From Lachnospiraceae bacterium (lineage in GTDB: Bacteria; Bacillota; Clostridia; Lachnospirales; Lachnospiraceae), in contig JAFSBX010000118.1 in the NCBI GenBank assembly GCA_017437065.1, forward strand, positions 1 to 49,818: a stretch of 49,818 nt of DNA. The letters are read 5' to 3'. Positions 1 to 49,818 of the stretch are shown here, piece by piece. A program made the translations under genes and the position numbers. Position 1 is the first letter of the stretch, and every line of letters begins with the position of its first letter. The notes below the pieces were generated by a model. It was not told where the DNA came from. It saw nothing but the letters and a program-made list of their open reading frames with translations, and did not search any database.

Positions 1-1
1 A

Positions 2-163
2 GTAAAACAGAACAGAGAAGAGACAAAAGAGATGTTTAACAGTCTTTCGGAAGAGGTAAAACAGAACAAAGAAGAAACAAGAGAGATGTTTAACAGTCTT
101 TCAGAAGAGGTAAAACAGAACAAAGAAGAGACAAAAGAACTGTTTAATGCTCTCGTTGAAGAG
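2..163 (+). repeat. 54-bp tandem repeat inside the coiled-coil gene
   Basis: Three consecutive 54-bp units begin at 2, 56 and 110, each opening with GTAAAACAGAAC. The first two are nearly identical and the third diverges in its second half. The unit encodes 18 residues, so copy-number changes keep the frame. More copies may lie upstream of the window. Confidence 0.85.
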
Positions 164-340
164 ATGGGAGAAATGGAAGAGAGAATGAATCGTCGTTTTG
201 AAAAAGTAGACAATACTCTTGAACAAATGAAGCATGAAATAAATGCGTGTAAATTAGACAAGGATACAGTTGCTTTATTAGTAAAGAAGACAACTGAACT
301 TGATAAGCGCGTTGAAATATTAGAAATTAAAACGGCATAA
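2..340 (+). CDS. Coiled-coil repeat protein, 5'-truncated by the window edge
   Basis: The frame is open from the first bases of the window, so only the C-terminal 112 residues are present. The protein is highly charged, with no membrane segment and no signal peptide visible. Two and a half copies of an 18-residue unit (core VKQNKEETREMFNSLSEE) run into a heptad-like region (EMEERMNRRFEKVDNTLEQM) and a C-terminal coiled coil. The family is not recognised. The composition resembles helical bundle proteins that vary in repeat number between strains. A terminator follows immediately, so this is the last gene of its unit. Confidence 0.75.
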   Translation, partial: VKQNREETKEMFNSLSEEVKQNKEETREMFNSLSEEVKQNKEETKELFNALVEEMGEMEERMNRRFEKVDNTLEQMKHEINACKLDKDTVALLVKKTTELDKRVEILEIKTA

Positions 341-350
341 TAAAAATTGA

Positions 351-382
351 AGCTGTCAAGAAAAAATACTTGACAGCTTTTG
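351..382 (+). terminator. Intrinsic terminator of the coiled-coil gene
   Basis: AGCTGTCAAG (351-360) pairs perfectly with CTTGACAGCT (369-378) around an 8-base A-rich loop and is followed by TTTT. Confidence 0.85.
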
Positions 383-398
383 GATTCTATAGTATTCT
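370..398 (+). promoter_or_regulatory. Candidate SigA promoter of ylxM-ffh
   Basis: TTGACA (370-375), a 17-base spacer and TATTCT (393-398) form a plausible housekeeping promoter about 40 bases before ylxM. Its -35 box lies inside the 3' arm of the upstream terminator, a compact arrangement. Assignment is by consensus match only. Confidence 0.55.
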
Positions 399-439
399 AT
401 CATAGGTGTGAGTCAGTAAGATAGTAGGATGTGACAAAA

Positions 440-793
440 ATGGAAAAAATTGTAGAACAGGGCTTATTATATGACTTTTATGGAGAACTCCTAAATGAAC
501 ATCAAAAACGAATTTATGAAGATGCTGTCTACAATGATATGTCATTAAGTGAAATAGCTGACGAACAAGGCATCAGCAGACAGGGTGTACACGACTTGTT
601 AAAACGATGCAACAAGGCTTTGGATGGTTATGAAGCCAGATTACATCTTGTAGAAAAATTTCAAAGTATAAAAGAAAAAATATATCTTATTAACAGACTT
701 ACTGAACATGCAGGAGAGAGTGACAGGGAAGAACTTCATGTCCAGCTTCAGCAAATAAAAAAGCTATCTAACGAAATATTGGATGAGTTATAA
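440..793 (+). CDS. ylxM: YlxM-family putative SRP-associated DNA-binding protein
   Basis: A 117-residue UPF0122/YlxM protein with a sigma-like helix-turn-helix: [21 protein letters not shown] at about residues 33-53. The family is almost always encoded directly upstream of ffh, as here, and is thought to act with the signal recognition particle, probably as a regulator; its exact role is not settled. The start at 440 is preferred over the in-frame GTG at 431 because AGGA (426-429) lies about 10 bases before 440 and abuts the GTG. The residues after 440 ([18 protein letters not shown]) also match the usual family N-terminus. It is co-transcribed with ffh after a 42-base gap. Confidence 0.9.
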
Positions 794-835
794 AACAGCT
801 ATGTCAGAATAGTTTGGTTAAGAATTGAGGAAAGT

Positions 836-2200
836 ATGGCATTTGAAAGTTTAACGGATAAATTGCAGAATGTATTTAAAAACTTAAGAAGTAAAGGCCG
901 TTTGACTGAAGAAGATGTTAAAACAGCCTTAAAAGAAGTAAAGATGGCTCTTTTAGAGGCAGATGTAAGCTTTAAAGTTGTAAAACAGTTTGTAAAATCT
1001 GTAGAAGAGCGTGCAATTGGTAGTGATGTTTTAAATGGACTGAATCCCGGACAGATGGTAATCAAAATTGTAAATGAAGAAATGGTTGCCCTTATGGGGT
1101 CGGAAACAACGGAAATACAGATGCAACCGGGAAAGGCAATTACTGTCATTATGATGTGTGGTCTTCAAGGTGCCGGTAAGACTACTGCCACAGCAAAGAT
1201 TGCAGGAAAGTTAAAGTTAAAGGGTAAAAAAACGTTGCTGGTTGCTTGTGATATTTATCGTCCGGCAGCGATTAAGCAGTTGCAGATAAATGGTGAAAAA
1301 CAGGGTGTAGATGTATTTACCATGGGTGATAATCATAAACCTGTTAATATTGCAAAAGCAGCTTTAGAGCATGCGGAAAAGAATGGACATAATGTTGTAA
1401 TTCTTGACACCGCAGGTCGGCTTCATATAGATGAGGCTATGATGGAAGAACTGCAGGAAATCAAAGCAAATGTCACAGTGCATCAGTCACTTTTAGTGGT
1501 GGATGCTATGACGGGTCAGGATGCAGTAAATGTTGCGAAAGAATTTGATGAAAAAGTTGGTGTTGATGGCGTTATCCTGTCAAAAATGGATGGTGATACC
1601 CGAGGTGGTGCGGCACTTTCTGTAAAAGCCGTAACAGGCAAACCGATTCTGTATGTAAGTATGGGAGAAAAACTTTCTGATTTGGAGCAGTTTTATCCCG
1701 ACCGTATGGCAAGCAGAATACTTGGCATGGGCGATGTGTTAAGCCTCATTGATAAGGTGCAGGCAAGCATTGACATAGATGAAGAAAAAGAAAAGAAAAT
1801 GGCTTCAAATATGAAAAAAGGGAAATTCGATTTTGAAGATTACCTGGAAAGTATGAAGCAAATGAAAAATATGGGTGGTATTTCCAGTATATTAAGTATG
1901 ATGCCGGGAATGGGCAGCAAAATGGGAGATATTGAATCCATGATTGATGAGAAGCAGTTGGCGCGGACGGAAGCAATTGTTCTTTCTATGACGCCGGAGG
2001 AGCGAAGGAATCCGAAACTCCTTAATCCAAGCAGAAAACATCGAATAGCAAAGGGTGCAGGATTAGATATTGCACAGGTAAACCGTTTTATTAAACAGTT
2101 TGAACAGAGTCAGAAAATGATGAAACAGTTTGGTAATATGGGTGGAAAAAAAGGGAAAGGACTTTTCGGTGGTTTGGGTGGAATGAAATTTCCGTTTTAA
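836..2200 (+). CDS. ffh: Signal recognition particle GTPase Ffh (SRP54)
   Basis: 454 residues, usual length. Ffh binds 4.5S RNA and hydrophobic signal sequences of nascent chains and hands ribosomes to FtsY at the membrane through paired GTPase domains. Visible parts are the N domain (about 1-95), P-loop GLQGAGKTT (about 108), DTAGRLH (about 191), SKMDGDTRGG (about 245), and a methionine-rich M domain from about 320 (MKQMKNMGG, SMMPGMGSKM) with a glycine/methionine-rich tail ending in MKFPF. ATG 836 follows a GAGGAAAG ribosome binding site. rpsP follows after about 100 bases, the order seen in many Firmicutes. Confidence 0.98.
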   Translation: MAFESLTDKLQNVFKNLRSKGRLTEEDVKTALKEVKMALLEADVSFKVVKQFVKSVEERAIGSDVLNGLNPGQMVIKIVNEEMVALMGSETTEIQMQPGKAITVIMMCGLQGAGKTTATAKIAGKLKLKGKKTLLVACDIYRPAAIKQLQINGEKQGVDVFTMGDNHKPVNIAKAALEHAEKNGHNVVILDTAGRLHIDEAMMEELQEIKANVTVHQSLLVVDAMTGQDAVNVAKEFDEKVGVDGVILSKMDGDTRGGAALSVKAVTGKPILYVSMGEKLSDLEQFYPDRMASRILGMGDVLSLIDKVQASIDIDEEKEKKMASNMKKGKFDFEDYLESMKQMKNMGGISSILSMMPGMGSKMGDIESMIDEKQLARTEAIVLSMTPEERRNPKLLNPSRKHRIAKGAGLDIAQVNRFIKQFEQSQKMMKQFGNMGGKKGKGLFGGLGGMKFPF

Positions 2201-2303
2201 CTGATTGGATAATGAAATTTGTGAGAATCAGAAAATCTTATACGGTATTTTCTGTTCCAAATATATTAATAAAGTTTTAAATATTACACGGAGGTGAAAT
2301 GTA

Positions 2304-2549
2304 ATGGCAGTAAAAATCAGATTAAGAAGAATGGGTCAGAAGAAAGCTCCTTTCTATAGAATTATCGTTGCAGATTCCAGATCTCCTAGAGATGGTAGAT
2401 TTATCGACGAAATCGGAACATATGATCCTAACAAAAATCCAAGCGAATTCAAAGTAAATGAAGAATTAGCTAAAAAATGGTTAGCAAACGGTGCACAGCC
2501 TACAGAAGTAGTTGCTAAAATCTTCAAAGCAGCCGGCATTGAAAAATAA
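2304..2549 (+). CDS. rpsP: 30S ribosomal protein S16
   Basis: 81 residues with the S16 signature at the N-terminus ([20 protein letters not shown]) and [20 protein letters not shown]16 is a primary assembly protein of the small subunit body and contacts 16S rRNA. A strong site (CGGAGGTGAAATG) precedes ATG 2304. The 100-base gap from ffh holds a weak 8-bp inverted repeat (CAGAAAAT 2229-2236 / ATTTTCTG 2247-2254) without a T-run; it may be a leader structure but is not compelling. khpA follows at 30 bases. Confidence 0.98.
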
Positions 2550-2579
2550 TGGCGTTAAGCATTCTTTTGGAGGTGGATT

Positions 2580-2807
2580 ATGAAGGAATTAGTAGAAGTA
2601 ATTGCAAAAGAACTTGTTGATAATCCGGGTGAAGTTGTTGTTACAGAAAAAGAAGAAGGAAAAAATGTAACAATCGAACTTCATGTTGCTGCATCCGATA
2701 TGGGAAAAGTAATCGGTAAACAGGGACGTATTGCGAAGACAATTCGTACACTGGTAAAGGCGGCATCATCCAAAGACGATAAAAGAGTTGATGTAGAAAT
2801 CATCTAA
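2580..2807 (+). CDS. khpA: KH-domain RNA-binding protein KhpA
   Basis: 75 residues, a single KH fold with the RNA-binding GKQG loop in MGKVIGKQGRIAKTIRTLV at about residues 41-59. KhpA forms homo- or heterodimers with KhpB and binds many small RNAs and 5' leaders; in Firmicutes it affects cell size and translation. GGAGG lies 6 bases before the ATG. The rpsP-khpA-rimM-trmD order is conserved. Confidence 0.95.
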   Translation: MKELVEVIAKELVDNPGEVVVTEKEEGKNVTIELHVAASDMGKVIGKQGRIAKTIRTLVKAASSKDDKRVDVEII

Positions 2808-2833
2808 ACATTTAGGTCTATTGACGAGCAAAG

Positions 2834-2863
2834 AACCCATAAACATTAGTTTGTTTATGGGTT
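2834..2863 (+). other. Stem-loop between khpA and rimM
   Basis: AACCCATAAACA (2834-2845) pairs perfectly with TGTTTATGGGTT (2852-2863) around a 6-base loop. No T-run follows (TGCTGATATTTT), so it may be an RNA processing or stability element, or a weak terminator separating rpsP-khpA from rimM-trmD. Confidence 0.6.
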
Positions 2864-2910
2864 TGCTGATATTTTAAGAAGTTTCAGGCTTATGAAAGGG
2901 CAGAACCATT

Positions 2911-3420
2911 ATGGAAGAAATTTTACAAGTGGGTGTGATATCATCCACGCATGGTGTCAGAGGAGAGGTAAAAGTATTTCCTACAACGGATGATGTTAAA
3001 CGTTTTAAACGTTTAAAAGAAGTTATTTTAGATACGGGAAAAGAGCAAATGACTCTTGAAATTGAAGGTGTAAAGTTTTTTAAACAGTTTGCAATCTTAA
3101 AATTCAAGGGCTTTGATAATATAAATGATATTGAAAAATATAAAGGAAAAAGTCTTTTTGTTACAAGAAAAAATGCAGTAAAGCTGAAAAAGGATGAATA
3201 TTTTATTGCAGATTTGATTGGTATGAAGGTTCTGGATGAAGAGGATAAGGAAATCGGAGAACTGAAAGATGTAATAGAGACAGGTGCAAATGATGTTTAT
3301 GTTATTACAATGTCTGATGGAAAAGAACTTTTGTTGCCGGCAATAAAACAATGCATTCTTGCTGTTGATGTTGAAGGTGGTACGATTAAAGTACACATAT
3401 TGGAAGGATTATTAGACTAG
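2911..3420 (+). CDS. rimM: 16S rRNA processing/ribosome maturation factor RimM
   Basis: 169 residues. RimM binds S19 in the 30S head and assists late 16S rRNA maturation. The N-terminal barrel opens with [20 protein letters not shown], the typical G(x)HG.RGE.KV motif, and the C-terminal PRC-barrel has [22 protein letters not shown] and [11 protein letters not shown]. The stop codon abuts the trmD region, so the two genes are translationally coupled. ATG 2911 was chosen because the conserved barrel begins only five residues later. Confidence 0.97.
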
Positions 3421-3432
3421 ATGGGAACAAAA

Positions 3433-4833
3433 ATGAATTTTGATATTCTTACTCTTTTTCCTGAGATGGTGGAAAATGGTCTTAATACAAGTATTATCGG
3501 TAGGGCAAAAGAGCAGGGAATCATTTCTATAAAGGCACATAATATCAGAGATTATACAAAAGACAAACATAAAAAAGCAGACGATTACCCGTATGGTGGT
3601 GGTGCGGGAATGCTGATGCAGGCACAACCGGTTTATGATTGTTTTCTTTCCGTGAAAGAAAGCATAGAAAAAGAAGGTAAGAAGTTACCAAGGGTAATAT
3701 ACGTAACACCTCAGGGGAAAACTTTTACACAGTCCATTGCAGAAGAATTTGCTAAAGAAGAAAATCTTGTTTTTTTATGCGGACATTATGAAGGCATTGA
3801 TGAGCGTGTTTTGGAGGAAATTGTTACGGATTATGTATCCATAGGCGACTACGTGCTTACCGGAGGGGAACTTCCGGCAATGGTAATGATAGATGCGGTT
3901 TCCAGATTGGTGGATGGCGTATTGAATAATGAAGAATCAGCACAGACAGAATCATTTCATAACTGTCTTTTGGAATATCCCCAATACTCCAGACCGGAAG
4001 AATGGAGAGGAAAAAAAGTTCCTGATGTATTGCTTTCCGGTAATCATAAGAAAATAAAGGAGTGGCGTTTGGAACAATCGGAACAAAGAACGAAAGAAAG
4101 ACGCCCGGATTTGTATATAAAATATAAAAAATTAAAAAAATGCGAAAAGTATCTTTTGAATAATAAATTACATCATATGGATATGATAGAGTTGCTTAGA
4201 AGAGGGAATGCAGAGATTCTTTATTTTGAAAAAGACGGTGTGCTTTTAAAGGATAAAAATAGTGGAGCATATATGCTTACAGTAACGGATCGGGAAAATG
4301 GTGAACGAATTATATCTTATATTAAAGAACAACCGGAAGTCTTTATTTCACATCAGGAATTTATGAATGATTTTATAAGTCAAAAATTTGGGATGAATAA
4401 TGAAACAGAATGTGTGCAGTGGGTGTATACGAGAAAAGAAACATTGCCCATAAATAAAGATTTAAAAATTCAAAAGCTGGATAAAGAACATGCTGATGAA
4501 GTAATAGCACATTATTATACATTGTGTGATGAGACTTATGTAAATGAAAGAATAAAAAATGGTGTAATGTATGGTATTTTTGAAGAAGATACACTGGCAG
4601 GATTTATAGGTATGCATAATGAAGGTAGTATCGGTATGTTGGAAATTTTCGAGGAATACAGAAACAGAGGATATGGCAAAGCATTGGAAGCATTTTACAT
4701 TAATCTTCATTTAAAACAGGGTTTTACGCCATACGGACAGGTAATTTCCGACAATAATATATCTTTGAAATTACAAGAGAGCCTGTATCTGTATCCCGCA
4801 AAAGAAAAGATATATTGGTTAGTAAAAAAATAG
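3433..4833 (+). CDS. trmD: tRNA (guanine37-N1)-methyltransferase TrmD fused to a C-terminal GNAT domain
   Basis: 466 residues where TrmD alone has about 240. Residues 1-230 are complete TrmD, which methylates G37 of tRNAs using SAM: MNFDILTLFPEMV, YPYGGGAGMLMQ, LCGHYEGIDERV, SIGDYVLTGGELPAM (trefoil-knot SAM site) and an LLSGNHKKI.EWR tail. After a lysine-rich linker, about 240-466 look like a GCN5-type acetyltransferase region with the acetyl-CoA loop RNRGYGK near residue 410. The joint is continuous open frame. ATG 3421 is an alternative start giving four extra residues (MGTK); 3433 is preferred because MNFDILTLFP is the canonical N-terminus. The acetyl acceptor is unknown. Confidence 0.95.
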   Translation: MNFDILTLFPEMVENGLNTSIIGRAKEQGIISIKAHNIRDYTKDKHKKADDYPYGGGAGMLMQAQPVYDCFLSVKESIEKEGKKLPRVIYVTPQGKTFTQSIAEEFAKEENLVFLCGHYEGIDERVLEEIVTDYVSIGDYVLTGGELPAMVMIDAVSRLVDGVLNNEESAQTESFHNCLLEYPQYSRPEEWRGKKVPDVLLSGNHKKIKEWRLEQSEQRTKERRPDLYIKYKKLKKCEKYLLNNKLHHMDMIELLRRGNAEILYFEKDGVLLKDKNSGAYMLTVTDRENGERIISYIKEQPEVFISHQEFMNDFISQKFGMNNETECVQWVYTRKETLPINKDLKIQKLDKEHADEVIAHYYTLCDETYVNERIKNGVMYGIFEEDTLAGFIGMHNEGSIGMLEIFEEYRNRGYGKALEAFYINLHLKQGFTPYGQVISDNNISLKLQESLYLYPAKEKIYWLVKK

Positions 4834-4870
4834 GAATGAAAACCACAGAAAAAGGAAGAATTTTGAAATA

Positions 4871-4898
4871 TTGCTTGCAATATACAAGGGTATATGAT
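4871..4898 (+). promoter_or_regulatory. Candidate promoter of rplS
   Basis: TTGCTT (4871-4876), a 16-base spacer and TATGAT (4893-4898). This would start transcription near 4905 and give a 5' leader of about 75 bases before rplS. Consensus match only. Confidence 0.5.
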
Positions 4899-4904
4899 AA
4901 ACTA

Positions 4905-4981
4905 ATATACGTTGTGAAAATAGATGGTCCTCTGTTACCGGAGTGGTATTCAAGAACATCCAAGATTTAAGGAGGCACACA
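4905..4981 (+). promoter_or_regulatory. Leader of rplS, possible L19-type autoregulatory RNA
   Basis: The stretch between the candidate start site and the ATG contains nested complementary blocks: GATGGTCCTC and GGAGTGGT...ACATCC. Leaders of L19 genes in Firmicutes can be autoregulatory structures. Position and self-complementarity fit, but a covariance match was not tested. Confidence 0.35.
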
Positions 4982-5329
4982 ATGAACGAAATTATTAAAA
5001 GCATTGAAGCAGAACAGTTAAAAGCAGAAGTACCGGAATTTAACGTAGGTGATACAGTTAAAGTTTACGGTAAAATCAAAGAAGGTAACCGTGAAAGAAT
5101 CCAGGTTTTTGAAGGCGTTGTTCTTAAAAAACAGGGTGGAAGCAACAGAGCAACTTTCACAGTAAGAAAAACTTCTAACGGAATTGGTGTTGAAAAAACA
5201 TGGCCGCTTCATTCTCCAAACGTAGAAAAAGTAGAAGTAGTTAGAAGAGGTAAAGTAAGAAGAGCTAAACTTAACTACTTAAGAGATCGCGTTGGTAAGA
5301 AAGCTAAAGTTAAAGAATTAGTTAAATAA
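4982..5329 (+). CDS. rplS: 50S ribosomal protein L19
   Basis: 115 residues, standard length. L19 sits at the 30S-50S interface. The protein shows [41 protein letters not shown] and [26 protein letters not shown] 4982 follows AGGAGG; an in-frame GTG at 4943 would add 13 residues with no family support and lacks a ribosome binding site. An intrinsic terminator follows. Confidence 0.98.
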
Positions 5330-5340
5330 TTATGACAAAG

Positions 5341-5373
5341 AGGATAATTACTTTCGTAGTTATCCTTTTTTCT
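5341..5373 (+). terminator. Intrinsic terminator after rplS
   Basis: AGGATAATTA (5341-5350) pairs with TAGTTATCCT (5357-5366; one G-T pair) around CTTTCG, followed by a T-rich run. Confidence 0.9.
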
Positions 5374-5393
5374 TTTCCAGATACATAAAATAT

Positions 5394-5401
5394 GGTATAC
5401 T
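5394..5401 (+). promoter_or_regulatory. Extended -10 promoter of the first signal peptidase gene
   Basis: TGGTATACT (extended -10, -10 hexamer 5396-5401) lies 39 bases upstream of the ATG. The -35 region is poor, as is common for extended -10 promoters. It follows the rplS terminator, so the downstream operon needs its own promoter. Confidence 0.5.
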
Positions 5402-5439
5402 TCGAATAGTGCCTTAGCAATGTAAAGGAAAGGAACGCT

Positions 5440-6024
5440 ATGAGAAGAAGTAAAGGATTAAGTTTTTACAGAAAAAAAAGAAAAGTCAGTTCGGGTCTGA
5501 TTAAAGAAATATTCAGTTGGATATTTGGAATATTTTTAAGTGTGATTTTGGCATTTATTATTGTGTATAGTGTTGGAATGACAACAAGTGTAATTGGTGA
5601 ATCAATGGAACCGGGATTATACAGTGGACAGACTATATTTATTAATCGTTTTTTATATCGTGTTGCATCACCCAAAAGAGATGATGTTATAGTATTTCTG
5701 CCGAATGGAAACCAGAATTCTCATTTTTATGTGAAAAGAGTAGTGGCTGTTCCGGGAGATAAAGTGCAGATTATAAATGGTATTCTTTATGTAAATGGAG
5801 AAATGGCAGAGAATACAGAAATGTATGATAAGATGGCAGATGCCGGAATTGCAGAGAATGAAATCACGTTGCAAAATGAAGAATATTTTGTTTTGGGCGA
5901 TAATCGTAATAACAGCGAAGATAGTCGCTCGGCAAATGTAGGTGTAGTAAATGAAAATGATATTATAGGAAAAGCATGGTTTCGCTGGATGGCTCCTGAA
6001 TCAGGAATCGGCTTTATAAAATAA
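5440..6024 (+). CDS. lepB: Type I signal peptidase (first copy)
   Basis: 194 residues with a Gram-positive SipS-like layout. A basic N-terminus is followed by one membrane anchor (about 26-46). The catalytic domain has the nucleophile in GESMEPGLYSG (Ser55) and the general base in YVKRVVAVPGD (Lys99), plus box E FVLGDNRNNSEDSR. It cleaves signal peptides of exported pre-proteins on the outer membrane face. It heads an operon with rbgA and a second signal peptidase. Confidence 0.97.
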   Translation: MRRSKGLSFYRKKRKVSSGLIKEIFSWIFGIFLSVILAFIIVYSVGMTTSVIGESMEPGLYSGQTIFINRFLYRVASPKRDDVIVFLPNGNQNSHFYVKRVVAVPGDKVQIINGILYVNGEMAENTEMYDKMADAGIAENEITLQNEEYFVLGDNRNNSEDSRSANVGVVNENDIIGKAWFRWMAPESGIGFIK

Positions 6025-6034
6025 GAAGAAAGGC

Positions 6035-6919
6035 ATGGATTTTAATATGAATTATCAATGGTACCCCGGTCATATGACAAAGGCAAAAAGAATGATGCAG
6101 GAGAATATCAAACTGATAGATCTTGTAATTGAACTTGTTGATGCGAGAATTCCTCTTAGCAGTAGAAATCCGGATATTGATGAATTGGGAAAAAATAAAG
6201 CAAGAGTTGTTCTTTTAAACAAGTCGGACTTGGCAGATAAAAGATATAATAAGCAATGGATGGAATATTTTACGGAAAAAGGCTTCCATGTATTGGAAAT
6301 TAATTCGAAAAGTGGCGCCGGTATTAAGTCTATTCAGGGACTGGTACAGGAGGCATGTAAAGAAAAAATTGAAAGAGACAGAAAAAGAGGAATTTTAAAT
6401 CGTCCAGTAAGAGCAATGGTAGTGGGAATTCCAAATGTAGGAAAGTCTACCTTTATTAATTCCTTTGCAGGGAAGGCATGTACAAAAACAGGAAATAAGC
6501 CGGGTGTAACAAAAGGAAAACAATGGATTCGTCTGAATAAGAGTTTAGAGCTTTTGGATACTCCGGGAATTTTGTGGCCGAAATTTGAAGATCAAAATGT
6601 GGGAATGAGACTTGCTTTTATTGGTTCCATGAATGATGAAGTATTACATATGGATGAGCTTGCTTCAGAGTTAATTGAATTTCTTTTGAAAAATTATCCG
6701 GGGGTTTTAAAGGAAAGATATGAAATTGAAGAAACAAAAGATAAATTTGAAACATTAACACAAATTTGTGTTAATCGAAGATGTTTTAAAAAAGGTGAAG
6801 AACCGGATATTGATAAAGCGGCGGCTATTGTAATGGAAGACTTCAGAAGCGGAAAATTGGGGAAAATTACATTAGAATTTCCAGACAGTTCATGTGGAGG
6901 AAATGAGACAAATGAATAA
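6035..6919 (+). CDS. rbgA: Ribosome biogenesis GTPase RbgA (YlqF)
   Basis: 294 residues, a circularly permuted GTPase: NKSD (G4, about 62) precedes GIPNVGKST (G1, about 131), the threonine of GVTKG (G2) and DTPGI (G3, about 175). RbgA is needed late in 50S assembly. The N-terminal QWYPGHMTKAKRMM is diagnostic. ATG 6047 is an alternative start, four codons downstream. The end overlaps the second signal peptidase gene by 17 bases. Confidence 0.97.
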   Translation: MDFNMNYQWYPGHMTKAKRMMQENIKLIDLVIELVDARIPLSSRNPDIDELGKNKARVVLLNKSDLADKRYNKQWMEYFTEKGFHVLEINSKSGAGIKSIQGLVQEACKEKIERDRKRGILNRPVRAMVVGIPNVGKSTFINSFAGKACTKTGNKPGVTKGKQWIRLNKSLELLDTPGILWPKFEDQNVGMRLAFIGSMNDEVLHMDELASELIEFLLKNYPGVLKERYEIEETKDKFETLTQICVNRRCFKKGEEPDIDKAAAIVMEDFRSGKLGKITLEFPDSSCGGNETNE

Positions 6920-7451
6920 AGTATTAAAAGAAATCCTAAGTACAAGTGCGTATCTTCTGATTGTACTCTGCCTTACCTGGTTATGTATTACTTTTGTGGG
7001 GCAGCGTACGGAAGTAAGTGGCAGTTCCATGGAAAATACACTTAGCCATGGAGATAATTTGATTGTTGATAAAATTACATATCGTTTTAAAGAACCACAG
7101 CGATTTGACATTATTGTATTTCCTGTTGCTTACGGTAATGAAACTTACTATATTAAAAGAATTATTGGTCTTCCCGGAGAAACGGTGCGCATTGATGTGG
7201 AAGGGAATATTTATATTAATGATGAAGTATTAGAAGAATCCTATGGAAGAGCAGTCATTGCCGATCCCGGTAAAGCAGAAGAAGGAATTACTTTGGGAGA
7301 AGATGAGTATTTTGTTTTGGGTGATAACCGGAATGACAGTGTTGACAGCCGAAGAGAAGAGGTTGGAAATATAAAAAAGGAAGACATTATAGGTCGGGCA
7401 TGGGTTCGAATCTGGCCGCTTCAAAAATTTGGATTTTTAAAACATCAATAA
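6903..7451 (+). CDS. lepB: Type I signal peptidase (second copy)
   Basis: 182 residues. One anchor segment (about 10-28) is followed by GSSMENTL (nucleophilic Ser about 42), YYIKRIIGLPGE (Lys about 84) and FVLGDNRNDSVDSR. It is clearly paralogous to the copy at 5440 but not a recent duplication: sequence outside the boxes differs. The start is ambiguous: GGAGG at 6896-6900 is 2 bases from ATG 6903 and 11 from ATG 6912; GTG 6894 overlaps the site and is unlikely. It overlaps the 3' end of rbgA, so translation is probably coupled. Confidence 0.95.
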   Translation: MRQMNKVLKEILSTSAYLLIVLCLTWLCITFVGQRTEVSGSSMENTLSHGDNLIVDKITYRFKEPQRFDIIVFPVAYGNETYYIKRIIGLPGETVRIDVEGNIYINDEVLEESYGRAVIADPGKAEEGITLGEDEYFVLGDNRNDSVDSRREEVGNIKKEDIIGRAWVRIWPLQKFGFLKHQ

Positions 7452-7486
7452 TAAGTAAATACTTGAATTTTACAGGTGAGAATAAA

Positions 7487-8245
7487 ATGGAAACAAAGAT
7501 AAATGAAATAAAAAAACTTTTTCAGGCAGCTAAAACAGACGAGCTGCCTGAATTAATAGGGATTTATGGAAAAGATGAAAGAAGCGGGGTAAAAACATTA
7601 ATTGCCAGAGCAGAGAAACAACTGGAAGCATTGGAGAAAGAAAAAATACGGACGGAAAGTCTGAAGGTATATGAAAAAGAATATGAAACATACGGATATG
7701 TATGCGGTATAGATGAAGTTGGCCGTGGACCATTGGCGGGACCGGTAGTGGCCGGTGCTGTTATTTTACCGAAAGATTGTAAGATTTTATACTTAAATGA
7801 TTCCAAACAGTTAAGCGAGAAGAAACGGGAAGAGTTGTATGATGTGATTATGGAGCAGGCTGTTGCATGTGGAATCGGCTATGCATCTCCGGAGCGCATT
7901 GATGAAATTAATATTTTGCAGGCAACTTACGAAGCAATGCGGGAAGCTATTAGTAATTTGCAAGTTTCACCCGATATATTATTAAATGATGCGGTGACGA
8001 TTCCGGAAGTAAAAATCAAACAGATACCAATTATCAAAGGAGATGCCAAAAGTGTCTCCATTGCAGCAGCAAGCATTATTGCAAAAGTAACAAGGGACAG
8101 GCTGATGGTACAGTATGACAGTGTTTTTCCGGAGTATGGTTTTGCTTCCAATAAAGGGTATGGAGCACAGATACATATTGAAGCATTGAAAAAATATGGA
8201 CCAACACCGATTCACAGAAAATCTTTTATAAAAAATTTTATTTAG
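7487..8245 (+). CDS. rnhB: Ribonuclease HII
   Basis: 252 residues. RNase HII cleaves RNA-DNA junctions and removes single ribonucleotides from DNA. The acidic catalytic site is visible in YGYVCGIDEVGRGPLAGPVV (Asp75, Glu76) and further in LNDSKQLSEKKRE, ILLNDAV and AAASIIAKVTRDR. The ~70-residue charged N-terminal extension is usual in clostridial and Bacillus copies. ATG 7487 follows AGGTGAG; longer in-frame starts would overlap the preceding gene and lack a site. Confidence 0.96.
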   Translation: METKINEIKKLFQAAKTDELPELIGIYGKDERSGVKTLIARAEKQLEALEKEKIRTESLKVYEKEYETYGYVCGIDEVGRGPLAGPVVAGAVILPKDCKILYLNDSKQLSEKKREELYDVIMEQAVACGIGYASPERIDEINILQATYEAMREAISNLQVSPDILLNDAVTIPEVKIKQIPIIKGDAKSVSIAAASIIAKVTRDRLMVQYDSVFPEYGFASNKGYGAQIHIEALKKYGPTPIHRKSFIKNFI

Positions 8246-8284
8246 TCAGATGGTAAAGAGTCTGGTATACGGGAGGCAGTGTGG

Positions 8285-9928
8285 ATGTCATTTAATTTGG
8301 CTGGTTTTTTAGGACTGCGCAGTAATGCGAACATAAACACTTACGGAAATGGAGACGCAACGGTTTCAACCGGAAGTCTGAATATAAACAGCAGTTCGTT
8401 ATCGGCAAAGCTGTTGGCTTTGTTGCCTGGACAAATGGTACAGGGGGAAGTGGTAAGCGCGCAGGGCAATCAGATACAACTTCTTTTGGGAAATGAAATG
8501 CTTTTAAATGCAATGTTGGAGAATCAGGTGGGCATTCAGCCGGGACAACTTATGAGTTTTCAGGTAAAAAGTAACAGTGGTTCTTTGATATCGTTAATTC
8601 CATTATCAGTTAATCTGACCACGGATGAAAATGTGATGAAAGCATTAAACGAAGCAAGTCTTCCTGTAACAGACAAGACAGTTGAAATGGTAAATACTTT
8701 GATGAAAGAAGGAATGCCAATTGACAAAGAGACATTGCTTAATGTAAATAAACAGCTGTTAGCTTTTCCGGATGTAGATGTAGAAACCATTGTACAGATG
8801 GAACGGCTGAAAATTCCAATAACAAGTGAGAATATAGCACAGTTTGAAGCATATAAAAATTGTAACCATAAAATTTCGGATGGGATTGCGGATTTGCAAA
8901 ATCAGTTGAATGCATTAGTTAATACAGGAGGAAAAACAGAAGGAACTGCAGTAGAGAGTCCACAGGAATTTTTAAATCAGCTTCTAAAGTTTTATGGAGA
9001 AGGGGCAGAGGAAATTAATTTTGGGCAAAGCATAAAATCTAATGTAGGGAATATTGGTGAAGGAATGGAGCAGGCGGATGTATTGACTGAAAATGCTTCA
9101 GCCGGTGTTACCGATGGAAAAGAAACTCTGAATGACTCTGAAAAACAGGCATTGATTTCGTTTTTTAAAGAATTGGGAGTAAGTCAAAAAACATTAAGTT
9201 TGTTTGAGAATGGACAGCTGAATACAAAGCAGCTTGCGGCACTTTTACAGACAGAAAATTTGAATGGTGAACAACTTACAAAGCTGTTTTCTTCTAAAGA
9301 ATTTAGTAAGCTGTTACAGAATGAACTTGCAGAGCAGCTTCTTTTGAAACCGGAACAGATTACGAAAGAACAGATGGATGAATATTATACGAATCTGAAA
9401 AATCAGACAGAAAAGCTATTACATATATTGGAAAATACGGGGAGGGCAGATACACCGGCGGCAAAAAGCTTACATAATTTAAATCAGAATGTTGATTTTT
9501 TGAATCAGATGAATCAGATGTTTACTTATGTGCAGCTTCCGCTAAAAATGGCAAAAAATACGGCGCATGGTGATTTGTATGTTTATACCAATAAAAAAAA
9601 TCTGATGAAAAAAGATGGAAATGTCAGTGCACTTTTGCACTTGGATATGCCTCATCTTGGAATGGTGGATGTATATGTAGCAATGCAGGCAGAACGTGTA
9701 AGTACAAAGTTTTATTTACAGGATGAGTCTATGCTGGATTTTTTGGAAGGTCATATGAATTTGCTGACAGAGAGGCTGGAAAAGAAAGGGTATCAGGCAA
9801 ATGTACAGATGGTATTAAAAGAAAAAGAAGAAACGGAAACTGCCATTATGCAGGAAATATTAAAACAGGAGAAAAACATTCCGGAAATGAAAAAAATTGC
9901 AACCCGTTCTTTTGATGTGAGAGCATAG
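8285..9928 (+). CDS. FliK-like protein (YlqG position), possible hook-length-control relative
   Basis: 547 residues, glutamine- and asparagine-rich. No signal peptide or membrane segment is evident. The N-terminal part has an OB-like stretch (LPGQMVQGEVVSAQGNQIQL). A long helical middle (about 130-400) follows, then a FliK-type C-terminal region at about 440-520 (LLHLDMPHLGMVDVYVAM, VSTKFYLQDESMLDFL). In Bacillus, ylqG-ylqH occupy the same place after rnhB, and ylqH is a stand-alone FlhB C-terminal domain, as here. FliK normally interacts with FlhB-C, so the pairing is sensible, but no flagellar gene is nearby. Start chosen at ATG 8285, 8 bases after GGGAGG, rather than GTG 8279. Confidence 0.75.
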   Translation: MSFNLAGFLGLRSNANINTYGNGDATVSTGSLNINSSSLSAKLLALLPGQMVQGEVVSAQGNQIQLLLGNEMLLNAMLENQVGIQPGQLMSFQVKSNSGSLISLIPLSVNLTTDENVMKALNEASLPVTDKTVEMVNTLMKEGMPIDKETLLNVNKQLLAFPDVDVETIVQMERLKIPITSENIAQFEAYKNCNHKISDGIADLQNQLNALVNTGGKTEGTAVESPQEFLNQLLKFYGEGAEEINFGQSIKSNVGNIGEGMEQADVLTENASAGVTDGKETLNDSEKQALISFFKELGVSQKTLSLFENGQLNTKQLAALLQTENLNGEQLTKLFSSKEFSKLLQNELAEQLLLKPEQITKEQMDEYYTNLKNQTEKLLHILENTGRADTPAAKSLHNLNQNVDFLNQMNQMFTYVQLPLKMAKNTAHGDLYVYTNKKNLMKKDGNVSALLHLDMPHLGMVDVYVAMQAERVSTKFYLQDESMLDFLEGHMNLLTERLEKKGYQANVQMVLKEKEETETAIMQEILKQEKNIPEMKKIATRSFDVRA

Positions 9929-9936
9929 GAGGGAGA

Positions 9937-10233
9937 ATGCAGGACAGATTGAAAGATAAGAAAAAGGAAAAACCCAAACAGGCCATAGCATTGGAGTATA
10001 ATCCGGATGATGCGGCACCTAAGGTTATTGCAACGGGAAAAGGCCAACTTGCAGAGAGAATTATTGAGAAAGCAAAGGAATCTGATGTACCGGTGCATAG
10101 GGACGACCGGTTGGCAGACACTCTTTCAAGATTGGAAATAGGAGATGCCATTCCGCCGGAACTTTATGAGGTCGTGGCAGAAATTCTGGTATTTGTGGAT
10201 GCTATGGACAAAATTAAGAGTAAATTAAAATAG
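9937..10233 (+). CDS. Stand-alone FlhB C-terminal-domain-like protein (YlqH)
   Basis: 98 residues matching the cytoplasmic domain of FlhB/YscU export switches without the membrane part: AIALEYNPDDAAPKVIATGKG, LAERIIEKAKESDVPVHRDD, LADTLSRLEIGDAIP. The autocleavage NPTH motif is replaced by NPDD, so classical self-cleavage is not expected. It starts 8 bases after the FliK-like gene (site GGAGGG) and is surely co-translated with it. A role outside flagella is possible; none is demonstrated. Confidence 0.88.
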   Translation: MQDRLKDKKKEKPKQAIALEYNPDDAAPKVIATGKGQLAERIIEKAKESDVPVHRDDRLADTLSRLEIGDAIPPELYEVVAEILVFVDAMDKIKSKLK

Positions 10234-10311
10234 AAAAGGTTAGGTTTTATACAATTTTATGCCCGGAGAGCTGTAAAAGGGGACAGTGTGGGAGGAAAGG
10301 ACATAAAATGT

Positions 10312-10665
10312 ATGAATAACAGAAAAGTAGGAACAGAAAAGGAAATAAAAGCGGTCGAGTTTCTAAGTAAAAGCGGAATGCGTATTTTGGAAAAGAATTT
10401 TCGGTGCAGGCAGGGAGAAATAGACATTATAGGAGTACACGAAGGTTATCTTACCTTTGTGGAAGTAAAATATAGAAAAAACGAAAAACTTGGATTTCCG
10501 GAAGAGGCGGTACATAAGGAAAAACAAAGAAAAATTTGTAATGTAGCAAGGGTGTATATTTATTTGAAGAGGTATAAAGCAGAATATCCGGTACGTTTTG
10601 ATGTGGTTGCCATTTGTGGTGAAAAAATAAAATGGTATCAGAATGCATTTCCTTATGGTATATGA
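10312..10665 (+). CDS. YraN family (UPF0102) putative nuclease-fold protein
   Basis: 117 residues with the restriction-endonuclease-like core GEIDIIGVHEGYLTFVEVKY (Asp and E-x-K) preceded by ILEKNFRCRQ. The family is usually beside rnhB; a role in DNA or RNA repair has been proposed but is not established. ATG 10312 follows GGAGGAAAGG at 11 bases. An in-frame GTG at 10288 would swallow the ribosome binding site. Confidence 0.9.
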   Translation: MNNRKVGTEKEIKAVEFLSKSGMRILEKNFRCRQGEIDIIGVHEGYLTFVEVKYRKNEKLGFPEEAVHKEKQRKICNVARVYIYLKRYKAEYPVRFDVVAICGEKIKWYQNAFPYGI

Positions 10666-10691
10666 TAATAAAAATGAAAAGGTAAAAAATT

Positions 10692-11540
10692 ATGAAAAGA
10701 ATCGGTGAAAAGATTGTTTTAGAAGAAAAAGAGAAAAATGGCATAAAATTTTTAAGTTTTCCGTCATTAGAAAAGACCGGGATTGTACGTCATCTGTTTT
10801 CCACAAGAGCAGGTGGAGTAAGTGAGGGAATATTTTCTTCAATGAATTTGAGTTTTACACGAGGCGACAATCCGGACAGTGTTTTGGAAAATTACAGAAG
10901 AATAGCAGGGGTTCTTGAATGTGATATGGAAGATTTTGTATGCAGTGACCAGACTCATACGACGAATGTACGCATAACAGGAAGTAAGGATGCCGGAAAA
11001 GGTGTGATAAGGGAAAAAGATTATACAGATGTTGATGGGCTGATTACTAACGAACCCGGGGTTGTGCTTGCAACCTTTTATGCGGATTGTGTACCGCTTT
11101 ATTTTGTGGATCCGGTAAAAAAGGCAATCGGACTTTCACATTCGGGCTGGCGGGGAACTGTAAATAAAATGGGATTAAAAACTGTTCGTATGATGCAAGA
11201 AACTTACGGAACAGATCCGGAGGATGTAGTGGCTGCAATCGGGCCGTCTATATGTATGTCCTGCTATGAAGTAGGTAGCGAAGTGGCAGAGGAGTTTTTG
11301 AAAGCATTTCCGAAAAGGGAAGAACAGAAAGAAATCTTACGGGAAAAAGAAAACGGAAAATATATTTTAAATTTATGGAAGGCAAATTATTTTATTATGA
11401 GAGAAGCCGGAATAAAGGAAGAAAACATCTCCGTTACGGACATTTGTACCTGTTGCAATGGAGAAGAATTGTTTTCCCATAGGCAGAGTCAGGGAAAACG
11501 GGGAAATCTGGGTGCTTTTTTAGGATTATTGAAAGGATAG
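10692..11540 (+). CDS. pgeF: YfiH/PgeF family multicopper-oxidase-fold purine nucleoside phosphorylase
   Basis: 282 residues. Signature blocks are HLFSTRAGGVSEGIFSSMNL, CSDQTHTTNVR, DVDGLITNEPGVVLATFYAD, CVPLYFVDPVKKAIGLSHSG, WRGTVNKMG and AIGPSICMSCYEVG. The conserved His and Cys residues form the zinc site. Members phosphorolyse adenosine, inosine and methylthioadenosine; the older name was polyphenol oxidase/laccase domain. Short gaps place it in the run with yraN and the small Cys-rich protein. Confidence 0.95.
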   Translation: MKRIGEKIVLEEKEKNGIKFLSFPSLEKTGIVRHLFSTRAGGVSEGIFSSMNLSFTRGDNPDSVLENYRRIAGVLECDMEDFVCSDQTHTTNVRITGSKDAGKGVIREKDYTDVDGLITNEPGVVLATFYADCVPLYFVDPVKKAIGLSHSGWRGTVNKMGLKTVRMMQETYGTDPEDVVAAIGPSICMSCYEVGSEVAEEFLKAFPKREEQKEILREKENGKYILNLWKANYFIMREAGIKEENISVTDICTCCNGEELFSHRQSQGKRGNLGAFLGLLKG

Positions 11541-11552
11541 AGTACAGAAGTT

Positions 11553-11735
11553 ATGGCAAGAGGCGCAAATTGTGATAATTGTATTAATTATATTTACGAC
11601 GAGGATTATGAGTGTTATACTTGTCTTGTAAATCTGGATGAAGATGAAATGGGACGTTTTCTGGAGAATACTTTTGATAACTGCCCGTATTTCAGACTGG
11701 ACGATGAATATGCAGTTGTCAGAAAGCAGATATAA
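11553..11735 (+). CDS. Small cysteine-rich protein, DUF6472-like
   Basis: 60 residues: CDNCINYIYDEDYECYTC near the N-terminus and one further cysteine (DNCPYF). This is a CxxC...CxxC pattern suggestive of a metal site in an otherwise acidic protein. I believe it matches the short DUF6472 type seen in Lachnospiraceae, but that name is from memory. It starts 12 bases after pgeF, so it is in the same operon. Function unknown. Confidence 0.8.
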   Translation: MARGANCDNCINYIYDEDYECYTCLVNLDEDEMGRFLENTFDNCPYFRLDDEYAVVRKQI

Positions 11736-11782
11736 AAGTTATTATATAATAAATAAGGTGCAATACGAAAGGAGAAATGACA

Positions 11783-11935
11783 ATGAAAAAACAGGAGATT
11801 ATTGAAAGAGTAAATGAGTTAGTAAATGAGCGTAAAAATCTGGTAAGAGAAAGAGAAGAGCTTTTGGAAAGAGAAAATCTGCTTATCAATCAGCTCATGG
11901 ATATTTCTAAAGAATTGGAGAATATGGAAGATTAA
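11783..11935 (+). CDS. Small coiled-coil protein, 50 residues
   Basis: ATG 11783 lies 8 bases after AAAGGAG. The 50-residue product (starting MKKQEIIERVNELVNERKNL) is almost all charged helix with heptad leucines, and reads as a short coiled coil. No family is recognised. The next sequence downstream is the left arm of the inverted repeat that ends at spoIVA. Confidence 0.7.
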   Translation: MKKQEIIERVNELVNERKNLVREREELLERENLLINQLMDISKELENMED

Positions 11936-11936
11936 A

Positions 11937-11965
11937 GTATAATTCAGCTGCTCCTTTCATACAAT
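11937..11965 (+). promoter_or_regulatory. SigE-type promoter of spoIVA
   Basis: GTATAAT (11937-11943), a 14-base spacer and CATACAAT (11958-11965) fit the mother-cell SigE consensus. Transcription would begin near 11973, about 52 bases before spoIVA. spoIVA is a SigE-controlled gene in Bacillus. The -10 box overlaps the left arm of the inverted repeat, so the transcript would lack that arm. Confidence 0.75.
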
Positions 11966-12024
11966 GTATCACGGATAACCGAGTTAGTTTCATGTGAGGC
12001 AAAGTGTGAAAGGAGCAGTTTTTT
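11946..12024 (+). terminator. Inverted repeat with T-run ending directly at the spoIVA start codon
   Basis: CTGCTCCTTTCA (11948-11959) is perfectly complementary to TGAAAGGAGCAG (12007-12018), followed by TTTTTT (12019-12024) and ATG 12025. The right arm contains the spoIVA ribosome binding site (AAAGGAG). In a readthrough transcript from upstream this forms a terminator and also hides the site. The 47-base loop contains the expected SigE start point. Confidence 0.75.
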
Positions 12025-13497
12025 ATGGAAAGTTTTAATTTGTATAAGGATATAAAGGCGAGGACAAATGGAGAAATCTATTTGGGTGTGGTAGGTCCTG
12101 TAAGAACCGGAAAATCTACATTTATTAAGCGCTTTATGGATGTGCTTGTGTTGCCGGCAATGGAGGATGAAGCGGCAAAGACAAGGGCGATTGATGAATT
12201 ACCACAAAGTGCCGGTGGAAAAACAGTTACCACGACAGAACCTAAGTTTATTCCGAAAGAGGCTGCACAAATCCAATTGGGAGCGGATGTGGAAGCAAAG
12301 GTTCGTCTGATTGACTGTGTTGGATATATGGTAGAAGGTGCTGCGGGGCATATGGAAAATGAGCAGGAACGTATGGTAAAAACACCATGGTTTGAACAGG
12401 AAATACCTTTTACCCAGGCGGCGGGTGTAGGAACGGATAAGGTAATTACTGACCATTCTACTGTAGGAATTGTAGTTACGTCAGATGGCAGTTTTGGAGA
12501 AATTACCAGAAGGCAGTATATGCCGGCAGAAGAAAAGACGATAGCGGCATTAAAAAAGTTACATAAACCATTTATTGTTCTTTTAAATTCGGCAAAACCT
12601 TATTCGGAAGAGACAAAGGCACTTGCAGCGGAAATGGAAGAGACTTATCGTGTAAAAGTGATTCCGGTGAACTGTGAACAATTGAAAAAGGAAGACATTC
12701 ATTTCCTTATGGAAAGTATTTTGTATGAGTTTCCGTTATCCATTATGGAGTTTAATATTCCAAAATGGGTAGAAATGTTACCAAATAATAATCATCTGAA
12801 AAGTGATATTATCGATAAAGTAAGAATGCTTTTAAATGAATTAAATACGATAAGGGATGTATCAGAGAAGAATTTTGAATTAAACAGTGAATATGTGGAA
12901 TTGTGCAGTTTAGAGCACATTAATCTTGCAGATGGAACGATTAGTTTGAGAATTGATGTGAAAGATTCCTACTATTATGAAATGCTGAGTGACTTGGTTG
13001 GAGAGGAAATTAAAAGTGAATATCATATGATTAAGTTGCTTCAGGATATGTCAAAAATGAAGCAGGAATATATCAAGGTGCAACATGCTATGGAGTCGGT
13101 AAGATTTAAGGGATATGGTGTTGTTACACCGGAAAGAGAAGAAATCCGGTTGGAATCACCGGAGGTTATCCGCCATGGAAATAAATTTGGAGTGAAGATT
13201 AAAGCGGACAGTCCGTCCATTCATATGATACGTGCGAATATTGAAACAGAAATTGCGCCTATTGTAGGAAGTGAAGCACAAGCGGAGGATTTGATTCGTT
13301 ATATTAAAGAAGCAGAAACCAGTGATGAGGGTATCTGGGATACTAATATATTCGGAAAAACAGTGGAACAGCTTGTTTATGATGGAATTACCGGTAAAAT
13401 AAATGCCATTGGAGAAGAAAGTCAGGTGAAATTACAGGATACCATGCAAAAGATTGTAAATGACAGTAATGGTGGGCTGGTATGCATTATAATTTAG
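12025..13497 (+). CDS. spoIVA: Stage IV sporulation protein A, coat-basement ATPase
   Basis: 490 residues, usual length. SpoIVA polymerises on the outer forespore membrane after ATP hydrolysis and is the platform for the spore coat. The Walker A GPVRTGKSTFIKRF is at about 24-37; next come TVTTTEPKFIP and RLIDCVGYMVEGAAGH (Walker B-like), and the conserved C-terminus ends in GGLVCIII, the membrane-targeting end. Expression is expected from the SigE promoter just upstream. Confidence 0.98.
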   Translation: MESFNLYKDIKARTNGEIYLGVVGPVRTGKSTFIKRFMDVLVLPAMEDEAAKTRAIDELPQSAGGKTVTTTEPKFIPKEAAQIQLGADVEAKVRLIDCVGYMVEGAAGHMENEQERMVKTPWFEQEIPFTQAAGVGTDKVITDHSTVGIVVTSDGSFGEITRRQYMPAEEKTIAALKKLHKPFIVLLNSAKPYSEETKALAAEMEETYRVKVIPVNCEQLKKEDIHFLMESILYEFPLSIMEFNIPKWVEMLPNNNHLKSDIIDKVRMLLNELNTIRDVSEKNFELNSEYVELCSLEHINLADGTISLRIDVKDSYYYEMLSDLVGEEIKSEYHMIKLLQDMSKMKQEYIKVQHAMESVRFKGYGVVTPEREEIRLESPEVIRHGNKFGVKIKADSPSIHMIRANIETEIAPIVGSEAQAEDLIRYIKEAETSDEGIWDTNIFGKTVEQLVYDGITGKINAIGEESQVKLQDTMQKIVNDSNGGLVCIII

Positions 13498-13527
13498 GCG
13501 ATAAATTGATATAAAGGTTATGTGTAA

Positions 13528-13566
13528 AAGAGGACAAAAACATTGCTTTTGTTCTCTTGTTTTTAT
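13528..13566 (+). terminator. Intrinsic terminator after spoIVA
   Basis: AAGAGGACAAAA (13528-13539) pairs with TTTTGTTCTCTT (13547-13558; one G-T pair), followed by GTTTTTAT. Confidence 0.85.
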
Positions 13567-13620
13567 ATAATAAAAATAGAAATTACTATATTTTTATGGA
13601 AAGCGGGATTGAGAAAATCT

Positions 13621-15066
13621 ATGCGTTTTATTACATTAGATAAAGTAGAACCGGGAATGATTTTAGGTAAAGCAGTGTTTGATCAGTCAGGAAGAATGTT
13701 AATAGGTACGAGTTGTGCAGTGACGCAGGAACATCTGGACAGATTGACAGGGCGAGGTTTTCTCGGTTTGTATATTGAAGATGAACTTTCAAACGATATA
13801 GAGATAGAAGAAGCTATTACTGCAGAATTACGTGAACAAGGGGTAGAATGTGTCCGGAACAGAGATATTGACGGCTGTATGGAAGTATCCAGAAAGATTG
13901 TGGAGCAGATTGTTTACGGAGGAAAGGTTTCGCTGGATTTAGTGGATTTGCGTACATATGATGATTATACATATCGTCATTCGGTGAATGTTGCAGTTTT
14001 ATCCACGATTATTGGAATGGGAATTCATCTGAGAGAAAGTGAATTAGCAGAGCTTTGTGCAGCGGCACTTATGCATGACATAGGAAAAACACAAATTGAC
14101 GAAGAAATACTGAATAAGCCGACGCGTCTGAATCATGAAGAATTTCAGATTATGAAAATGCACACATGGTATTCTTATGAATTGATAAAAGAACGTCTTG
14201 ATATATCAGCCAAGACCAAGAGTGGCGTATTGTTTCATCATGAAAATGACGATGGTTCCGGTTATCCGGAAGGCTTGGAGGGGGAGGATATTCATCTGTT
14301 TGCACGTATTATTCATGTGGCAGATGTGTATGATGCTTTGACTTCAAAAAGACCTTATAAAGAGCCTTATTCATCAGCGGATGCGATTGAATATCTGATG
14401 GGAGGAAGCAGTATTTTATTTGACCGTAATATCGTAGATATTTTCCTACACTATGTACCGGTTTATCCGAAAGGAATGAACGTAGTGCTGTCGGATGGAC
14501 GTGAAGGTATTATTGTAGAAAATAATCGGGAAAATATTCTCAGACCCAAAATTCGACTGATGACAGGAGAGACCATCGATTTGGCAATGGATTCCGAGTA
14601 CCGTAATATTACTGCATGCCAGACTTCCACGGTGGAGCCTGAGTTTTATGATGAATTGGAGCGGTACATGGAAAGAAGCGCCAACATGCGTTGGAAGAAG
14701 ATTCTGATTATTGGAGCAATGGATACGAATCTGGAATCGGTATGTGATGCGTTGGCACCGATATATGAATTTAACTGGGATATTTCGGGAGAACATGCGT
14801 TCAAAAAGATGAAAGAAGAAGGAGAAATTCCTGAATTAATTATCATGGATATTGATATGCCCGGATTAAATGGAATGGCATTGATTGAACGAATTCAGAA
14901 AGAGATCAGAAAAGATATACCGCTTATGTTTCTTACAAGTATTGCAAGACAGGAGATTATATTTAAATTCCGTAAAATGAATGCAAGAGAATATGTATTA
15001 AAACCGTATAAGCCGGTATATATGAGAGAGCGTATACGAACAATATTAGAGGGAATCAGTCATTAG
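13621..15066 (+). CDS. HD-GYP domain protein with C-terminal degenerate receiver domain
   Basis: 481 residues. About 1-50 form a leader domain (ITLDKVEPGMILGKAVFD). About 115-300 are an HD-GYP hydrolase: RHSVNVAVL, HDIGK (His about 152), HHENDDGSGYPEGLEG and HVADVYDAL, the cyclic-di-GMP phosphodiesterase signature. From about 360 a REC domain has the phospho-Asp block IIMDIDMPGLNG, FLTS and LKPYKP. Its N-terminal metal-binding acidic pair is replaced (ILIIGAMDTN instead of the usual IVDD), so it may be a pseudo-receiver. REC after HD-GYP is the reverse of the common order. Start ATG 13621: upstream in-frame codons overlap the spoIVA terminator. The ribosome binding site is weak. Confidence 0.92.
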   Translation: MRFITLDKVEPGMILGKAVFDQSGRMLIGTSCAVTQEHLDRLTGRGFLGLYIEDELSNDIEIEEAITAELREQGVECVRNRDIDGCMEVSRKIVEQIVYGGKVSLDLVDLRTYDDYTYRHSVNVAVLSTIIGMGIHLRESELAELCAAALMHDIGKTQIDEEILNKPTRLNHEEFQIMKMHTWYSYELIKERLDISAKTKSGVLFHHENDDGSGYPEGLEGEDIHLFARIIHVADVYDALTSKRPYKEPYSSADAIEYLMGGSSILFDRNIVDIFLHYVPVYPKGMNVVLSDGREGIIVENNRENILRPKIRLMTGETIDLAMDSEYRNITACQTSTVEPEFYDELERYMERSANMRWKKILIIGAMDTNLESVCDALAPIYEFNWDISGEHAFKKMKEEGEIPELIIMDIDMPGLNGMALIERIQKEIRKDIPLMFLTSIARQEIIFKFRKMNAREYVLKPYKPVYMRERIRTILEGISH

Positions 15067-15098
15067 TTCAAAATATAATAAGATTGGAGGGAAACATA

Positions 15099-15935
15099 AT
15101 GAATCCGGTTTATGAAAAAGTACAGAAATGTTTAAAAAGTGTGAGAGAAAAAACGGACTTTGTTCCTAAAGTTGCAATTGTGCTTGGCTCAGGGCTTGGT
15201 GATTACGCAGATGATATTCGGGTAGAATATGAGTTAAGTTATGGTGATATTGAAGGATTTCCGGTTTCTACAGTACCGGGACATGCCGGAAAATTTATTT
15301 TCGGTTATGTAAATGAAGTGCCGGTAGTATGTATGAAGGGAAGGGTACACTATTACGAAGGGTATCCGATTTCGGATGTAGTTCTTCCGGTAAGGCTTAT
15401 GAAGCTGATGGGGGCAGAGATTTTATTTTTGACTAATGCCTCCGGCGGTGTAAACAAAAATTTCCATGCAGGAGATTTTATGCTGATTACCGATCAGATT
15501 TCCTGTTTTGCACCAAATCCACTTATTGGAGCGAATATTGAAGAGTTTGGAACAAGATTTCCGGATATGAGCGAAGTTTATGATAAAGATTTAGCACAGA
15601 TTATACGGAACAGTGCGATAGAGGCAGAGGTACCTTTACAGGAAGGAGTTTATTTACAGTTGACAGGTCCATCTTTTGAGTCACCGGCGGAAATACGAAT
15701 GATTCGGACTTTAGGAGCAGATGCAGTAGGTATGAGTACGGTGGTAGAAGCGATTGCAGCAAATCACTGTGGTATGAAAATTTGTGGAATTTCCTGTGTA
15801 TGCAACATGGCGGCAGGAATGACAGAAAATCCGTTAACTCACGTAGAAGTTCAGGAGGCGGCAGATAAAGCAGCACCAATGTTTAAAAAGCTGATGACAA
15901 CTGCGGTAACTAATTTTAAAGAAGTATTGAAATAA
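15099..15935 (+). CDS. punA: Purine nucleoside phosphorylase
   Basis: 278 residues, trimeric PNP family. It phosphorolyses inosine and guanosine to free base and ribose-1-phosphate. Motifs: VLGSGLGDYAD (phosphate loop), STVPGHAGKF, VCMKGRVHYYEGY, LTNASGGVN, GPSFESPAEIRM, DAVGMSTVVEAIAA and ICGISCVCNMAAG. ATG 15099 follows TTGGAGGG. First gene of a nucleoside-salvage run with cdd, a deaminase-type amidohydrolase and a purine permease. Confidence 0.97.
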   Translation: MNPVYEKVQKCLKSVREKTDFVPKVAIVLGSGLGDYADDIRVEYELSYGDIEGFPVSTVPGHAGKFIFGYVNEVPVVCMKGRVHYYEGYPISDVVLPVRLMKLMGAEILFLTNASGGVNKNFHAGDFMLITDQISCFAPNPLIGANIEEFGTRFPDMSEVYDKDLAQIIRNSAIEAEVPLQEGVYLQLTGPSFESPAEIRMIRTLGADAVGMSTVVEAIAANHCGMKICGISCVCNMAAGMTENPLTHVEVQEAADKAAPMFKKLMTTAVTNFKEVLK

Positions 15936-15966
15936 AGACAAAGGTTGTGTATTGTGGAGGCGAAAA

Positions 15967-16383
15967 ATGACTGATGGACAGTTAATTGACGAAGCGCTTC
16001 GAGCGAGGGAATTATCGTATTCACCTTATTCATCTTACCAGGTCGGTGCGGCGCTTTTATGTGCGGATGGAAAAGTATTTACCGGCTGTAATATTGAAAA
16101 TGCGGCATATGGACCTAGTAATTGTGCTGAGAGAACGGCATTTTTTAAGGCGGTAAGTGAAGGCATTTTAGAATTTAAGAAAATTGCAATTGTGGGAAGC
16201 CCAAAGGGAGAAGTGACACAGTATGCTTTTCCCTGCGGGGTTTGCAGGCAGGTTATGATGGAGTTTTGTAATCCGAAGGAATTTCAAATTATTGTGGCAA
16301 AAGGAACCGAGGATTACAAAGTTTTTTATTTGCAGGAACTGCTTCCGGAGGGCTTTGGACCGGGGAATTTGAAGCAATTGTGA
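15967..16383 (+). CDS. cdd: Cytidine deaminase
   Basis: 138 residues, homotetrameric type. It deaminates cytidine and deoxycytidine to uridine forms. The zinc site is visible in CAERTAFFKA (Cys and catalytic Glu) and PCGVCRQVMMEF (two Cys); substrate contact in GCNIENAAYG. GGAGG lies 6 bases before ATG 15967. It follows punA by 31 bases. Confidence 0.97.
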   Translation: MTDGQLIDEALRARELSYSPYSSYQVGAALLCADGKVFTGCNIENAAYGPSNCAERTAFFKAVSEGILEFKKIAIVGSPKGEVTQYAFPCGVCRQVMMEFCNPKEFQIIVAKGTEDYKVFYLQELLPEGFGPGNLKQL

Positions 16384-16426
16384 TAAGATTGTGTGTTATA
16401 AGGAAATCGGTGAAAGGAGGAAGAAT

Positions 16427-17731
16427 ATGAAAATTCGTTTTTTTCACGCAAGAATCCTGACTATGATTGAAGGACAGGAGATTTTTGAAGGAGAAGTTTG
16501 GGTAGAAGATTCACGTATTCTTTATGTCGGAACAGGAAAAGATACAGAGGAATTTTTTAAAAGAACCGGAAAAACCTGTTTGATTTGGGATGAAGAAATT
16601 GACTGTCAGGGAAATTTACTGATGCCAGGATTTAAAAATGCCCACACTCATTCAGGAATGACATTTCTTCGCTCCTTTGCTGATGATTTACCCTTAGATG
16701 AATGGTTGCATGAAAAGATTTTTCCGGCGGAAGGGAAGCTGTGCAAAGAAGACATTTATGAAAATATCCGACTTGCTGTTTTAGAATATTTAACAAGTGG
16801 TATTACAAGTATTTTTGATATGTATATAGAACCGGAACCGATTGCAAAGGCATGTGAAGATATGGGTATGCGATGTGTACAGGCAAGCGGATTGAATAAT
16901 TTTACGCAGTCATTAGAACTTCTGGAACAATCTTTTCAGCAGATGAATAAAGAGGATTCGCTGATTAGTTTCCGATTGGGATTTCATGCAGAGTATACCT
17001 GCTCTAAAGAACTGTTAGAGGGGGTAGCGGCATTAGCACATAAATATAAGGCGCCGGTATATGCTCACATGTGTGAGACAGAAAAGGAAGTAGAGGAATG
17101 CAGGGAACGTTATGGAATGACTCCGCCGGAATTTTTAGATTCCTTAGGAATTTTTGATTATGGTGGAGGCGGTTATCACTGTGTATATATGAATGAAAAT
17201 GATTTGAAGATTTTTGAAAAGAGAGGTCTTTCTGTAATTACCAATCCGGCATCTAACTTAAAACTAGCCAGTGGAATAGCTCCGATACAGGAATTTTTAA
17301 ATCGAAATATTAATGTTGCCATAGGTACAGATGGTCCTGCAAGTAACAATTGTCTGGATATGTTTCGGGAAATGTTTTTGGTAACCGGATTAGCGAAAGT
17401 GCGGGAAAAGGACGCTGCTGTGGCAGATGCCATGGAAGTACTGAAAATGGCTACGGTAAATGGTGCAAGAGCAATGGGACTTTCAGAATGTGATGTACTT
17501 GCAGAAGGAAAAAAGGCAGATATAATTATAATTGATTTAAATATGCCCAATATGCAGCCATTGAATCATATTGCAAAAAATATTGTTTACAGCGGAAGTA
17601 AGCAGAATGTGAAAATGACGATGATAGATGGAAAAATTTTATATAAAGATGGTAAGTTTTATGTAGGATGTGAGCCGGAACAGATTTATGAGAAGGTAAA
17701 CAGCATTGTACAAAGAATAACGGCAGAATAG
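16427..17731 (+). CDS. Amidohydrolase, S-adenosylhomocysteine/methylthioadenosine deaminase-like
   Basis: 434 residues. Metal-dependent hydrolase of the ATZ/TRZ-type nucleoside deaminase group. Metal ligands are in MPGFKNAHTHSGMTFLRSFA, GFHAEYTC, YAHMCETEKEVEEC and GTDGPASNN. Substrate cannot be assigned from sequence alone; the position between cdd and a purine permease favours a purine nucleoside. AAAGGAGG precedes ATG 16427. Confidence 0.92.
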   Translation: MKIRFFHARILTMIEGQEIFEGEVWVEDSRILYVGTGKDTEEFFKRTGKTCLIWDEEIDCQGNLLMPGFKNAHTHSGMTFLRSFADDLPLDEWLHEKIFPAEGKLCKEDIYENIRLAVLEYLTSGITSIFDMYIEPEPIAKACEDMGMRCVQASGLNNFTQSLELLEQSFQQMNKEDSLISFRLGFHAEYTCSKELLEGVAALAHKYKAPVYAHMCETEKEVEECRERYGMTPPEFLDSLGIFDYGGGGYHCVYMNENDLKIFEKRGLSVITNPASNLKLASGIAPIQEFLNRNINVAIGTDGPASNNCLDMFREMFLVTGLAKVREKDAAVADAMEVLKMATVNGARAMGLSECDVLAEGKKADIIIIDLNMPNMQPLNHIAKNIVYSGSKQNVKMTMIDGKILYKDGKFYVGCEPEQIYEKVNSIVQRITAE

Positions 17732-17755
17732 ACATACATGTGTTAAAACTGCGAA

Positions 17756-17809
17756 ATGAGGATTGTAAACGGCAAAAGCCTTACAATAAATCAACATCTC
17801 ATAAGGAGG
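17756..17809 (+). promoter_or_regulatory. Structured leader of the purine permease, class unknown
   Basis: A compact three-tier stem: ATGAG (17756-17760) with CTCAT (17798-17802), then ATTGTAA (17762-17768) with TTACAAT (17781-17787), then GGC-AAAA-GCC. The AAGGAGG ribosome binding site follows at once. It does not show the TATA/core sequences of the classical purine aptamer. Confidence 0.55.
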
Positions 17810-17818
17810 AAAATAAAA

Positions 17819-19186
17819 ATGTTGGAAAAGTTCTTTAAACTGAAAGAGAACAATACGAATGTAAAGACTGAAGTCATGGCAGGTATTACCACGTTTATGA
17901 CAATGGCATACATTCTTGCAGTGAATCCGAGTATTCTTTCTGAAACAGGAATGGATGCAAATGCGGTATTAATTGCAACAGCACTGGCTTCATTTGTTGG
18001 AACCATGCTAATGGCATTGCTTGCCAATTATCCGTTTGCGCTGGCACCGGGTATGGGACTGAATGCTTATTTTGCTTATACGGTTGTAATCGGTATGGGG
18101 TATTCATGGCAAATTGCACTGTTCGCAGTATTTTTGGAAGGGTTGCTGTTCATTGTATTGTCTCTTACAAATGTAAGGGAAGCAATTTTTAATGCAATAC
18201 CGATGACATTAAAATCAGCAGTCAGTGTTGGTATCGGTCTTTTTATTGCTTTTATTGGTTTGCAGGATGCAAAGCTTGTAGTAAACAGTGATGCGACGTT
18301 AGTTACGTATCAGTCGTTTAGTGAAAATATACAATCAGTAGGAGTAGGTGCGGTTCTTGCTTTAATTGGTGTGCTTATTACGGCAATTCTTTTGATTAAG
18401 AGAGTAAAGGGTGGTATTCTTTTTGGTATTTTAGCTACATGGATTCTTGGCATTGTTTGTGAACTTGTAGGGATTTATGTACCAAATCCGGATGCAGGAA
18501 TGTATTCTGTTATTCCATCTGCGATTGTAAGTCTGGACTTCAGTTCTTTTGGAACTACATTTGGACAAGTGTTCAAGGCAGATTTTTCTTCAATTAAAAT
18601 TATGGATTTAGTAGTGATTATGTTTGCATTCCTGTTTGTAGATATGTTTGATACATTAGGAACTTTGATTGGTGTGGCTTCTAAAGCTGACATGCTCGAT
18701 AAGGATGGAAAACTGCCGCGTATTAAACCGGCACTTTTAGCAGATTCCATTGCAACAAGTGTGGGTGCCATTTTCGGTACTTCTACAACAACGACTTTTG
18801 TAGAAAGTGCATCAGGAGTCACAGAGGGTGGAAGAACCGGATTTACAGCGGTGGTAACAGGATTTTTGTTCCTGCTTTCCGTAATATTTTCACCATTGTT
18901 TTTGGCAATTCCGTCTTTTGCCATTGCTCCGGCCTTAATTACGGTAGGTTTTTATATGATGGGATCTGTGGTAAAAATTGATTTTGAGGATATGTCAGAA
19001 GCAATACCGGCATTCCTTTGTATCGTAGCGATGCCTCTTGCATACAGTATTTCAGAGGGAATTACCATCGGTGTTATTTCCTGGACGTTGATTAACTTGA
19101 TTACAGGAAAAGCAAAAGAAAAGAAAATCAGTATAGTGATGTACATTCTTACTGTATTGTTTATTTTGAAATATATCATTTTATAA
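17819..19186 (+). CDS. NCS2-family purine (adenine/guanine/hypoxanthine) permease, AzgA/PbuG-like
   Basis: 455 residues with roughly 12-14 hydrophobic segments. The AzgA/PbuG signature is present: TEVMAGITTFMTMAYILAVN, NYPFALAPGMGLNAYFAY, FLFVDMFDTLGTLIGVA, FGTSTTTTFVESASGVTEGG. It imports nucleobases by proton symport. ATG 17819 is 9 bases after the ribosome binding site. It fits with punA, cdd and the amidohydrolase as nucleoside/base salvage. Confidence 0.96.
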   Translation: MLEKFFKLKENNTNVKTEVMAGITTFMTMAYILAVNPSILSETGMDANAVLIATALASFVGTMLMALLANYPFALAPGMGLNAYFAYTVVIGMGYSWQIALFAVFLEGLLFIVLSLTNVREAIFNAIPMTLKSAVSVGIGLFIAFIGLQDAKLVVNSDATLVTYQSFSENIQSVGVGAVLALIGVLITAILLIKRVKGGILFGILATWILGIVCELVGIYVPNPDAGMYSVIPSAIVSLDFSSFGTTFGQVFKADFSSIKIMDLVVIMFAFLFVDMFDTLGTLIGVASKADMLDKDGKLPRIKPALLADSIATSVGAIFGTSTTTTFVESASGVTEGGRTGFTAVVTGFLFLLSVIFSPLFLAIPSFAIAPALITVGFYMMGSVVKIDFEDMSEAIPAFLCIVAMPLAYSISEGITIGVISWTLINLITGKAKEKKISIVMYILTVLFILKYIIL

Positions 19187-19217
19187 AATTGGAGCTACAA
19201 GTCAGACTTAAAGTTGT

Positions 19218-19247
19218 AAGGAGCATCTTGTTTGGATGCTCCTTTTA
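19218..19247 (+). terminator. Intrinsic terminator after the purine permease
   Basis: AAGGAGCATC (19218-19227) pairs with GATGCTCCTT (19235-19244), then TT(T). It ends the nucleoside-salvage unit. Confidence 0.9.
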
Positions 19248-19268
19248 AGGTAAAAGATAGGAGAATTC

Positions 19269-20936
19269 ATGGAATATTTAGTTTTAGTCGGTGTAATTGC
19301 CGGTATTATACTATTTGCATTTGTTAAAGGGATTTATGATGAGAAAAAAAATGAAAAATTATTTATAAAGAGGCTGTATAGCAATTATGGACAATTTCCA
19401 AACAAAGAATATGAAGCTGCACAGTATAACTCTATACGAAAATACTATGAGAGACATAGTAAGGAAGGCATTTTTGTTGACGATATTACATGGAATGACC
19501 TGGATATGGATGCTGTGTTTATGCAGATGAATCATACATATTCTTCTGTAGGAGAGGAATATTTATATTATACTCTTCGAAATCTTACCATGCAGGAAGA
19601 AAAGTTGAAAATTAGGGAAGAAAAAGTACGTTTTTTTATGGAGAATGCGGATGAGCGTGTAAAAATGCAGGTACTTTTTGCGAAAACGGGAAAAACAGGA
19701 AAATTTTCTATTTATGATTATATAGATTTTTTGGATATGGTTAAAGATGTTTCCAATTGGAAACATTATTTGGGAAATATTGCTTTATTATTGGCTGTTT
19801 TATTAATATTTTTTTATGATTCTTTAGGAATTTTTCTTACAATCATATTATTATGTTTAAATATGGTTACTTATTTTAAATATAAAAATGAAAGAGATAC
19901 CTATATTGTAAACTTCAGATATATTATGCGTATGCTTTCTATGGCAGAGCAGATAAAAAAAATGAATCTTCCGGTGCTTAAAGAAGAAATCAAGGAATTA
20001 GATGCGTTGTTAAAACAATTCCAAAAATTCAAAAGAGGATCTTGGTGGTTGATGTCACCTGCCAGAATGAGTGGTGCAGGAGATCCGATATCCATTATAG
20101 CTGATTATATTAGAATGATATTACATACGGATATCATTCAGTTTAACAAGATGATGACGCAGCTTCGCGGACATCAACCGGAATTAGATGAAATTCTTCG
20201 AATCTGTGGTTCTATAGAAACGGTAATTGCAATTGGGGCATATAGAGCCTCGTTAGAGGAGTGGTGTATTCCGGAATTTTCACAAGGAATACAGTTAGAG
20301 GACGGTTATCATCCTCTGATTCAGAATCCGGTAAAAAACAGTATTCGGACTAAAAAAGGGGTATTGTTGACCGGTTCCAATGCTTCCGGTAAATCTACGT
20401 TTTTAAAGACTGTTGCAATTAATGCTATATTAGCACAGACAATTTATACTTGTCCGGCAAAAAAATATGTTGGAGAATTTTATCATATTTACAGTTCTAT
20501 GGCGCTTCGGGACAATCTGGGAAACGGCGAAAGTTATTATATTGTAGAAATTAAATCTTTAAAGAGAATTATTGATGCGGGAGGAGATGCGAAAATATTG
20601 TGTTTTGTGGACGAAGTACTTCGTGGAACAAATACCGTAGAGCGCATTGCAGCATCTACGCAGATTCTCAAAAGCTTTGCAGGAAAAAATACACTTTGTT
20701 TTGCGGCAACACATGATATAGAACTGACTTCTCTTTTAGAACAGCAATATGAAAATTATCATTTTGAAGAGGAAGTACGGGACGGAGATGTATTTTTTAA
20801 TTATGAATTAAGGGAAGGCAAGGCAAGAACAAGAAATGCCATTAAACTTCTGAGTGTCATGGGATATGAAAAGGAAATTATTGACAAAGCGGAGACAATG
20901 GCAGAGAATTTTATTACTAATGGTATTTGGAAGTAG
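19269..20936 (+). CDS. Membrane-anchored MutS-like ATPase
   Basis: 555 residues. One N-terminal membrane segment (about 3-21) and a hydrophobic pair at about 167-200 (GNIALLLAVLLIFFYDSLGI and LTIILLCLNMV) precede a MutS core (lever) and the ATPase domain: GSNASGKSTFLKT (Walker A, about 369), LGNGESYYIVEI, CFVDEVLRGTNTVERI (Walker B) and CFAATHDIELT. It lacks the mismatch-recognition domain of true MutS. A membrane location makes classical mismatch repair unlikely. GGAGAATTC precedes the ATG. Confidence 0.9.
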   Translation: MEYLVLVGVIAGIILFAFVKGIYDEKKNEKLFIKRLYSNYGQFPNKEYEAAQYNSIRKYYERHSKEGIFVDDITWNDLDMDAVFMQMNHTYSSVGEEYLYYTLRNLTMQEEKLKIREEKVRFFMENADERVKMQVLFAKTGKTGKFSIYDYIDFLDMVKDVSNWKHYLGNIALLLAVLLIFFYDSLGIFLTIILLCLNMVTYFKYKNERDTYIVNFRYIMRMLSMAEQIKKMNLPVLKEEIKELDALLKQFQKFKRGSWWLMSPARMSGAGDPISIIADYIRMILHTDIIQFNKMMTQLRGHQPELDEILRICGSIETVIAIGAYRASLEEWCIPEFSQGIQLEDGYHPLIQNPVKNSIRTKKGVLLTGSNASGKSTFLKTVAINAILAQTIYTCPAKKYVGEFYHIYSSMALRDNLGNGESYYIVEIKSLKRIIDAGGDAKILCFVDEVLRGTNTVERIAASTQILKSFAGKNTLCFAATHDIELTSLLEQQYENYHFEEEVRDGDVFFNYELREGKARTRNAIKLLSVMGYEKEIIDKAETMAENFITNGIWK

Positions 20937-20951
20937 AAAGGATGAAAACAG

Positions 20952-21425
20952 ATGAAGGTTACAATATATACAGATGGAGCAGCGAGAGGAAATCCGGAAG
21001 GCCCCGGAGGATATGGTACAGTATTACAGTATGTGGATGCAAAAGGGAATTTGCATGAAAGGGAGTATTCCGCAGGATATAAAAAGACAACAAATAACCG
21101 TATGGAACTGATGGCTGCCATTGTAGGGCTGGAAGCCTTGACAAAGCCTTGTAAAGTAGAACTGGTTTCTGATTCTAAATATTTGGTGGATGCTTTTAAC
21201 CAGCATTGGATTGAAGGGTGGTTGAAAAATAACTGGAAAAACAGTGCCAAAAAGCCGGTAAAAAATATAGATTTATGGAAACGATTGTTAGAAGCCAAAA
21301 AACAACATCAAGTAACTTTTGTGTGGGTAAAAGGACATGACGGGCATCCGGAAAATGAACGTTGTGATAAATTAGCAACAACTGCAGCAGATGGTAAGGA
21401 CTTACTTGACGATTGTTTGCAATAA
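20952..21425 (+). CDS. rnhA: Ribonuclease HI
   Basis: 157 residues. It degrades RNA in RNA-DNA hybrids. Catalytic acids are in [18 protein letters not shown] (Asp), NNRMELMA (Glu), [12 protein letters not shown] (Asp) and [15 protein letters not shown] (His, Asp). Full length with the basic loop around [13 protein letters not shown]. It is 15 bases after the MutS-like gene. Confidence 0.97.
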
Positions 21426-21467
21426 GTGGTATTATTTAATTAATTCTAGAGAAAAGGACGTGTTGTT

Positions 21468-21638
21468 ATGAATAATTTGATTTTATTTGTAAATTCATTC
21501 TTGTCATATGGATTATTATTTCTTTTTGTAGTTGTATTGATTCTGATTGCATGTTTTATTGGAATTACTATGAGAAAACGTAAAAATGCACAGATTGAGG
21601 TTACCGAAGAAGAAAACGGAACTTCCACTGCATCATAA
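21468..21638 (+). CDS. Small single-span membrane protein, 56 residues
   Basis: ATG 21468 follows AAAAGGACG. One long hydrophobic helix (about 13-34, SYGLLFLFVVVLILIACFIG) is followed by a basic stop-transfer (MRKRKN) and an acidic, serine/threonine-rich tail. No family recognised. It ends at a strong terminator, so it is a genuine transcription-unit end. Confidence 0.75.
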   Translation: MNNLILFVNSFLSYGLLFLFVVVLILIACFIGITMRKRKNAQIEVTEEENGTSTAS

Positions 21639-21656
21639 AGAAAAAAGAAAATGCAG

Positions 21657-21696
21657 CTGCCGGCTGAAAGGACAACTTTTGGCACGGCAGTTTTTT
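21657..21696 (+). terminator. Strong intrinsic terminator
   Basis: CTGCCG...GCTGAAAG pairs with CTTTTGGC.A.CGGCAG through 14 pairs with one bulged A, followed by TTTTTT (21691-21696). Confidence 0.9.
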
Positions 21697-21748
21697 CATG
21701 TAATAGAAAAAATTGTGCGAGCTAAATGGTGGAGTTAAGGAAATTATT

Positions 21749-22750
21749 ATGGCAAAATCAACAGGACAAAAATTGAAAATATTATATCTGCTTAAAATTT
21801 TAAGTGAGAGTACGGATGAACTGCATCCGATGCCTATGAAACGCATTTTGGAAGAACTTTCCAGATATGATATTAGTGCAGAACGAAAAACGGTTTATAC
21901 GGACATTGAGGATTTAAAACAGTTTGGTTATGATATTCTCCGTAATCCGTCAAAATCTGAAGGTGGATATTATATGGCATCCAGAGATTTTGAATTACCG
22001 GAGTTAAAGCTCCTTGTTGATGCTGTACAGGCATCCCGCTTTATTACGGCAAAAAAATCAAAAGAGTTAATTAGAAAGCTGGAAAAATTAATAGGAAAAT
22101 ATGAGGCCGGAAGATTACAGAGACAAGTATATGTAGTTAACAGAATTAAAACCTCAAATGAAAGCATCTACTATAACGTAGACAATATTCATAAGGGGAT
22201 TCAGGACAATGTGCAGATTACATTTCAATATATGGAATGGACACTGGATAAGAAACTGATCCCACGTAAAAATGGAACAAAGTATCAGATAAGTCCGTGG
22301 GCACTAATATGGCAGGATGAAAATTATTATTTGGTAGGATTTGACGAAAAAGAAAATAAACTAAAGCATTACCGTGTTGATAAGATGGGAACCATAGAGC
22401 TGACGGATGAAAAAAGGCTTGGAACTGAATTGTTTGCGGAGTTTGATATTGCAGAATATACCAATAAAATGTTTGGTATGTACGGAGGAGAAGAACAAAT
22501 CGTAACTTTAAAGTTTGCCAATCGTCTGATAGGTGTAGTAATGGATAGATTTGGAAAAGATGCAGACGTTAGAACAAGAGATGACGAGTACTTTAGTGTT
22601 CGTATAAAAGTAGCAATAAGCGGACAATTTTTTGGGTGGATTACAGGGCTTGGAAAGGATGTTTCTATACTGGGACCTGTGGAAGTGGCAGACAAGTATG
22701 AGAATTACCTGAAAGATATTTTGAACAACATGCATGTTGATAAGATGTGA
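21749..22750 (+). CDS. WYL-domain transcriptional regulator
   Basis: 333 residues. The N-terminal winged helix (KLKILYLLKIL, RKTVYTDIEDLKQFGYDI) is followed by a WYL domain (about 135-240) with SPWALIWQDENYYLVGFDEK and KHYRVDKMGTIELTDE, and a C-terminal extension. WYL proteins sense nucleic acid or nucleotide ligands and often control DNA metabolism or defence. The nrdD promoter begins 10 bases after its stop; whether it regulates nrdD is unknown. ATG 21749 follows AAGGA. Confidence 0.9.
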   Translation: MAKSTGQKLKILYLLKILSESTDELHPMPMKRILEELSRYDISAERKTVYTDIEDLKQFGYDILRNPSKSEGGYYMASRDFELPELKLLVDAVQASRFITAKKSKELIRKLEKLIGKYEAGRLQRQVYVVNRIKTSNESIYYNVDNIHKGIQDNVQITFQYMEWTLDKKLIPRKNGTKYQISPWALIWQDENYYLVGFDEKENKLKHYRVDKMGTIELTDEKRLGTELFAEFDIAEYTNKMFGMYGGEEQIVTLKFANRLIGVVMDRFGKDADVRTRDDEYFSVRIKVAISGQFFGWITGLGKDVSILGPVEVADKYENYLKDILNNMHVDKM

Positions 22751-22760
22751 AAAGTGTATA

Positions 22761-22789
22761 TTGACACCGAAAGTGACATAGCCTATACT
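22761..22789 (+). promoter_or_regulatory. SigA promoter of nrdDG
   Basis: TTGACA (22761-22766), a 17-base spacer and TATACT (22784-22789) form a near-consensus promoter. The expected start at about 22796 is just before two NrdR boxes. Confidence 0.85.
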
Positions 22790-22799
22790 AGAAGAACGG

Positions 22800-22845
22800 C
22801 TACAATATCTAGTGGAAATGAGGAGATGAAAACTATATATTGTGA
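22800..22845 (+). promoter_or_regulatory. Pair of NrdR boxes in the nrdDG leader
   Basis: Against the consensus ACACWATATATWGTGT, the box at 22800-22815 (CTACAATATCTAGTGG) matches 12 of 16 and the box at 22830-22845 (AAACTATATATTGTGA) matches 14 of 16. They are 30 bp apart, about three helical turns. NrdR represses ribonucleotide reductase genes when dATP is high. They lie downstream of the start site, a roadblock position. Confidence 0.85.
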
Positions 22846-22921
22846 GTACATAGTTGGTAACCGCTAGACGTTGAGGTTAAAAGCCGTTCAAGGGAGAAAC
22901 AGGACAATGGAGGTTGAGAAA

Positions 22922-25114
22922 ATGGGTGACAGGTTGGAAAAGGAAAATATTGCAGATAAAACAGACTATGCTGCTTTATATAAAACCAAACGTCCTACAA
23001 AAGTCATTAAAAAAGATGGAAGCAGAGAAATCTTTAATGTACAAAAGGTTGTGAATGCGGTAGGAAAAAGTGCTTATCGTGCATTAACAAAATTTACAGA
23101 AGAAGAAAAACGCCATATTTGTCAGTTTGTGGTAGAAAAAGTGGATGAAATGGAACAGGATGAAATTCCAATTCCGATTATGCATAACATCGTAGAGAGT
23201 GCCCTTGAAGATGTAAAGCCGATTGTGGCAAAGAGTTATAGAGATTATCGAAATTATAAACAGGATTTTGTTCGTATGATGGATGACGTATATAAAAAGA
23301 GTCAGTCCATTATGTATGTTGGAGATAAAGAAAATGCCAATACGGATTCAGCTCTTGTTTCTACAAAACGAAGTCTGATTTTTAACCAGTTCAATAAGGA
23401 GCTGTATCAGAAATTTTTCATGACAACTGAAGAAATTCAGGCTTGCCGTGATGGTTATATTTATGTTCATGATATGTCTGCAAGAAGAGATACCATGAAC
23501 TGCTGTCTGTTTGATGTGCAGAATGTATTAAGTGGCGGCTTTGAAATGGGAAATATCTGGTATAACGAGCCAAAGTCACTGGATGTAGCATTTGATGTTA
23601 TTGGTGATATTGTTTTAAGTGCAGCAAGCCAGCAGTATGGTGGTTTTACTGTACCGAGTGTGGATTTAATTTTAGAGCCGTATGCAGAAAAATCATATAA
23701 CAAATATCTGGAGAAATATATCCGACTTGGGATTGATAAAGAAACAGCAGAATCAGAAGCTTATGCGGATGTAGTCAGAGAGTATGAGCAGGGTTTTCAG
23801 GGATGGGAATACAAGTTTAATACCGTAGCTTCCAGCCGTGGAGACTATCCTTTTATTACGGTTACAGCAGGAACCGGAACCGGAAAATTTGCAAAACTGG
23901 CTACAGTTTCCTTGTTAAATGTCAGAAGAAGAGGACAGGGAAAGGATGAGTGTAAAAAGCCGGTATTATTCCCGAAAATTGTATTTTTGTATGATGAAAA
24001 TCTGCACGGACCGGGAAAAGAACTGGAAGATGTGTTTGAAGCAGGAGTAAAATGCTCTGCTAAAACAATGTATCCTGACTGGTTAAGTCTGACAGGAAAA
24101 GGGTATATTGCCAGCATGTACAAGCAGTATGGCAAGATTATATCCCCGATGGGATGTCGTGCGTTCCTTTCTCCCTGGTATGAAAGAGGTGGTATGCATC
24201 CGGCAGACGATAAAGATGTTCCGGTATTTGTCGGTCGTTTTAATATCGGTGCAGTGTCACTGCATCTTCCGATGATTCTTGCAAAATCAAGACAGGAATC
24301 AAGAGATTTTTATGAAGTACTGGATTATTATTTGGAATTGATACGTCAGTTGCATATCAGAACTTATGCATATTTGGGAGAAATGCGGGCATCCACCAAT
24401 CCGCTTGCTTATTGTGAAGGCGGTTTCCTGGGCGGACATTTAAAACTGACTGATAAAATCAAACCTATTTTGAAATCAGCTACAGCAAGCTTTGGTATTA
24501 CGGCATTTAACGAGCTGCAGGAACTTTACAATGGTAAGTCATTGGTAGAAGACGGGCAGTTTGCATTAGAAGTTTTAGAGCATATTAATCAAAAAATTAA
24601 TGAATTTAAAGAAGCAGATGGCAATCTTTATGCAATTTACGGAACACCGGCAGAAAATCTGTGCGGACTTCAGGTAAAACAATTCCGTGAAAAATATGGA
24701 ATTATTGAAGGCGTGTCTGACAGAGATTATGTCAGCAACAGTTTCCATTGCCATGTAACAGAAGATATTACTCCGATTGAAAAACAGGATTTAGAGTATC
24801 GTTTCTGGGAACTGGCAAATGGTGGCAAAATTCAATATGTAAAATATCCGATTGATTATAATTTAGAAGCAATCAAGACATTAATCCGCAGAGCAATGGA
24901 TATGGGATTCTATGAAGGCGTAAATATGTCTTTGGCATATTGTGATGATTGCGGACATCAGGAACTGGAAATGGATGTTTGTCCAAAATGCGGAAGCAGA
25001 AACCTGACGAAAATTGACCGTATGAATGGGTATTTATCCTATTCAAGGGTGCATGGAGATACAAGGCTTAATGATGCAAAAATGGCAGAAATTGCAGAAA
25101 GGAAGTCAATGTAA
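22922..25114 (+). CDS. nrdD: Anaerobic (class III) ribonucleoside-triphosphate reductase
   Basis: 730 residues. It reduces ribonucleoside triphosphates using a glycyl radical installed by NrdG under anaerobiosis. It has an N-terminal ATP-cone (PTKVIKKDGSREIFNVQKVV, about 20-110) for dATP regulation, a catalytic domain (MNCCLFDVQNVL, ISPMGCRAFLSPWYE, FNIGAVSLHLP) and a C-terminal zinc site (CDDCGHQ ... CPKCG). The radical Gly is expected in RMNGYLSYS near residue 705. ATG 22922 is 8 bases after GGAGG; upstream starts (TTG 22871, ATG 22907) are less well served. Confidence 0.97.
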   Translation: MGDRLEKENIADKTDYAALYKTKRPTKVIKKDGSREIFNVQKVVNAVGKSAYRALTKFTEEEKRHICQFVVEKVDEMEQDEIPIPIMHNIVESALEDVKPIVAKSYRDYRNYKQDFVRMMDDVYKKSQSIMYVGDKENANTDSALVSTKRSLIFNQFNKELYQKFFMTTEEIQACRDGYIYVHDMSARRDTMNCCLFDVQNVLSGGFEMGNIWYNEPKSLDVAFDVIGDIVLSAASQQYGGFTVPSVDLILEPYAEKSYNKYLEKYIRLGIDKETAESEAYADVVREYEQGFQGWEYKFNTVASSRGDYPFITVTAGTGTGKFAKLATVSLLNVRRRGQGKDECKKPVLFPKIVFLYDENLHGPGKELEDVFEAGVKCSAKTMYPDWLSLTGKGYIASMYKQYGKIISPMGCRAFLSPWYERGGMHPADDKDVPVFVGRFNIGAVSLHLPMILAKSRQESRDFYEVLDYYLELIRQLHIRTYAYLGEMRASTNPLAYCEGGFLGGHLKLTDKIKPILKSATASFGITAFNELQELYNGKSLVEDGQFALEVLEHINQKINEFKEADGNLYAIYGTPAENLCGLQVKQFREKYGIIEGVSDRDYVSNSFHCHVTEDITPIEKQDLEYRFWELANGGKIQYVKYPIDYNLEAIKTLIRRAMDMGFYEGVNMSLAYCDDCGHQELEMDVCPKCGSRNLTKIDRMNGYLSYSRVHGDTRLNDAKMAEIAERKSM

Positions 25115-25117
25115 GTA

Positions 25118-25630
25118 ATGCGTTACCACAATATTACAAAGGATGATATGTTAAACGGTGATGGGCTTAGAGTCGTGTTATGGGTGGCAGGCTGTTCCCA
25201 TTGCTGTAAAGAGTGTCAGAACCCGATTACATGGGATCCAAATGGAGGTCTGTTGTTTGATGAAGCCGCGAAAATGGAGCTTTTTGAAGCACTGGACAAA
25301 CCTTATATTTCCGGAATTACCTTTTCAGGAGGAGATCCTCTTCATTCAGCAAACAGATTGGATGTACGGAATTTGATGGAGGAAATTAAAGAAAAGTTCC
25401 CGGATAAGACTATTTGGCTCTATACGGGAGATTCATGGGAAAATATTTTACATTATCCGTTATTACAATATGTTGATGTTTTGGTAGATGGTGAATTCAA
25501 AGTAGAGCTAAAAGATAATAATTTACTTTGGAAGGGCAGTAAAAATCAAAGAGTAATTGATGTACAAAAGTCTTTAAAACAGACAGATACAGTGATTCCT
25601 GTATTGCATTGTAATAATTATGATAATTAA
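25118..25630 (+). CDS. nrdG: Anaerobic ribonucleotide reductase activating protein
   Basis: 170 residues, radical-SAM enzyme. The CxxxCxxC cluster motif is in GCSHCCKECQNP; GISGGDP-like glycine motif is FSGGDPLH. It cleaves SAM to generate the glycyl radical in NrdD. It starts 3 bases after the nrdD stop and shares its NrdR-controlled promoter. Confidence 0.97.
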   Translation: MRYHNITKDDMLNGDGLRVVLWVAGCSHCCKECQNPITWDPNGGLLFDEAAKMELFEALDKPYISGITFSGGDPLHSANRLDVRNLMEEIKEKFPDKTIWLYTGDSWENILHYPLLQYVDVLVDGEFKVELKDNNLLWKGSKNQRVIDVQKSLKQTDTVIPVLHCNNYDN

Positions 25631-25699
25631 GTTTTAAGAAGAAGTTGTAAGGCTTAGTGCATAAATTTGCAGAATATGAGGAAGGCATGGTTAAAGATA

Positions 25700-26212
25700 A
25701 TGCAGAGAATTGCGAAATTTGAAAAGGTTAGTTTTGAACAGTTTAAGGAAGGATTTGCAGATTGTTTTGGAGACAGAAGTGAAGTTGAAATTAAGGAGAT
25801 TTACGATCAGCTTAAGCTTCCAAGACGTGCCACAAGTGGCAGTGCCGGATATGATTTTTTTACTCCGGTAGAAGTGAATCTAAATCCGGGAGAAACAATA
25901 AAGATTGCAACAGGAATTCGTGTACGTATGGAGGAAAACTGGGTGCTTAAGCTTTATCCAAGGAGCGGACTAGGTTTTAAGTATCGTTTACAGCTGAATA
26001 ATACGGTAGGAATTATTGACAGCGATTATTATTATTCAGATAACGAAGGACATATTTTTGCAAAGATAACCAATGATTCCAATGAAGGAAAAAGTGTGAC
26101 AATTGACGCCGGAACAGGTTTTATGCAGGGAATCTTTTTAGAATATGGTATTACGGAAGATGATGATGCCACGGCTGTAAGAAATGGTGGATTTGAAAGT
26201 ACAACAAAATAA
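25700..26212 (+). CDS. dut: dUTPase-family protein
   Basis: 170 residues. Motifs of trimeric dUTPases: ATSGSAGYDFFTP (1), YPRSGLGFKYRLQL (2), NTVGIIDSDYYYSDNEG (3), GTGFMQGIF (4) and VRNGGFESTTK (5, a variant of the usual FGST). It hydrolyses dUTP to dUMP, fitting its place after nrdDG. The clostridial form carries an N-terminal extension (RIAKFEKVSFEQF). The start is uncertain: ATG 25700 gives the usual family N-terminus, but ATG 25676 is open upstream and neither has a clear site. Confidence 0.9.
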   Translation: MQRIAKFEKVSFEQFKEGFADCFGDRSEVEIKEIYDQLKLPRRATSGSAGYDFFTPVEVNLNPGETIKIATGIRVRMEENWVLKLYPRSGLGFKYRLQLNNTVGIIDSDYYYSDNEGHIFAKITNDSNEGKSVTIDAGTGFMQGIFLEYGITEDDDATAVRNGGFESTTK

Positions 26213-26221
26213 AGTATAGAA

Positions 26222-26269
26222 AACTCTCTTTTTGGAAGAATAATAAAAAACCGGAAAGGGAGTTTTTTT
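26222..26269 (+). terminator. Terminator hairpin abutting the spoVAF start codon
   Basis: AACTCTCTTTTTGG (26222-26235) pairs with CCGGAAAGGGAGTT (26251-26264; three G-T pairs), then TTTTTT ends at ATG 26270. The spoVAF ribosome binding site (AAAGGGAG) is inside the right arm. It would terminate or mute upstream readthrough, as at spoIVA. Confidence 0.75.
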
Positions 26270-27706
26270 ATGAATGGAAATGAAAAAAAGATAGAAAAGG
26301 ATTTTCAGAAAAATTTAGATTATTTAAATGAAACATTAGCAGTCAATACAAATTTTGACATTGTGTATCGTGTGATTAGTGTAGGCGGAAGAAATGCAGT
26401 GATGTACTTTATTGACGGATTCTGTAAAGATGAATTAATGCAGAAGATGTTGCAGTATTTTATTACACTGAAAGCGGAGGATATGCCGCAGGATGCCCAT
26501 GGTATGTCTAAGAGGTGTATGCCTTACGTGGAAGTAGACTTAACGGACAGTATGGAAAAGGTGATGCAGAATCTTTTGTCCGGTGTGTTTATATTAATTA
26601 TAGAAGGTTATGATAAAGCACTATTAATAGATGCCCGTACTTATCCGGCAAGGAGTGTGCAGGAACCGGAAAAGGATAAGGTACTTAGAGGTTCTAAGGA
26701 CGGATTTGTGGAAACGGTAGTATTTAATACTGCTTTAATCAGAAGAAGAATACGAAGTACAGAGCTTCGAATGGAAATGATGAATGCGGGGAAAAGTTCC
26801 CGGACAGATATAGCACTTTGTTATATGGATGACAGAGTCGATAAAAAATTTCTGCAACTAATTAAAGATAGGATTAATGCACTTGAAGTGGATGCTTTAA
26901 CATTAAATCAGGAAAGTTTGGCGGAATGCTTGTATACAAGCAAATGGTATAATCCATTTCCGAAATTTAAGTACACCGAAAGACCGGATACGGCAGCAGC
27001 ACAGATTTTAGAAGGGAATATTATTATTTTGGTTGATAATTCTCCTTCTGCAATGGTGTTGCCGAATTCGATTTTTGATATGGTAGAAGAAGCAGATGAT
27101 TATTATTTTCCTCCGATTACAGGAACTTATCTGAGAATTACGCGTATTATTATTGCTTTTTTGACGTATATTGTTACCCCCACATATCTGTTATTGATGA
27201 AAAATACGGAATGGATTCCGGATAGTTTTTCTTTTATTATGGTAAGGGAAACCATGAATATTCCGCTAATTTGGCAGTTTATTATGTTGGAGCTTGCAAT
27301 TGACGGATTACGTCTTGCGGCAGTAAACACACCAAGTATGTTAAGTACACCGCTCAGTGTGCTGGCTGCGCTTGTACTAGGGGAATTTTCAGTAAAGAGT
27401 GGATGGTTTAATTCGGAAGTAATGTTGTATATGGCATTTGTGGCAGTTGCAAATTATACACAAACGAGTTATGAATTAGGCTATGCTTTAAAATTTATGC
27501 GTATTATAAATCTTGTTCTGACTGCAATTTTTGGAGTGTACGGTTATATTGCGGGAATTCTTCTTTGTCTGTTGGCCATTGTGAAAAATAAAACAGTATC
27601 AGGGCAAAGTTATATTTATCCTTTGTTGCCATTTGATATAAAGCAGCTTTCAAAAAGGATTTTCAGGCATAGATTACCTAGAGCATTGGATGGAGAAAAA
27701 AAATAA
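26270..27706 (+). CDS. spoVAF: SpoVAF/GerA-family spore membrane protein
   Basis: 478 residues. An N-terminal soluble GerA-type domain (FDIVYRVISVGGRNAVMYFI, about 30-250, with LIRRRIRSTELRMEMM) is followed by five or six membrane segments from about 290 (PPITGTYLRITRIIIAFLTY, GLRLAAVNTPSMLSTPLSVL). SpoVAF works with the SpoVA dipicolinate channel in germination. The single gene, its length and N-terminus favour SpoVAF over a GerA receptor subunit, which would lie with B and C genes. Confidence 0.88.
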   Translation: MNGNEKKIEKDFQKNLDYLNETLAVNTNFDIVYRVISVGGRNAVMYFIDGFCKDELMQKMLQYFITLKAEDMPQDAHGMSKRCMPYVEVDLTDSMEKVMQNLLSGVFILIIEGYDKALLIDARTYPARSVQEPEKDKVLRGSKDGFVETVVFNTALIRRRIRSTELRMEMMNAGKSSRTDIALCYMDDRVDKKFLQLIKDRINALEVDALTLNQESLAECLYTSKWYNPFPKFKYTERPDTAAAQILEGNIIILVDNSPSAMVLPNSIFDMVEEADDYYFPPITGTYLRITRIIIAFLTYIVTPTYLLLMKNTEWIPDSFSFIMVRETMNIPLIWQFIMLELAIDGLRLAAVNTPSMLSTPLSVLAALVLGEFSVKSGWFNSEVMLYMAFVAVANYTQTSYELGYALKFMRIINLVLTAIFGVYGYIAGILLCLLAIVKNKTVSGQSYIYPLLPFDIKQLSKRIFRHRLPRALDGEKK

Positions 27707-27768
27707 TTTTTTTATTTGCAAAGTAATGTTCTTTAGAGTATTGTTTGATTCGAGCATTTTTTATGTAT

Positions 27769-27818
27769 AATAAACAAAGCTATGCACTTAATTAAAACAT
27801 GCATAGCTTTTGTTTATT
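27769..27818. terminator. Bidirectional terminator between spoVAF and DUF4234 gene
   Basis: AATAAACAAAGCTATGCA (27769-27786) pairs with TGCATAGCTTTTGTTTATT (27800-27818). T-rich arm on one side and A-rich on the other let it serve both converging units; it reaches over the stop codon of the minus-strand gene. Confidence 0.8.
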
Positions 27819-28161
27819 GCTGATAAGAGAATTTATTTAATTCATTCTGGATTAAAGCGTAAGCAATAACTCCACCGAAAATCCATAGAATTAAGTATAA
27901 TACACCGCCATTGCTTGCCGGAATACCACGTTGCTGTTTTGCAGTATCGATTTTATCACCACATTTATATGCCCAATAAAAACCATAAATACCACATGTA
28001 ACAAGGGTAAGAATAAAAGCAAGAATACCGGAAGTTCCGTTTACCTCACCGGATACTGTATTTGTGTCATCTGTTAAGCAGACAAACCAGTAAATTCCGT
28101 AAATACCACATGTAACAATAGATAAAATAATGCACATGGCAATATTTCTGTTTTGAACCAT
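27814..28161 (-). CDS. DUF4234-type small membrane protein
   Basis: 115 residues with three or four hydrophobic helices. Two internal repeats share VTCGIYGIYW/VTCGIYGFYWAY, and LYLILWIFGGVIAYALIQNELNKF follows. This is the DUF4234/superinfection-immunity-like pattern. ATG 28161 is preceded by GGAGGGAG; an earlier ATG at 28176 includes the site itself. No function is established. Confidence 0.8.
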   Translation of the reverse strand: MVQNRNIAMCIILSIVTCGIYGIYWFVCLTDDTNTVSGEVNGTSGILAFILTLVTCGIYGFYWAYKCGDKIDTAKQQRGIPASNGGVLYLILWIFGGVIAYALIQNELNKFSYQQ

Positions 28162-28195
28162 AATTTCTCCCTCCATTTAATTAACTTACTGCACT

Positions 28196-28225
28196 AAAAT
28201 ATCATATTATGAAAGTCTCTGTCAA
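28196..28225 (-). promoter_or_regulatory. Candidate promoter of the DUF4234 gene
   Basis: On the minus strand: TTGACA (28225-28220), 18-base spacer, TATTTT (28201-28196). The spacer is one longer than optimal. Confidence 0.5.
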
Positions 28226-28240
28226 CATAAATTGTAAAAT

Positions 28241-28270
28241 GTTTATAGATGTTTATAGATGTTTATAGAT
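28241..28270. repeat. Three tandem 10-bp repeats between divergent genes
   Basis: GTTTATAGAT occurs three times without a gap at 28241, 28251 and 28261. One helical turn per unit puts all copies on the same DNA face, as in an operator array. No coding sequence lies here. Confidence 0.9.
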
Positions 28271-28294
28271 TAACATCTAAATTATTAGTTTTAC

Positions 28295-28326
28295 AAAATT
28301 GTGTTAAGAAATCTTAACACAATTTT
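28295..28326. promoter_or_regulatory. Perfect 32-bp palindrome upstream of the DUF1538 gene
   Basis: AAAATTGTGTTAAGA (28295-28309) and its reverse complement TCTTAACACAATTTT (28312-28326) are separated by two bases. The tiny loop favours a dimer-binding operator over a terminator. It sits 15 bp before the -35 of the candidate promoter. Confidence 0.8.
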
Positions 28327-28340
28327 AGTGGAAAGATAGC

Positions 28341-28368
28341 TTGATATAATTTATACTAAATATATGAT
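28341..28368 (+). promoter_or_regulatory. Candidate promoter of DUF1538-PII unit
   Basis: TTGATA (28341-28346), 16-base spacer, TATGAT (28363-28368), about 62 bases upstream of the coding start. Confidence 0.6.
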
Positions 28369-28429
28369 ATGTTATAGGTTCATATGATAAATATTTTAAA
28401 ATACAATTTTAGAGAGGAGAGTATAATTT

Positions 28430-29803
28430 TTGAAACTGAATACACTTTTGAAAGAAAAAGTTTATGAGTCGATTGCTTCCGTAATACCGATTACGGCAAT
28501 TGTGTTTGTTCTTAGTATCACAATTGCACCAATGACTCCGGGAGCTTTAGTTCTCTTTCTGTTTGGAGCCTTGATGTTAGTTTTGGGAATGGGCTTTTTT
28601 ACATTAGGTGTCGATATGTCGATGCTCCCAATGGGAGAGGGAATTGGTGTTGTAATGAGTAAGGCGAAAAAAATTACAATATCATTAGCAGTATGTTTTA
28701 TTTTAGGTGTTTTAATTACAGTGGCCGAGCCGGATTTACAGGTGCTTGCCAATCAGGTGCCGGCAATACCAAATCTTACATTAATTCTAACCGTGGCAAT
28801 CGGCGTCGGAATATTTCTTGTTTTAGCAGAAATTCGTATGTTGTTTAAGATTCCATTATCGTATGCATTGGTATTTTTTTATATTATTATCTTCGGACTG
28901 GCTTTTTTTGCACCGCAGGATTTTATACCTGTATCTTTTGATTCCGGTGGTGTGACAACAGGACCGATAACAGTACCGTTCATTATGGCATTGGGAATTG
29001 GTATGGCATCTGTTCGAAGTGATAAAAATTCAAATAGTGATAGCTTTGGTTTGATATCTATGTGTAGTATTGGGCCGATACTTGCAGTATTGCTTCTTGG
29101 AATATTTTATAAACCATCGGAAAGTGCGTATACTCCGGCTGAAATACCGGAAATTATTACAACTAAAGACGCAGCAAGACAGTTTGCCACAGGATTACCG
29201 ATATATGCGGAAGAGGTTTTAGTTGCGCTTTGTCCGATTGTTATTTTATTTGTAATTTTCCAGATTGTATTTCGCAGATTTCATATGCATCAATTGATTA
29301 AAATAAGTTCGGGTATGATTTATACATATATTGGGCTTGTATTGTTTTTAACAGGTGTTAATGTTGGATTTATGCCGGCAGGACAGTTTATTGGAGCCTC
29401 TGTTGCTGTAGGAACGAACAAGTGGTTATTGATTCCGATTGGAATGATTATTGGATATTTCATTGTAAAAGCGGAACCGGCAGTACAGGTGTTGACAAAG
29501 CAGGTAGAAGAGGTTTCAAACGGTTCTATTACCCAAAAATCCATTCAGCATGGATTGTCTATTGGTGTTGCCAGTGGACCGATGACAGCTACATTTTTGC
29601 TTCCGATGGCAATGGGAGCATGTGAGGCACTGGGCGGCAATATTTTAACGGATGCTTTTGGTATTGTGGCAATGGTTGCCATGACACCGCTTGTAACGAT
29701 ACAGTTATTGGGACTTATAGGAAAAATAAAGAAAAAATTACGCAAAAAACAGGAAGTTCCACAACATGTGGATTTGGAAGATACAATTTTGTATTTTGAT
29801 TAA
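28430..29803 (+). CDS. DUF1538 family multi-spanning membrane protein
   Basis: 457 residues, about 12 hydrophobic segments in two internally repeated halves. The repeat is marked by LGVLITVAEPDLQVLANQV and YFIVKAEPAVQVLTKQVEEV, the DUF1538 signature, and FDSGGVTTGPITVPFIMALG versus GVASGPMTATFLLPMAMG. Probably a transporter of unknown substrate. The start is TTG 28430 after GAGAGGAG; no ATG fits. A PII-like partner follows at 20 bases. Confidence 0.9.
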   Translation: MKLNTLLKEKVYESIASVIPITAIVFVLSITIAPMTPGALVLFLFGALMLVLGMGFFTLGVDMSMLPMGEGIGVVMSKAKKITISLAVCFILGVLITVAEPDLQVLANQVPAIPNLTLILTVAIGVGIFLVLAEIRMLFKIPLSYALVFFYIIIFGLAFFAPQDFIPVSFDSGGVTTGPITVPFIMALGIGMASVRSDKNSNSDSFGLISMCSIGPILAVLLLGIFYKPSESAYTPAEIPEIITTKDAARQFATGLPIYAEEVLVALCPIVILFVIFQIVFRRFHMHQLIKISSGMIYTYIGLVLFLTGVNVGFMPAGQFIGASVAVGTNKWLLIPIGMIIGYFIVKAEPAVQVLTKQVEEVSNGSITQKSIQHGLSIGVASGPMTATFLLPMAMGACEALGGNILTDAFGIVAMVAMTPLVTIQLLGLIGKIKKKLRKKQEVPQHVDLEDTILYFD

Positions 29804-29823
29804 TGTGACAGGAGAACTGACCT

Positions 29824-30501
29824 ATGGATAAAAAAAGAGGGATTAAGCTGCTGATAACCATTGTGGAACGCAGTCAGGGAAAGGATATGGCAAAGCTATA
29901 TTCAAAAAATGGGGTGGAGTGGCATTATCAGAGTACCGGATTTGGAACGGCCTCCTCAGAACTTTTGGATGTGCTTGGATTTGGGACATCCGAAAGAGAC
30001 ATTCTTTTTAGTATGGCGGAGGCGGGAAACGTCCGAAAGTTGTTATATGATTTAAACAATGATTTGCGGGAAGCAGTACAGGCAAAAGGAATTGCATTTG
30101 CAGTTTCACTTACCGGATTAAACAGTCTGGTTGCGGCAAAGCTATTTGAAAATGTAAAGGATATGGATGAGGAAGGTGAAGAAAACGTGCAGGAACACAG
30201 TAATAACAGTTTGATTCTTGTGATTGTAAATCAGGGACATACAGATAAAGTTATGGAGACAGCAAAGAAAGCGGGTGCAAGAGGCGGTACGATTTTAAGA
30301 GCTCGTTTTAACGGTTCCGAAGAAAGTAAACATTTTTATGGAATTACTTTGCAGGCAGAGAAAGAAATGATTATGATGATGGTGTCAAATCAGACGAGAA
30401 ATCTGATTATGGAGTCGATAAATAAAGAACATGGAGTGAATACGGAAGCGGGAGCCATGATATGCTCCATGGCGGTGGATCAGGTAGCAAGATTATCATA
30501 A
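29824..30501 (+). CDS. Tandem PII-like signalling protein partnered with DUF1538
   Basis: 225 residues: two PII-type ferredoxin-fold domains (about 1-105 and 125-225) joined by an acidic linker (DMDEEGEENVQE). Domain 2 carries ILVIVNQGHTDKVMETAKKA and GARGGTILRAR, like the start of PII T-loop regions. PII proteins gate transporters (AmtB-GlnK), so it probably controls the DUF1538 protein. Ligand is unknown. Confidence 0.82.
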   Translation: MDKKRGIKLLITIVERSQGKDMAKLYSKNGVEWHYQSTGFGTASSELLDVLGFGTSERDILFSMAEAGNVRKLLYDLNNDLREAVQAKGIAFAVSLTGLNSLVAAKLFENVKDMDEEGEENVQEHSNNSLILVIVNQGHTDKVMETAKKAGARGGTILRARFNGSEESKHFYGITLQAEKEMIMMMVSNQTRNLIMESINKEHGVNTEAGAMICSMAVDQVARLS

Positions 30502-30517
30502 CAATTTTCTATTACAT

Positions 30518-30567
30518 AAAAGGATGGAATTTTGTATTCGACATACAAAGATTTCCATCCTTTTTCT
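30518..30567 (+). terminator. Intrinsic terminator after the PII-like gene
   Basis: AAAGGATGG...TTTTGTAT pairs with ATACAAAGATTTCCATCCTTT, followed by TTTCTT. Confidence 0.88.
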
Positions 30568-30600
30568 TATGTGACAGAAAAAAGTCAATTGATATTTTTA

Positions 30601-31131
30601 TTACATAATGGGGGTTGCAGGTCTGTATACAGGAGGAAAAGTAATTTCACCACAGGCAATTTTCATACCTGAGTTGCCGGCAGGCTGTGTCATTAAATCG
30701 TCAGGCATTTCATGTATAACCAAAGTATGACCAATAATATCTTCTGGTAAAAAGGAATTGACGTAAAAGATGGAAAGTGCTTCACCGTTATTTCCAAGTA
30801 GAGGCGGTAAATCACCGGCATGATGTGGATGTGTACATCCAGTGGGATTAAAGTGATTGCCGGTATCGGAAAACGGATTGTTTTCGTCTTTATCGGTACA
30901 GCTGGCACCTTCATGTATATGGAAACCGTAAAAAGTTTTATTACATGAAGAAGTCGGATATGGTAAACCGACAACATGAACTGCTGTCAGTGTACCTGTT
31001 GCGAGAGGATAAAACAGTGCACGACCACTAATAGCAGGAAAAAAACGGCTACCGCGTATTGTTGCAAAAGCGGATGGTTCCATGGTTAGTAGGGCGTTAA
31101 TTGCTTGCATAATATCTGTGTACATAGGCAT
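30601..31131 (-). CDS. Cu/Zn superoxide dismutase-family protein
   Basis: 176 residues from ATG 31131. Metal ligands are conserved: GFHIHEG (two Cu His), GNHFNP (bridging His), THPHHAGDLP (Zn His, His, Asp), LVIHEMPDD (Cu His); ASC and ACG cysteines could form the disulfide. The active-site arginine position reads Lys (GNSGMKIACGEI instead of ..R.ACG). No signal peptide is seen, although bacterial enzymes are usually exported; clostridial and Bacillus relatives occur in spore coats. The start ATG overlaps the stop of the ORF remnant upstream (TGATG), suggesting coupling. Confidence 0.88.
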   Translation of the reverse strand: MPMYTDIMQAINALLTMEPSAFATIRGSRFFPAISGRALFYPLATGTLTAVHVVGLPYPTSSCNKTFYGFHIHEGASCTDKDENNPFSDTGNHFNPTGCTHPHHAGDLPPLLGNNGEALSIFYVNSFLPEDIIGHTLVIHEMPDDLMTQPAGNSGMKIACGEITFPPVYRPATPIM

Positions 31132-31253
31132 CAGTTGCAAGAACAATTGTCAGACTTGGCAGTAGTATTGTCGAAAGCGGGATTGAAGGCGTAGAAGTTC
31201 TTTTCGTTTAATTTATCCTGCACAAGTCGGAGCGCTTCACCGAAATTAGCAAT
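31131..31253 (-). pseudogene. C-terminal remnant of a gene upstream of the SOD gene
   Basis: A 40-codon open stretch ends at TGA overlapping the SOD start. It reads ALRLVQDKLNEKNFYAFNPA and ends in a Cys-rich tail (DNCSCN). It is preceded in frame by TAA (31256-31254) and has no start or ribosome binding site, so its 5' part seems lost or frame-disrupted. Upstream codons in other frames are Pro-rich and might be the missing part. Family not recognised. Confidence 0.55.
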
Positions 31254-31376
31254 TTAAGTAAGTGGGGTGGAAGGCTGATGAATACTGGGGTGCGGGGTGT
31301 TTGCAGGTTGGGAAATTTCTGATTGTTGAGGGTGAAGAAGTATGGTACATTTAGAATGAAGAGAGGGTGTGATTGT

Positions 31377-31559
31377 ATGTTAGCAATAAATGGACAGAAA
31401 GTAGTCGAATCAACTGACATTGAGAAGTTGGAGTTTTATCGGTTGATTGGAGAAGGATATAAGGCTATGCAAGACGGCAGAACCAGTACAATCGATGAAG
31501 TAAGAGAAAAACTGAAAAAGAGAAAATTTTGCGATAATTATGCCACTAGCGAAGTGTAG
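31377..31559 (+). CDS. Small protein, possible antitoxin-like, 60 residues
   Basis: ATG 31377 follows AGAGGG at about 10 bases. The product starts MLAINGQKVVESTDIEKLEF and ends with GRTSTIDEVREKLKKRK, resembling C-terminal helices of RelB/Phd-like antitoxins, but it is too short to assign and has no toxin gene beside it. It marks the left edge of the accessory region. Confidence 0.5.
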   Translation: MLAINGQKVVESTDIEKLEFYRLIGEGYKAMQDGRTSTIDEVREKLKKRKFCDNYATSEV

Positions 31560-31599
31560 ACTGGATATGTATTTTTTGCTATTGGTAGAAAATAAGTAC

Positions 31600-31628
31600 T
31601 TGTAAATCATAAATTCCTGTGTTATTAT
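31600..31628 (+). promoter_or_regulatory. Candidate promoter of the rtcB-prfH leader
   Basis: TTGTAA (31600-31605), 17-base spacer, TATTAT (31623-31628). TGTAAAT (31601-31607) and ATTTACA (31627-31633) form an inverted repeat around the promoter, a possible operator. Confidence 0.65.
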
Positions 31629-31676
31629 TTACACGTTAACAATAAAGAAGAGCGATTAGTGAAAGGAGGACTTGCC

Positions 31677-31757
31677 ATGCAGAAGAATATAAATAATCAA
31701 AACAGAATAAAGAAACTGACAATCAAGGGTACGGAAGTCCTTTCATATTACAGATAG
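31677..31757 (+). CDS. 26-residue leader peptide of rtcB-prfH
   Basis: ATG 31677 has a strong site (AAAGGAGG, 31661-31669 region). The peptide (MQKNINNQNRIKKLTIKGTE...) ends in SYYR at TAG 31755-31757. It is basic, with no family match. It is followed by a stem (ATAAGAATA / TATTGTTAT, one mismatch) and a terminator 80 bases on. Position, strong site and terminator suggest a regulatory leader ORF rather than a functional protein, in the layout of leader-peptide attenuators of ribosome-protection genes such as tet(M). Confidence 0.7.
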   Translation: MQKNINNQNRIKKLTIKGTEVLSYYR

Positions 31758-31835
31758 ATTTGTTTTTATTTATGTGGCAGCAAGCTATAAGAATATTTTC
31801 TATTGTTATGAAGCTGTATAGAGAGGATTTGTAAA

Positions 31836-31858
31836 CTGCACCTTTGGGTGCTTTTTTT
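31836..31858 (+). terminator. Attenuator-type terminator before rtcB
   Basis: GCACC (31838-31842), TTTG loop, GGTGC (31847-31851), then TTTTTTT (31852-31858). It lies between the leader ORF and rtcB with no promoter seen after it, so rtcB expression must read through. Confidence 0.78.
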
Positions 31859-31886
31859 GTACCTAATTTTAGGGAGACAAAACAAT

Positions 31887-32996
31887 ATGAAAATAGTAAA
31901 AGGTATGTATACCGAAGCAAAAATATTTACAGATGATGTAGAGACTTATACGGAAGCACAGGTGAAAATGATATGTGATAATGAGGTTGCAGATGGAAGT
32001 ATTATCTGCATGATGCCGGATATCCATCCCGGCAAAATTGCCCCAATCGGGCTTTCCATGACAGTAACAGATAAGGTGATTCCACAGCTTTTGGGAGTGG
32101 ATATAGGATGTGGAATGACTTGTGTAAAATTGAATAAGAATAATGCGGAGTTTCAAAAGTTAGATAGAATTATCCGGGAAAATGTGCCATCAGGTTTTGT
32201 TATACGGAAAGAACCTCACCATATGGCAGAAGAATTTTCCTATGAGGGGCTTCATTGCGTTAGACATATCAACAAAAATAAGGCAGAAAGAAGTCTTGGA
32301 ACACTTGGAGGAGGTAATCACTTCATAGAGCTTGACAAGGGAACTGATGGCTGTATGTATCTTGTGGTACATACAGGAAGCAGACATTTGGGAGAGGAAG
32401 TGGCAGAATACTACACGAAGCTGGCAAGCAGTTGTCTGAAAGAGCAGGGGAAAGAAATTCCCTATTACATGAGTTATCTGGAAGGAGACAATAAAGAGGC
32501 ATATATGGAAGATGTGCAGATAATTCAGCATTATGCCGAGTGGAACAGACAGATTATTGTCAGGGAAATATTAAAAGGGATGAAGTGGAAAGCGGTGGAG
32601 CAGTTTTCGGTGGCACATAACTATCTGGATGCTTCGGGAATACTTCGTAAAGGCTCTATTTCTGCCCAAAATGGAGAAAAGGTAATCATTCCTGCGAATA
32701 TGAAAGAAGGGATTATATTGGGAATTGGAAAAGGCAATGCAGAATGGAATTATTCAGCACCACACGGCTCAGGAAGGAGACTGAAACGCGAGGACGTGAA
32801 GAATCAGTATACGGTATCGGAGTTTAAAAAAGAAATGAAAGGCATTTACAGCAGCTGCGTGGGAGCAGAAACGTTGGATGAGGCTCCTTTTGCCTATCGT
32901 TCCATAACAGAGATTGTAGAACAGATTAGTGATACTGTTGAGATAACGGAAATATTGAAGCCTGTCTATAATTTCAAGGCAGGAAGCAAAAAGTAG
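31887..32996 (+). CDS. rtcB: RtcB-family RNA ligase, release-factor-H-coupled type
   Basis: 369 residues, shorter than the ~480 of stand-alone RtcB and typical of the PrfH-coupled branch (RtcB2). It ligates 2',3'-cyclic phosphate or 3'-phosphate RNA ends to 5'-OH ends with GTP and Mn. Metal and guanylate sites are in MMPDIHPGK, GVDIGCGMTCVK, GTLGGGNHFIEL, HTGSRHLGEE, VAHNYL and HGSGRRLKRED. AGGGAG precedes ATG 31887. prfH follows 12 bases later. Confidence 0.95.
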   Translation: MKIVKGMYTEAKIFTDDVETYTEAQVKMICDNEVADGSIICMMPDIHPGKIAPIGLSMTVTDKVIPQLLGVDIGCGMTCVKLNKNNAEFQKLDRIIRENVPSGFVIRKEPHHMAEEFSYEGLHCVRHINKNKAERSLGTLGGGNHFIELDKGTDGCMYLVVHTGSRHLGEEVAEYYTKLASSCLKEQGKEIPYYMSYLEGDNKEAYMEDVQIIQHYAEWNRQIIVREILKGMKWKAVEQFSVAHNYLDASGILRKGSISAQNGEKVIIPANMKEGIILGIGKGNAEWNYSAPHGSGRRLKREDVKNQYTVSEFKKEMKGIYSSCVGAETLDEAPFAYRSITEIVEQISDTVEITEILKPVYNFKAGSKK

Positions 32997-33008
32997 GGGT
33001 GGTGTCTT

Positions 33009-33620
33009 ATGATAATTCAAATTAGTGCAGGACAGGGACCATCCGAATGTCAGCTGGCAGTTGCGAAACTGTTTGAGACTCTAAAAAAGGAGTATGGAGA
33101 GCTGGAAATATTATCAGAAACAAAAGGTTATGAAAAGGGCTGTTTTGACTCCATACGCTTTCGAACGGAGCATGATTTAAGCAGTCTTGAGGGAACGGTA
33201 TTATGGATTTGCAGGAGTCCGTTTCGAAAGAATCACAAAAGAAAGAACTGGTATGTTGATGTGAGCATTATTCCGGAGCTGACTGAGATTGCGGCAGATA
33301 AAGAATACCGTATAGAAAAGTTCCACTGTGGGGGAAAAGGTGGTCAGAATGTAAACAAGGTAGAAACCGGAGTTCGAATTGTACATATCCCCACTGGGCT
33401 TGTAGCACAGTCTACCGAGGAACGGAGCCAGTTTCAAAATAAGCAGAGGGCTATGGAGAAGCTGCAGAAAAAACTTGCCGGATTGCAACAGGAGCAGAAG
33501 GAGAAACAGGTCAATGCTGCATGGAGGGAGCATAATCGTATTGTCAGGGGAAATCCAGTACGTATTTATGAGGGGGAGAAGTTTATTCTAAATAAGTCAA
33601 AGACGAAGAATGATGATTAA
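33009..33620 (+). CDS. prfH: Peptide chain release factor H
   Basis: 203 residues with the GGQ peptidyl-hydrolysis loop in GGKGGQNVNKVETGVRI and no codon-recognition domain. PrfH releases peptides from ribosomes with a cleaved decoding centre; RtcB2 then repairs the 16S rRNA. Both genes being adjacent here matches that established pair. Site GGGGTGGTG before ATG 33009. Confidence 0.95.
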   Translation: MIIQISAGQGPSECQLAVAKLFETLKKEYGELEILSETKGYEKGCFDSIRFRTEHDLSSLEGTVLWICRSPFRKNHKRKNWYVDVSIIPELTEIAADKEYRIEKFHCGGKGGQNVNKVETGVRIVHIPTGLVAQSTEERSQFQNKQRAMEKLQKKLAGLQQEQKEKQVNAAWREHNRIVRGNPVRIYEGEKFILNKSKTKNDD

Positions 33621-33656
33621 AAAGAAGATAGTTTAAACTGAAAAGGAAGGATAGAA

Positions 33657-33722
33657 AAATTTATGCCGTAAGGATGCTGGTACACGAAAATGTGTCAGTA
33701 TATCTTTACGGCATAATTTTTT
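33657..33722. terminator. Long bidirectional terminator after prfH
   Basis: TTATGCCGTAA.GAT (from 33661) pairs with ATCTTTACGGCATAA (to 33716); inner arms GTACAC/GTGTC close the loop. A-rich on the left and T-rich on the right, so it serves prfH and the convergent minus-strand regulator. Confidence 0.85.
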
Positions 33723-33734
33723 TGTTATTATCTA

Positions 33735-34220
33735 TTATTCCTGTGGAGCACCTAGAACTGTAAAACCATGGTTGTACAATAATTCGTTGGTCTCAAAAAT
33801 TGTCTTTTTACGTTGTAGAGAAAATAAAATTATTGCATCACGTTCATCTCTTACATATAATTCACGATTTCCTGATAGCTTCAGCATTGTCTGTGTTTGT
33901 TCGTCGGAAAGTCCAAGACCAAATGCTATGGCAATCAGTTTATCTCGTGAAGGTGTTTTTTCTCCGGAAAAAATTTGATAAACATATTTACGGTTAAGCT
34001 GAGAGCCACGAACAACATCTGCTTTTGTAAGACCTTTCTGTTCCAGTAACAGTTCTAAGTGGATAGGAAGGTTGTGGGGAATCATATTCTCCTTATTTTG
34101 TTGCAGGTAGGTGTCAATATCCATATGTTGCAGGCTTTTATTTAAATCTGCTGATAGGACATGATTGCGGAAATCTAAGTTTCCCAAAGAATTAGTAATC
34201 ATAAAATCCTCTTTCGCCAT
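33735..34220 (-). CDS. XRE-type helix-turn-helix regulator
   Basis: 161 residues. Helix-turn-helix at about 60-110: LELLLEQKGLTKADVVRGSQ, LNRKYVYQIFSGEKTPSRDK, then a C-terminal region (ELYVRDERDAIILFSLQRKK) of unknown role. An N-terminal ~45 residues precedes the DNA-binding domain. Start ATG 34220 after AGGAGAAACTGGAA. It may control neighbouring accessory genes. Confidence 0.85.
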   Translation of the reverse strand: MAKEDFMITNSLGNLDFRNHVLSADLNKSLQHMDIDTYLQQNKENMIPHNLPIHLELLLEQKGLTKADVVRGSQLNRKYVYQIFSGEKTPSRDKLIAIAFGLGLSDEQTQTMLKLSGNRELYVRDERDAIILFSLQRKKTIFETNELLYNHGFTVLGAPQE

Positions 34221-34255
34221 TTCCAGTTTCTCCTGATGTAAAAGTTTATTGATTA

Positions 34256-34284
34256 ATTATACAAATATCTTCTTTATATAACAA
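34256..34284 (-). promoter_or_regulatory. SigA promoter of the XRE-type regulator
   Basis: On the minus strand: TTGTTA (34284-34279), 17-base spacer, TATAAT (34261-34256), 36 bases before the ATG. Confidence 0.8.
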
Positions 34285-34592
34285 GCAGTTGTTAAGGAAA
34301 GAAGAGTTTGTTTGTGTGTGGCAAATTATTTTTTTATGATTGGCTATGAGGTGTTTTTTGCATAATGTCTGCTGGCAGAGGGACATTTCAAGTTTGATTA
34401 TGGTTTATAATGAAGACATACCAAGTGATGAGTTTAAATAGTAATCCTTTTATATAACAACATATCGTATGAAAAATGGAGATAAGTATATATTATTACT
34501 CCGACACAGAGGCAGCATGTAATTACTTTGCTAAAAGGTAATAAATATAAAAGGCTGATGTCAAAATAGCAAAGAGAGGAGAGACAAGTTAT
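34285..34592. other. 308-base gene-free stretch
   Basis: Between the minus-strand XRE gene and the phosphoesterase. A TATAAT at 34406-34411 may belong to a weak promoter (no good -35). No ORF with a ribosome binding site, no terminator and no repeat is evident; AT-rich. Confidence 0.5.
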
Positions 34593-35273
34593 ATGAAGTA
34601 TATAATGTCAGACATTCACGGAAATTGGGATAAATATAAAAGTATCCTACAACTTATTGAGTTCAGTGAGGAAGATGAAATTTATATCATAGGGGATGTT
34701 ATTGACAGAGGAGCGCATGGCATTGAGATTTTGATGGATATTAGAAAACATTCCAATGTGCATCTTATCATGGGTAATCATGAACTGATGGCGGTTCAAA
34801 CGTTGCTTGCAAAGGATGAAAGAGAGTGGGAGGATAAGTTGGATTTGTGGATAATGAATGGAGGGGGAGTGACTTATTGCCATTTCTTAGCACTATCGGA
34901 AGCGGAACAGGGAGAACTTGCGGCGTTTTTGGCGACTTTGCCGGATTCTATGGAAATTAAGATAAAGGGGCGTACATTTCATCTGGTACATGGTTTTCCA
35001 GCTAATACCCTAAAGAAACAGGTGTGGACAAGACCAACATTGAAAACACCTAATCCTTTTACGAATAAGACTTTGATTATCGGACATACACCGGTAATGT
35101 TGCTTCACGGTGATTCAGACAAATATATCCGCAAATTACGAAAAAAAGGGAAGCATGTAAAAATTAAACATGCAGAAGGATTTATAGATATCGATTGTGG
35201 ATGCGGTAGTGGTGTACCCGAAGGTAGACTGGCATGTTTACGGTTGGATGATATGAAAGAATTTTATGTGTGA
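34593..35273 (+). CDS. PPP-family metallophosphoesterase (Ap4A hydrolase/protein phosphatase-like)
   Basis: 226 residues. Bimetal site motifs are SDIHGNWDKY (GDxHG-type), IIGDVIDRG, IMGNHELM, GFP (His of HLVHGFP) and IGHTP. The family includes symmetrical Ap4A hydrolases and Ser/Thr phosphatases; sequence does not decide. GGAGAG site before the ATG. Confidence 0.9.
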   Translation: MKYIMSDIHGNWDKYKSILQLIEFSEEDEIYIIGDVIDRGAHGIEILMDIRKHSNVHLIMGNHELMAVQTLLAKDEREWEDKLDLWIMNGGGVTYCHFLALSEAEQGELAAFLATLPDSMEIKIKGRTFHLVHGFPANTLKKQVWTRPTLKTPNPFTNKTLIIGHTPVMLLHGDSDKYIRKLRKKGKHVKIKHAEGFIDIDCGCGSGVPEGRLACLRLDDMKEFYV

Positions 35274-35300
35274 AAGGGAATTTGTTAGATGCAAAAAATA

Positions 35301-35325
35301 TCCTGTGCCCCATAAGGGCACAGGA
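35301..35325. terminator. GC-rich hairpin after the phosphoesterase
   Basis: TCCTGTGCCC (35301-35310), CATAA loop, GGGCACAGGA (35316-35325): 10 perfect pairs. No T-run follows (GTTAATTG), so terminator strength is doubtful. Confidence 0.6.
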
Positions 35326-35354
35326 GTTAATTGTAAATTATATGGAGGATGAAA

Positions 35355-35543
35355 ATGATTGATAATGAAAAAAGTAAAGGAGATTTTGTTGTCCGGCTTA
35401 CAAATCCTATGTCATACGATAGATTACATATCTTGTCATCAGAATATTCAGTATCTACAGAACTTCTAGTCAATGTAGCTGTTGAAAGACTGCTTAATGA
35501 TATTGAGTTTGTAAGAAAACTTCGTAGCAGTAAGGGCGATTAG
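35355..35543 (+). CDS. Small ribbon-helix-helix-like protein, 62 residues
   Basis: ATG 35355 lies 6 bases after GGAGG. The sequence DFVVRLTNPMSYDRLHILSS and a helix (TELLVNVAVERLLNDIEFVRKL) resemble the RHH/Arc DNA-binding pattern: strand, then two helices. Likely a small regulator; function inferred from shape only. Convergent with the broken XRE gene. Confidence 0.6.
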   Translation: MIDNEKSKGDFVVRLTNPMSYDRLHILSSEYSVSTELLVNVAVERLLNDIEFVRKLRSSKGD

Positions 35544-35553
35544 AAGTAGTAAT

Positions 35554-35888
35554 TTAACTGCCGTTGTTTTCAAAATAAGAAAACATAGTGCGTAGTACAT
35601 TAACCGCCATTTGTTTACGTTCTAACGGCTGACCGTCCATAATCTGTTTCAACTGTTCCAAAATATTGGAATCACTGTCAGAGACGGAATCAGAGAGCAT
35701 ATAATCAATGGTTACGCCAAGTCTATTTACCAATCGTACAAGTGTATCCAATGTAAGACTTCGTTCCCCACGTTCAATGGCACCCATATAGGTATCGGAT
35801 ATGTCAATATCCTCTGCAAGCTGAGCCTGAGTGAGATTTAAACGAAGGCGTTCTTCGCGATTCTTTTGCCTAACCTCTTATAGTCCAT
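35554..35888 (-). pseudogene. XRE-family repressor gene with an apparent 1-base deletion
   Basis: From ATG 35888 the frame reads MDYKRLGKRIAKNAFV then stops. One frame over, the sequence continues as REERLRLNLTQAQLAEDIDI, SDTYMGAIERGERSLTLDTL and the rest of a typical XRE repressor to 35554. Restoring one C at about 35857-35861 (AGAATCGCG to AGAATCCGCG) would give KRIREERLRLNLT, exactly the family pattern. An internal start at ATG 35787 would drop much of the helix-turn-helix. Either a pseudogene or a sequencing error. Confidence 0.85.
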
Positions 35889-35894
35889 GTTATC

Positions 35895-35972
35895 ACCCCT
35901 TAAAGTATTTTAGTAAGAAATAATAACAGATTGAAATACCTGCAAGGGGTATTAATGTTGACAGAAAGGGGT
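35895..35972. promoter_or_regulatory. Candidate operator region between XRE remnant and HAD gene
   Basis: AAGGGGT occurs three times: inverted at 35895-35901, direct at 35944-35950 and at 35967-ff. AATACC (35935-35940) and GGTATT (35948-35953) form an inverted repeat. The layout suits autoregulation by the adjacent (now broken) repressor. Confidence 0.55.
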
Positions 35973-35986
35973 GCAAGAAGTATCAT
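35958..35986 (+). promoter_or_regulatory. SigA promoter of the HAD phosphatase gene
   Basis: TTGACA (35958-35963), 17-base spacer, TATCAT (35981-35986). An operator-like repeat lies within the spacer. Confidence 0.75.
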
Positions 35987-36034
35987 TATAATGAAATAAT
36001 TTATTTATACAAAAGGAAGAGGAAGGAATTGACT

Positions 36035-36889
36035 ATGGGAAACAAAAAAAGCAGAGAACATGAAATGATTGCAGAGTGGATTGAAAAAGAATGTGGTGTG
36101 AATGTACAGGAGATACCAGAGGAAGTGCTTGATTTCTTTCATGAGATTGAAAGAGATGCGTTAGAAAACCAGGAATTGGATAAAAAGGAATATAAAAAAG
36201 TATTGGATACAATGTCAATGCCGGAGTTAAGTGTCTTTATTCCTGATGTTTACCAAAAAAAGATTGAGGATATTGATTATGCGAAATTGAAAGAAAAAGG
36301 TATCCGGTTAATTTCTTTTGATATTGATGATACCATCGGAGATGTATTTAAACATCAGATGATGAATCGTCTGCCATATATGAATGTTACAATGCCTAAA
36401 TATGCAAAAGAACTCTTTAAAAAATTAAGGAATATGGGATTTATTGTAGTTCTGCTAACCAATGCACCGGAAGGAATTGCAAAGGGGACAAATGAAAGCT
36501 TGAATGCCGACGGTTATATTGCAAGGGCTAAGAAACCGAGAACAGATGCTTTTCAGGTATTGTGTGACAGATATGGTATGAATGGATTTGAGGAAATGGC
36601 GCATGTAGGAAATAGTATGCGTGATGATATTGTGGGTGGAAATAAAGCAGGTGTTACTACTTGTCTGATTCGTCGCAGAGGTGTTTCTATGAAGTTGGGA
36701 AAAAAGTTGAAAAGATTGGGAGGACAAAAAACCGCCGGACATATTATCAGGGAAAAACTATGGGAATGTGGTATGTGGCATAAGCACCATGTAATTATAA
36801 GTGGCGACCAATATTATCAGATAGGGGAAGCACAGACACATTCACCAAACTTTAGATTGTATGAGTACACAAAGCAGAACGAAGTATAG
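36035..36889 (+). CDS. HAD-superfamily phosphatase with N-terminal extension
   Basis: 284 residues. About 1-90 are acidic/helical (IEKECGVNVQEIPEEVLDFF) without a known fold. HAD motifs follow: ISFDIDDTIGDVF (motif I, DxDxT), VVLLTNAP (II), AKKPRTDAFQVL (Lys, III) and VGNSMRDDIVGGNKAG (IV). It resembles YqeG-like HAD-IIIA enzymes; substrate is unknown. ATG 36035 follows AAGGAA; TTG 36029 is less likely. Confidence 0.85.
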   Translation: MGNKKSREHEMIAEWIEKECGVNVQEIPEEVLDFFHEIERDALENQELDKKEYKKVLDTMSMPELSVFIPDVYQKKIEDIDYAKLKEKGIRLISFDIDDTIGDVFKHQMMNRLPYMNVTMPKYAKELFKKLRNMGFIVVLLTNAPEGIAKGTNESLNADGYIARAKKPRTDAFQVLCDRYGMNGFEEMAHVGNSMRDDIVGGNKAGVTTCLIRRRGVSMKLGKKLKRLGGQKTAGHIIREKLWECGMWHKHHVIISGDQYYQIGEAQTHSPNFRLYEYTKQNEV

Positions 36890-36900
36890 CAGGTACAAAA

Positions 36901-36933
36901 TGTAACAGTTTGGTCAAAGACCAGACTGTTACA
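36901..36933. other. 15-bp hairpin after the HAD gene
   Basis: TGTAACAGTTTGGTC (36901-36915) pairs with GACCAGACTGTTACA (36919-36933; one G-T) around AAA. It is followed by an A-run rather than a T-run on the plus strand, so not a standard terminator; an operator or mRNA-stability element is possible. Confidence 0.65.
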
Positions 36934-36973
36934 AAAAACATAAGAAATCATATATAAACAGGAGATAAATAGG

Positions 36974-38110
36974 ATGCTTGGAATAGAGAATGCTGTTATT
37001 GCGGCAGGAGTAAAAAAGGTAGCACCACAAATTATAAAAATAGCAGGTCCAATTGCATTAAAACAAATAACAGAATATTTGTCTGGAAATCATGGAAGCA
37101 AGGTAAAAGAGTTTGCTTATGCAGATTGTAGAATTGCAAGATTTGATAACGTTCCCTGCATTGTTGTTGATTCAGGAAGTGGAGAAATTATTCCTTTAAA
37201 TGCAGATACTATTGAGAAATATACATTTATAAAAGAGAAAAAAAGGATGGTAGGAGTGAAGTTAAAGACTTACTTTTATTATGACATCACGTTCAAAAAT
37301 GGTGAGAGAAGCAGAATACGGATAAGCAGAAAAAATTGTGATGCTATGTTCCGTAATTTGAAATCAGCAAAAGTAGATAATCATACTCAAAATATGCAAA
37401 GTGATGATAATATGAAGAAAAGAAGTATTGCAGAAGAAGCGGCAGCAAATTTAATTCAAAAGTTTGAGGTAGCAAAAGAAAATATTACTTTTAATCTGGA
37501 CGACATTCTGCGAAATAGTTATAAGCAGAATGAAAGTGAAGGAATAAAGACACTGCATAGGCACTTAGGTGATGGTATCCTTATTACCGGATTATGGGAA
37601 AAGGCAGAAGAAGAAACTGAGGTAGAAGAGGATGAATTGCTGGAAGGTGAGTTATCTGCTTTTACCTTTAAAATAGGCAATTATCTTATCCGCAGTTCCA
37701 TGCGTCTGTATCAGGATACAGACGAAAATGCTTACTATGAAAGAATACCCGCTACACAAGACCGGGTAGCTGCGTATGTGAAGAGTGGAGACTATGTTAT
37801 GCTTTCCGATAGGGAAGGGGTACGTGAAGTCTATGAAATATCGGCAATATATAAAGGAGGAGATAACGCATCGGAAAAGGAATGGAACTTTATTTGTCTT
37901 GCGACGGAAGGACAGATGGGCAGATGGAGAGAGAGTATCGACTTTATCTGTACGGTAAAAAAGGATTCTTCAGTACCGGAGGAACAGGAAGTTCTCTTTG
38001 TGCAGAAAACCTACCTTGGAGATGCGTATTGTTCAAAGGATTGGTATAAGTTGACTTCTGACGGAAGAGTAACGGAATATCAAGAAGGTCACGAATATCC
38101 TTCTATGTAG
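36974..38110 (+). CDS. Hypothetical protein, 378 residues
   Basis: No family recognised. The N-terminal ~45 residues are hydrophobic/amphipathic (AVIAAGVKKVAPQIIKIAGP), then come mixed strands (CRIARFDNVPCIVVDSGSGE), an acidic linker (EEETEVEEDELLEGE) and a C-terminal domain with many aromatic residues and a Gly/Asp-rich end. GGAG lies 9 bases before the ATG. It precedes an EcsC-like gene and forms an accessory operon with it. Confidence 0.8.
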   Translation: MLGIENAVIAAGVKKVAPQIIKIAGPIALKQITEYLSGNHGSKVKEFAYADCRIARFDNVPCIVVDSGSGEIIPLNADTIEKYTFIKEKKRMVGVKLKTYFYYDITFKNGERSRIRISRKNCDAMFRNLKSAKVDNHTQNMQSDDNMKKRSIAEEAAANLIQKFEVAKENITFNLDDILRNSYKQNESEGIKTLHRHLGDGILITGLWEKAEEETEVEEDELLEGELSAFTFKIGNYLIRSSMRLYQDTDENAYYERIPATQDRVAAYVKSGDYVMLSDREGVREVYEISAIYKGGDNASEKEWNFICLATEGQMGRWRESIDFICTVKKDSSVPEEQEVLFVQKTYLGDAYCSKDWYKLTSDGRVTEYQEGHEYPSM

Positions 38111-38159
38111 AGTCTGTTACTGATTCTTGGGAATTATAACAGAAAGAAGGGGATGCGAT

Positions 38160-39053
38160 ATGAGTGAAAAAGTAAATTTTGAGTTAGCTTTAAAAAATAC
38201 AATGGGACTTAAGGGTGTAAGGATAGACAGGGAAAAATATTTGCGGACAGCCTTGAAGAAAAGGTATCCGGCAGATATGGTTGAAAAAGCTGTAAAGCAT
38301 AGTCCGGCATATGCAGGTATTACGGTTGAGGAAATTAATAAGATTGCAAAAGCCGCAATCAAATACGAGGCAACAAAGGTTACAGCCATATCATTTGCAG
38401 GAGGGATTCCAGGAGGCTTGGCTATGGCAGGAACTATTCCGGCAGATATTGCACAATATTTCGGGCACATACTACGCATACTTCAAAAATTGATATATCT
38501 GTATGGCTGGGAAGATTTGTTTGAGGAAGAGGAGGTAATGGATGACGAAACCTGTAATTTATTGACGCTATTTGTGGGTGTTATGTTTGGGGTGAATGGT
38601 GCAACGGCTGGAATTAATAGAATTGCTGCATGTGCGGCACAGAAAGTCTATAAAAATCTTGTAAATAGAGCACTGACAAAAGGTATGGTTTATCCTATAG
38701 TAAAAAAAGTGGCGACAGCACTTGGATTAAAAATGACAAAGGATATTTTTGCAAAAGGGGTTTCCAAAGCGATTCCGCTTATGGGAGCTGTTACGTCAGC
38801 TGGTCTTACTTTTTTCACGTTTAAGCCAATGGCAAAAAAATTACGAAAATATCTAGCAACCTTGCCACAGGCGGATGTTGATTTTGATGCGGATGAATCG
38901 AATTTTGATAAGGTAATTGATGTAGAAGCAAATGAAGAATTTGTTTGTTCAATTATTACAGAATTGGATAATGAGATAAGAGAAGATGAAAAGGAACTGG
39001 AAGAAATGAAGAAACAGTACGAATCTGTTGATATTTCTCAAGAGGTAGAGTGA
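38160..39053 (+). CDS. EcsC-family-like membrane-associated protein
   Basis: 297 residues. A hydrophobic core FAGGIPGGLAMAGTIPADIA then QYFGHILRILQKLIYLYGW is typical of EcsC-like proteins; more hydrophobic stretches are at 135-165 and 200-225. The C-terminus is acidic and coiled (ELDNEIREDEKELEEMKKQY). EcsC relatives occur in accessory and defence-linked clusters, but function is not assigned. ATG 38160 with AAGGGG upstream; a longer in-frame start at 38127 lacks support. Confidence 0.8.
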   Translation: MSEKVNFELALKNTMGLKGVRIDREKYLRTALKKRYPADMVEKAVKHSPAYAGITVEEINKIAKAAIKYEATKVTAISFAGGIPGGLAMAGTIPADIAQYFGHILRILQKLIYLYGWEDLFEEEEVMDDETCNLLTLFVGVMFGVNGATAGINRIAACAAQKVYKNLVNRALTKGMVYPIVKKVATALGLKMTKDIFAKGVSKAIPLMGAVTSAGLTFFTFKPMAKKLRKYLATLPQADVDFDADESNFDKVIDVEANEEFVCSIITELDNEIREDEKELEEMKKQYESVDISQEVE

Positions 39054-39057
39054 AATT

Positions 39058-39375
39058 ATGTTTAAAAAGAAATTAAAAAAGATTTCCTATGATTTGGTAT
39101 CCTATATCCAGATAGAGACAGAGGCAATCAAAGATTTTAATGATAAACAGATGATTTCCAGTTACTGTCTCCATAAGCTGGAAGTCGTAAACTGGTATCT
39201 GGATTTATTGAAAGAAGGTTCTAATAAATACATAGTGCCTCAAAGCAAGGAACATTTGGAAATGGTAAGAGATCAACTTATGGAATGTCATAAAAAAATA
39301 ATGAGTACAGAAATAACGAATCCTAATAAACGTCCTTTTATTGATATAGATTATCCGGACAACTATAAGGGATAA
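39058..39375 (+). CDS. Hypothetical protein, 105 residues
   Basis: Lysine-rich start (MFKKKLKKISYDLVSYIQIE), helical middle and an Asp/Pro-rich end (PFIDIDYPDNYKG). No family recognised. It begins 4 bases after the EcsC-like gene, so it is co-translated with it and may be a partner. Confidence 0.75.
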   Translation: MFKKKLKKISYDLVSYIQIETEAIKDFNDKQMISSYCLHKLEVVNWYLDLLKEGSNKYIVPQSKEHLEMVRDQLMECHKKIMSTEITNPNKRPFIDIDYPDNYKG

Positions 39376-39440
39376 ACGATAAGTGGTGCGAGGATGGCTT
39401 AGGCTGTCCTCGTATTAGTGTTTTTGAGAGGTGAATAGGA

Positions 39441-39611
39441 ATGAAAAATTTCATTTATAAAGTGCAAGCTCCATGTAATAAGTGTCCCTATAAATTAGGG
39501 AAAATTCAGACAGTGACCAATCCATGCCCACAATGCAAGGTTAATAATTATCAGACCTATGATTTGTTTAAGAAACAATTGGCAGGAAATGACTCTTGTG
39601 GAAAAAACTAG
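39441..39611 (+). CDS. Small zinc-ribbon-like protein, 56 residues
   Basis: ATG 39441 follows GAGAGGTGAATAGGA. Cysteines are paired CNKC (residues 12-15) and CPQC (29-32), plus one late Cys (DSC), the two-CxxC spacing of a zinc ribbon. It is basic and could bind nucleic acid. Too small to assign further. Confidence 0.7.
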   Translation: MKNFIYKVQAPCNKCPYKLGKIQTVTNPCPQCKVNNYQTYDLFKKQLAGNDSCGKN

Positions 39612-39677
39612 GAAATATATATGTTTAGTAAAAATATAAAAGAGATTGTTTGACCATTGACAGAACAGGAGGTAAAA

Positions 39678-40568
39678 ATGGTGAAATTACCAATATCAGA
39701 TTATGTGAATAATTTCTATAAGGAACAGGGAATTGAATTTACATACCGTCAACAGGCCAGGTTATGTTGGACAGGCTATTCTTTATTAAAGGAGAAGATA
39801 AATTCTTTAAAGGAGATTCTTGAAATTTCAGATGATGAACAACTAAACCAAGAAATGATGGAACGAATAGTATTTGAAGAAAAGGCATATGAAAGATTCT
39901 TAGTAAATAATGAATCGGGAGTCATATATACAGTTAAATCAAAAATTAAAGAAGATTATGATGAATATTTTGCATCAGCTAAAGCAGCAATTTCTTATGG
40001 AATCAGGAATTTTGAGAAGGGATTCCGTATTGATAAATGTTTCCTTTTAGATAAGTATCCGGAGGAATTAACGGAGGGAAAGGTAATTGAAGAGGTTAAT
40101 CCCATACAGGCATCTTATGTATATACGTCTCAGGGAGAGCCAGAATATGGTTGGTCATATGAATGTGAAGCAGGGTTTGAGGAAGATGACAGTAATCGGT
40201 TTGAAAATATGTTCCTTAATATAAAAAGTCCTTTTGGACTTGGGGATATTGTTATGGGACCGGATTGGGAATACCCACAAGTAGTCAGTACGGATTACGA
40301 TGCCTTTTATGAAGTGTATGAAATATGTGAGAGAAGTACAGTTTTTATCATACCAGAGGCGGCTGATAATTGTATCCGTACAGATGAGGTAAGACCGGAT
40401 GGAGAATTTGATTATTCTCATACATATCCGTTTGATTTGTGGAAAATTGATTCTTGGGAAGATGAGAAATATTGGAAGATTTTGCAGGTTTTGAGCAAAG
40501 CTATAAAGGCTGGGATTAATTTATGTGATTTGTCTTACATGATTTATGAATACAAAAAGGAGCATTGA
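39678..40568 (+). CDS. Hypothetical protein of an accessory 'PF..GDIV' family
   Basis: 296 residues. N-terminal helical region (YVNNFYKEQGIEFTYRQQAR), then a conserved block KSPFGLGDIVMGPDWEYPQV and a C-terminal SKAIKAGINLCDLSYMIYEY. The next gene has the same PF..GDIV block, so the two are related or share a domain. Families like this are scattered in clostridial mobile regions; no function is known. ATG 39678 follows GGAGG at 5 bases; an upstream TTG (39657) is less likely. Confidence 0.8.
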   Translation: MVKLPISDYVNNFYKEQGIEFTYRQQARLCWTGYSLLKEKINSLKEILEISDDEQLNQEMMERIVFEEKAYERFLVNNESGVIYTVKSKIKEDYDEYFASAKAAISYGIRNFEKGFRIDKCFLLDKYPEELTEGKVIEEVNPIQASYVYTSQGEPEYGWSYECEAGFEEDDSNRFENMFLNIKSPFGLGDIVMGPDWEYPQVVSTDYDAFYEVYEICERSTVFIIPEAADNCIRTDEVRPDGEFDYSHTYPFDLWKIDSWEDEKYWKILQVLSKAIKAGINLCDLSYMIYEYKKEH

Positions 40569-40627
40569 AAACGTTTTTATGTAGTAGGAGAAAGTAAATA
40601 ATATTGCCAGGAAGTTAGGAGGTGTTT

Positions 40628-41671
40628 ATGACAATACAAGATATTATCAAGGAAATATTTGAATCAGAAGAAATGAAGGGATATTTGTGTGAACATGTAG
40701 AGAGTCTTTACAAATTCCAAATACAAGAAATGATAGCAGGAACTCCCATGATTACGATACGGCGTAAACTGGAAATGCTTGAATTGATGGCAGAAAGTGA
40801 AGATTTGGATAAGGAATTGGTTGAGGCAGAAAATGAAAGCGAACGTGAATTTATTATACAAAACTCGTATGTCGAAATAGTAAAGAAGCTCCGTGAGGCA
40901 TTAAATATGCTTTATGATACAACAAAACCAACAGTATTTCTGGTGAGAACAGTTGTTTGCTGGGGGGACGAGGATGATGAATATAAGGAAGAAGAAACTA
41001 TTCCATTTACTAGCTACGAAAAAGCAGTTCAATATATGAAGAACTGGAAAGAGGAATATGGTGGAGATAATCGCCTGTGGTTCGATGTGGAAAAATGGGA
41101 GCAGGACGAAAATGGAAATTTGGAGCAGAAGTGGGCATATGTTGTGGTTAATGGACAAGTCATATATTGTTATCATTTTGAATTGCATGATTATGAATGT
41201 GCTCCAAACCAAAATGTGAATCTGCCGATTCCTTTTAAAGCAGGAGATATTGTTGAAGTCCACGATTTGCCATTTACAAGAAAGCGACATACATTAATTC
41301 TTGATATTGGTGATAATAAGGATTGCTGTTCTGTGCAGCATCTTTATATAGACGATGATAGCCATATATGTATGAGAGCTTTTAAACATGGTCATATTTT
41401 TAATAAATGTTGGTGGGCAACATCTCCTTTGTATAGGGCAAAAACATTTCATGGGATTTTGGAAGGAGAGGAAGAAGTTCTCTACATATTTAAGGATTTC
41501 TTAGAAACAAGGTTAGCGGTTTGCGGATGGGAACACCTTTGGAATGTATTTTATTATCTCGAACATAATAAAACCAATGCTAGAGATATATCTGTAGAGT
41601 TTTTGGATAATATTAGTGAAAATATAAAAAGGACTGGTTGGTCATGGGAAGAGCAGTTGAGGTCAAAATAG
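40628..41671 (+). CDS. Hypothetical protein with the PF..GDIV block
   Basis: 347 residues. Helical, Glu-rich N-terminus (EIFESEEMKGYLCEHVESLY), a middle beta-rich stretch (YVVVNGQVIYCYHFELHDYE), the shared block NLPIPFKAGDIVEVHDLPF and a cysteine-bearing segment (NKDCCSVQHLYIDDD). ATG 40628 is 5 bases after AGGAGG. A fragment of the neighbouring paralogue's tail follows directly (41689). Confidence 0.8.
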   Translation: MTIQDIIKEIFESEEMKGYLCEHVESLYKFQIQEMIAGTPMITIRRKLEMLELMAESEDLDKELVEAENESEREFIIQNSYVEIVKKLREALNMLYDTTKPTVFLVRTVVCWGDEDDEYKEEETIPFTSYEKAVQYMKNWKEEYGGDNRLWFDVEKWEQDENGNLEQKWAYVVVNGQVIYCYHFELHDYECAPNQNVNLPIPFKAGDIVEVHDLPFTRKRHTLILDIGDNKDCCSVQHLYIDDDSHICMRAFKHGHIFNKCWWATSPLYRAKTFHGILEGEEEVLYIFKDFLETRLAVCGWEHLWNVFYYLEHNKTNARDISVEFLDNISENIKRTGWSWEEQLRSK

Positions 41672-41688
41672 TGAAAAAAATTTTACCT

Positions 41689-41757
41689 GATTTGTTTTAC
41701 TTGATTTATGAGTATAAAAGCAGCATTGTACGGAAGTGTAATGGAAAGGATGATTAA
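41689..41757 (+). pseudogene. Remnant of a PF..GDIV-family gene tail
   Basis: 22 codons (DLFYLIYEYKSSIVRKCNGK...) ending TAA 41755-41757. The first part matches the C-terminus of the gene at 39678 (DLSYMIYEYK), at both DNA and protein level: 40526-40567 versus about 41687-41736. It has no start and lies after 40628's stop. It is a relic of duplication or recombination between paralogues. Confidence 0.7.
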
Positions 41758-41759
41758 TA

Positions 41760-42365
41760 ATGATTGATGAAAAAATATCCGGTACACATTATGCAATAAT
41801 TATAACTGAAGATGGAGAAAGAAAGGATATAGAATATGATGGATATTTTAATGAATCATATGAAGAATCTATGAATAATAGAGAAATAGATATTTCATTA
41901 AATGAAAATGTGTTAGAAAATGAAGCATTTACAGAGATAGCTACTATTGGCGGTGATGAAGAATTAGGTATACGAGTCCAAGTAAATCCCGATAGGACAA
42001 AAGAAGGAGTTCCATATTTTAAAGTATTTAATGATACTAAAATTAAAGTAGGTGAAACTAAAGTCGGTAGATTTCATTTTACTGATGATAAAATGGAATA
42101 TCACAATGATAAATATTTAGATTGGGATATAACTAACGATGATATCAAAAATATTCAAATCTTTATGAATAAGAAAAATAAAAGACAACCAGCATATACT
42201 AATTGGCAGATGACATGTTATAAATGGAATGAAGAATATGGATTTATGTTGGATAAGGAAGAAGAATATTTCAATGGTGAATTAGATGAGGAGTTTATTA
42301 ATTATCCATCATATGTTCCATCAACTACCAAAATGCCTGATACATGGAATACAGATTTTCATTAG
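41760..42365 (+). CDS. Hypothetical acidic protein, 201 residues
   Basis: No family recognised; rich in Asp, Glu, Asn and aromatic residues (YEESMNNREIDISLNENVLE). It has more A/T at third positions than its neighbours, suggesting separate arrival. ATG 41760 follows the remnant stop (TAATAATG) with AAAGGA upstream. No membrane segment. Confidence 0.75.
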   Translation: MIDEKISGTHYAIIITEDGERKDIEYDGYFNESYEESMNNREIDISLNENVLENEAFTEIATIGGDEELGIRVQVNPDRTKEGVPYFKVFNDTKIKVGETKVGRFHFTDDKMEYHNDKYLDWDITNDDIKNIQIFMNKKNKRQPAYTNWQMTCYKWNEEYGFMLDKEEEYFNGELDEEFINYPSYVPSTTKMPDTWNTDFH

Positions 42366-42435
42366 TTATCATCGTATTATTCAACATATCACCTATATAT
42401 TCTTATTGTAGAAATAAAAGGAATGAGGTGAATAC

Positions 42436-42540
42436 ATGTCGAAAAGAAAAATTATTGATGTACTGCTGGCGGTTTTCGCAGCAATCTTTATGGTGGCAGA
42501 TTCTGTACATGATAAAGATTCAGAAACAAAAATTGAATAA
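42436..42540 (+). CDS. Small membrane peptide, 34 residues
   Basis: ATG 42436 has GAGGTG upstream. A basic start (MSKRKIID) is followed by one hydrophobic helix (VLLAVFAAIFMVA) and a charged end. Possible small membrane protein; no match recognised. Confidence 0.5.
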   Translation: MSKRKIIDVLLAVFAAIFMVADSVHDKDSETKIE

Positions 42541-42549
42541 AAGTTTTAA

Positions 42550-42583
42550 GACAGAGGATTTCCCTTTTGGGAGGTCCTCTGTC
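42550..42583. other. Strong hairpin without T-run
   Basis: AGACAGAGGA (42550-42559) pairs with TCCTCTGTCT, with inner TCCC/GGGA closing a TTTT loop; total 16 pairs including two G-T. Followed by GCGTTAAGG. It could be a weak terminator or a processing site before the DUF932 gene. Confidence 0.7.
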
Positions 42584-42638
42584 TGCGTTAAGGTAACTTT
42601 AGGAAAAATAAGACAAAAAAGAAAAGGAGAGAATGAAA

Positions 42639-43571
42639 ATGGCAGCAAAAGTAGAAACCATGTTTTCCGTAAGAAAAAAACCGTGGCATGGATTAGGGAC
42701 AATCGTAATGGAAGCACCAACATCAGCCGAAGCATTGAAACTTGCAGGGCTGGATTGGCAGGTAATACAAGAGCCAATCTATACAGATTTTAATGAAGAG
42801 ATTGATGGTTACAAGGCAAATGTCCGGGATAGTGACAGAAAGGTACTGGGAGTGGTATCTGACCGTTACAAAGTAGTACAAAATTTGGATGCGTTCAGTT
42901 TTACGGATGAACTACTTGGAAAAGGGGTGCGTTACGAAACAGCAGGCTCTTTGCAGGAAGGAAAAAAGGTATGGCTGTTGGCACGGCTTCCGAGGGAATA
43001 CATTATTGCAGGGGAAAGAATCAGTCCGTATCTGGTATTTTCAAATACCCATGACGGCTCGGGCTCTGTCAAAGTAGCTGTTACTCCGGTACGGGTAGTG
43101 TGTAACAATACACTGAATCTTGCATTGGAAACAGCAAACAGAAGTTTTAGTATGATTCATACAGGAAATATTAAGGATAAAATACAGGAAGCAAAAGATA
43201 CGCTTTTTATGGCAGAAGAGTATATGGACTGTCTCGGCAGTGAGTTTGAGCAGCTACGCAGACAGAAAATGTCGGATGCACAGGTAAAAGAATACATTAA
43301 TCAGCTTTTGCCAATGGAAAAGGAGTCTACGCAGACACAGAGCAAAAATATCCTTCGTCTACGCGAGGATATGATGAAAAGGTATTATGACGCACCTGAC
43401 CTGCAGAAAGTAGGAAACAATGCGTACCGTTTTATCAACGCGGTGTCTGATTTTGCTACGCACGGCAATCCGCTTCGCAGGACAGCAAATTATAATGAAA
43501 ATCTGTTTGCACGTACCATTGACGGCAATCCGCTTATTGACAAGGCTTATCAGCTTATAAAATCCGCTTAA
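42639..43571 (+). CDS. DUF932 phage/plasmid-like protein
   Basis: 310 residues: KPWHGLGTIVMEAPTSAEAL, VVSDRYKVVQNLDAFSFTDE, YLVFSNTHDGSGSVKVAVTP, RVVCNNTLNLAL. This is the TIGR03299/DUF932 pattern of mobile elements, usually beside recombination genes as here. Function is unknown. AAGGAGA is 8 bases before ATG 42639. Confidence 0.9.
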   Translation: MAAKVETMFSVRKKPWHGLGTIVMEAPTSAEALKLAGLDWQVIQEPIYTDFNEEIDGYKANVRDSDRKVLGVVSDRYKVVQNLDAFSFTDELLGKGVRYETAGSLQEGKKVWLLARLPREYIIAGERISPYLVFSNTHDGSGSVKVAVTPVRVVCNNTLNLALETANRSFSMIHTGNIKDKIQEAKDTLFMAEEYMDCLGSEFEQLRRQKMSDAQVKEYINQLLPMEKESTQTQSKNILRLREDMMKRYYDAPDLQKVGNNAYRFINAVSDFATHGNPLRRTANYNENLFARTIDGNPLIDKAYQLIKSA

Positions 43572-43827
43572 AAATGAGGTTTGGTTAAATAAATGCAATA
43601 TGCAAAGTGGTTAAAAGAGACATATGAGGATTTTCCCAAATAACAGGCAAGTGTTTTCTTGGATTCAAAAAACTTTTGGTCTTATGGTTGCAGAGAAAAA
43701 ATATATCACGAAACAAAATTTCGAAAGCAGTTGTACCATCCAAAGGCGAAAGCCTCATTAGTTTCACATTAATATTGCAGATCAGAGTCTTAGATAATTC
43801 TATGAAACAGTAGGAAGGAGAATTACA
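43572..43827. other. 256-base gap with a truncated short ORF
   Basis: At 43593-43643 a 16-codon ORF (MQYAKWLKETYEDFPK) looks like the N-terminal scrap of a small helical protein cut off by a stop. A small GNRA hairpin (AGGC-GAAA-GCCT, 43744-43755) lies further on. No promoter stands out. The stretch reads as decayed DNA between DUF932 and YqaJ genes. Confidence 0.4.
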
Positions 43828-44757
43828 ATGTTTGAAAAAATATCATTATCAGGAGTTAATAACACGGACTGGCTTCGTTTGAGAAAGTCGGGTATTGGTG
43901 GTTCTGATGCCGGGGCAATCTGCGGTTTGAATCCATACAGCAGTGCCATGAAGGTATTTCAGGATAAAATAAGTGAGGAAGTGGTAGAACAGGACAACGA
44001 AGCTATTCGCATCGGGCATGATTTGGAAGATTATGTGGCACAGCGATTTATGGAAGCAACAGGATTAAAGGTCAGAAAGTCCAATTTCATGTACCGCAGT
44101 GTGGAGCATCCATACATGATTGCCGATGTAGACCGTCTGATAGTCGGAGAAGATGCCGGGCTGGAATGTAAAACTGCCAGTGCCTATAATGCAGACAAGT
44201 GGGCTGACGGAAATATTCCGCTGCATTATGTGATGCAGTGCTATCACTATATGGCAGTTACAGGAAAACGTGCATGGTATATTGCGGCAGTTATCTTAGG
44301 CAGGGAATTTATATACCGTAAACTGGTATGGGATGATGAAGTGATTGGTCAGCTGATAGATATAGAAGAGAATTTCTGGAATAATCATGTTGTGAAAGGA
44401 CTCATTCCACCGCCGGATGGAAGTAAAGCCTGTGATGAAGTAATTGAAAAGTATTTCCATACAGCAAGAAATACCAGCATGATTCAACTGGTTGGTTTTG
44501 ATGAAAAACTACGGAGACGGGAAGAAATTCTCGGTTCTATTTCTAAATTGCAGGAAGAGCAAAAGCAGATTGAGCAGGAGGTAAAGCTGTTCATGCAGGA
44601 CAATGAGCTTGCCGGTAGTGAATGTTTTCGTGTTTCATGGAAAAACATTGATTCCACAAAGCTTGATACAAAGCGTATTAAGGAAGAAATGCCGGAACTC
44701 TATACGGATTATGGTAAAGTTTCACATTCAAGAAGATTTGAAGTGAAAGCGGCATAG
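43828..44757 (+). CDS. YqaJ-family viral recombinase nuclease
   Basis: 309 residues. Motifs GIGGSDAGAICGLNPY, IGHDLEDYVAQRFMEATG, GLECKTASAYNADKW (PD-ExK catalytic core) and MQCYHYMAVTG mark the lambda-exonuclease-like YqaJ fold. It resects dsDNA 5' to 3' to give ssDNA for the annealing protein encoded two genes on. A C-terminal coiled segment (SKLQEEQKQIEQEVKLFMQD) follows. GGAAGGAG site. Confidence 0.93.
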   Translation: MFEKISLSGVNNTDWLRLRKSGIGGSDAGAICGLNPYSSAMKVFQDKISEEVVEQDNEAIRIGHDLEDYVAQRFMEATGLKVRKSNFMYRSVEHPYMIADVDRLIVGEDAGLECKTASAYNADKWADGNIPLHYVMQCYHYMAVTGKRAWYIAAVILGREFIYRKLVWDDEVIGQLIDIEENFWNNHVVKGLIPPPDGSKACDEVIEKYFHTARNTSMIQLVGFDEKLRRREEILGSISKLQEEQKQIEQEVKLFMQDNELAGSECFRVSWKNIDSTKLDTKRIKEEMPELYTDYGKVSHSRRFEVKAA

Positions 44758-44768
44758 GAGATTTGCGT

Positions 44769-45143
44769 ATGGATGAAAAGGAAATGAAGAACTTATTATC
44801 CGGGCGACTGTATATTGAATTACAGCTTTTCAAATATTCTGTTCTACGTCAGACGAAAGAAGAAATTTATTCCAGTTCCTATAAGATTGAAGTTTTTGTA
44901 ACCATCTATGAGATTCTTTTGGAGGAGATTGAAAAATTAAATGAGGAAACAGCGTACAAACTTCTTTGTTGGAATGGTGGTATTTTAGAATTTCTATATC
45001 AGGAATGGCTTACTAAAGAAGACAGTACATTTGAGGAACTCAAAGCCTACATAGGTGCTGAACTTGGGAATATTTTACAGAAGAATAGTATGGATTGCGG
45101 AAAGGAGAGTACAGATGGAACAGGGATTGATACGGCTGCTTAA
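44769..45143 (+). CDS. Hypothetical protein, 124 residues
   Basis: A short helical protein (MDEKEMKNLLSGRLYIELQL...) between the nuclease and the Rad52-like gene, 11 bases after the former and overlapping the latter by 29 bases, so all three are one transcript. No family recognised. It may be an accessory factor of the recombination pair. AGGAGAT before the ATG. Confidence 0.7.
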   Translation: MDEKEMKNLLSGRLYIELQLFKYSVLRQTKEEIYSSSYKIEVFVTIYEILLEEIEKLNEETAYKLLCWNGGILEFLYQEWLTKEDSTFEELKAYIGAELGNILQKNSMDCGKESTDGTGIDTAA

Positions 45144-45843
45144 GGCAAATGAAATTGAGTGCAGGATATCTACAATCAGTGCAAAAGGACTGAGTCTTCT
45201 GCTTTACAAGGATGCAAGAGTTGACCAGCGGATACTGGATGAAACATTTGGAGTGTTTGGCTGGAAACGAAGCCATCAATGCATAGACGGGAATCTGTAC
45301 TGCACAGTGGAAATTTTTAATAAGGAATCCGGAGAATGGGTAGCTAAGCAGGATGTAGGCACAACCGGATATACAGAGAAAGAAAAATCCCAGGCTTCGG
45401 ACAGTTTTAAAAGAGCCTGTTTTAACTGGGGGATTGGAAGGGAGCTGTATTCTGCTCCTTTTATATGGGTTCCGGCAGGAAAAGCAGCCATTCAGTTAAA
45501 GGACAATAAATATTGTTGTTATGAACGTTTTACGGTTAAGTCTATTGAGTACAATTCAGACAGGGAGATTTCTGCCCTTGTGATTGGTAATGATAAAGAC
45601 CAGATAGTATATGAAATGAAAGCGGTTCATGCTACGGATAAAAATAAAGGAAAAGTCGTGCAGGAGTCTTCGATTTCTAAAGAGCAGATGTCTTCATTAC
45701 AGTCTGAACTTAACAGAACCGGAATCACAATGGAAACCGTTCAAAACAGGTATAAGATACAGGAGCCGGAAATTATGAGTAAAGAAATTTATGAAAAAGT
45801 AATGTCGGCACTGAAAAGAACAAAATCAGCAAATGCAGCTTAG
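45115..45843 (+). CDS. Rad52/Rad22-like single-strand annealing protein
   Basis: 242 residues. The Rad52-family core is ANEIECRISTI, GWKRSHQCIDGNLYCTVEIF, ASDSFKRACFNWGIGRELYS and APFIWVPAGKA. It would anneal complementary strands made by the YqaJ nuclease, as in phage recombination pairs. The C-terminal part (SSISKEQMSSLQSELN...) is likely regulatory or binds partners. ATG 45115 with AAAGGAG 8 bases upstream; overlap with the previous gene implies coupling. Confidence 0.88.
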   Translation: MEQGLIRLLKANEIECRISTISAKGLSLLLYKDARVDQRILDETFGVFGWKRSHQCIDGNLYCTVEIFNKESGEWVAKQDVGTTGYTEKEKSQASDSFKRACFNWGIGRELYSAPFIWVPAGKAAIQLKDNKYCCYERFTVKSIEYNSDREISALVIGNDKDQIVYEMKAVHATDKNKGKVVQESSISKEQMSSLQSELNRTGITMETVQNRYKIQEPEIMSKEIYEKVMSALKRTKSANAA

Positions 45844-45946
45844 AAAAAAGAAGGTAGGTCGGAGGTAGTATTGTCTCCGACTGATTTTATATAAGCCTGC
45901 ATGAAAAAAATGATTTGAAGAGAATTAGCGGTTGGAGGAAAAAATT

Positions 45947-46846
45947 ATGAGCTATGAAGAATTTAATATTAGTATATCAGCAAGATTGCAGGGATTTTAC
46001 GGAAAGGATGCAGTAATAACCACGGAAAAGGTATTGAAAAATAACGGACAGTCTTACTATGGACTGAGGATTGCCAGAAAAGTTACAGAAAGTACTATTC
46101 CGGTTATTTACATGGATAGGTTATATGAAGCATATGGAAATGGCAGTATGACTATGGAAGAATGTGTAAGGGAAGTGTGCAGAATAAGAAAAAAATATGA
46201 ATGTACGGAAGATATCTTACAGTTTGCAGATAAACTTTCAGATTGGGAGTTTGTAAAGGAAAATGTTTACCCTGTTTTACTTTCAACAGAAGAAAATCGG
46301 GAACTTTTACAAAAACTGGTATCCACGCCGTTACTTGATTTGTCAGTTGTCTATATGATTCGTGAAGACAAAGAAAAATGTGTAAAAATTAGCAAAGCAA
46401 TGATGGACAGCTATGGAATTGACAAAATTAAACTACATAGACAAGCTGTAGAAAATATGAAAAAGGACGGCTATAAATTTCAAGATATGGAAGAGCTTAT
46501 TATGGAAATATATCATGGTGAAGATTTTGGAGAGGACATTCTTCCATTTGATGAGAATCGACGTGGAAAAATGTATGTTCTTACAAACAGGGAAAATTTG
46601 TATGGCGCTGCAGGTATCCTCGATAAGACAATGATAAGGGAATTTGCAGGAAACAGGAACTTTTTCATTCTGCCGTCATCCTTGCATGAAATTATCTTTG
46701 TACCGGATGATGATGGATTGAAAGGTAAGGAGTTTGATGAGATGGTGGCAGAGATTAATGAAACTGTGGTGCGGAAGGAAGATAAACTTTCTGACCATAG
46801 TTATTATTATGATGCAAAAGAGGATGAAATCAGAATATGCAATTAG
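45947..46846 (+). CDS. DUF5688 family protein
   Basis: 299 residues. Family marks: YMDRLYEAYGNGSMTMEE near the front, then PLLDLSVVYMIRED, GAAGILDKTMIREFA, FILPSSLHEIIFVPDDDG and the end DHSYYYDAKEDEI. DUF5688 proteins are abundant and often multi-copy in Lachnospiraceae; function unknown. GGAGGA precedes ATG 45947. A second, decayed copy follows. Confidence 0.85.
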   Translation: MSYEEFNISISARLQGFYGKDAVITTEKVLKNNGQSYYGLRIARKVTESTIPVIYMDRLYEAYGNGSMTMEECVREVCRIRKKYECTEDILQFADKLSDWEFVKENVYPVLLSTEENRELLQKLVSTPLLDLSVVYMIREDKEKCVKISKAMMDSYGIDKIKLHRQAVENMKKDGYKFQDMEELIMEIYHGEDFGEDILPFDENRRGKMYVLTNRENLYGAAGILDKTMIREFAGNRNFFILPSSLHEIIFVPDDDGLKGKEFDEMVAEINETVVRKEDKLSDHSYYYDAKEDEIRICN

Positions 46847-47027
46847 TTTGAAGGGAGGCTGGGAAAATATTCTCCTGAGCAGATTGATTTTGCATTTTTC
46901 AATGACTGGGAAGCCATTAAATCTCGTGTGGCACATAGGTTAATTAATCGTGACAGAAATGCTGATAATGTCTAATCCCAGCAGATATTATGACAAAGAA
47001 TTGAAGGAAATAAAAATAGTAGCTTAA
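46847..47027 (+). pseudogene. Decayed DUF5688 paralogue fragments
   Basis: In frame right after the DUF5688 stop: FEGRLGKYSPEQIDFAFFND then DWEAIKSRVAHRLINRDRN to 46975, like the middle of the family. A +1 frame then gives SRYYDKELKEIKIVA to 47027, like its C-terminus (YYYD..). The missing central and N-terminal parts show an internal deletion and loss of frame. Confidence 0.65.
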
Positions 47028-47061
47028 ATACAGAAAGTGTCAAATCAAACGGTCGTTGGTT

Positions 47062-47117
47062 TTAGTATCGGAATCTGATGTGAAAATAATAGTTTTTACA
47101 GAAGGTTTTGATACTAA
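47062..47117. repeat. Inverted repeats before the recombinase unit, possible res/control site
   Basis: TTAGTATC (47062-47069) and GATACTAA (47110-47117), with a further TTTTGATAC at about 47133-47141. Serine resolvases act at such repeated sites next to their gene. No direct evidence of recombination is seen. Confidence 0.35.
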
Positions 47118-47154
47118 CTGACGCTCCGTTTCTTTTGATACGGAAAGGAGACGT

Positions 47155-47391
47155 ATGTTTCATCCAAAACATTGGAAGCATTGTGAGAATATCACTGTAA
47201 AACAATTTTGTGATTATCTACAGAATAATGTACCGGGGGATGCCCTGCTATTTGTCTGTGGAGATAATCATGTATACATGCACATGGAATCAGATGGCAG
47301 TGTATTTTCCATAGATGATAATTCGCTGGCTGATTTACCGGAGTATGAGAATTCTGAAATACAGGAGTTGGAGGTGCAGCATCATGAGTAA
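47155..47391 (+). CDS. Hypothetical protein, 78 residues, paired with the recombinase
   Basis: Sequence MFHPKHWKHCENITVKQFCD, NVPGDALLFVCGDNHVYMHM, ending LEVQHHE. Similar small proteins precede serine recombinases in clostridial elements (recognised loosely, no name). It overlaps the recombinase start by 8 bases (ATGAGTAA). AAAGGAG precedes the ATG. Confidence 0.75.
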   Translation: MFHPKHWKHCENITVKQFCDYLQNNVPGDALLFVCGDNHVYMHMESDGSVFSIDDNSLADLPEYENSEIQELEVQHHE

Positions 47392-48103
47392 GACATATGG
47401 TTATTGCCGGATATCCACCAAGAAACAAAATATAGACCGTCAGGTGCGTAATATTCAGGCTGTATTTCCTGATGCCATTATTGTAAAGGAAATCTATACA
47501 GGCACCAAATTTCAAGGGCGTAATGAAATGAATAAAATCATTAAGCAGGTACAGGAGGGAGATACCATAGTATATGATTCCGTATCACGAATGAGCCGTG
47601 ATGCGGATGAAGGATTTGAGTTATATAAAGAGCTGTTTGCCAAGGGGATAATACTGATTTTTTTAAAGGAGCCTCATATCAATACCGAAACCTATAAAAG
47701 TGCAATAGATGCCCAGTTTATGAGCGTAAAAATAAATACCAATGATAAGGATACTGATAATCTGATAGAAAGTATTTTATCTGCGGTAAACACCTATATT
47801 CTGAAACTGGCAGAAAAGCAAATCCGTCTTGCTTTTGAACAGGCAGAAAAAGAGGTTCAGGATTTGCGACAAAGAACCAGGGAAGGAATTGAAACTGCCA
47901 GACTGAATGGGAAGAATATCGGGCTGAAATCCGGTACAAAGCTTGTTACCAAGAAAAGCATTGAAGCTAAGGCATTGATTAAAAAGTATTCCAAGGATTT
48001 TGATGGTACGTTAAATGATGTGGAATGCATTCGGATGATTGGAATTGCTAGAGGGAGTTTTTATAAGTATAAGGGGGAATTGAAATTAGAGAGTGGAGAC
48101 TAA
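47384..48103 (+). CDS. Small serine recombinase (resolvase/invertase family)
   Basis: 239 residues. N-terminal catalytic domain: YGYCRISTKKQNIDRQ (nucleophile Ser), DTIVYDSVSRMSRDADE (Arg active site), long helix about 120-160, and a C-terminal helix-turn-helix-like DNA-binding end (RMIGIARGSFYKYKGEL). It catalyses site-specific inversion or resolution. ATG 47384, GGAGG at 9 bases. An intrinsic terminator follows. Confidence 0.92.
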   Translation: MSKTYGYCRISTKKQNIDRQVRNIQAVFPDAIIVKEIYTGTKFQGRNEMNKIIKQVQEGDTIVYDSVSRMSRDADEGFELYKELFAKGIILIFLKEPHINTETYKSAIDAQFMSVKINTNDKDTDNLIESILSAVNTYILKLAEKQIRLAFEQAEKEVQDLRQRTREGIETARLNGKNIGLKSGTKLVTKKSIEAKALIKKYSKDFDGTLNDVECIRMIGIARGSFYKYKGELKLESGD

Positions 48104-48115
48104 AATGTTTTATGA

Positions 48116-48154
48116 AAAAATTCTTGGGGTTGTTAATGTCCGAGAATTTTTTTG
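48116..48154 (+). terminator. Intrinsic terminator after the recombinase
   Basis: AATTCTTGG (about 48119-48127) pairs with CCGAGAATT (48140-48148), then TTTTTT. Rest of the 48104-48312 gap holds one more hairpin and no ORF. Confidence 0.82.
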
Positions 48155-48231
48155 TTATCCAATATGTGTGTGTATTAGATTGTGAAATGGGGAAGACTCT
48201 CCCAATGTCATTAAGTTTTATCTATTAAGTT

Positions 48232-48265
48232 AGCCGTCCATTCATTTTACTTTGAATGGACGGCT
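48232..48265. terminator. Hairpin downstream of the antiporter gene
   Basis: AGCCGTCCATTCA (48232-48244) pairs perfectly with TGAATGGACGGCT (48253-48265). It is about 50 bases past the antiporter stop on the minus strand. No clear T-run, so terminator status is provisional. Confidence 0.6.
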
Positions 48266-48312
48266 CCTATTTATAATAATATTATTTAAATCGAAAAACT
48301 GAAATTTCACGC

Positions 48313-49488
48313 TTACTTTGATAATAGCTTTTTATACAGATTATCAATACATGTTGCTCCAAAAGGTGCTGTTATTAAAATAGATATTACTGCAACCGTA
48401 AGAACAATCTCTCCACAAGACAGCCCCATCACAAGGGGGACTGTTCCAAGTGCTGCCTGTACGGTTGCCTTTGGTGTATAGGCAACTGCACAGAATAAAC
48501 GCTCTTTTTTATTTAGCTTTGTTTTGACAAGCGATATTGCTACTCCCATCATCCTAAATACCAACGCCAAAATTACTAACAAAATCACTACGATACCTGC
48601 CGCTAATGCATACTTCAAATCAACTGCAATACCAACCAAGACAAATAGGAATATTTCTGCACCAAGCCAAAGTTTATTATATTTGACAGATAGACGCTTT
48701 GCCAACACATCATATTTTTGATTGATGATGATACCCTCGCTCATTATTGCTAATAGTCCTGAAACTGGCACTATACCTTCCAGCCTATTTTGCAATTCTA
48801 GTAGCAGAAATGAAACACTTAGAATGATAAGCACCTTGATGGAATCACGAATGTGAAATTTTCTAAAAAAGCATACAAGAATAGTTCCTACAACTCCACC
48901 TAAAAGAACACCTAGCAAAATAGATGTCGGTATCTGTATGAAGCTTATTGCAGATACTTCCCCTGTTGAAGCCAAAGTAGTAAGAGCAGTAAACACAACA
49001 ATCACAAACACATCATCCACAGATGCTCCCGCTAAAATTAATTGTGGAATACTCTTGTCCGTACCATATCGATCCTCTATCAGTTTTATCATTCTAGGAA
49101 CAACCACCGCAGGAGATACCGCAGCCATGACACTTCCTATGATTGCTGCATCCAGAATAGATACATCTAATAATAATGGTGCGAAAATTATTGTTCCCAC
49201 CATTTCAATGCATGCTGGTACAAAACACATTAGAATTGCAGGACGACCTACCTTTTTCAAATCAGAAAAATTTAAAGACAAACCAGCTCTTGTCAGAATA
49301 ATAACTAATGCAATCTGTCTTAAATCTCCTGATATTGTAAGTATCGAGTCATCTACTAAATTCAGACAATGTGGACTTAATACAATTCCCACAATAATCA
49401 TTCCTAACAGGCTTGGTAATTTAATTTTTGAGAATATCCATCCCACCAGTAACCCGAACAGTAAAATAATAGCAATACTTGTTAACAT
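48313..49488 (-). CDS. Cation:proton antiporter (CPA family)
   Basis: 391 residues, about 12-13 membrane segments. Signature GMIIVGIVLSPHCL, LTRAGLSLNFSDLKKVGRPA and ILAGASVDDVFVIVVF (the Asp pair of the transport core). It exchanges Na+ or K+ for H+; substrate is not set by sequence. ATG 49488 follows AAAGGAGG. Upstream is a fluoride riboswitch, so in this organism it may be part of fluoride or acid stress adaptation. An in-frame start at 49560 would overlap the aptamer. Confidence 0.92.
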   Translation of the reverse strand: MLTSIAIILLFGLLVGWIFSKIKLPSLLGMIIVGIVLSPHCLNLVDDSILTISGDLRQIALVIILTRAGLSLNFSDLKKVGRPAILMCFVPACIEMVGTIIFAPLLLDVSILDAAIIGSVMAAVSPAVVVPRMIKLIEDRYGTDKSIPQLILAGASVDDVFVIVVFTALTTLASTGEVSAISFIQIPTSILLGVLLGGVVGTILVCFFRKFHIRDSIKVLIILSVSFLLLELQNRLEGIVPVSGLLAIMSEGIIINQKYDVLAKRLSVKYNKLWLGAEIFLFVLVGIAVDLKYALAAGIVVILLVILALVFRMMGVAISLVKTKLNKKERLFCAVAYTPKATVQAALGTVPLVMGLSCGEIVLTVAVISILITAPFGATCIDNLYKKLLSK

Positions 49489-49513
49489 ATAATCCTCCTT
49501 TAACGCAGGAACT

Positions 49514-49557
49514 AAAAAAGCCGACAGTTTCTGCGCAGTTTTCGCAGAAGCCATCAG
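49514..49557 (-). terminator. Expression-platform terminator overlapping the fluoride aptamer
   Basis: On the minus strand GCTGATGGCTTCTGCG pairs with CGCAGAAACTGTCGGC (two mismatches, two G-T pairs) and is followed by TTTTTT (49519-49514). The left arm is the 3' half of the aptamer, so ligand binding would block the terminator and switch the gene on. Confidence 0.85.
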
Positions 49558-49607
49558 CATAATTGCGGTTTAGGGATTATTACCCAAGGGAGTGCCTCAT
49601 TCCCAAT
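49543..49607 (-). promoter_or_regulatory. Fluoride (crcB-type) riboswitch aptamer
   Basis: Reading the minus strand: GGGAATGAGGCACTCCC closes P1-like pairing; an insert with GGG-TAATAA-CCC follows; then AAACCGCAATTATGCTGATG and GCTTCTGCG. This matches the fluoride aptamer order (GGcgAUGaGGcc.GCC, AAACcGC, GCuGAUGgCuuCU), including the GAGGC/GCTTC pseudoknot halves. A SigA promoter starts just upstream and the overlapping terminator gives an ON switch. Family known to control fluoride transporters and some Na+/H+ antiporters. Confidence 0.87.
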
Positions 49608-49613
49608 GTTGAT

Positions 49614-49642
49614 ATTATAATACTTTTTCTTCTGATTCACAA
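49614..49642 (-). promoter_or_regulatory. SigA promoter of riboswitch-antiporter unit
   Basis: On the minus strand: TTGTGA (49642-49637), 17-base spacer, TATAAT (49619-49614). Transcription would start near 49607, immediately before the aptamer. Confidence 0.85.
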
Positions 49643-49711
49643 CAGAAAATTCAAATTTTGCTTTCTTTTGTATTATACAGGTTACTGTACAGACCCTAGC
49701 TTGCATTAAAT

Positions 49712-49760
49712 AAACCGATGGTATAGACTTGAACTAATCAAGTAAAACCATCGGTTTTCT
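49712..49760. terminator. Hairpin terminator at the right edge
   Basis: AAACCGATGGT (49712-49722) pairs with ACCATCGGTTT (49747-49757), inner ACTTG/CAAGT; followed by TCTTTA on plus. It can end the minus-strand gene beyond the edge and isolate the riboswitch promoter. Confidence 0.75.
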
Positions 49761-49818
49761 TTATCCAAATATCTTGGACACTCTGTCAAACAGATTTGCC
49801 TCATCTTTTTTACGCATC
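49761..49818 (-). CDS. C-terminal tail of a protein cut by the window edge
   Basis: On the minus strand the frame MRKKDEANLFDRVSKIFG ends at TAA (49763-49761), just before the terminator. Only about 19 codons are inside the window, so no identification is possible; ATG at 49817 may be internal. Confidence 0.4.
   Translation of the reverse strand, partial: MRKKDEANLFDRVSKIFG

Follow-up and report, generated by a model that had tools for sequence, protein, structure and literature searches.

A candidate leader-ORF transcription attenuator ahead of rtcB-prfH operons and of MoxR-DUF2201 genes in Lachnospiraceae

In the window, which is the whole stretch of 49,818 nucleotides of Lachnospiraceae DNA that was analysed, two genes on the + strand are preceded by a short open reading frame and an intrinsic terminator. 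The first gene, rtcB (31887..32996, +), encodes a 369-aa protein of the RNA ligase RtcB family (PF01139, E 4.6e-57), and the second, prfH (33009..33620, +), encodes a peptide chain release factor H of 203 aa that scored 193 bits with TIGR03072, above the cut-off of 166.65. The closest PrfH relatives in named records were mostly from Lachnospiraceae, and PrfH was detected at E <=1e-44 in 8 of 341 genomes of the class, including that of the window. The products of rtcB-prfH probably rescue and mend damaged ribosomes. A comparable pair of RtcB and PrfH genes, RtcB2-PrfH of E. coli ATCC25922, protects from colicin E3 according to the available part of PMC9223846. The preliminary description had spoken of RtcB2 in this context; the window's ligase does belong to the RtcB family, but it fell under the TIGR03073 (release_rtcB) cut-off (121.8 versus 271.8 bits), and it shared about 25-32% identity with the RtcB found at most prfH loci beyond the window's clade.

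A promoter-like sequence, TTGTAA-17-TATTAT with TG ahead of the second hexamer, is located at 31600..31628 (+). The match is weak alone, with 13 sites found compared to 10.6 expected. Among 42 related loci, 38 had a best site of the form TTGNNN-17-TGNTANNNT that ended 41-67 nt before the leader ATG, and the mean promoter-site score in the 42 loci was 11.67, compared to 9.67 after shuffling. Between 31629 and the rtcB start no promoter-like site was listed on the + strand, in agreement with the earlier statement that rtcB-prfH has no second promoter.

Four pairing segments could be placed downstream of the promoter. Segment 1 (31660..31676, +) comprises the Shine-Dalgarno sequence AAAGGAGG (31662-31669) and its spacer (TGAAAGGAGGACTTGCC) and has segment 2 as its partner. 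The leader ORF (31677..31757, +) has 26 codons (MQKNINNQNRIKKLTIKGTEVLSYYR); across the leader set the ORF length was 14-42 codons, and exactly 26 in 41 of 75 leaders. Segment 2 (31723..31745, +) consists of the leader codons TCAAGGGTACGGAAGTCCTTTCA, of which the 3' part pairs with segment 1 and 31723-31744 pairs with segment 3. Segment 3 (31821..31847, +), made up of GAGAGGATTT and the terminator 5' arm with its loop, is predicted to pair either with segment 2, giving an antiterminator, or with segment 4, giving the intrinsic terminator (31838..31858, +), which reads GCACC-TTTG-GGTGC at 31838-31851 and is followed by seven T at 31852-31858. The sequence therefore holds a short ORF, led by a ribosome-binding site, between a promoter and a terminator, and an intrinsic terminator before the first structural gene, as is expected of an attenuator. 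The intervening stem that had been described earlier was recovered in the predicted fold (31777..31817, +), but this stretch is variable in length among leaders and is missing from the short ones. The region 31720-31862 folded better than expected (z -3.51, with 0 of 200 shuffles equally good), and the fold of the whole 256-nt leader was unexceptional (z -0.82, 39 of 200 shuffles as good). A further hairpin may form past the terminator (31847..31863, +) by pairing of GGTGC with GTACC beyond the T run; it was paired in 98.5% of cells in 39 leaders, with no excess over shuffles. No Rfam family was detected at the leader at gathering score in the window and 12 leader-bearing loci, and the five weak matches were all far under their gathering scores.

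Contigs were scanned with PrfH and 80 of 89 loci were kept, of which 53 had an RtcB N terminus that could be placed and an RtcB at least 50% identical to that of the window. A leader of the same type was found before rtcB-prfH in 48 of these 53 loci. The operon is also present in a cultured Lachnospiraceae commensal, Eisenbergiella tayi (L040). The five exceptions were L073, L075 and L089, which had no leader, L085, which had the ORF without a terminator, and L069, whose contig starts 114 nt upstream and in which the terminator is present. L052 and L057 are two operons on one contig, and L055, one of the 48, is apparently the locus of genome G001 and was used once, meaning that the two scans share at least one locus. 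Among 397 whole genomes of the family, the RtcB subtype of the window occurred 41 times in 40 genomes (E <=1e-70), and in the flanks available 16 of the 17 prfH-bearing operons carried the leader, G011 being the one without it. Homologous prfH operons that lack the ORF and terminator, which the preliminary description had named as evidence against its proposal, were thus in the minority in both sets. In the same 397 genomes the leader was also present in 1 of 4 rtcB operons that contain MoxR and no prfH, and in 7 of 20 rtcB operons with neither prfH nor MoxR; none was seen in the other 13, and some contigs end early. In the divergent set, an arrangement was called a leader by eye when a Shine-Dalgarno-led ORF stood ahead of a terminator, and it was tested by pairing afterwards; the T run was absent in L177 and weak in L184, L188 and L191.

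In a midpoint-rooted RtcB tree of 49 rows, all 30 leader-bearing rows were in the main clade of 41 rows, a second clade of eight rows had no leader (0/8), and the minimum number of changes over the tree was nine. By this distribution the leader looks old within this RtcB clade. A Shine-Dalgarno-based search, a method unsuited to Bacteroidota, gave no leader of the window's type (type A) before rtcB in the 24 loci L087-L110, among which L089 belongs to the window's clade, L106 has a misplaced start and L087 has an ORF of a second type (type B).

Within the window's clade (clade A, 39 leaders), the terminator was paired in 99.5% of cells and two of its pairs had changed on both sides, a number of covarying pairs that was reached in 3 of 500 shuffles. 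The antiterminator pairing AAAGGU x ACCUUU was present in 94.1% of cells of the same leaders, hardly varied, and was no worse in shuffles. For a comparison among divergent leaders, 75 leaders were reduced to 37 that were at most about 72% alike, and to 36 after dropping L045, in which the ORF ends before segment 2. It was found that cognate segments paired better than permuted ones for all three helices, with mean duplex energies of -13.9 versus -10.6 for 1:2 (z -8.9), -21.8 versus -15.8 for 2:3 (z -10.0) and -11.9 versus -8.9 for 3:4 (z -8.6), and with 0 of 20,000 permutations as good in each case; the value for 3:4 is partly circular, because hairpins were chosen for stability, and the permutations take the leaders as independent, ignoring their relatedness. 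Six control segment pairs gave no signal (z -0.7 to +1.3, two of the pairs with 28 leaders). Weaker values were obtained for segment 2 with the stretch past the T run (z -3.4) and for the terminator 3' arm with the same stretch (z -3.0).

The signal for the antiterminator came from outside clade A, where the cognate pairing was better than the median partner in 23 of 23 leaders, compared to 5 of 13 inside the clade (z -1.7); for 1:2 the signal also held inside (z -4.4). Among the 37 leaders, 11 hairpins had been set by hand, and the windows for segments 2 and 3 overlapped in eight, all from clade A. With the 16 non-clade-A leaders whose hairpins were automatic, z was -5.3 for 1:2 and -7.2 for 2:3, and with the 29 leaders without overlapping windows it was -10.0 for 2:3. 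When the second segment was shuffled with its dinucleotides kept, at most 5 of 100 shuffles were as good in 29 of 36 leaders for 1:2 and in 25 of 36 for 2:3. Whole helices had been replaced in some leaders, for 1:2 with GGACAAUC/GAUUGUCC in L173, GGAAGAUC/GAUCUUCC in L177, GAUGAUUAC/GUAAUCAUC in L185 and GGGCAAUU/GAUUGCCC in L186, and for 2:3 with AGAGGU/ACCUCU in L141 in place of AAAGGU/ACCUUU. The comparison supports the predicted exclusive helices 1:2, 2:3 and 3:4, and across the divergent leaders the putative exclusive antiterminator is one that uses leader codons. That an ordinary terminator of an upstream gene merely stands beside a chance ORF is hardly credible: short ORFs and terminator-like sites are common, but their recurrence in relatives and the covariation contradict this explanation. 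The promoter, Shine-Dalgarno sequence, 26-codon ORF and terminator of the preliminary description are real features on this evidence, being present in the window, recurring in tens of relatives and forming helices that covary.

We consider 31600-31863 to be, with a probability of roughly 0.75, a four-segment ribosome-mediated transcription attenuator, in which an early stall would favour the antiterminator and turn on rtcB-prfH. The sigma-A-type promoter would produce leader RNA constantly. Normally translating ribosomes would either reach segment 2, the leader codons around K/R-G-x-x-x-L, or leave, and the 2:3 helix would be blocked or replaced by 1:2; with 2:3 absent the terminator would form and rtcB-prfH would stay off. 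A ribosome that has initiated and is stuck with its P site at about codons 1-5 would cover segment 1 and leave segment 2 free, by which 2:3 could form, the terminator would fail, and the enzymes for rescue (PrfH) and ligation (RtcB) would be made. Ribosomes whose decoding centre has been cut or poisoned could still attach to the strong Shine-Dalgarno sequence yet fail to accept the next tRNA, and the known role of the enzymes suggests damage to the decoding centre as the natural signal, general stalling being the other possible trigger.

We modelled this by equilibrium folding of 35 leaders, a set that excludes L045 and L177 and becomes smaller at late codons. The ribosome was represented as a mask on the RNA, each transcript was cut off within the terminator loop, and the pairing of the terminator 5' arm with the ORF was taken as the antiterminator probability. 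By ribosome position, the mean probability was 0.63 (codon 1), 0.60 (codon 3), 0.54 (codon 5), 0.13 (codon 13) and 0.01-0.04 (codons 15-21); at codon 25 it was 0.34, the antiterminator forming again in 14 of 33 leaders. Since the antiterminator is likeliest with ribosomes at codons 1-5 and nearly impossible at 15-21, early stalling should switch repair on; in this model it is likely that early stalling switches the operon on and likely that ribosomes on segment 2 hold it off. The predicted gain is modest, because the leaders in which the antiterminator exceeded 0.5 already numbered 21 of 35 without a ribosome, compared to 26 of 35 once codon 1 was occupied. When the whole hairpin was included the trend was the same and weaker, and occupation of codon 1 still left the terminator as the winner in 21 of 35 leaders.

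The mean antiterminator probability without a ribosome was 0.49, so an off state without translation rests on folding order. This value and the 21 leaders above 0.5 speak for another reading, in which the antiterminator is the default fold, absent translation is the on signal and any ribosome traffic over segment 2 terminates transcription. We regard it as unlikely, as the strongly covarying 1:2 helix would then serve no purpose and the window leader reached only 0.17 without a ribosome. With a ribosome at codons 1-5 the window leader reached its maximum of 0.77. The attenuator responding to an early-stalled ribosome with an antiterminator and readthrough, as the preliminary description had proposed, is thus favoured by both the covarying segments and the masked-ribosome folding.

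The leader peptide itself appeared to be under little constraint. In the 39 clade-A leaders pN/pS was 0.66 for codons 2-15 and 0.75 for codons 16-25, compared to 0.22 for rtcB (595 pairs), and synonymous change was lower in the leader than in rtcB (0.40 versus 0.67), which is expected of a constrained RNA. Many leaders contain, in one reading frame, a motif like K/R-G-x-x-x-L close to the C terminus, and the remainder of the peptide differs widely among divergent leaders; the peptide as such probably has no function. In the drug-inducible erm, cat and ABC-F leaders, ribosome stalling on a short ORF turns on a gene that protects or modifies the ribosome, and yxjB of B. subtilis is alike in this respect in the part of its description available. 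In contrast to all of these, the window leader has no strongly conserved peptide and its target genes encode an RNA ligase and a release factor. The recurrent motif could point to an arrest peptide of the erm or cat kind, by which a drug or metabolite is sensed and the stall is programmed by the peptide sequence; this appears quite improbable, as the motif stretch coincides with RNA segment 2, the peptide constraint is weak with the rest of the peptide divergent, and in the folding model segment 2 would be hidden beneath a ribosome halted on the motif, to the advantage of the terminator. As a class, arrest-peptide leaders (erm, cat) were rejected for want of a strongly conserved peptide in the 39 clade-A leaders (pN/pS 0.66-0.75).

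The attenuators of the trp and ilv type have four segments, exclusive helices, a leader ORF and an intrinsic terminator, and all of these are shared by the window leader. It differs from them in having no regulatory codon run and in that segment 1 is the leader's own ribosome-binding site, and therefore it should respond to initiation or the earliest elongation steps and not to a single tRNA. Amino-acid attenuators (trp, his, ilv) were rejected as a class: in codons 2-15 of 75 leaders no residue occurred more than 3 times in a row, and runs of 3 were seen in four leaders, the residue varying among them. Relative to what base composition predicts, 37 leaders had in codons 2-12 more Asn (72 versus 50.9, z 3.2) and Gln (28 versus 11.7, z 4.8) and less Lys (38 versus 63.4, z -3.5), and single leaders were rich in one residue in codons 2-15, with 7 Asn in L184 and 7 Thr in L209. 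RtcB enzymes are able to mend tRNAs, and together with these biases this would fit a sensor whose early codons register damage to particular tRNAs, such as the cutting of Asn or Gln tRNAs by anticodon nucleases, in the manner of amino-acid attenuators. The shortness and inconsistency of the runs argue against such a sensor and an A-rich unpaired spacer may explain the codon bias, which makes the explanation a rather improbable one.

A leader peptide of Pseudomonas aeruginosa, PA5471.1, for which the original paper is reportedly that of Morita in 2009, offers the closest precedent. In the available parts of PMC12057347 and PMC13041342 it is proposed to attenuate armZ (PA5471, RtcB-like)-PA5470 (PrfH), with complete translation leading to a 3:4 terminator and early interruption to readthrough. 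An amber codon at position 3 was reported to raise ArmZ, and codons 3 and 4 to matter in the response to Cca loss (both in the available text of PMC13041342), and a review states in the part available that the attenuation needs more work for confirmation (PMC12057347/PMC13041342). As far as these texts go, the two systems are alike in the proposed leader-peptide attenuation before an RtcB-like gene with adjacent prfH, and they differ in that PA5471.1 is from another phylum and its ArmZ doubles as MexZ anti-repressor; the likeness drawn here is one of description. In the window the RtcB is from a different subgroup, the helices 1:2 and 2:3 are backed by comparison of 36 leaders, and MoxR-DUF2201 operons are targets among its relatives. 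With this precedent the principle of a leader-controlled RtcB-like/PrfH pair is not new, and the earlier suggestion of an undescribed control system is weakened.

Among the literature searched, rtcB, leader peptide and attenuation were joined only in the MexXY review. The word "leader" does not occur in the main text of PMC9223846, nor "leader" or "attenuat" in the available text of PMC1586002 on the prfH operon, and the main text of PMC2965389 contains no rtcB, prfH, release factor, RNA ligase, ribosome rescue or Lachnospir. Where bacteria have RtcA as well as RtcB, a protein, RtcR, switches the operon, according to the available parts of PMC7790460 and PMC9650030. In titles and abstract openings, with subscription papers mostly outside their range, no report was found of such a leader in Clostridia or before MoxR-DUF2201. 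The clostridial RNA family and its MoxR-DUF2201 branch apparently are unreported, and by sequence comparison the family is well supported as a putative attenuator.

A leader model (R1), run on the 397 family genomes, gave matches in 88 genomes (E <=0.01), from which seven leaders were accepted (G000, the genome of the window, G001, G355, G117, G301, G156 and G397). Other matches that were inspected, a minority of the list, were rejected as apparent terminators or translation starts belonging to other genes. The model led to leaders before the gene of a MoxR-type ATPase (AAA_5) that is followed by a gene for a DUF2201 protein. This MoxR was present in 15 of the 397 genomes (E <=1e-60), and its operon was preceded by a leader in seven (G355, G064, G077, G156, G182, G301 and G117; that of G182 was left out of the pairing tests) and by none that could be seen in eight (G147, G184, G267, G143, G198, G219, G027 and G264). 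The gene order was MoxR-DUF2201-RtcB-PrfH in G077, MoxR-DUF2201-RtcB in G064 and RtcB-MoxR-DUF2201 in G184, G147 and G267. In G355 a 90-residue rtcB remnant precedes MoxR, and in G301 leaders were found at both the MoxR operon and the rtcB operon. PrfH above the family cut-off was detected in 0 of 19 genomes with MoxR or a leader-led lone rtcB. By operon content, the placement of the leader therefore indicates a switch that tracks the RtcB/MoxR-DUF2201/PrfH group and not prfH alone; the earlier framing around prfH operons holds for most prfH loci, but is too narrow for leaders before prfH-less rtcB and MoxR-DUF2201. The related switches suggest that the MoxR-DUF2201 pair is part of the same response as rtcB-prfH. 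In the literature searched no paper pairing DUF2201 with MoxR was found, and titles and abstract openings on DUF2201 alone gave no function. The leader may thus serve as a sequence tag that ties this unstudied module to the response.

How cells notice cut ribosomes is poorly understood, and a cis-acting switch by which the failing ribosome itself turns on its own repair would be simple and testable. In some gut bacteria a tiny decoy gene and an RNA switch stand before probable ribosome-repair genes, and the arrangement looks built for stalls at the start of the decoy. We tentatively put forward a wider reading, somewhat less probable than its negation, of the leader as a widespread RNA sensor of ribosome quality. 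With the leader's own ribosome-binding site as its segment 1, such a sensor would read ribosomes that have initiated yet stay stuck on the first codons, as is expected after damage to the decoding centre, and tell them apart from idle or healthy ones; it would have arisen or spread in several forms, and would mark MoxR-DUF2201 (ATPase/VWA-like) as a ribosome or RNA repair module. The forms considered were type A of the window, the very short leaders of other Clostridia with their one or two terminators, and PA5471.1 in Pseudomonas. Putative type B leaders, an ORF of 10-14 codons followed by one or two terminators, were found at L220, L221, L222 and L224, which have a distant RtcB, and at L087; at L219 the terminators were present and the upstream part was cut off. 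In two loci of another family, L225 and L226, the leader ORF was type A-like (MKLRRQDLTTAKTLINKGT...).

The leader type seen at rtcB-prfH, a Shine-Dalgarno sequence with a short ORF and an intrinsic terminator, was also common to operons that encode a MoxR-type ATPase and a DUF2201 protein (putative metallopeptidase/VWA-like) at loci L144, L141, L142, L143, L209, L212 and L216, and rtcB and prfH were sometimes part of these leader-bearing operons. Near the operon of L142 (genome and contig G301:C29) lies a gene of 1356 residues that we take to be Cas9-like, with neighbours presumably resembling Cas1 and Cas2. At another locus, L187 (G137:C15), the gap between rtcB and prfH holds a segment that matches the beginning of MoxR and, beside it, the last part of DUF2201; it appears to be what a deletion left behind. 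Contig CATKYJ010000017.1 carries two rtcB-prfH operons (L052 and L057), each with a separate leader.

In other families of Clostridia, where PrfH operons have a distant RtcB, leader ORFs of 10-14 codons with one or two terminators were identified at L220, L221, L222, L224 and L087 (and L219). The motif TAYGAGGTG was common to the ORFs of L221, L222 and L224, and CCGTCACCTGA to those of L220 and L221. These short leaders are possibly a second attenuator type.

Upstream of unrelated genes at L116, L118 and L123, a terminator is followed by GTRCC(C/T)ATTTTT and a Shine-Dalgarno sequence, which may represent a general element or further attenuators; the gene behind it at L118 presumably resembles the GTPase RsgA. 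Additionally, a fluoride riboswitch (RF01734, 41 bits) was detected on the minus strand of the window at 49538-49613.
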